Program-made: the position numbers and the translations under genes
The notes under the pieces: model-generated
What the model saw: only the letters and a program-made list of their open reading frames with translations
Databases searched by the model: none
What the model was told of the DNA's origin: nothing
Shown: one piece after another, positions 1 to 20,637 of the stretch
Position numbering within the stretch: position 1 is the stretch's first letter
Layout: the number at the start of each line of letters is the position of its first letter
Origin: a virus
Virus record (IMG/VR): IMGVR_UViG_3300020469_000325
Coordinates: 1 to 20,637 of that record
DNA: 20,637 nucleotides
Strand: one strand, 5' to 3'

Positions 1-465
1 GACTATCTAAATATCTGTACATCGCAGAGGTTTAGAAATGCGTCGTCAGTCAATTCATATACCATGGTTAAGTCGATTGCGGAAGAGCTCCGTGGTCTTG
101 CAGTGGAATTTAATGTACCTATCGTCTCCGCTACTCAGACGACTCGTTCTGGCTATGGGAGTAGTGATGTTGATCTTACTGATACAAGTGAGAGTTTTGG
201 TCTTCCCGCTACTGCTGACCTCATGTTTGCTCTTATATCGACGGATGAACTGGAGGAACAGAATCAGATAATGGTCAAGCAGTTGAAGAATAGATACTAT
301 GATCCAACTCTTAACAAAAGATTTATTGTTGGTATTGACAGAGCAAAGATGAGACTGTATAATGTTGAACAAGAAGCTCAAAATAATATCATGGACTCAG
401 GACAAGAGATCTTACAACTGTCTAGTTCTGATACTAAGAAAAAGTTTAGCGAGTTTAAGTTTTAA
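1..465 (+). CDS. gp41: Replicative DNA helicase, T4 gp41-like (C-terminal part)
   Basis: The reading frame is open from base 1 and truncated by the left edge, so only the C-terminal ~154 residues are seen. The text resembles the RecA-like core of DnaB/T4 gp41 helicases: a central strand ending in VSATQTTR, then a loop with DTSESFGLPATADLMF, then KNRYYD and a strand ending in DRAKMRLYN. In T4, gp41 is the hexameric 5'-3' helicase that pairs with the gp61 primase, which is also in this window (11707-12696). The ATG at 64 is internal, because recognisable helicase sequence (DYLNICTSQRF) lies before it. The Walker A region is outside the window. The tail (SSSDTKKKFSEFKF) is a basic extension. Confidence 0.9.
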   Translation, partial: DYLNICTSQRFRNASSVNSYTMVKSIAEELRGLAVEFNVPIVSATQTTRSGYGSSDVDLTDTSESFGLPATADLMFALISTDELEEQNQIMVKQLKNRYYDPTLNKRFIVGIDRAKMRLYNVEQEAQNNIMDSGQEILQLSSSDTKKKFSEFKF

Positions 466-467
466 TT

Positions 468-728
468 ATGAGAGACCAAGCATCAGTAGGAGCAGAATCT
501 CCTGCTATCAAATACGAAAGAGCACTTGCTCTGTTTACCGAATCACTTCTAGCACCTGACCACCACCTCAGAGGTTGTGCTCACAATCAGGGTTGCTATG
601 ATGAACTGATGGAGATCAGAGAACATGTCTTAAAATATGTCAAGACATTAAAAGAAGTCACACATCATACTAACGCAGATGAGAGTGACGAAATTGAAAC
701 CGCTAAAGTTATTGAAGCTAAATCATGA
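468..728 (+). CDS. Small conserved phage protein of unknown function
   Basis: An 86-residue protein that starts two bases after the gp41 stop and ends in an ATGA overlap with mazG, so it is probably co-transcribed and translationally coupled. It looks mostly helical: a KYERALALFTESL segment, a Cys/His stretch (HHLRGCAHNQGCYDEL) with two cysteines and several histidines, a second helix ending KYVKTLKEV, and an acidic tail. The Cys/His cluster near residues 31-43 might bind a metal, but the spacing is not a standard zinc finger. I do not recognise the family. The position between helicase and mazG suggests an early nucleic-acid or nucleotide role (inference only). Confidence 0.75.
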   Translation: MRDQASVGAESPAIKYERALALFTESLLAPDHHLRGCAHNQGCYDELMEIREHVLKYVKTLKEVTHHTNADESDEIETAKVIEAKS

Positions 729-1129
729 CCATAGAATTTAAACGTTACGAAGAGTTTGTTAATGCTGTCACATCCGATAGTTCTAAAGATTTTGAATCTC
801 TTGTTGATCGCTTGGGTGACCTTGACAGACAAGGTGCCAATCCTGAACGCCTTGCCACTGCTGCTGTTGGGCTTAGTGCTGAGTCTGGTGAGTTCTTGGA
901 GATCGTTAAGAAGATGGTCTTCCAAGGTAAACCTTGGGACGAGCATAATAGAAAGCATCTTATTATTGAGTTGGGTGACGTTATGTGGTACGTAGCACAA
1001 GCATGTATAGCATTGGATGTAGATTTTGAAGATGTCATAGAAGGCAACGTCAAGAAATTAGAGAAGAGATATCCTGGTGGATCATTCGACATTCATAAAT
1101 CTGAGAACCGTGCTGCCAATGACCTCTAA
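725..1129 (+). CDS. mazG: MazG-like nucleotide pyrophosphohydrolase
   Basis: A 134-residue all-alpha NTP pyrophosphohydrolase. The MazG metal-binding motifs are visible: E53-x-x-E56 in GLSAESGEFLEIVKK and E82-x-x-D85 in IIELGDVMWYV. Members hydrolyse (d)NTPs to (d)NMPs and pyrophosphate using Mg2+. MazG is a common auxiliary gene of marine cyanophages. It was once proposed to lower host (p)ppGpp, but work on cyanophage MazG instead supported a (d)NTP preference, which fits the nearby gp41, gp61 and nrdAB genes. The protein is a single-domain form, about half the length of the tandem-domain E. coli enzyme. The start overlaps the preceding stop as ATGA. Confidence 0.88.
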   Translation: MTIEFKRYEEFVNAVTSDSSKDFESLVDRLGDLDRQGANPERLATAAVGLSAESGEFLEIVKKMVFQGKPWDEHNRKHLIIELGDVMWYVAQACIALDVDFEDVIEGNVKKLEKRYPGGSFDIHKSENRAANDL

Positions 1130-1298
1130 TTTATATGATGACATGGGTAAACTTAATGCCCTGTACGGAGAGTTAATGTGGGATCATGACGACGAGTTAG
1201 AGTTTACAGCAGACTATAATAATGATAGAATAATAATATACAATAGAACTAGAACAGGAGAGAATCCTTTCATCCAAATTCATGATGGAAACGATTAA
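1119..1298 (+). CDS. Small acidic protein of unknown function
   Basis: A 59-residue product if translation starts at the ATG at 1119 (MTSNLYDDMGK), which overlaps the end of mazG by 11 bases. Another ATG at 1143 (MGKLNALYGELMW) would give 51 residues, and a longer in-frame ATG at 1077 lies deep in mazG and is less likely. The protein is rich in Asp, Glu and Tyr, with a beta-like stretch ELEFTADYNNDRIIIYNRT. No domain is recognised. The 3' end overlaps the next gene by 17 bases, consistent with a real, translationally coupled small phage gene. Confidence 0.65.
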   Translation: MTSNLYDDMGKLNALYGELMWDHDDELEFTADYNNDRIIIYNRTRTGENPFIQIHDGND

Positions 1299-1878
1299 TT
1301 TATTTCCTACAACTGTAGGTAGATTTGATCTTATTGACTATTCCGACTGGGTTGCCAAGAGGTATGAGTATCATATGTTTGACCATGGTCTTACTGGGGA
1401 GATAGATGGTAAGGTGTTAGTACACCTTGATCCACAACTCGCCAGTTTTTTTATGGAGTTAAACGACTGTGTAGATGAGTACCTATGTGCTATGAATGTC
1501 AGCTATGACATACACTTCATGAAGACATGGTATGCTGTGAGTGGTGAGGACATGTCAGTTCCCAATCACAACCATGCTCCTGCTCATGTATCATGGGTGT
1601 ACTACCTAGACACACAGGATCCACTCACCTTTACAAAGGAGAGTCAGAACGAGTGGTTCCCACATGCTTTTGCTGACGCAGAGAAGAACTTTAACAACAC
1701 TTCAGCATGGGAAGAGAATACAAAAGAGGGTGATCTATTAATATTCCCTAGCACACTCAAGCATATGACACGCAACACAGGACATCGTTGGAGTCTAGCA
1801 GGAGATATATTACTGACCAATCAGGATCTAAATAAAGAAGGAGGACTAACTCATCCACAATTCTGGAAACAATTCTAA
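1282..1878 (+). CDS. 2OG-Fe(II) oxygenase, cyanophage type
   Basis: A 198-residue protein matching the Fe(II)/2-oxoglutarate double-stranded beta-helix family (2OG-FeII_Oxy_5-like). It begins with an INLFPTTVGRFDL segment typical of this group. Likely iron ligands lie in the NHNHAPAHVSWVYYLD strand (H96/H98) and in GDLLIFPSTLKHM (H161). R169 in HRWSLAGD is the likely 2OG-binding arginine. The second ligand of the usual HxD/HxH motif is not unambiguous: H-N-H is present rather than HxD. The substrate is unknown. Related phage genes have been proposed to modify proteins or nucleic acids. Start choice lies between tandem ATGs at 1282 and 1285. The stop forms TAATG with the next gene. Confidence 0.82.
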   Translation: MMETINLFPTTVGRFDLIDYSDWVAKRYEYHMFDHGLTGEIDGKVLVHLDPQLASFFMELNDCVDEYLCAMNVSYDIHFMKTWYAVSGEDMSVPNHNHAPAHVSWVYYLDTQDPLTFTKESQNEWFPHAFADAEKNFNNTSAWEENTKEGDLLIFPSTLKHMTRNTGHRWSLAGDILLTNQDLNKEGGLTHPQFWKQF

Positions 1879-3047
1879 TGGCATACAATCAGATACCTAA
1901 GACAGCTGCTGAGATGCGTAAGATGTCAAAGCATCTGAAGCATGCTGCTGAAGCTAGACGTGTGTATGATTACTGTGTCAAAGCGGAGTCAAGTATAAAA
2001 GATCCAATAGCGATGGATCCTAAAGAATCTAACATCATAAAGATATTCCGTGAACTCAAGGGTGTAATAAGTATTGATGAAATAAAGAGAGAGTGTAAGA
2101 TAAAGAATTTAAAACTGAGCAATCAGTCATGGGGTAATGGAACCAGAGGTGGCGGTGGTGCTAACAACCAAGGGTCTGCCTTTGAAAGAAAGTTAGTACA
2201 AGTATTACAGACATGGATAGCAGAGGGTACATATCCTAATGATGAGTATGGCACAATGATTAAAGGTATTGTTGAAGATCATGCCTTAGAAGATTGTAAA
2301 GCAGTGAAGGTAGAACAGGTAGGAGATCAGGATACTAAGAGACCTCTATCATTCCAAGGTGGTAGTTGGATGGTAGGTACAGCAGGTAACGGTAAGTATG
2401 ACATAGGTGAGAAAGTATCTGATGTGACTCTTGATCTAACATGTGCCGATGGTAGTGGTAGAAAGGTATACATCTCAGCAAAAACTTCTGGTACAGTTGC
2501 CTTGTCTAACTTAGGAACTAAGAGAAATGTATTTCCAGAGAAAGAGATACTAGCAGGAAAGATAACAACTCAAGCGGGTAAGAAATTAATGAAGACATTT
2601 GGTATCAAGGAAGCTGACATGGTAAAGATATTCCAAGAGGCAAGACAACAACATAAAGAAGGAAAGTCTAAGATCAAAGTCAAGAGTGGATACACAGATA
2701 ATAATGTTAGTATTGATCCTCTACTAAAAGGATTGATTCAAGGTTGTCTAGGTTATGGATATCATTATGTACATAAGCATAGTGGTGGTATCAAATCCTT
2801 TAACATGACAGAGAAGATCAATAAGAAAACAGCACAAGCAAATAAACTTGATGTATACTATGGTGGTAAAGGTGGCGAAGGTCAACGCATAGACATGGTA
2901 GTTGACACTCCAACCATGGAACTAAAGTTTAATATCAGAGACACCAGTGGAAAAGGAGAGGGTATACCTGATAAGTTTCAAGCAGGTTATAAGTTTAAAG
3001 ATGAGTCCGAGTGGAGTCTAGCAGATGGGGAGGAAGTAGATGAGTAA
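1878..3047 (+). CDS. Uncharacterised phage protein, possible PD-(D/E)XK-like nuclease fold
   Basis: A 389-residue protein with no family name I can assign. A basic helical N-terminus (residues 10-80) is followed by a Gly/Asn-rich linker (SWGNGTRGGGGANNQ). A core then runs through GSAFERKLVQVLQTWI (E103), SDVTLDLTCADG (D182, D186) and RKVYISAKTSG (K202). A helix with Glu, then a strand with Asp, a beta-hairpin, and a strand ending x-x-K is the order seen in PD-(D/E)XK nucleases, though motif III here reads S-A-K instead of E-x-K. The C-terminal half has another conserved-looking block (MELKFNIRDTSGKGEG). It overlaps the next gene by 8 bases and the preceding stop by one base. The nuclease assignment is inference. 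Confidence 0.85.
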   Translation: MAYNQIPKTAAEMRKMSKHLKHAAEARRVYDYCVKAESSIKDPIAMDPKESNIIKIFRELKGVISIDEIKRECKIKNLKLSNQSWGNGTRGGGGANNQGSAFERKLVQVLQTWIAEGTYPNDEYGTMIKGIVEDHALEDCKAVKVEQVGDQDTKRPLSFQGGSWMVGTAGNGKYDIGEKVSDVTLDLTCADGSGRKVYISAKTSGTVALSNLGTKRNVFPEKEILAGKITTQAGKKLMKTFGIKEADMVKIFQEARQQHKEGKSKIKVKSGYTDNNVSIDPLLKGLIQGCLGYGYHYVHKHSGGIKSFNMTEKINKKTAQANKLDVYYGGKGGEGQRIDMVVDTPTMELKFNIRDTSGKGEGIPDKFQAGYKFKDESEWSLADGEEVDE

Positions 3048-4242
3048 CATTGTAAAACTAAAACACCTAGAGCATATAGAAGATGAGATGCTCAACTATG
3101 GTACTGAAGGATGTATGGCAGCAGTGAGGTTTATGAACGAGCTCACTAAAATGATAGGTGGAGCTAGCAACACGGGATTCCTACAGACTAAGTGGGACGG
3201 TGCACCCTCTGTAGTATGTGGGGTGGATCCTGATAGTGGTGAGTTCTTTGTCGGTAACAAGTCCGTCTTTAATAAAGAAGAACCTAAGTTATGTTTTGAA
3301 GAAGCAGATGTAGATTACTACTACTCAGACAAACCAGGTTTAGCAGAGAAACTATCCGCTTCACTAAAGTATTTCTCTAAGTTAGGTATCAAAGGTGTGA
3401 TACAGGGTGACCTTATGTTTACTGATGGGGACAAGAAGACAGAGACTGTAGATGGTCAAAAACTTATTACATTCAGAGCTAACACTATCACCTACGGTAT
3501 ACCTGTAGACCATGAGTTAGGCAAGGCAGTATCCAAAGCAAAGATAGGTGTAGTGTTCCATACTCACTACACTGGTACTTCATTAGAATCTATGTCAGCA
3601 CAGGCAGGAGCAAAAGTAGAGAGCAGTCAAGACTGTGTTTGTATACAGAATGACACTCCCATCAATGACATAGGTATGGACTCATCTAACTTTAAAAAGT
3701 TTCAGTCTAACGTACAACTGATAGAGACTATGTGTCAGAAGTCTGGTAACTTTTTAGATCACCTCGTAGATAACATGGGGACGACAGGCAACAAGAAGTT
3801 TCACGTAGGATCATATCTTAAACAGTTCTTCAATGCGGAGATCAAAGCATCACGGAGAATCAACGATCCTAAGATAGCACTTAAGTCTCTTGGTGCGTTC
3901 TATAAAGAGAAGATGGATAAAGAAGTTTCCAAAATGAAAAGTCCTCAGAAGATAGCAGAGAAACGCAATTTTTTATACAGTGGTCTGACATACCTAGAGG
4001 ATAATGAGAAAGAGTTTCATGCTATGTTCGCACTCTATAGAAAGATACAAGACAACAAACAGTTAGTCATAGATGCTCTCGATAACTTAGAGTCATTCAA
4101 AACATATGTACAGACAGAGAATGGATACAGAGTGACAGCACCTGAAGGGTATGTGTTACATCACGAAGGAGACATGATCAAACTTGTAAATAGAATTGAG
4201 TTCTCATTCATTAACTTTACGCTAGACAAGTCATGGAAATAG
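3040..4242 (+). CDS. DUF6267-type phage protein with ligase-superfamily motifs
   Basis: A 400-residue protein that I recognise from memory as the phage DUF6267 type (TKWDGAPSVVCG, then EFFVGNKSVF, then LGIKGVIQGDLMF). It carries motifs in the order of covalent nucleotidyltransferases (DNA/RNA ligases, capping enzymes). These are K51-W-D-G54 (motif I KxDG), GD at 123-124 with hydrophobic flanks (motif III-like), E369-G-Y-V (motif IV-like EGxV) and IK381LV (motif V-like). Between motifs III and IV lies an unusually long, mainly helical insert of about 240 residues. If the assignment holds, K51 would be the nucleotidylated lysine. A GGGGAGGA ribosome-binding site sits at 3027-3034. The 3' end overlaps the adenylyltransferase gene by 10 bases. 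Ligase activity is inferred, not known. Confidence 0.87.
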   Translation: MSNIVKLKHLEHIEDEMLNYGTEGCMAAVRFMNELTKMIGGASNTGFLQTKWDGAPSVVCGVDPDSGEFFVGNKSVFNKEEPKLCFEEADVDYYYSDKPGLAEKLSASLKYFSKLGIKGVIQGDLMFTDGDKKTETVDGQKLITFRANTITYGIPVDHELGKAVSKAKIGVVFHTHYTGTSLESMSAQAGAKVESSQDCVCIQNDTPINDIGMDSSNFKKFQSNVQLIETMCQKSGNFLDHLVDNMGTTGNKKFHVGSYLKQFFNAEIKASRRINDPKIALKSLGAFYKEKMDKEVSKMKSPQKIAEKRNFLYSGLTYLEDNEKEFHAMFALYRKIQDNKQLVIDALDNLESFKTYVQTENGYRVTAPEGYVLHHEGDMIKLVNRIEFSFINFTLDKSWK

Positions 4243-4781
4243 TTGATTATAAATGTGTATACTTCACCTTCGGTAGGTTCCAACCACCTACAGTAGGTCA
4301 CGAATCAAACTTCAATGCTGTAGCAAGTAAGGCTGGAAAGTGTGACTGGTACATCTATCTCTCACAGACACAGAAGAAAGGAACTGATCCTCTATCACCT
4401 GATAGGAAACTATACTATGCTAAGAAGATCTTTCCTAAGATAGCGAAACAGATACGCAGTGGACCCCGTGATCCTGTCGGTGTACTGAAAGAGTTACAAA
4501 CACAGGGTTATGACGATGTTGTTCTCGTAGTTGGTAGTGATAGAGTACAGGCTATGCAGTGGATTAAAAGATACAACGGGAAGGACTATACCTTTAGGAA
4601 GATGGATATAATATCATCAGGTGAACGTGATGCTGACGGTGATACTTTCAGTATTTCTGGGACAAAAATGCGGAGAGCAGCAGCTGCGGGTGACTTCGAT
4701 TCCTTTAGAGCAGGTATACCAAAGGCTTTAGGATTGAAAGAAACGCGGAATCTAATGGATGAAATAGCAGAACTGTTATAA
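4233..4781 (+). CDS. Nicotinamide-nucleotide adenylyltransferase-like nucleotidyltransferase
   Basis: A 182-residue Rossmann-like nucleotidylyltransferase of the cytidylyltransferase/NadM-NadR class. The N-terminus has FGRFQPPTVGH (residues 13-23), matching the GRFQPxHxGH motif but with Thr20 where the first His of HxGH is usual. VVGSDR (99-104) is a typical middle motif, and ISGTKMR (141-147) is the ISSTxxR-like motif that binds the triphosphate. Family members join a nucleotide monophosphate such as NMN or a phosphorylated alcohol to ATP or CTP. NAD+ synthesis is the most likely activity by similarity. The gene overlaps the DUF6267-type gene and ends inside the late promoter box at 4777-4784. 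There is no NadR-type kinase domain. Confidence 0.85.
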   Translation: MEIVDYKCVYFTFGRFQPPTVGHESNFNAVASKAGKCDWYIYLSQTQKKGTDPLSPDRKLYYAKKIFPKIAKQIRSGPRDPVGVLKELQTQGYDDVVLVVGSDRVQAMQWIKRYNGKDYTFRKMDIISSGERDADGDTFSISGTKMRRAAAAGDFDSFRAGIPKALGLKETRNLMDEIAELL

Positions 4782-4784
4782 ATA
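4777..4784 (+). promoter_or_regulatory. T4-like late promoter box
   Basis: TATAAATA at 4777-4784 is an exact match to the T4 late promoter -10 element, recognised in T4 by the gp55 sigma factor with gp33 and gp45. It overlaps the stop of the upstream gene. Initiation would be expected around 4790, about 19 bases before the ATG at 4809. No -35 element is expected or seen. It marks the change from early/middle genes to late, probably virion-related genes. Confidence 0.6.
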
Positions 4785-4808
4785 AAACTGTAATAAGATT
4801 AGAATTTG

Positions 4809-6020
4809 ATGAAGTCGTTCAGAGATTTCACAGCGGTAAGAAAAGAAGTCAAGCATCAAGAGGTGCGTGACCAGTATTATCGTGAAGAAATTTATAAGGA
4901 AGGTGAGTGGGTACTCACTGAGAAAGGTCACGTTGGAAAGATCATTCGCAGAGGTCCTAACTATCTCATTTGCCTGACAGCTGAAGAGACTAAGTTCCGT
5001 ACATGGGTCAAAGACGTTAAGGAAGTCTTTGAAATTGGTACGGATGCCCATAGGCAATACGTTATGTCATTGACACCAGGTCAAAAGGTTCAGAAACCTG
5101 CAGGCACGGTAGCAGTCAAACAAACAATACCAACAGACCCCAAAAAAGATAAGATGGACAACCATGAATCCCTAGTTCAAGCCGCAGTTCAGGCATTGAA
5201 TGAGTACTCACCAGTACCACCAGTTAAGAAGACACCAGTCGGAACTGAAGGTACAGCTAACAAGAATCCTAAAGGCACTGGCGGTGCTAAAGGTGTAGGT
5301 GGCGGTGACGCACCTGGCATGAAGATGGCAGAACCAAAAGGTACAAAGGGTAAGCCAACCATCAAAAAACCTAAGCATGCATGTGCTACTAAGGTTGAGC
5401 ATCCAGAGTGGGGAGCAGGTAACTGTCTCAAGGAACAGCATACACTAGACGAAGAAGGTATCGTAACTCATTACGACATCATGTTCGAGCATGGTCTAGA
5501 GAAAAACGTATCAATCAACAGCATCAATGTAACTCTATCTGAGTATCATGAACACGCTATCAACGATGACAAGAACAAAGAAGTTCTTGACGAGGGTGGT
5601 CTTGATCCAGTAAACAAGAAAGCAGTTAAGAAGAAGTTCGCAAACAGAAAAGATAAAGACTTAGATAATGATGGTGATACAGATAGCAGCGACAAGTATC
5701 TACACAAGAGAAGAAAGGCAATCTCTAAAGCGATGAAGAAGGAGCATCATGAAAAGGATAACGATGGAAGGGTTATCGCACATGATAAATCCGATGACGA
5801 TAAAGATAAGACACTTGGAAAAGTTTTCGATACAGCACCTAGCTCAGTAGAGGAAGCATCACTAGCAACAGCACGTAAGAACATAGGTAGAGATCCTAAG
5901 AAAGCTAGTTGTTGGAAGGGATACAAAGCAAAAGGAACTAAGATGAAGGGTGGTAAGTCAGTACCAAACTGTGTTAAAGAGTTCTCTGAGTGGCGTAAGG
6001 AAGTAACTGAAAAAAAGTAG
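4809..6020 (+). CDS. Modular late protein, putative virion-associated
   Basis: A 403-residue protein from the ATG at 4809 (a TTG at 4806 also precedes it). The N-terminal region has a small beta-rich, SH3/KOW-like stretch (GEWVLTEKGHVGKIIRRG, about residues 32-49). A Pro/Gly/Lys linker (about 130-195) follows. A second beta module, VEHPEWGAGNCL then YDIMFEHGLEKNV, resembles the Tudor-like UvrD/PcrA C-terminal domain. Residues 284-295 (DLDNDGDTDSSD) match an EF-hand/dockerin calcium loop, D-x-D-x-D-G with Asp at position 12. The C-terminus has CWKGYKAKGTKMKGGK, a segment I recall from other marine phage proteins. It follows a late promoter box, so a structural role is plausible. The stop is directly preceded by a slippery heptamer; see 5997-6078. 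Confidence 0.8.
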   Translation: MKSFRDFTAVRKEVKHQEVRDQYYREEIYKEGEWVLTEKGHVGKIIRRGPNYLICLTAEETKFRTWVKDVKEVFEIGTDAHRQYVMSLTPGQKVQKPAGTVAVKQTIPTDPKKDKMDNHESLVQAAVQALNEYSPVPPVKKTPVGTEGTANKNPKGTGGAKGVGGGDAPGMKMAEPKGTKGKPTIKKPKHACATKVEHPEWGAGNCLKEQHTLDEEGIVTHYDIMFEHGLEKNVSINSINVTLSEYHEHAINDDKNKEVLDEGGLDPVNKKAVKKKFANRKDKDLDNDGDTDSSDKYLHKRRKAISKAMKKEHHEKDNDGRVIAHDKSDDDKDKTLGKVFDTAPSSVEEASLATARKNIGRDPKKASCWKGYKAKGTKMKGGKSVPNCVKEFSEWRKEVTEKK

Positions 6021-6078
6021 TAGGTCCTGTTGAGATAATGCCTGAGATCGACGATGCCGATGGATCTCAACCGCACCT
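5997..6078 (+). promoter_or_regulatory. Candidate programmed -1 frameshift signal
   Basis: The zero frame ends GAA AAA AAG TAG, so the heptamer A-AAA-AAG (6011-6017) is correctly phased for -1 slippage and is identical to the E. coli dnaX site. An AAGGAA element (5997-6002) lies 8 bases upstream, like the dnaX internal Shine-Dalgarno stimulator. Downstream, AGGT (6022-6025) pairs with ACCT (6075-6078) and GTTGAGAT (6029-6036) pairs with ATCTCAAC (6064-6071), separated by a 3x3 internal loop. An inner ATCG/CGAT pair is possible. After slippage the frame reads V-V-G-P-V-E-I and runs into the ATG at 6038 without a stop. The product would be about 659 residues. An indel in the A7 run is the main alternative. 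Confidence 0.55.
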
Positions 6079-6787
6079 CAAAGGGGACAAGAAAATGCCC
6101 AAGGTACCTAAAGAGAAGGTAAAGGAGGCATGTAATCATACAGGTAAGGGTGATGAGTGCCCTGTACATGGTACAAAAGACTGTGCTACAGTCAAAGAAT
6201 CAGATGTAAAACCAGGTTCAGAAAAGAACTGTGGTTGTGGTCAGAAACCATGTCTTACATACGGTAAACTAAAAGAAGAAGCACCAAAAGGAAAAAAGTA
6301 TGCTAGGATGGTCAAGCATATAAAAAAGTCCTATAAGCGTAAGGACGGAAAACTTTCTAAAGACGAAGAAGGTATTGCTTACGCTACAGCATGGAAACAT
6401 AGTAAAGAGAATGCTTTCAACGAAGGTAAGTGTGGTAAAGGAGAGTACTTCTGTAACGATGATCAGAAGTGTAAACCTATACCCAAGGGTCATCATGTCA
6501 TGCCTGATGGTATGCTTATGAAAGGTAAGACTCACAGTGAAGGTGCTGCTTGGACTAAGAAGTCAGGCAAGAACAAGGAGGGTGGACTGAACGAGAAGGG
6601 ACGCAAGTCTTATGAACGTGACAATCCTGGCTCTGACTTGAAAGCACCATCAAAGAAGAAAGGAAACAAGCGTAGAGCAAGTTTCTGTGCTAGAATGAAA
6701 GGAATGAAGAAGAAGTTAACGTCTAAGAAGACTGCTAACGATCCTGATTCTAGAATTAATAAGTCCCTTAGAGCGTGGAATTGCTAA
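6038..6787 (+). CDS. Basic Cys-rich phage protein with DUF6321-type C-terminus
   Basis: A 249-residue, strongly basic protein (rich in Lys). The N-terminal part is Cys/His-rich (ACNHTGKGDECPVHGTKDC and NCGCGQKPC), suggesting metal binding. The middle contains YARMVKHIKKSYKRKDGKL and DEEGIAYATAWKHSKE, a helical motif I recall from other cyanophage proteins, and a second Cys cluster (GKCGKGEYFCNDDQKC). The C-terminal ~80 residues (GGLNEKGRKSYERDNPGSDL, RRASFCARMKGM, SLRAWNC) resemble the DUF6321 domain. It may be translated from the ATG at 6038, from an internal ATG at 6095 after AAAGGGGAC, or by -1 frameshift from the upstream gene. Function is unknown; a virion or nucleic-acid-binding role is inferred. 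Confidence 0.8.
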   Translation: MPEIDDADGSQPHLKGDKKMPKVPKEKVKEACNHTGKGDECPVHGTKDCATVKESDVKPGSEKNCGCGQKPCLTYGKLKEEAPKGKKYARMVKHIKKSYKRKDGKLSKDEEGIAYATAWKHSKENAFNEGKCGKGEYFCNDDQKCKPIPKGHHVMPDGMLMKGKTHSEGAAWTKKSGKNKEGGLNEKGRKSYERDNPGSDLKAPSKKKGNKRRASFCARMKGMKKKLTSKKTANDPDSRINKSLRAWNC

Positions 6788-6984
6788 TGGAATACGATGC
6801 ATGGTTTGATGACAACATACCCAAGGCACAGTACGGAAGTCTACAGTGTTGGATAGCTAATGAGCACACGAAACCGTGGACTAACGCATACGATATGACA
6901 GTACACTCTATCATGTATGAGATAGCAGTGAAGAATGGTTTATTATTGAGTGGTGGCAGTGAGGAAAATTTGGTACGAGGATAG
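6787..6984 (+). CDS. Small protein of unknown function
   Basis: A 65-residue product starting at the ATG that shares its A with the preceding TAA stop (TAATG at 6785-6789). This placement argues for that start over an in-frame upstream ATG at 6775. The sequence (MEYDAWFDDNIPKAQYGSLQ) is rich in Trp and Tyr, with a likely amphipathic helix DMTVHSIMYEIAVKNGL. No domain is recognised. The 3' end overlaps the following gene by about 35 bases, the longest ordinary gene overlap in this part of the window. That leaves some doubt about one or other boundary. Confidence 0.65.
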   Translation: MEYDAWFDDNIPKAQYGSLQCWIANEHTKPWTNAYDMTVHSIMYEIAVKNGLLLSGGSEENLVRG

Positions 6985-7654
6985 GTTAGAGCACCTCTCT
7001 TCATTTCGTAATCTAAAAGAGAATTATAAAGAGATCATCCCAGAGATTCTTGCGTTCGTAAAGGACAATGAATATCTCATGGAAGAATGGGTGATGGATA
7101 AGTGGGTAGAAGATACAAACTTAGGACGAGTACAACTATGGGATGGTGCCTGGCGTGTCATCCCTTTTCCTATTAATGCTGTCGGCTCAACAGCCGTTGG
7201 TGGAGATTATCAACTCAGTGAGATGGTGAGCTTTACAAAGCTATTCAATACCACACTAGATGAGGTCAAGAGGTTAGGTCCTAAGATCTATGACAGTTTC
7301 GTACGTCACTGTCCTAAGACATCAGCATACTTAGAAGAGGATATCCTTAAGAAATTGTTAAAGTCCGCAACAATCAGTCGTTTGTCGCCTGGTACTAAGA
7401 TAAATCCTCATAACGGTGACATTGATTCTATCAGGGTACACTTCCCTGTAGTAACAGATCCAGATGCTTGGTTATCCGTTAGAGGACGCAAACGTACTTG
7501 GGAGATAGGAAATGTTTTCGGATTTCATGATAATGATAAGCATTGGGCTCAGCATAATGGCACTAGGGATCGTATCGTGGTCATCTTTGACTACTCTGTT
7601 GATCAACTAGAATCACTCACAAATTTTGAATTGGAAGACCCATATATAGAATAG
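6950..7654 (+). CDS. Aspartyl/asparaginyl beta-hydroxylase-like oxygenase
   Basis: About 234 residues from a GTG at 6950. GTGs at 6953 and 6959 are alternatives, and no in-frame ATG occurs near the N-terminus. The C-terminal half matches the Asp/Asn/Pro hydroxylase (Asp_Arg_Hydrox) subset of Fe(II)/2OG enzymes. SRLSPGTKINPHNGD contains H154, IRVHFPVV follows, and GFHDNDKHWAQHNGTRDR contains the distal H198. R208 in RDRIVVIFDY is the likely 2OG ligand. This subset often uses two histidines without the carboxylate. The N-terminal half is helical and not recognised. The enzyme probably hydroxylates a protein side chain, possibly on a virion or host target (inference). It lies within a late-type gene run. 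Confidence 0.8.
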   Translation: MVAVRKIWYEDRLEHLSSFRNLKENYKEIIPEILAFVKDNEYLMEEWVMDKWVEDTNLGRVQLWDGAWRVIPFPINAVGSTAVGGDYQLSEMVSFTKLFNTTLDEVKRLGPKIYDSFVRHCPKTSAYLEEDILKKLLKSATISRLSPGTKINPHNGDIDSIRVHFPVVTDPDAWLSVRGRKRTWEIGNVFGFHDNDKHWAQHNGTRDRIVVIFDYSVDQLESLTNFELEDPYIE

Positions 7655-7670
7655 TATATGAAGAATTATT

Positions 7671-7856
7671 ATGACTAAATTTCTACTACCTATCGCTATC
7701 AACATCATAGACAAAGCGGTAGACAAAATCCCTGAAGATCTAGAGGGTAAAATCAAGGAGTTCCTGATCGCATTGCTTAAGAAAGCTGCTGCTAAATCAG
7801 GTAATAAGGTAGACGATCAGCTAGTCGCAGCACTAGAGAAAGCACTACTTGAATAA
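7671..7856 (+). CDS. Small helical protein, possibly membrane-associated
   Basis: A 61-residue protein. The N-terminus MTKFLLPIAINIIDKAVDKI is hydrophobic and amphipathic, followed by two helices with alternating charge (EGKIKEFLIALLKKAAAK and DDQLVAALEKALLE). The pattern of three short helices and no Cys, His or Trp suggests a small helical bundle or a membrane-surface peptide. No family is recognised. Its stop codon overlaps the late promoter-like box at 7852-7859. It follows the oxygenase gene by 16 bases. Confidence 0.65.
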   Translation: MTKFLLPIAINIIDKAVDKIPEDLEGKIKEFLIALLKKAAAKSGNKVDDQLVAALEKALLE

Positions 7857-7859
7857 ATA
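7852..7859 (+). promoter_or_regulatory. Late promoter-like box
   Basis: AATAAATA at 7852-7859 differs from the T4 late consensus TATAAATA only in its first base. Initiation would be expected near 7866, leaving about 30 bases before the ATG at 7897, with a GGAG ribosome-binding element at about 7882-7885. The gene behind it encodes an Ig-like protein, the sort of product expected late in infection. The short AT-rich motif could occur by chance. Confidence 0.45.
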
Positions 7860-7896
7860 AAATATAGGTATTAATTAATTTCGGAGATAGTGTCTC

Positions 7897-8517
7897 ATGT
7901 CACTTTATGGAAATGATGACAGCAACGCCAACAAAACCAAAGCAGGTATAGGTGTTGGTGCTTCATCACAAGCAAAAACTGTTGTCTTTATTGATGACAC
8001 AGAAGCACAACTAAAGTCCAATAAGGACAGAGGTTTAAATGCACCAGGCTGGTGGTCGTATTTCACATACACAGACAGTCATGGAACTACTCGCCATAAG
8101 GCAGAGCAACTTGTTTACATTGCTAAACCAGAAGCTAACGCATCTGAGACACAAGCCGACGATACAATCGGAGCAGACGTACTAGAGGTCATCACTCTAA
8201 CAAGTGGTAACCAACCTGCTAACTCTACTTCATCAAGTGGAGCAGGTACATTCGCAGTCACAGTATCTGTGGATCAGTCTGGTACACCAGCATACGTATG
8301 GCAGAGACAGACAGCAACTGGAAACAGATGGACAAACATCGCTGCTAACACCGACACAGGTATCACATACGCTAACTTCACTACAGCAACACTTGCTTAT
8401 AGTGGACTAGCTGGTGACACACTTGACGGTTACAAGTACAGAGTAAAGGTCACCACATCAAAGGGTGCTACTGAAGTTATCTCTAACGGAGCTGCTACTC
8501 TAACATTCGGCAGTTAA
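7897..8517 (+). CDS. Putative virion structural protein with Ig-like C-terminal domain
   Basis: A 206-residue protein. The N-terminal ~75 residues (SLYGNDDSNANKTKAGIG, then DRGLNAPGWWSYFTYTD) form a block I recall from T4-like cyanophage structural proteins. A Ser/Thr/Gly linker follows. The C-terminal ~95 residues are beta-rich and Ig-like: TFAVTVSVDQSGTP, then AYVWQRQ with the core Trp, then GYKYRVKVTTSKGATEVIS with the core Tyr. Ig-like domains are common on tailed-phage capsid and tail surfaces, where they can bind carbohydrates weakly. There is no signal peptide. It has its own late promoter-like box, and base composition is less AT-rich than its neighbours, as is usual for abundant structural proteins. 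Confidence 0.78.
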   Translation: MSLYGNDDSNANKTKAGIGVGASSQAKTVVFIDDTEAQLKSNKDRGLNAPGWWSYFTYTDSHGTTRHKAEQLVYIAKPEANASETQADDTIGADVLEVITLTSGNQPANSTSSSGAGTFAVTVSVDQSGTPAYVWQRQTATGNRWTNIAANTDTGITYANFTTATLAYSGLAGDTLDGYKYRVKVTTSKGATEVISNGAATLTFGS

Positions 8518-8520
8518 TGA

Positions 8521-8892
8521 ATGAATTTTACTGAATTGACTGAGGACAACTACGTCCTATTCGCTATTAAATATTATGATAACCCTTCAGCGGTTACTAA
8601 AGAAGATTTTTTAGATGACTTAAGACGCTTCAAATATATCAAGCGTCTTATAAACAAGTATCTAAAGAACGGAGAGGTTAAGTTGCACTTACTTCTCAAT
8701 CATATTATAATAGTATATAATGTGTTTAATGAGGCTGCCACTCCCCTCTTGTTTTTCAAGATGGACAAGGAGTACTGGTCTATCATTAAATCTATTATGA
8801 TATTCCTCAAACGTTATCCCGAAGTTGAGAGTGAGACTCTCAAGAAGATACCTATTAACGAAACGATCATTAAGGAGTTACAGTCGTTATGA
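8521..8892 (+). CDS. Conserved T4-like phage protein of unknown function
   Basis: A 123-residue, helix-rich protein (FTELTEDNYVLFAIKYYDNP, then DDLRRFKYIKRLINKYLK, then LHLLLNHIIIVYNVFNEAAT, then PLLFFKMDKEYWSIIKS). I recall close relatives in many cyanophages and pelagiphages, where it is usually annotated as hypothetical. The LLLNHIIIVYNVF stretch is hydrophobic but probably a buried helix. Start is 3 bases after the preceding stop. The stop overlaps the next start as ATGA. Being so conserved and placed beside virion genes, it may be an assembly or head/tail-completion factor (inference). Confidence 0.75.
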   Translation: MNFTELTEDNYVLFAIKYYDNPSAVTKEDFLDDLRRFKYIKRLINKYLKNGEVKLHLLLNHIIIVYNVFNEAATPLLFFKMDKEYWSIIKSIMIFLKRYPEVESETLKKIPINETIIKELQSL

Positions 8893-9605
8893 TGTCTGGT
8901 GGCATTACAAACGCAGGACCTATTAACACCCCTACCACAGGTCAGGGTGCTATAGCTGGGTTCGATCCTATAATGAAGTTCTCCAAGAGAGCTAGGAAAA
9001 AGAGAAAGAAGATGGAGTCCGCTGGCAAACAGTGGGATCATCGGAGAAAAGATCCTACCTACATAGATGGTAGGAGTAAGCAAGCTCGTAAACTAATTAA
9101 ACGTCTAGCTAAACGCAAGAAGAAAATGAACGAATCACAACTAGCAGAGTCAGGTGCTGCTACCAAACAAGCATACAAATTTCTTCAGCAACGTCGTAAG
9201 GTGCAGAAGAAACAGGAGCGTGACAAACGTGCTTCTAATAGGAAGCAAGAGATCCAGACAATAGCACGTGCTAAGTCATCTGACTATCAGAGAAAGGCAA
9301 AGGATAGACAGAAGAAGATTTCACAAGGTCTTAACAAAGAAAAGAAAGAATCATTCTACGCAAACGAAAGAGCATTAGCATATGATGGTGCTAACATTCT
9401 TAACTTCATGCTAGAGCAGATAGAAGAGAACCATAAGAACCCTACTACATACTTCTTCCATGATGAGAGTGAACTAGAGATCTCAGTCAAGGAAGCAGCG
9501 TATGCTGTTGTTAAATTTAATGAATTAAGTGATGACCACAAAGAAACATTCATCGAGAACCTTGGGGCAACAAACCAGTTCCTTTCAAGTTTCATCAACA
9601 TGTAG
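8889..9605 (+). CDS. Highly basic coiled-coil phage protein, unknown function
   Basis: A 238-residue protein. A Gly/Thr/Pro N-terminus (GGITNAGPINTPTTGQGAIA) is followed by a very Lys/Arg-rich helical region from about residue 30 to 155 (KFSKRARKKRKKME, KLIKRLAKRKKKMNE, FLQQRRKVQKKQERDKRASN). This region could be a long coiled coil or could bind nucleic acid. A more globular, acidic C-terminal part follows (ANILNFMLEQIEEN, then ELEISVKEAAYAVVKFNELS). Tandem ATGs at 8889/8892 give either start. The charge split suggests a DNA-associated virion or packaging protein, but no family is recognised. The gene that follows has no clear start codon of its own. Confidence 0.75.
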   Translation: MMSGGITNAGPINTPTTGQGAIAGFDPIMKFSKRARKKRKKMESAGKQWDHRRKDPTYIDGRSKQARKLIKRLAKRKKKMNESQLAESGAATKQAYKFLQQRRKVQKKQERDKRASNRKQEIQTIARAKSSDYQRKAKDRQKKISQGLNKEKKESFYANERALAYDGANILNFMLEQIEENHKNPTTYFFHDESELEISVKEAAYAVVKFNELSDDHKETFIENLGATNQFLSSFINM

Positions 9606-10410
9606 GTTTGGTAGGATACACAGTATCCTTACAGCAGAAGAGATAAAAAGAGTAGAAGATAACGTAGACAGCATTGATAAGTGTTGGTTGAATAGGAGCA
9701 TGTGTAACCCACGTGTTCCTTTTTGGACTTTAGGTGCGGTCACATATCTAGAAGGGTGTGATAATATAACCCAGTATCATAGACATAGAAAGGCACTGAA
9801 CCCAGTGCTCAAGAAGACTTTCTCTTGGTTCTATGACATCGTAGAACGTAGGATGTCAGAAGAGCTAGGGGATCTTGTTGTATTTGATGACAACCTAGCA
9901 CTACCTGGCTTTCATATCTTCGGACCTAAGAAGGGTGTGACTATGACAGCACAGGAGTGTCATATGCTAGAGCAACCACTTGCTAGTATCCATACAGATA
10001 TACAGTACAAGGAGCACATGTCATATTGGAATACATTTAAGGAGGTAGACCTCAAGGATGTGTTATCATTTACTATGGCAATCAGACTACCCTCTAATGG
10101 TGGTGGTCTATACATCTGGGACTGGGCAGACTTTGATCAAGAGATGATAGACACATTTAACTTCCAACATAACGATGACAAGGTGAGTGTACTAAAGAAC
10201 AAGTACCTCTGGGAGAATGGCAGCACTAATGGTTACGATCCTAAAGAGGAACCACTGTATGAGGAGTACACTGAGGGTGACATGTCATACTTCATAGGTC
10301 ACTTGGTACATCAGATAGCACCAGCTAAGACATGTCTACCTACAGACAGAAGGATCACACTACAGGGACATGGTGTCAAGTGTGATGGGACATGGAGGAT
10401 ATACTTTTGA
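9532..10410 (+). CDS. 2OG-Fe(II) oxygenase-like protein, paralogue A
   Basis: About 292 residues if the ATG at 9532 is used, but the first ~24 codons overlap the preceding gene. Similarity to paralogue B begins only near 9604, so the true start is uncertain. The core shows DNLALPGFHIFG, then HTDIQY with an HxD iron motif (cat at 9991, gat at 9997). LSFTMAIRLPSNGGGLYIWDW follows, then GHLVHQIAPA with the distal His (cat at 10309) and RRITLQGHGVK with the 2OG arginine. This is the complete H-x-D...H...R order of Fe(II)/2OG oxygenases. The substrate is unknown. It aligns along its length with the next gene, so the pair arose by tandem duplication. Confidence 0.8.
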   Translation: MTTKKHSSRTLGQQTSSFQVSSTCRFGRIHSILTAEEIKRVEDNVDSIDKCWLNRSMCNPRVPFWTLGAVTYLEGCDNITQYHRHRKALNPVLKKTFSWFYDIVERRMSEELGDLVVFDDNLALPGFHIFGPKKGVTMTAQECHMLEQPLASIHTDIQYKEHMSYWNTFKEVDLKDVLSFTMAIRLPSNGGGLYIWDWADFDQEMIDTFNFQHNDDKVSVLKNKYLWENGSTNGYDPKEEPLYEEYTEGDMSYFIGHLVHQIAPAKTCLPTDRRITLQGHGVKCDGTWRIYF

Positions 10411-11282
10411 ACATAGGTATCGTTGAGGTACTCACTGATGATGAGACAGATAAGGTAGAGCAAGGTGTATATGACTGCGTAAACCTATGGCAGTCAAGAC
10501 AGAACTGGCATCCGAGCAGTGATTTGTTTGGAACCACAGAGGATATAGAACGTTACATGCACTACAGTACACTGGGTGCTACCTTGTACATGGATGCATC
10601 AGAGAATGGATGGGGATACTATTGTAAGCACAAGGCAGTTCTCAACAGGGTTCTGGATAAAAAGTTTGATTGGGTGTACGACAAACTGGTGACAGCACTA
10701 CGCCCCCACCTAGGTAACGTCACTTTAGAGGCTGACTTGGCTAGACCTGGCTTTCACATCTATCAGTTCGAGGACGCAACAACACCGAAGAAACATCACA
10801 GGTGTCTACACATGGATGGTCAGTGGTTCTATGGTCTCAAGTTTCTGAAGGAGAAGTATGGTAAGGTGATTGATATAAAAGAACCATTGAGTTTTACATT
10901 TACTATCACTAGACCTAGCAGAGGTTCAGCGATAGGTTTCTGGGGTCTTCCAGAGGCACTCAGGCATCAGGCAGAGGACTTACAGAAGAAGTATCCACAT
11001 GATATAATAGACAGGTATCAGAACCTAGAGTATGTGAAAGAGATCAAAGGACAGCATGCTATAGAGAGACCATGGAAGTATGATCTATTCAAGGCAGACT
11101 GTGGTGATCTAGAGCAATACATTCCAAGGATCATACCTCATACACCTGGCAATTCTTTCTTCTACAGTGGTATGATCATGCATCAAATGATACTAGGTGA
11201 CAGTTTTGTACAAGGTGATACACGCATTACATTACAAGGACATGGACTAAAAATTAACGGTGAGTATAAAATTTTCTGGTAA
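10407..11282 (+). CDS. 2OG-Fe(II) oxygenase-like protein, paralogue B
   Basis: 291 residues from a TTG at 10407, which follows a strong GGAGG (10394-10398) at 8 bases spacing. An upstream ATG at 10392 lacks a comparable ribosome-binding site. The protein parallels its neighbour: ADLARPGFHIYQF, then LHMDGQWFYG (HxD; cac at 10809, gat at 10815), then LSFTFTITRPSRG, then GMIMHQMILG (distal His), then TRITLQGHGLK (Arg). Both end in similar aromatic tails (TWRIYF and EYKIFW). The Fe(II)/2OG signature is complete, so catalysis is likely retained. The target is unknown. Start and stop of the two genes overlap (TTGA), implying coupled translation. Confidence 0.82.
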   Translation: MNIGIVEVLTDDETDKVEQGVYDCVNLWQSRQNWHPSSDLFGTTEDIERYMHYSTLGATLYMDASENGWGYYCKHKAVLNRVLDKKFDWVYDKLVTALRPHLGNVTLEADLARPGFHIYQFEDATTPKKHHRCLHMDGQWFYGLKFLKEKYGKVIDIKEPLSFTFTITRPSRGSAIGFWGLPEALRHQAEDLQKKYPHDIIDRYQNLEYVKEIKGQHAIERPWKYDLFKADCGDLEQYIPRIIPHTPGNSFFYSGMIMHQMILGDSFVQGDTRITLQGHGLKINGEYKIFW

Positions 11283-11303
11283 TCTTAAGAAAATATTAAA
11301 TGT

Positions 11304-11311
11304 AATAAATA
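11304..11311 (+). promoter_or_regulatory. Late promoter-like box in a 36-base intergenic gap
   Basis: AATAAATA at 11304-11311 differs from TATAAATA in one base and lies in one of the few non-coding gaps. The expected start site (about 11317) is almost at the ATG of the next gene (11319), which would give a nearly leaderless message. Either that gene is read from upstream transcripts or the motif is a chance AT-rich match. Confidence 0.3.
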
Positions 11312-11318
11312 CTCAGAG

Positions 11319-11735
11319 ATGGAAAATATTAACACAGCAATAATTGAAAGACTCGAAAGAGTTGTAGACTCATTACAGGACAACTCTGTAAAGATGGGTC
11401 AACTTCTTGCTGTCCATAATGAGAAACTCGATAAGCAAGACAGGATTGATGAGGTACTCTTCGAGAAGATAGATACCCTCAACAGAGATATGATTAGAGA
11501 GACAGACTCAATAAAGAAAGGATGTGAGAAAGATATACGTAAGGTAGATGACCGTCTAAGGGTCATGGAGAAGAAGATGTGGAGTATATTTGGTGCTCTT
11601 GGTATAATATCTTTCGTCGTCAGTCCTATGGGACAAAGGTTTATGCGTCCTTTCTTGACACAAGCAGAAGCAGCTGCTATAGTAGTACCTAGTGTACCTC
11701 TAGTAGATGTCGATAGACAATCAGTTCATACATAA
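11319..11735 (+). CDS. Coiled-coil protein with one C-terminal membrane segment
   Basis: A 138-residue protein. Residues 1-88 form a continuous heptad-like helix (IIERLERVVDSLQDNSVKMG, EKLDKQDRIDEVLFEKIDTL, DIRKVDDRLRVMEKK). A hydrophobic span, MWSIFGALGIISFVVSPMG (about 88-106), can cross a membrane once. A short tail rich in Ala and Val follows. This architecture resembles haemolysin XhlA-like proteins, which act beside holins, but sequence identity to that family is not evident by eye. I recall similar proteins as conserved hypotheticals in T4-like cyanophages. It overlaps gp61 by 29 bases. A role at the host membrane is inferred from the topology. Confidence 0.75.
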   Translation: MENINTAIIERLERVVDSLQDNSVKMGQLLAVHNEKLDKQDRIDEVLFEKIDTLNRDMIRETDSIKKGCEKDIRKVDDRLRVMEKKMWSIFGALGIISFVVSPMGQRFMRPFLTQAEAAAIVVPSVPLVDVDRQSVHT

Positions 11736-12696
11736 CATATCTGCTAACCTAGATCAGTTTAAAAAAAAGAATAAAGGAGTATACAACTTCCGCTGTCCTT
11801 ACTGTGGTGACTCACAGAAGTATAAGAACAAAGCGAGAGGTTATTTTTTTACGTCAAAAAATGATCTAGTATACAAGTGTCACAACTGTGGTATTGGTAG
11901 GAACTTCTCTGGTTTCTTAAAGGATAACTTCCCACTGATACACGACCAGTATGTGATGGAGAAGTACAAGGCAGGCTTGACTGGTAAGCACAGAAATGTG
12001 TCAAAACCTAAGTTTGATTTTGAAAAACCAACATTCAAACGGACAGTCAATCTTCAACCTCTTTCCTCTCTAAATAATTCTCACTTGGCATTAGCATACG
12101 TCATGGGAAGGGGACTTCCACTTGACAAATTAGACCTGTTATATTATTGTCCTAACTTCAAGGAGTGGACAAACACTCACAAGAAAACATTCGATTCCAT
12201 CAAGCATGATGAAAAACGTATTATTATTCCACTGAATGATAAGAACGGTAACCTCATGGGATTTCAAGGAAGATCATTAGATCCCAAGAACCCTATGAGA
12301 TACATCACAGTCATGTTGGAGAAGGATGCTCCAAAAATATACGGACTAGACACACTCAATGAATCTAAACCAATCTACATCGTCGAAGGACCCTTCGACT
12401 CGCTCTTCTTGGAAAACTCGGTTGCCATGGCTGGTTCCGATCTTGATCCTAGGACGTTTAATTGGAGCGATTATATTTGGGTTTATGATAACGAACCTCG
12501 TAACAGAGAAATCGTTGAAAGAATCGACAAGACCATTGGTCGAGGAGATAAGGTAGTCATATGGCCACGTGACATATATGACAAAGACATCAACGACATG
12601 TTCAACAGTGGACACGACGTTAAATCTATGGTAGAATCAAATGTCTACTCAGGATTAGAAGCAAAACTACAACTTAACAACTGGAAAAAGATATGA
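11707..12696 (+). CDS. gp61: DNA primase, T4 gp61-like
   Basis: A 329-residue primase. The N-terminal zinc-binding domain has C30-P-Y-C33 and C58-H-N-C61 (FRCPYCGDSQKYK, VYKCHNCGIGRNF). The TOPRIM catalytic domain shows IYIVEGPFDSLF with E227 and VYDNEPRN with D261, followed by KDINDMF near the end of the domain. T4 gp61 makes the short RNA primers for lagging-strand synthesis together with gp41, found at the left edge. Length is close to T4 gp61 (about 340 residues). The ATG at 11707 lies in the 3' end of the preceding gene. The stop overlaps nrdA by four bases (ATGA). Confidence 0.93.
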   Translation: MSIDNQFIHNISANLDQFKKKNKGVYNFRCPYCGDSQKYKNKARGYFFTSKNDLVYKCHNCGIGRNFSGFLKDNFPLIHDQYVMEKYKAGLTGKHRNVSKPKFDFEKPTFKRTVNLQPLSSLNNSHLALAYVMGRGLPLDKLDLLYYCPNFKEWTNTHKKTFDSIKHDEKRIIIPLNDKNGNLMGFQGRSLDPKNPMRYITVMLEKDAPKIYGLDTLNESKPIYIVEGPFDSLFLENSVAMAGSDLDPRTFNWSDYIWVYDNEPRNREIVERIDKTIGRGDKVVIWPRDIYDKDINDMFNSGHDVKSMVESNVYSGLEAKLQLNNWKKI

Positions 12697-14999
12697 GCAA
12701 CATAAACGTACTTAAGAGAGATGGAACCACCGAGGAACTTAATCTTGACAAGGTACATAAGATGGTAGAGTTCGCATGTGAAGGACTCGCAGGTGTTTCA
12801 GCATCACAGGTGGAGATACAATCAGGACTACAGTTCTGTGATGGAATCACCTCTAATGATATACAAGAGATACTAATCAGGTCAGCAAGTGATCTAATCA
12901 CTGAAGACCATCCCAACTATCAATTTGTTGCTGCTAGATTATTACTATTCGGACTTCGGAAAGCAGTACATGGACACCCAGAGGTACTTCCCCCTCTTCG
13001 TCAGCACATCCAAGGGTGTATTGACAAAGGAGTATACGACAGTGCTATCGTGAATCGTTATAGTGAAGAGGAGTGGGACAGGATTAACAGTTTCGTTGAT
13101 CATGAGAGGGATTACTTGTTTACTTACGCAGGACTGAGACAGGTAGTCGATAAATATTTAGTCCAAGATCGTAGCACTGGCGAGCACTACGAGTCACCGC
13201 AGCAGATGTATATCATGATCGCTGCTACACTATTCGCAAACTATCCAACAGAAACGAGGCTTGATTATGTCAGACGATACTACAACGCAATCAGCACACA
13301 CAAAATCAACATCCCAACCCCCATCATGGGAGGGGTCAGGACACCCATTCGTCAATTTGCATCTTGTGTTCTGGTTGATATTGATGACACCCTCGATAGT
13401 ATCTTTAGCAGTGATATGGCTATTGGCAAATACGTCGCACAGAGGGCTGGTATTGGTATTAACGCGGGCAGAATCCGTGGGATCAACAGTAAGATCAGGG
13501 GTGGGGAAGTACAACACACAGGTGTTGTCCCCTTCCTTAAAAAGTTCGAGGCAACTGTTAGATGCTGTACTCAAAACGGTATCAGAGGAGGGTCAGCCAC
13601 TGTCCACTTTCCGATCTGGCATCAAGAAATTGAAGACATCATTGTTCTCAAGAACAACAAAGGGACGCAAGACAACAGGGTCAGGAAGTTAGATTATAGT
13701 ATACAACTTAGCGAACTATTCTATAAGAGATTCATTGAAGCAGGTGTGATCACATTGTTCTCACCTCATGAAGCACCAGGTTTATACGATGCCTTCGGTA
13801 CAGAATACTTTGATGAGATGTATGAGAGATATGAGAACGATCCAAGCATACCTAAGACACAGATAGATGCTCAAGAACTTATCCTTGATCTACTCAAGGA
13901 GAGGGGAGAGACAGGACGTATCTACCTAATGAACATAGACCATTGTAATAGTCACAGTTCATTCAAAGACAAGGTAAGTATGTCTAACCTATGTCAGGAG
14001 ATCACACTACCTACAGATCCTATTGATCATATAGATGACGCAGGTGGAGAGATAGCATTGTGTATACTATCTGCTCTCAACGTAGGTAAGATCACACAAC
14101 TAGAACAGTTAGAAGAACTATGTGACCTGTCTGTCAGAGGACTAGAAGAACTGATAGACTATCAGGACTATCCTGTAGTTGCTGCTGAACGTAGCACACT
14201 GGCACGTAGGTCACTGGGTGTAGGTTACATAGGTCTAGCACACTATCTTGCTAAGAACAAGGTCAAGTATGATGACCCACAAGCATGGAAATTAGTACAT
14301 GAGTTAACAGAAGCTTTCCAATACTATCTTCTCAAGACATCTAATCAGATAGCACAAGAGAAGGGAGCATGTGAATACTTCGATCATACTAAATATTCAG
14401 ACGGGATACTTCCGATTGACACATACAAGAAGGACGTAGATGACATCGTACCAAACGTACTGAACTATGATTGGGATACTTTACGCAATGACATCAAGAC
14501 CCATGGTCTTAGACACTCAACACTGTCAGCACAGATGCCATCGGAGAGTAGTTCCATTGTGTCAAACGCAACCAACGGAATCGAACCACCAAGAGACTTT
14601 GTGTCCATTAAGAAGTCAAAGAAAGGACCTCTTAAGCAAGTTGTTCCAGGTTTTCCGTATCTGAAAAGCAATTATACTTTGCTATGGGATATGCCAAGTA
14701 ATGAAGGGTACATCAAAGTCACTGCTGTCATGCAGAAGTTCTTTGACCAAGGCATCTCAGGCAACTGGTCTTATAATCCAGAAAATTATCCAGACAATGA
14801 AGTGCCGACCTCTGTCATGGCACAGGATTGGTTAACTACCTACAAGTATGGGTGGAAGACATCTTACTATCAGAATACATATGATGCTAAGAAAGACACA
14901 GAGGAACCTATTGCGGAGGTAGCACACACCGATCTCAATAGTCTATTAACCGATATCATGGAGTCGAATGAAAGCGAGTGCGAATCCTGTTCAATCTAA
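12693..14999 (+). CDS. nrdA: Ribonucleoside-diphosphate reductase class Ia, alpha subunit
   Basis: A 768-residue protein, the usual length for NrdA. An N-terminal ATP-cone region (VLKRDGTTEELNLDKVHKMV) is followed by the catalytic barrel. The key residues are present: C225 (FASCVLVD) and C457 (IALCILSALNVG) as the redox pair, C434 with E436 in NLCQEI for the active-site thiyl radical and acid, and a PSESSSIVSNATNGIEPPR loop. The C-terminal shuttle cysteines C763/C766 lie in CESCSI. The enzyme reduces NDPs to dNDPs with NrdB. Cyanophages use it to supply dNTPs during infection. The start overlaps the gp61 stop, so primase and reductase are likely co-expressed. Allosteric dATP control would depend on the ATP-cone. 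Confidence 0.96.
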   Translation: MSNINVLKRDGTTEELNLDKVHKMVEFACEGLAGVSASQVEIQSGLQFCDGITSNDIQEILIRSASDLITEDHPNYQFVAARLLLFGLRKAVHGHPEVLPPLRQHIQGCIDKGVYDSAIVNRYSEEEWDRINSFVDHERDYLFTYAGLRQVVDKYLVQDRSTGEHYESPQQMYIMIAATLFANYPTETRLDYVRRYYNAISTHKINIPTPIMGGVRTPIRQFASCVLVDIDDTLDSIFSSDMAIGKYVAQRAGIGINAGRIRGINSKIRGGEVQHTGVVPFLKKFEATVRCCTQNGIRGGSATVHFPIWHQEIEDIIVLKNNKGTQDNRVRKLDYSIQLSELFYKRFIEAGVITLFSPHEAPGLYDAFGTEYFDEMYERYENDPSIPKTQIDAQELILDLLKERGETGRIYLMNIDHCNSHSSFKDKVSMSNLCQEITLPTDPIDHIDDAGGEIALCILSALNVGKITQLEQLEELCDLSVRGLEELIDYQDYPVVAAERSTLARRSLGVGYIGLAHYLAKNKVKYDDPQAWKLVHELTEAFQYYLLKTSNQIAQEKGACEYFDHTKYSDGILPIDTYKKDVDDIVPNVLNYDWDTLRNDIKTHGLRHSTLSAQMPSESSSIVSNATNGIEPPRDFVSIKKSKKGPLKQVVPGFPYLKSNYTLLWDMPSNEGYIKVTAVMQKFFDQGISGNWSYNPENYPDNEVPTSVMAQDWLTTYKYGWKTSYYQNTYDAKKDTEEPIAEVAHTDLNSLLTDIMESNESECESCSI

Positions 15000-16155
15000 T
15001 AACGAAATGGCAATACCCGATGGTGTAACTGTCTTCAACACTGAAGAAGTTGATATTACTAAACAACATATGTTCTTTAGTCAACCACTGGGAGTACAAA
15101 GATACGACAAGTACAAGTACCCTGTATTTGATAAGCTAACTCAACAGCAGTTAGGATATTTCTGGAGACCAGAGGAGGTCTCCTTACAAAAGGATAGGTC
15201 TGACTTCCAGACATTATCTGATCAACAAAAGCATATATTCACTAGCAATCTGAAGTATCAGATACTACTGGACTCAGTACAGGGTAGAGGACCTGGTATG
15301 GCATTCATTCCATACTGTTCCTTACCAGAACTAGAGTCTGCTATGTTAGTGTGGGAATTTATGGAGATGATTCATAGTCGTTCTTATACATACATTATAA
15401 AGAACGTCTACTCACAACCATCAGAAGTATTTGACAAAATCCTAGACGATGATAAGATAATAGCACGTGCTGAGTCGGTGACGAAAGCATATAATAATTT
15501 GATTAATGCTGCCCAGAACTGGGGCACAAGTAACCTTTATAAAGAAGGTCACAAAGAAACCTACACCTCCTCCTATGAACTCAAAGAACTCAAAAGACTA
15601 CTCTACCGTGCCATCGTCAACGTTAACATTCTTGAGGGCATTAGGTTCTATGTATCCTTCGCTTGCTCGTTTGCGTTTGGTGAACTCAAACTTATGGAAG
15701 GATCAGCTAAAATTATCTCTCTCATCTCCAGAGATGAAAGCCAGCATCTTGTACTTACTCAACAGATCCTCAAAAAATGGCAAGAAGGAGACGACCCCGC
15801 AATGGTTACTATCGCAAATGAGGAAAGGGAAAATGTCCTAGACATGTTCCGTAACTGTGTCGATGAGGAGAAGGACTGGGCAGATTATCTATTCAAAGAT
15901 GGTAGTATGATCGGACTCAACTCTAAACTACTATCAAGATACGTAGAGTTCATTGCTAACAGGAGACTCAGAGCACTAGGATTTGATCCATTGTATGATG
16001 TACCTATGAGAAACAATCCTTTACCATGGACTGAACACTGGTTAAATAGTAAGGGACAACAGAATGCTCCACAAGAGACAGAGATAGAATCGTATGTCGT
16101 AGGTGGTATCAAGCAAGACGTTAAGAAGAATACGTTCGCAGGATTTAAACTCTAA
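14968..16155 (+). CDS. nrdB: Ribonucleoside-diphosphate reductase class Ia, beta subunit
   Basis: 395 residues from the ATG at 14968, which has GGAG 4 bases upstream but overlaps nrdA by 32 bases. An ATG at 15007 (MAIPDGVTVFNTEEV) would give 382 residues and avoid the overlap, but lacks a clear ribosome-binding site. The diiron/tyrosyl-radical site is intact: D102 (LLDSVQGRG), E133, H136 and Y140 (EMIHSRSYTYI, with Tyr as the radical), then the second helix pair ending ISRDESQHLVLT with Glu and His ligands. The C-terminus GFKL serves as the NrdA-docking tail. It generates the radical passed to NrdA C434. Its stop shares an A with the next start (TAATG). Confidence 0.96.
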   Translation: MKASANPVQSNNEMAIPDGVTVFNTEEVDITKQHMFFSQPLGVQRYDKYKYPVFDKLTQQQLGYFWRPEEVSLQKDRSDFQTLSDQQKHIFTSNLKYQILLDSVQGRGPGMAFIPYCSLPELESAMLVWEFMEMIHSRSYTYIIKNVYSQPSEVFDKILDDDKIIARAESVTKAYNNLINAAQNWGTSNLYKEGHKETYTSSYELKELKRLLYRAIVNVNILEGIRFYVSFACSFAFGELKLMEGSAKIISLISRDESQHLVLTQQILKKWQEGDDPAMVTIANEERENVLDMFRNCVDEEKDWADYLFKDGSMIGLNSKLLSRYVEFIANRRLRALGFDPLYDVPMRNNPLPWTEHWLNSKGQQNAPQETEIESYVVGGIKQDVKKNTFAGFKL

Positions 16156-16556
16156 TGCCTAAGATCAAGTTTGAGAAGACACTACTAATAGGCTCAGGCA
16201 AGATCACATGGTACATGAAAGCACAGAGATGGGCGAAGAAGCAACGCTTCCCCGTCTCTTTTTTATTGCTCGGTGCTATCGAGTGGTTGAAAAATTTCTG
16301 GATTGATGTTAAAATATATAATAACATGCGTGACATAGACCGTCAGGCAGAGGCACTCAAGAAACATTGGGAAGAACATGACGAACCAACAACCCCACAC
16401 GTTGTGGAGACAGGAGTATTTGGAGATGAAGGCTGGTCTATCGAAATTTCAAATCCAGTTGTTGAAAGAGGGACCCCAACAATTAGCACAGGCATGGTTA
16501 CTCCAAGCGATGCACAACGATTACAAGAAGATGAAGGGGATAAAGGAACCTCCTAG
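16155..16556 (+). CDS. Uncharacterised protein downstream of nrdB
   Basis: A 133-residue open frame starting in TAATG with the nrdB stop. The first ~75 residues look protein-like: a basic N-terminus (MPKIKFEKTLLIGSGKITWY), a hydrophobic/aromatic stretch RFPVSFLLLGAIEWLKNFWI that could be a membrane or buried helix, then DRQAEALKKHWEEHDEP. The C-terminal ~44 residues (from about 16426) share DNA with another frame that also looks coding (16426-16626) and are of low complexity (Thr, Pro, Glu). No family recognised. Confidence 0.6.
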   Translation: MPKIKFEKTLLIGSGKITWYMKAQRWAKKQRFPVSFLLLGAIEWLKNFWIDVKIYNNMRDIDRQAEALKKHWEEHDEPTTPHVVETGVFGDEGWSIEISNPVVERGTPTISTGMVTPSDAQRLQEDEGDKGTS

Positions 16557-16626
16557 TCGTGAGTCAGGTCATCAGACTACACTGAAGGAGTTCTTTCACA
16601 GGCACGATAGTACATGGAATGATTGA
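16426..16626 (+). CDS. Small protein overlapping the 3' end of the preceding gene
   Basis: A 66-residue product starting at the ATG at 16426, with AGGAG at 16412-16416 nine bases upstream. A helix KFQIQLLKEGPQQLAQAWLL followed by a basic segment (HNDYKKMKGIKEPPSRES) and an aromatic tail (LKEFFHRHDSTW) looks like genuine protein sequence. Its stop overlaps the next gene's start by 8 bases. It overlaps the 133-residue frame for 131 bases in a different phase. If only one frame is real over this stretch, the ribosome-binding site and coupling downstream favour this one. Function unknown. Confidence 0.55.
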   Translation: MKAGLSKFQIQLLKEGPQQLAQAWLLQAMHNDYKKMKGIKEPPSRESGHQTTLKEFFHRHDSTWND

Positions 16627-17200
16627 TCAATATATTAGGGAGTACTGGGGTGACCCAGAACAATGTGATAAGTTAATACAATTCTATAAGGACGCTACTG
16701 CTGCTAATATGACTAAGGAAGGTCGTGTTGGTAGCATTGATTGTCCAGAGGGTAGACCACAACCCGATAAGAAGAAGAGTACAGAGATGCCCTTCGAGGA
16801 TGTATGGAATGGAGAACTAGGTGATGATGTCTGGGGTCTACGTGACTACATGAACTTCGTGACTGACTGTTACTCAGATTACTGGGAGCACTTCAAGTTG
16901 CCACCACCTATAGGAATCAAAGTACTACCACAGATACAATACTATAGACCTGGTGAAGGGTACTACTTCCCACACATAGATGCCGAAGCAGCAGTGATGA
17001 GCCGTGTCATGGTGTACATAACTTATCTGAATGACGTACCTGATGGTGGTACTATCATGGTCAACAACGATGGGTTTACTATCCACGCAGAGAAAGGTAA
17101 GACAGTCATCTTCCCTGCTACCTTTACTCATAAGCATGTGGGAGAGATATCAAAGACACATGAGAAATATATCTGTACAGGATGGGTAGAATGGCTATAA
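16619..17200 (+). CDS. 2OG-Fe(II) oxygenase (prolyl-hydroxylase-like fold)
   Basis: A 193-residue protein. The C-terminal ~100 residues match the Fe(II)/2OG oxygenase core: LPQIQYYRPGEGYYFPHIDA with the HxD pair H119/D121, VMVYITYLNDVPDGGTIMV, GKTVIFPATFTHKHVG with the distal His (H171), and K183 in HEKYICTGW. Lys at the 2OG-binding position occurs in collagen/HIF-type prolyl hydroxylases, where most families have Arg. The N-terminal half (residues 1-95) carries many charged residues and is not recognised. Substrate unknown; a protein target is plausible. It overlaps both neighbours slightly. Confidence 0.86.
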   Translation: MIDQYIREYWGDPEQCDKLIQFYKDATAANMTKEGRVGSIDCPEGRPQPDKKKSTEMPFEDVWNGELGDDVWGLRDYMNFVTDCYSDYWEHFKLPPPIGIKVLPQIQYYRPGEGYYFPHIDAEAAVMSRVMVYITYLNDVPDGGTIMVNNDGFTIHAEKGKTVIFPATFTHKHVGEISKTHEKYICTGWVEWL

Positions 17201-17598
17201 TATATCAAGATAAAATATGTACTGTCTATAAGACTGAGGTAGTAAAGTACGCACTGCTAGAGTACATATCAGAATATAGTTTGAACTGTAAGAAACCAGT
17301 ACAGATACACTGGTCTAAGTCAGACACAGGTAACCATGCTGTTGTAGCATGTAGTACCAGACGCATAGGTGTGGACATAGAACTGATGAAACCTCGTAGG
17401 TATGAAGCAATCTCTCGTAGATACTTCCGTGAGGTTACAGATGATAAGGAGACATTCTATAACCTCTGGTGTCAGAAGGAAGCGTACACCAAGTGGAAGA
17501 AAGATAAGATAGCACACAACCTAAAGGCAGACATAGACAGGCGTTTGATACCTTTGGAGGGGTTACCGAACGATGTAGTAGGGTACATATGTTACTAA
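17182..17598 (+). CDS. 4'-phosphopantetheinyl transferase-like protein
   Basis: 138 residues from the ATG at 17182 (an ATG at 17191 is an alternative). It matches the Sfp/PPTase core: QIHWSKSDTGNHAVVACS, where family members have the S-x-S-H strand, then RIGVDIELMK with D65 and E67 (Mg2+), then NLWCQKEAYTKW with W96, K99, E100 and K104 (the WxxKEAxxK motif). PPTases transfer the phosphopantetheine arm of coenzyme A to carrier proteins such as ACP. The usual His of the SxSH motif is replaced (IHWSKSDTGNH). The protein is shorter than Sfp (about 220 residues), lacking much of the N-terminal pseudo-repeat. No carrier protein or synthase is seen nearby. Confidence 0.8.
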   Translation: MGRMAIIYQDKICTVYKTEVVKYALLEYISEYSLNCKKPVQIHWSKSDTGNHAVVACSTRRIGVDIELMKPRRYEAISRRYFREVTDDKETFYNLWCQKEAYTKWKKDKIAHNLKADIDRRLIPLEGLPNDVVGYICY

Positions 17599-17611
17599 TG
17601 AACATAAAACC

Positions 17612-17641
17612 TTGACTAAATAGGTGTGCGTATGCTAACAT
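17612..17641 (+). promoter_or_regulatory. Candidate host-sigma70-like promoter with overlapping hairpin
   Basis: TTGACT (17612-17617) and TAACAT (17636-17641) are separated by 18 bases, a fair match to the bacterial -35/-10 consensus, inside the 61-base gap after the PPTase gene. A perfect hairpin, CGTATG-CTAA-CATACG (17629-17644), overlaps the -10 and could be an operator or a weak pause site. It would drive the small gene at 17660, the riboswitch and the peptide genes after it. Confidence 0.42.
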
Positions 17642-17659
17642 ACGTTTACGTTCATCCAA

Positions 17660-17863
17660 ATGATAGAACTCACCCTCCTAGCATCACTCCTCGCTGATCA
17701 CAACACTTCCCATTGGGAAATGTCATGTACAGATTGGAACCAAAACAGAATCGAGATACTTAGCGATAAGAATCTTAACTCTGATGCTCATGAGTATCTT
17801 ATAGATTACTTTAGGAGCAAGGTGTCAGGACAATGTGATGTCTATACTATTGGACGCAAGTAA
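17660..17863 (+). CDS. Small protein of unknown function
   Basis: A 67-residue protein (start ATG at 17660). A hydrophobic N-terminus MIELTLLASLLADH is followed by a polar segment with two Cys and two Trp (WEMSCTDWNQNRIEIL) and an amphipathic helix HEYLIDYFRSKV, ending GQCDVYTIGRK. The N-terminal stretch is too short and charged to be a convincing signal peptide. No ribosome-binding site is obvious. It sits between a candidate promoter and the glutamine riboswitch and ends only a few bases before that RNA begins, so the riboswitch may be partly fed by its transcript. No family recognised. Confidence 0.55.
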   Translation: MIELTLLASLLADHNTSHWEMSCTDWNQNRIEILSDKNLNSDAHEYLIDYFRSKVSGQCDVYTIGRK

Positions 17864-17869
17864 GCCGAC

Positions 17870-17940
17870 TCGGAACGGATCGTTCATCCCTCTGGAAGGG
17901 GGACGCACAAGTTGACTGAAGGAACGGTTTAATCAACCCA
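17870..17940 (+). promoter_or_regulatory. Glutamine-II (Downstream-peptide) riboswitch
   Basis: The sequence CGTTCATCC, a short hairpin, GGACGCACAAGTTGACTGAA and GGAACG matches the Downstream-peptide RNA, a glutamine aptamer known from cyanobacteria and their phages. Supporting pairings are visible: P1 CGTTC (17881-17885) with GAACG (17922-17926), P2 TCCC (17887-17890) with GGGA (17900-17903), and a pseudoknot GTTGA (17911-17915) with TCAAC (17933-17937). A strong AGGAG (17949-17953) follows, 7 bases before the ATG at 17961, as expected for control of translation of a short peptide. A TATACT at 17843-17848 is a possible -10. Glutamine sensing is established for the class but not tested for this copy. 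Confidence 0.8.
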
Positions 17941-17960
17941 ATTCCAACAGGAGAAGCCTC

Positions 17961-18086
17961 ATGGCACAAGTCACTTACAGAGGTGTCAAGTATGACACTA
18001 ACAAAAGCAAGTCAAAGCAATCAAACGTGGTCGAATTAGTTTACCGTGGTGTAAAACTAAACAAAGATCTTACAGTTGCGAAGTAA
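17961..18086 (+). CDS. DUF4278-type peptide under glutamine riboswitch control
   Basis: A 41-residue peptide with the YRGVKYD motif of DUF4278 (MAQVTYRGVKYDTNKSKSK) and a second copy (LVYRGVKLNKD) at the C-terminus. DUF4278 proteins are small cyanobacterial proteins of unknown function. The two YRGVK copies suggest a small beta-hairpin repeat, or pieces of one domain separated by a Lys/Ser linker. It has a strong ribosome-binding site (AGGAG at 17949) and sits directly after the riboswitch, the position for which the Downstream-peptide RNA was named. Its stop overlaps the next start (TAATG). A role in nitrogen metabolism is inferred only from the riboswitch. Confidence 0.8.
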   Translation: MAQVTYRGVKYDTNKSKSKQSNVVELVYRGVKLNKDLTVAK

Positions 18087-18172
18087 TGGAAGTATTAGAA
18101 ATCTGTGCAGCAAGCATAGTTTTCCTTTCAATTATCTACGCTGAGACTTTAATCCTTTATAAGGATGCTTAA
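18086..18172 (+). CDS. 28-residue membrane peptide
   Basis: MEVLEICAASIVFLSIIYAE is followed by a short tail to DA. The centre (ICAASIVFLSIIYAETLILY) is hydrophobic enough for one membrane span, with an acidic N-terminus and a Lys-Asp C-terminus. The ATG shares its A with the stop of the DUF4278-type peptide (TAATG), so it is probably coupled to it and thus also under the riboswitch. A terminator hairpin begins 6 bases after the stop. Its size recalls the small subunits of cyanobacterial photosystem and cytochrome complexes, but I cannot match it to one. It could be a chance open frame, though overlap and position argue for a gene. Confidence 0.55.
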   Translation: MEVLEICAASIVFLSIIYAETLILYKDA

Positions 18173-18177
18173 ATGTG

Positions 18178-18211
18178 TTCCCCGCTACATACAAGTAGTC
18201 GGGGAATTTTT
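18178..18211 (+). terminator. Intrinsic terminator hairpin after the peptide operon
   Basis: TTCCCCG (18178-18184) pairs with CGGGGAA (18200-18206) and CTAC (18185-18188) with GTAG (18195-18198), with one bulged T (18199) and a 6-base loop, followed by TTTTT (18207-18211). This is a good Rho-independent terminator. The GGGG in the 3' arm is also the only ribosome-binding-like element before the ATG at 18213, so the stem could hide it. Confidence 0.75.
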
Positions 18212-18212
18212 A

Positions 18213-18341
18213 ATGCAGACACGTAAACTCAAGCAACTGCTTGAACAACTTGAAGAAGTAATGGCAGAACTTAAACTTGAGGTATACTCAGACGTAGATA
18301 AGTATCGTGATGAAGATGGTTACTATAATGAAGACGAGTGA
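18213..18341 (+). CDS. Small charged helical protein
   Basis: A 42-residue product. The first half is a Leu-rich amphipathic helix (RKLKQLLEQLEEVMAELKLE) with a heptad-like pattern that could dimerise. The second half is acidic and Tyr-rich (YSDVDKYRDEDGYYNEDE). The ATG lies directly after the terminator U-tract. The 3' end overlaps the endonuclease gene by 14 bases. No family recognised. The strong helix periodicity and the tight junction with the next gene support it as a coding region. Confidence 0.55.
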   Translation: MQTRKLKQLLEQLEEVMAELKLEVYSDVDKYRDEDGYYNEDE

Positions 18342-18771
18342 CTATGAAAATCCCTGGTTATATAAAGGTAAACCTTTCACTACTGACGATATTGGCGATC
18401 TCTTCGGTTTCGTCTACCGCATTACAAATATCAGCACGGGCAAGCAGTACATCGGACGTAAATATTTCTGGCAAAAAAGAAAACCCAAAGGTGGAAAGCG
18501 TAGAGTTACTTCTGAATCAGACTGGAAGCGATACTTTGGAAGCTCTGAAGAGCTTAAACGAGACATTAAAGAACTGGGCAGAGAGAATTTCAGAAGAGAA
18601 ATCATCTCAGTCCACAGTACCCTTGGACAAACCAACTACGAAGAAACCAGACAACTCTTCCTCAACAACGTGCTCACAGAACATGTAGATGGCTTGCCAA
18701 AATATTATAATAGTAATATACTAGGTAGATACATGAGGAAAGATTACTTCAGACCAGATGCTGACAACTGA
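18328..18771 (+). CDS. GIY-YIG endonuclease-like protein (SegE-like)
   Basis: 147 residues from the ATG at 18328 (a GTG at 18307 would add 7). GFVYRITNISTGKQYIGRKY holds a GIY-YIG-like pair: FVY (28-30) and YIG (41-43) with R44. It is followed by ESDWKRYFGSSEELKRDIKE and NYEETRQLFLNNVL, where a Glu would complete the active site. Phages commonly carry this family, annotated as SegE-like or putative endonucleases. Some are mobile homing enzymes, while others are resident nucleases. No DNA-binding domain or intron is visible, and the gene sits in a tight operon, so a resident nuclease is likely. The first residue of GIY is replaced by Phe. Confidence 0.77.
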   Translation: MKTSDYENPWLYKGKPFTTDDIGDLFGFVYRITNISTGKQYIGRKYFWQKRKPKGGKRRVTSESDWKRYFGSSEELKRDIKELGRENFRREIISVHSTLGQTNYEETRQLFLNNVLTEHVDGLPKYYNSNILGRYMRKDYFRPDADN

Positions 18772-19228
18772 AGAGTTAGATATAATATACGAGTGGGGTA
18801 TGACAACTGAGTTACCCTACAAGATGGCACCCACTGCTGAGGGTTACTCGAACCAACCCATAGGTATGTGTTGGATGAAAGGCACTGGCAAAGGGTTCAG
18901 TGGTGTTCGTGAATCATTAATAGATGATAAGCGAGTGGTTGACATCCTATCTAAGGATGAGGTATTATTTGCTACAGGTGCTATGTTCTACGCAGGAACT
19001 AAGTTACCTAAGCACCGTGATCCTCCTGTCTATCCTGATAGATATAGAAGGATACACATACCATTAGTCATACCATGTGACAGATGTTGCTACATGATAT
19101 GGGATGGTAAGAAAATACCTTGGGAGTCTGGTAAGTATTCAGTGTGGGATGTCCAAGACGTAACACATGAAGCATACAATGTATCAGACGACGACATGGA
19201 ACTAATCTTTATCGACATAAAAAAATGA
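18758..19228 (+). CDS. Asp/Asn beta-hydroxylase-like protein
   Basis: A 156-residue protein resembling the Asp/Asn/Pro hydroxylase subset of 2OG oxygenases. FYAGTKLPKHRDPP has the proximal His (H86), followed by RRIHIPLVIPC (R98, H100). YMIWDGKKIPWESGKYSVWD precedes VTHEAYNVS with the distal His (H137). The family usually has an Arg shortly after the distal His (H-x-x-x-N...R-x-x-L-x-x-D), but here the segment reads DDDMELIFIDI with no Arg, so 2OG may be bound differently or the enzyme may be altered. It overlaps the endonuclease gene by 14 bases and the next gene by 4. Substrate unknown; distinct in sequence from the 6950-7654 protein. Confidence 0.72.
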   Translation: MLTTEELDIIYEWGMTTELPYKMAPTAEGYSNQPIGMCWMKGTGKGFSGVRESLIDDKRVVDILSKDEVLFATGAMFYAGTKLPKHRDPPVYPDRYRRIHIPLVIPCDRCCYMIWDGKKIPWESGKYSVWDVQDVTHEAYNVSDDDMELIFIDIKK

Positions 19229-19437
19229 GAGAAAAAATGGTAGCTGCTCTCCTTGCTCATGCTCAAGGAGATATTCAGAAGCACAAAATGAATGTAGAAG
19301 TTTACTTAAACAACCCTGTTGGAATAGGTGAGCACTCAGACATCATGGAAGCAATCGAAACTGAACTCAATATGATTGCTAAGTATGAGGATCAGGTCAC
19401 AGTGATCAAGAAACATTTTCTAATCAAAGGACAATGA
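19225..19437 (+). CDS. Small helical phage protein, unknown function
   Basis: A 70-residue protein, start in an ATGA overlap with the preceding stop. It is mostly helical (KMVAALLAHAQGDIQKHKMN, then IMEAIETELNMIAKYEDQV) with a short loop LNNPVGIGEHSD between the helices. I recall similar small proteins in T4-like cyanophages, all hypothetical. A two-helix hairpin binding a partner protein is plausible (inference). Its own stop overlaps the next start as ATGA, so three consecutive genes here are translationally coupled. Confidence 0.7.
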   Translation: MREKMVAALLAHAQGDIQKHKMNVEVYLNNPVGIGEHSDIMEAIETELNMIAKYEDQVTVIKKHFLIKGQ

Positions 19438-19610
19438 AACAGTACGATGTAGAGACTACCTGTACCTACAAGACATGGGTCAGAGTAGATGCCACTGATG
19501 CTAAGGCAGCAGAGAGGAGAGTTAAGGACATGGCATGGGACATAACTGCTGTTCAGTATCAGACCATGGAGAAGGCAGAACCTACTGGCACAGTGAGGGA
19601 TGTTGATTAG
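19434..19610 (+). CDS. Small protein of unknown function
   Basis: A 58-residue product from the ATG at 19434 (ATGA overlap with the previous stop). MKQYDVETTCTYKTWVRVDA suggests two beta strands, ATDAKAAERRVKDMAWDI a helix, and AVQYQTMEKAEPTGTV a final strand: a beta-beta-alpha-beta outline like a small ferredoxin-like or dsRBD-like unit. The assignment rests on secondary-structure appearance only. The 3' end overlaps the next gene by 11 bases. The chain of overlaps supports it being real. Confidence 0.62.
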   Translation: MKQYDVETTCTYKTWVRVDATDAKAAERRVKDMAWDITAVQYQTMEKAEPTGTVRDVD

Positions 19611-20283
19611 ATCTTATCAGGAATGCCACTCACCTCATACTAATGCCACTCTCTTACACACATGTAATCAGATAGGCAAGAGGAACTATTGGATTGGAAA
19701 GGATACTCCACCACATAATATGGTAGAGGAATACTTACAGCAATGGTACAAACAGTTTCTTACAGGAGACTATGTTGGTATAGAATACTGGGTACATCAA
19801 TCAGAAGAGAACAATCCATTCGGGTTTCACTTCGACAAGGATGAACATGACCCACAGATAGAACACCCTAAGTGGATAGGTTGTATCAATCTGACTATGG
19901 ATCAACACGCTACCTGTATCACTGACATGAAGTATGGTGACATCAAACCAAAGGAATGTATCTACAGCTACGGTAATGAAGGGAAGGTAACTATATGGTC
20001 AGGTGAATATGCGTACGGAGACATGGTAGGCATGGATGACACAAAGATATATGTGAATGTCTGGACAAAGAGAGAACCAAAGGGATTGATCAGGTCAAAA
20101 GAGATAGAGTATCCTAGACAGAAGTACTTCGGTATGATGACCAAGGATAAGGTAGAAGATTATACAGGAGAAACCAAGTCACACACTCACATCTGTCAAG
20201 ATCTGTTTGATTTATTCATACTCAAAGAGCCTATTGACATAGGTTGGGGAGGTACATACCGTGTGCCAGATTGTGTTGTGTAA
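19600..20283 (+). CDS. 2OG oxygenase-like protein with degenerate distal site
   Basis: A 227-residue protein. GIEYWVHQSEENNPFGFHFD followed by KDEH contains an HxD pair (H77, D79), and HPKWIGCINLTMDQHATCIT follows as the next strands, an order typical of 2OG oxygenases of the WHxDKDE type. At the expected distal His position the sequence reads TIWSGEYAYGDM, with Tyr where relatives have His-Gly. The following strand is KIYVNVWTKREP. The catalytic triad may therefore be incomplete, or the ligand may come from another residue. The C-terminus (residues 165-227) is a separate segment with several His and Cys. Start ATG at 19600; a TTG at 19603 is possible. Assignment to the family is moderate. 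Confidence 0.68.
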   Translation: MLIRSYQECHSPHTNATLLHTCNQIGKRNYWIGKDTPPHNMVEEYLQQWYKQFLTGDYVGIEYWVHQSEENNPFGFHFDKDEHDPQIEHPKWIGCINLTMDQHATCITDMKYGDIKPKECIYSYGNEGKVTIWSGEYAYGDMVGMDDTKIYVNVWTKREPKGLIRSKEIEYPRQKYFGMMTKDKVEDYTGETKSHTHICQDLFDLFILKEPIDIGWGGTYRVPDCVV

Positions 20284-20292
20284 CGCACACGC

Positions 20293-20321
20293 TTGACATT
20301 AAAAAAGTATTAAGGTACACT
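20293..20321 (+). promoter_or_regulatory. Sigma70-like promoter
   Basis: A consensus TTGACA (20293-20298) and TACACT (20316-20321), 17 bases apart, lie in the 154-base gap after 20283. This is the best -35/-10 pair noticed in the window and would be read by host RNA polymerase early in infection. A TATACT at 20323-20328 is a second possible -10 but is 24 bases from the -35. Transcription would start about 20328 and enter the structured RNA that follows. Confidence 0.65.
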
Positions 20322-20328
20322 ATATACT

Positions 20329-20411
20329 ATTACAAAGGACTCGAAAGATCGTAACCCTGCGTAGATAAAAGGACACCCATGTCGGGGAGTCTACCATCCG
20401 CAGGTTTTTTT
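20329..20411 (+). ncRNA. Candidate short structured RNA or leader attenuator
   Basis: Starting just after the promoter, about 80 bases fold into an extended hairpin ending in a U-tract. CCTGC (20356-20360) pairs with GCAGG (20400-20404), GTAGA (20361-20365) with TCTAC (20390-20394), and an inner CCC (20376-20378) with GGG (20384-20386). CATCC (20395-20399) is bulged. The run of seven T (20405-20411) makes it a good intrinsic terminator. It could be an independent small RNA, or an attenuating leader for the secreted-protein gene at 20438. I do not recognise a named RNA family. Confidence 0.5.
20356..20411 (+). terminator. Intrinsic terminator with bulged stem
   Basis: The outer stem CCTGC/GCAGG directly precedes TTTTTTT (20405-20411), with GTAGA/TCTAC stacked inside it across a 5-base bulge. 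It lies between a strong promoter and the next gene, so full termination would make a short RNA and partial readthrough would express the gene at 20438. Confidence 0.65.
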
Positions 20412-20437
20412 ATGCCTAGCGAGATAATAAAACAATC

Positions 20438-20637
20438 ATGTCAATTAAATCAACAATCGCTGCTTTAGCAGCATCTCCATTCCTACTAGCTGGTGCAGCA
20501 TTTGCTGGTCCTTATGTGAATGTGGAAACAGTATCATCTTACTCAGGTGACGACTACACAGGACTTTCAACAGAATTCCAAGTGGGTTACGAAGGAAGCA
20601 ACTGGTATGTATCAGGTGGTCCTGTAGTATCATCTCC
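20438..20637 (+). CDS. Secreted or outer-membrane protein, N-terminal part
   Basis: Truncated by the right edge; 66 full codons are visible. MSIKSTIAALAASPFLLAGA continues into AFA-GP, a classical signal peptide: Lys at 4, a hydrophobic core at 6-19, and a likely cleavage after A23. The mature part, YVNVETVSSYSGDDYTGLST then FQVGYEGSNWYVSGGP, has alternating hydrophobic and polar residues like transmembrane beta-strands of small outer-membrane barrels. I recall similar signal-peptide proteins in T4-like cyanophages. Exporting a protein to the host envelope could serve superinfection exclusion or surface change (inference). Expression may depend on readthrough of the hairpin at 20356-20411. 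Confidence 0.75.
   Translation, partial: MSIKSTIAALAASPFLLAGAAFAGPYVNVETVSSYSGDDYTGLSTEFQVGYEGSNWYVSGGPVVSS

Follow-up and report, generated by a model that had tools for sequence, protein, structure and literature searches.

Does the end of one gene in a marine virus hold a programmed switch into the next, or are two neighboring genes merely close together? In the window (the whole stretch of 20,637 nucleotides of viral DNA analyzed here), a 403-codon gene ends in ...GTA ACT GAA AAA AAG TAG, with a run of seven A's at 6010-6016. The -1 frame carries a TGA at 6008-6010, immediately 5' of the slip codons, so that -1 reading starts at the slip site itself; it then stays open from 6011 to 6784, and its stop ends at 6787 (Table 1). 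A first-pass annotation had proposed a dnaX-like -1 frameshift signal here, with the slippery phase GAA AAA AAG TAG at the end of the gene, an AAGGAA element 8 bases 5' of the heptamer, a downstream stem, and a fusion of roughly 659 residues beside the 403-residue product. We verified these coordinates, frames and lengths (403+256=659 residues), with the exception of the stem discussed below; the label "late" that had been given to the two joined genes is not established. The comparisons below make a dnaX-type programmed -1 ribosomal frameshift, producing a C-terminally extended isoform, very probably the explanation of this junction.

Table 1. Features of the junction and of the two reading frames that meet there (window coordinates).
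Feature	Position	Strand	Remarks
Frame-0 gene	4809..6020	+	403 codons; modular protein, C-terminus ...EKK
AAGGAA, Shine-Dalgarno-like (SD-like) element	5997..6002	+	8 nt before heptamer
Slippery heptamer A-AAA-AAG	6011..6017	+	-1 phase, fit for tandem slip
-1 frame extension	6011..6787	+	256 residues after slip; ORF listed from ATG 6038
Frame-0 stop TAG	6018..6020	+	Directly 3' of heptamer
-1 frame core GPVEIMPEID	6023..6052	+	Spans and precedes ATG 6038; codon-position variation, alignment
Predicted stem-loop	6024..6088	+	6 nt after heptamer; -24.9 kcal/mol
Cys/His module CNHTGKGDECPVHGTKDC	6131..6184	+	Alignments
DUF6321 domain, extension C-terminus	6566..6778	+	Pfam PF19846, E 9.5e-23

Many relatives share the junction. 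When IMG/VR was scanned with the 403-residue protein, 80 loci were obtained, and those that reach the junction have a Lys-Lys end with AAAAAAG followed by a stop, except for three distant partial matches. A profile of the -1 module gave 138 matches with 73 distinct junctions, and every one of them has an upstream ORF, 60 codons or longer, with A AAA AAG in phase at its end; because these matches were gathered by the downstream protein, this count is unbiased. In total we collected 116 distinct junctions of this kind (type A) from IMG/VR contigs and cultured phages, this set being gathered by the heptamer, and they fall into 29 lineages, defined by identities below 75% over 157 nt. The cultured members are P-HM1, P-HM2, MED4-213, S-PM2, Syn1, S-CAM1 and S-CAM3, together with S-H9-2, Sf-FR1, Sf-FP1 and Sf-CH11; four S-RIM44 records are identical to Syn1 across the junction stretch, and the same junction turned up in one Prochlorococcus single-cell contig when genome contigs were scanned. 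Searched by tblastn with the first 49 residues of the -1 module, the cultured phages yielded P-HM2 only, and the Synechococcus-phage members surfaced only after S-CAM3 was followed. Public records show the two parts as separate genes, mostly hypothetical, or do not list the second part: the homologues are PHM1_163/164 in P-HM1 and p142/p143 in S-PM2, and the cyanophage clusters T4-GC 534/535 (P-HM1, P-HM2) and 842/843 (S-PM2), which hold homologues of both parts with the same signal, are recorded as independent genes without mention of recoding.

Within these junctions, the heptamer in its -1 phase is conserved beyond codon use, as expected of a dnaX-type signal: of the 266 Lys-Lys codon pairs that the frame-0 genes of the lineages have outside the junction, 26 are AAA-AAG, whereas at the junction this pair is universal. 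The E-K-K end is invariant in an alignment of 22 sequences, while the frame-0 C-terminus that precedes it is highly variable in both length and sequence. The frame-0 stop of the relatives is TAA, TAG or TGA and either abuts the heptamer or lies one codon further; since both its identity and its position vary, the heptamer is the fixed part.

To the 3' side, across 20 lineages, the -1 frame after the heptamer has 0 stops in 1000 codons, compared with 72 and 96 in the other frames. In 60 junctions, the codons between the heptamer and the first ATG (GGN CCN GTN GAG NTN) vary mainly at third positions, and the mean entropy 5' of this ATG is 1.05 bits at third positions versus 0.48 and 0.16 at the others. 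By these measures, coding in the -1 frame starts at the heptamer and takes in the stretch 5' of the first ATG. This result bears directly on the best-surviving alternative, in which ribosomes terminate at the stop and reinitiate at ATG 6038, so that the two parts are separate proteins and the junction merely couples their genes. Gene records do place the start at ATG 6038 or nearby, in distant relatives the module is indeed expressed from a gene of its own, which usually overlaps as ATGA, and in some junctions a GTG overlaps the stop as GTGA; yet the conserved GPVE[IV] precedes the ATG in the same frame, and 71 of the 116 junctions have no ATG, GTG or TTG between the last -1 stop and this motif. 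A GTG right after the heptamer is a candidate start in 21 junctions, and another start precedes the motif in 24 more. In the window, the 17 nt between the TAG and ATG 6038 hold no canonical start, and there is no ATGA overlap; ATG 6038 itself encodes the Met of a conserved Met-Pro, and where relatives have a separate gene this Met is well within the protein. Reinitiation also leaves unexplained the phase of A AAA AAG, its codon choice and the SD-like element 8-10 nt upstream, and we consider it improbable.

The SD-like element is kept in the relatives as GGAG, AGGAG or AAGGAGG, and in the S-PM2 group it reads AAGGAGGA; that of the window is among the weaker ones. Upstream pairing with the anti-SD sequence averages -7.4 kcal/mol versus -4.6±0.43 kcal/mol in synonymous shuffles, with 0 of 100 shuffles as good, although shuffle figures, here and below, are not strict probabilities because the lineages are related. 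Strong SD-like pairing is found in 27 of the 29 lineages at the distance typical of dnaX-type signals (about 8-14 nt upstream), and two lineages (L082 and L297) have no clear element.

Every lineage has a predicted stem, whose start lies 2 to 9 nt, and in most cases 4 to 7 nt, 3' of the heptamer. In the window, where the fold was computed on the 73 nt after the heptamer, the predicted optimum pairs 6024-6028 with 6084-6088, 6030-6034 with 6077-6081, 6039-6041 with 6073-6075 and 6043-6049 with 6063-6069; its z score is -2.5 against dinucleotide shuffles and -2.9 and -3.7 against synonymous shuffles. Downstream folding likewise beats shuffles that keep the -1 protein, with a mean z of -2.7 over 20 lineages and -2.2 over 29. 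One related clade displays compensatory changes in its stem (12 cells versus a shuffled mean of 4.9; 0 of 500 as high), and sliding the stem partner lowers the fit in this clade. Covariation cannot be seen in the window's own clade, whose sequences are too similar: RNAalifold gave a different and poorly supported consensus for it, also because the outer partner is not the same from one subclade to the next. An Rfam search gave no match. The third element of a dnaX-type signal is present as a predicted stem-loop. The two complementary segments that the first-pass annotation had named as its stem (6022-6025/6075-6078 and 6029-6036/6064-6071) do exist, but they are far from the optimal fold: their energy is -11.1 kcal/mol and the best fold containing them reaches -15.7 kcal/mol, compared with -24.9 kcal/mol for the optimum. 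All three elements that had been claimed are nevertheless present, with selection on them demonstrable from conservation and shuffle statistics.

The conservation of these flanking elements also weighs against transcript slippage, in which RNA polymerase would slip on the A run and the fusion would arise from mRNAs with an altered number of A's. Longer A runs are a known substrate of transcript slippage, and a run of seven is present in 108 of the 116 junctions; however, the run is never longer than seven, the 8 junctions with only six A's still keep the phase A-AAA-AAG, and slippage of this kind needs neither the SD-like element nor the stem, so we regard it as very unlikely. Although homopolymers are error-prone in sequencing and the risk had been raised at the outset, a simple indel in the A run, from sequencing or assembly, or a recent frame-breaking mutation has a negligible probability and can be dismissed, with numerous independent assemblies, as well as isolates that different groups sequenced (S-PM2 AJ630128, P-HM1, P-HM2, MED4-213, S-CAM1, S-CAM3, Syn1 and Sf-FP1), showing the same phase, both parts under coding constraint, and no uninterrupted gene with 6 or 8 A's among relatives of the window's group.

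Programmed frameshifting at this site would proceed as follows. Most ribosomes would read GAA AAA AAG TAG, stop, and release the 403-residue protein. A fraction would be held at the heptamer, by pairing of the SD-like element with the 3' end of the 16S rRNA and by the stem-loop ahead; in these ribosomes the two lysine tRNAs would slip back by one base, from AAA-AAG to pairing with AAA-AAA, and reading would continue in the -1 frame. The long product would then contain the GPVE[IV]MP..DD core and, in the window, the Cys/His module and DUF6321 after it. Sequence and its conservation demonstrate the three elements, the selection on them and -1 coding from the heptamer onward; we infer the slip, its efficiency and its purpose, which would be to set the ratio of the short and extended isoforms.

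The two parts are also joined in other ways in nature. In about 50 homologous loci without the heptamer (type B), the downstream module has a gene to itself, generally overlapping as ATGA; this form is found in cultured S-H9-1, S-CAM4, ACG-2014i, ACG-2014h and Sf-CH1b, and we noted it at L164, L167, L172-L222 and L247, mostly with ATGA. The separate gene begins with MK[ST]F[KN]Q[FL]RE (also given as MK[ST]FKQ[FL]REE), followed by the same VE[VI]MP core; in the window's group, the frame-0 C-terminus has an SF..[FW]R motif similar to this start. On contig L308 (1609-2172), CWKGYKA, EF-hand-like, Cys/His and IEVMPEIDD modules lie in a single frame, at the same place downstream of the CTP-transferase-like gene. 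The existence of three types of joint supports a functional link between the two parts, and the separate-gene relatives indicate that fusion is neither universal nor required in every lineage. It is possible, though somewhat short of probable, that marine T4-like cyanophages use a swappable translational joint to set the dosage of one C-terminal module: at one genomic place, the two parts would be linked by a dnaX-type -1 frameshift in some lineages, by ATGA-coupled reinitiation in others and by in-frame fusion in a few. If so, these phages offer a natural series for studying how a phage trades recoding for coupling. The relatives with reinitiation or in-frame fusion make the purpose of the frameshift directly testable. 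Elsewhere in the window (19219-19228), a gene ends in AAAAAAATGA and is overlapped by the ATG of the next gene (19225), an A-rich stop-start like that of type B.

The frame-0 protein is modular, with an EF-hand-like stretch and a CWKGYKAKGTKMKGGK module. AlphaFold2 models of this protein and of the extension had low confidence, with mean pLDDT values of 53 and 50; for the frame-0 protein, they suggest two small barrels of the SH3-like kind joined by linkers that are mostly disordered. A fold search gave no match at E≤0.001, only weak matches to Tudor/Hfq-like small barrels, and sequence-profile searches of solved structures with the protein parts found nothing. Homologues of the N-terminal part are fused to a cytidyltransferase-like protein, and PHROG_395 covers both. 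Our guess is that the protein may be a modular adaptor or a nucleic-acid-associated protein. A head-associated role is a further, speculative idea: the N-terminal MKSFRDF (window 4809-4830; MKSF..F) resembles the T4 capsid targeting sequence, and the C-terminal [IVL]-x-E-KK (window 5980-6017) resembles T4 prohead protease sites. In the extension, a C-x(6-9)-C-P-x-H-G motif is found in 15 of the 29 lineages, and the Cys/His module is possibly metal-binding, as judged from its residues.

The genes around the junction encode DUF6267, CTP-transferase-like and Asp/Arg hydroxylase-like proteins. In the window, a DUF6267 protein (3040-4242), which has a KWDGAP stretch reminiscent of ligase motif I, is followed by a CTP-transferase-like protein (4233-4781); phrog_455 covers both, indicating that they are fused in other phages. 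DUF6321, which in the window belongs to the extension, is represented in P-HM2 and S-BM3 by a DUF6321-like gene that instead lies between gp16 and the genes after it. The small gene after the cytidyltransferase in S-PM2 (L327, 179-454) bears the annotation ribonucleotide reductase (NrdB or alpha subunit), as do homologues in S-CAM3, S-H9-1 and Sf-CH11; this looks like a propagated misannotation, because what is related to them here is the frame-0 protein's small SH3-like domain. At 18307-18771 of the window, the PHROG name is NAD synthetase; this name may be wrong, since the product also matches homing endonuclease families.

The most abundant viruses known include the marine T4-like cyanophages, and their reference genomes, S-PM2, Syn1, P-HM1 and P-HM2 among them, apparently lack annotation of a strongly conserved recoding site, the records showing two unconnected hypothetical genes there. 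Gene models would be corrected accordingly; the predicted fusion protein would be missed by proteomics searches against current records. We found no prior report of frameshifting in cyanophages in the literature searched, which covers few subscription papers: the main text of a 2016 recoding review and the PRFect paper do not mention cyanophages, and the word frameshift is absent from a 16-genome cyanophage comparison. The PRFect paper (PMC10885494) cites Vladimirov 2022 to the effect that the tail chaperones of T4-like phages arise without frameshifting. The present junction would mean that T4-like phages do use -1 frameshifting, though reportedly not for the tail chaperone.

It is instructive to compare this junction with known systems. 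Like E. coli dnaX, it has the heptamer A-AAA-AAG, an SD-like element (about 10 nt upstream in dnaX) and a stem-loop a few nucleotides downstream. Unlike dnaX, the spacers and the stem sequence differ, the predicted shift product is the longer one here and the shorter one in E. coli, and the gene is a different one: membership of the dnaX family was rejected, since only unknown-function and cytidyltransferase-linked phage families match, with no tau/gamma subunit. As in the tail chaperone G/GT of lambda and many tailed phages, a -1 slip would extend the end of a gene to give short and long products; in contrast to G/GT, the neighbors are DUF6267 and the CTP-transferase-like protein, and this candidate was rejected because no tape measure gene adjoins. 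The T7 gene 10A/10B pair is similar in that a -1 slip near the gene end gives a C-terminally extended minor form, but the frame-0 product has no match to a capsid family, and a capsid of this type was rejected as well. The mechanism, of the dnaX type, is therefore already known; what is apparently new is the site, its gene family and its spread in marine T4-like cyanophages, as a strongly conserved instance of it.

Follow-up and report, generated by a model that had tools for sequence, protein, structure and literature searches.

Which RNA precedes the DUF4278 gene of this phage, and where does its expression unit begin? The window, i.e., the whole stretch of 20,637 nucleotides analysed (IMG/VR record IMGVR_UViG_3300020469_000325), represents part of the genome of a T4-like marine cyanophage, as judged from its nrdA/nrdB and GIY-YIG genes, and its relatives are Prochlorococcus and Synechococcus phages. 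The original prediction put an independent Downstream-peptide (glutamine-II) aptamer at 17870-17960, at the head of a self-contained unit with two peptide genes and a terminator. A glutamine-riboswitch core is indeed present at 17878-17933 (RF01739, 30.7 bits; RF01704, 28.4 bits; E ~1e-4). The proposed check with the Downstream-peptide and glnA covariance models thus gave the core match, but both scores fall below the gathering scores (35 and 33 bits, respectively), and no Rfam family reached its gathering score in the window. The 41-residue peptide at 17961-18086 was confirmed as DUF4278 (PF14105, 27.8 bits against a cut-off of 25.3), and a hairpin with a U run at about 18177-18211 agrees with the terminator. 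The unit is self-contained in having its own promoter and terminator; its start, however, lies about 230 bases farther upstream than position 17870, with the promoter at 17612-17641 and the aptamer 5' strand at 17649, before a 67-codon gene that had been omitted. The features of the locus, as read from the sequence and its comparison with relatives, are as follows.

17612-17641, plus strand: sigma-70-like promoter TTGACT-18-TAACAT, assigned by sequence match only; position conserved in 192 distinct relatives
17649-17654, plus strand: outer P1 5' strand, CGUUC(A), pairing with 17922-17926
17655-17659, plus strand: outer P2 5' strand, UCCAA, pairing with UUGGA at 17850-17854, with covariation across the nested ORF
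17660-17863, plus strand: nested gene, 67 codons plus stop, phrog_6471, in the outer P2 loop, its UAA in the junction CGCAAGUAA
17850-17862, plus strand: outer P2 3' strand and J2/3, CGCAAGUA, with the E-loop half AGUA at 17859-17862
17863-17870, plus strand: P3 5' strand, AGCCGACU, pairing with 17910-17917
17872-17886, plus strand: inner hairpin GGAACG-GAU-CGUUCA (permuted inner P1)
17887-17903, plus strand: inner P2, here a short hairpin, in most relatives a whole second gene
17908-17926, plus strand: P3 3' strand, J3/1 GAA (17918-17920) and outer P1 3' strand GGAACG
17914-17953, plus strand: competing hairpin, CUG, GGAA and GGUU with AACC, UUCC and CAG, adjoining the Shine-Dalgarno sequence GGAG (17950-17953)
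17961-18086, plus strand: DUF4278 peptide (PF14105), 41 residues
18086-18172, plus strand: membrane peptide, 28 residues, its start overlapping the DUF4278 stop
18177-18211, plus strand: intrinsic terminator hairpin with U run

The half-motifs were first mapped in 22 phage relatives. In nearly all of them, two modules, each of the form CGUUCAUCC ... GGACGCA ... GGAACG, precede the DUF4278 gene, and between CGUUCAUCC and GGACGCA lies either a whole small gene or just a short hairpin. In the window, the nested gene starts two bases after CGUUCAUCC and ends within GGACGCAAGUAA. A glnA-type (glutamine-I) aptamer is thus read here as split, with its 5' half at 17649-17659, its 3' half at 17850-17926 and a gene between them. 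The linkers of the two modules covary (AGUCG/CGACU, AGUCA/UGACU, AGACU/AGUCU, AGCCGACUC/AAAGCCGACU and AGCCGACAC/AAUGCCGACU; 0 of 5000 shuffles were equally good), and therefore the modules are joined by P3. The two halves of the E-loop in the glnA consensus are likewise divided, AGUA lying in module 1 and GAA (RAA) in module 2, and P3 and both halves come together in one three-way junction, as in glutamine-I. A second, rearranged inner core is seen to share P3 with the outer aptamer; its elements, GGAACG-loop-CGUUCA, P2' and CGCA, would sit at the opposite end of the same helix.

A scan keyed on the join of the modules and blind to loop length, together with the loci already in hand, yielded 244 unique elements, and two later scans for J2/3 variants raised the number to 415, although related phages are not independent of each other. 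Among the 244, the P2 loops were bimodal in length, the outer being 10-45 or 188-232 nt and the inner 9-25 or 136-190 nt, and no loop was intermediate. Genes occupied only the inner loop in 103 elements, both loops in 95, only the outer loop in 22, the class to which the window belongs, and neither in 24. By this comparison, the split layout is common to hundreds of related viruses. An origin of the double-ended form in the hosts was also considered, and was set aside after a scan of 84,980 genomes gave 9 matches, one of them (L334) equal in length to a phage contig of IMG/VR and several others chance-like.

The pairings were examined by covariation. Where P2 flanks ORFs, inner pairs 4 and 5 were paired in 100% and 92% of cases versus 83% and 64% after shuffling, and outer pair 3 in 100% versus 87%; the correct register of P2 gave 83-90% pairing, whereas slid registers gave 25-60%. 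Unguided RNAalifold prediction from 22 unsplit elements returned outer P1, outer P2, the inner GAACG/CGUUC hairpin and inner P2; P3 was missing from this prediction and was added by hand. In the resulting structure, pairing extends to 97.2% of cells, a value that none of 500 shuffles equalled, eight pairs changed on both sides, and slid registers pair at 31-60%. P1 gives no covariation signal because it is invariant and was forced by the search patterns. When the whole stretch of the window was folded, P2 formed and outer P1 did not.

The J2/3-P1 base pair bears directly on whether the two modules fold together. In phage DSL-LC03, the outer J2/3 carries G with C after the last GGAACG, and the inner pair is C and G; from this variant, the long-range pairing was tested by the two further scans. 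The patterns of all these scans, the first included, fixed the J2/3 base and partly the base after the first GGAACG, leaving the long-range partners free. The outer pair joins the J2/3 base that follows CG to the base just 3' of the last GGAACG; it was G-C or C-G in all 415 elements, and the inner long-range pair was C-G or G-C in 403 of them. If the locus instead held two ordinary tandem aptamers, module 1 (17649-17877) and a glutamine-II-type module 2 with a pseudoknot (17881-17938), each folding on itself, the pairs should be local, but pairing within modules was found in only 283 and 286 of the 415 elements (~68%). Each module does contain CGUUCA, GACGCA and GGAACG, tandem glnA RNAs are known (PMC2864571), and the pseudoknot GUUGA/UCAAC can form in the window, with L004 and L224 forming GUGGA/UCCAC. 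However, the linkers covary between the modules, neither module has both E-loop halves, and the long-range fold was the more stable in 24 of 24 unsplit elements. The pseudoknot named in the original prediction is not conserved: it is missing in nearly all relatives, L219 has UCAAC without GUUGA, and the type-2 spacing occurs only in the window, L004 and L224. We regard tandem aptamers as improbable. For the same reasons, the glutamine-II aptamer predicted to stand alone at 17870-17960 was not upheld, because its P3 strand and one E-loop half sit in the upstream module, and the linker covariation and the J2/3-P1 pair point to a glutamine-I topology that reaches 17649.

The Rfam scores of the window may be read in two ways, since sub-threshold values are expected from a 198-nt P2 loop and equally from a degraded element. 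Unsplit relatives pass the RF01739 cut-off across both modules (L023, 43.7; L042, 40.3; L033, 39.6 bits), and three relatives score 33-33.2 bits with RF01704. A covariance model built from unsplit relatives only matched 17839-17926 of the window with 68.3 bits (E 6e-16), far above chance, with its 5' strand forced onto the last part of the nested gene; 198 nt of ORF separate the genuine P1 5' strand from this region. The sub-threshold scores, and an invariant P1 as expected of a DNA repeat, would fit a riboswitch that has degenerated and lost its glutamine sensing, leaving only repeats that flank the genes. On the other hand, P2, P3 and the J2/3-P1 pair show compensatory changes in hundreds of phages, the core is invariant and the competing hairpin is conserved, which makes this the least credible of the explanations, with a very small probability. 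Two other observations were made in these searches. Ordinary unsplit glnA riboswitches precede unrelated small phage genes in L027 and L028 (46.2 and 39.4 bits), and a match to NsiR1 at 18157-18213 (20 bits) was rejected as the terminator hairpin.

The outer nested gene is under coding constraint, with a pN/pS of 0.22 (88 distinct sequences). The pN/pS of inner nested genes ranged from 0.27 to 0.88, rough values in that the length-matched groups mix families. All 80 loci picked solely by similarity of the nested protein keep the split core: CGUUCA precedes the start codon, GACGCAAGUA is at the stop and RAAGGAACG follows downstream. In sequenced isolates such genes are annotated, an example being P-HM2, with PHM2_179 in the outer loop and PHM2_180 in the inner one. 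AlphaFold modelled the 67-residue protein as an N-terminal helix followed by a confident helical hairpin; its hydrophobic start and two invariant cysteines, C23 and C59, suggest that the protein is exported. Could such genes be passengers in a permissive P2 loop of a real riboswitch, their translation uncoupled from glutamine? Either loop gains and loses genes in otherwise similar elements (the window and L057 versus L219), and several unrelated families are nested (phrog_504, phrog_13397 and phrog_6471). Conversely, the register is fixed, with the start codon joining or abutting P2 and the stop in the junction, and therefore the aptamer must be opened by any ribosome that translates the nested gene. 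A point against the reading preferred here is that P2 includes the A of the start codon in only 38 of 78 outer cases (130 of 140 inner), and in the window it ends just short of the nested AUG. Glutamine sensing and reading of the inner gene probably compete, and we consider passenger genes unlikely, though with more in their favour than either tandem aptamers or a degenerate element.

The arrangement of signals suggests how a double-ended riboswitch could operate. The promoter ends eight bases 5' of the first CGUUCA, a position kept in relatives, and therefore the RNA should begin at P1, at about 17646-17649, so the nested gene would be preceded by some twelve bases of leader, with no Shine-Dalgarno sequence. 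In most elements a perfect dyad, e.g., GGTCTATAATAGACC, is centred on the -10 box of the promoter and is perhaps an operator. At the other end, CURAAGG 3' of the aptamer can pair with CUUYAG beside the DUF4278 Shine-Dalgarno sequence; the mismatching CUUCA or UUUCA is found 46 times with ACUGAA and never with ACUAAA. An equivalent of the competing hairpin is present in 128 of 130 distinct sequences, the window included, where, with 3 contiguous pairs, the stretch beside the Shine-Dalgarno sequence pairs less strongly than in most relatives, a shortfall compensated by GGAA/UUCC. Separately, at least a dozen elements (L014, L162, L184 and others) carry, between the last GGAACG and the Shine-Dalgarno sequence, an ACGGAUC-hairpin-RAAGGU insert with a variable complementary stem, which had no Rfam gathering match in L014. 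Because the competing hairpin uses J3/1 and the P1 strand, it and the aptamer are mutually exclusive, which would agree with the glutamine activation of host elements (PMC6316151) and suggests that glutamine turns DUF4278 translation on. Without glutamine, the aptamer 3' strand would pair beside the DUF4278 Shine-Dalgarno sequence (OFF), while the short-leader nested gene could be translated. With glutamine, the aptamer would close and free the Shine-Dalgarno sequence for synthesis of DUF4278 and the membrane peptide, and P2 would cover or crowd the start codon of the nested gene. Comparison of relatives supports the split layout, the pairings of P2, P3 and J2/3-P1, the competing hairpin and the coding constraint on the nested gene; glutamine binding, the direction of the switch and the reciprocal control of the nested gene are what we infer. 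Taken with this on/off scheme, a double-ended, gene-nesting member of the glutamine-I class is the reading that we consider likely. A fuller version, in which two back-to-back cores sharing P3 act as a glutamine-dependent translational toggle between the nested genes and the DUF4278-membrane-peptide genes, is more tentative, a possibility to which we give somewhat less than even weight. In such a toggle, two glutamine sites might act together, translation of the nested gene would also unfold the sensor, and the nested products would be small proteins that are probably exported.

The 28-residue frame downstream proved to be real: in 71 of 136 DUF4278 loci a relative is encoded directly downstream, its start codon overlapping or adjoining the DUF4278 stop, and the peptide core (M..xEIxxASxxFLxxIxAExxxLY) has a pN/pS of 0.32. 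The peptides annotated after DUF4278 in S-N03 and S-H34 were considered as its relatives and rejected as a different family. Family searches with the membrane peptide and with the nested proteins gave solely families of unknown function; the prediction that the membrane peptide is undescribed was supported. As for the neighbourhood, a 4'-phosphopantetheinyl transferase superfamily protein is encoded at 17182-17598 (PF01648, 26.3 bits, barely above the cut-off) and a GIY-YIG SegE-like endonuclease at 18340-18771 (PF19835, 182.9 bits), whose orthologues bear the label 'NAD synthetase' in phrog_447 and in the records of many cyanophages. Shortly 3' of the DUF4278 unit, manA RNA (RF01745) was found in L010 (2036-2237) and L134 (900-1101), with 162 and 181 bits.

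Genes in loops of structured RNA have a precedent, as group I introns may carry ORFs in peripheral loops; unlike these, the phage RNA is a riboswitch-like aptamer whose core is touched by the start and stop codons. With glutamine-I (glnA RNA, RF01739) it shares CGUUCA, P2, CG(G/C)AAGUA, P3, GAAGGAACG and the J2/3-P1 base pair, but its P3 bears an inner rearranged second core and its P2 loops hold whole genes. Glutamine-II (Downstream-peptide RNA, RF01704) controls DUF4278 small proteins of marine picocyanobacteria and is activated by glutamine (PMC6316151). The phage element resembles it in the DUF4278 target and the C-G identity of the J2/3-P1 pair, and differs in having no conserved pseudoknot and in forming P3 with the upstream module. 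Glutamine-II matches or look-alikes also precede a tiny peptide, TVTYVYRGIKYTRVIG or similar, in IMG/VR contigs L024, L036, L037 and L040, scoring 45-57 bits in L037 and L040. IF17/gifB, the glutamine-synthetase inactivating factor, has a DUF4278 N-terminus and is under glutamine-riboswitch control (PMC6316151); the C-terminal GS-binding part of IF17 is absent from the 41-residue peptide, which ends after the DUF4278 match and so represents the DUF4278 part alone, which IF17 can spare for inhibition.

Both types of glutamine aptamer, and their association with DUF4278 in marine picocyanobacteria, were already known (PMC2864571, PMC6316151), as were a 99-nt RF01739 match in cyanophage S-CREM1 (PMC9964418), which has the length of the double element, and glnA elements in the marine phages Melnitz, Mosig and AG-345-P14 (PMC9004378), the last being our L004. 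Neither of those two phage reports describes nested genes or the double-ended fold, and we found no description of them in the literature searched, some key primary papers being beyond reach. Cyanophage glutamine riboswitches and the host DUF4278 link are therefore known, and the nested genes and the double-ended fold are apparently new. Because of the nested genes, such loci are missed or broken up by the usual covariance models and gene finders. Riboswitch aptamers are usually seen as compact non-coding sensors, but hundreds of phages, widespread in the ocean, seem to harbour complete genes within theirs, the start and stop codons touching the helices and the junction. If this is true, sensing and translation of the inner gene would depend on each other, and there would be a testable route from host glutamine, that is, nitrogen status, to the expression of phage genes.
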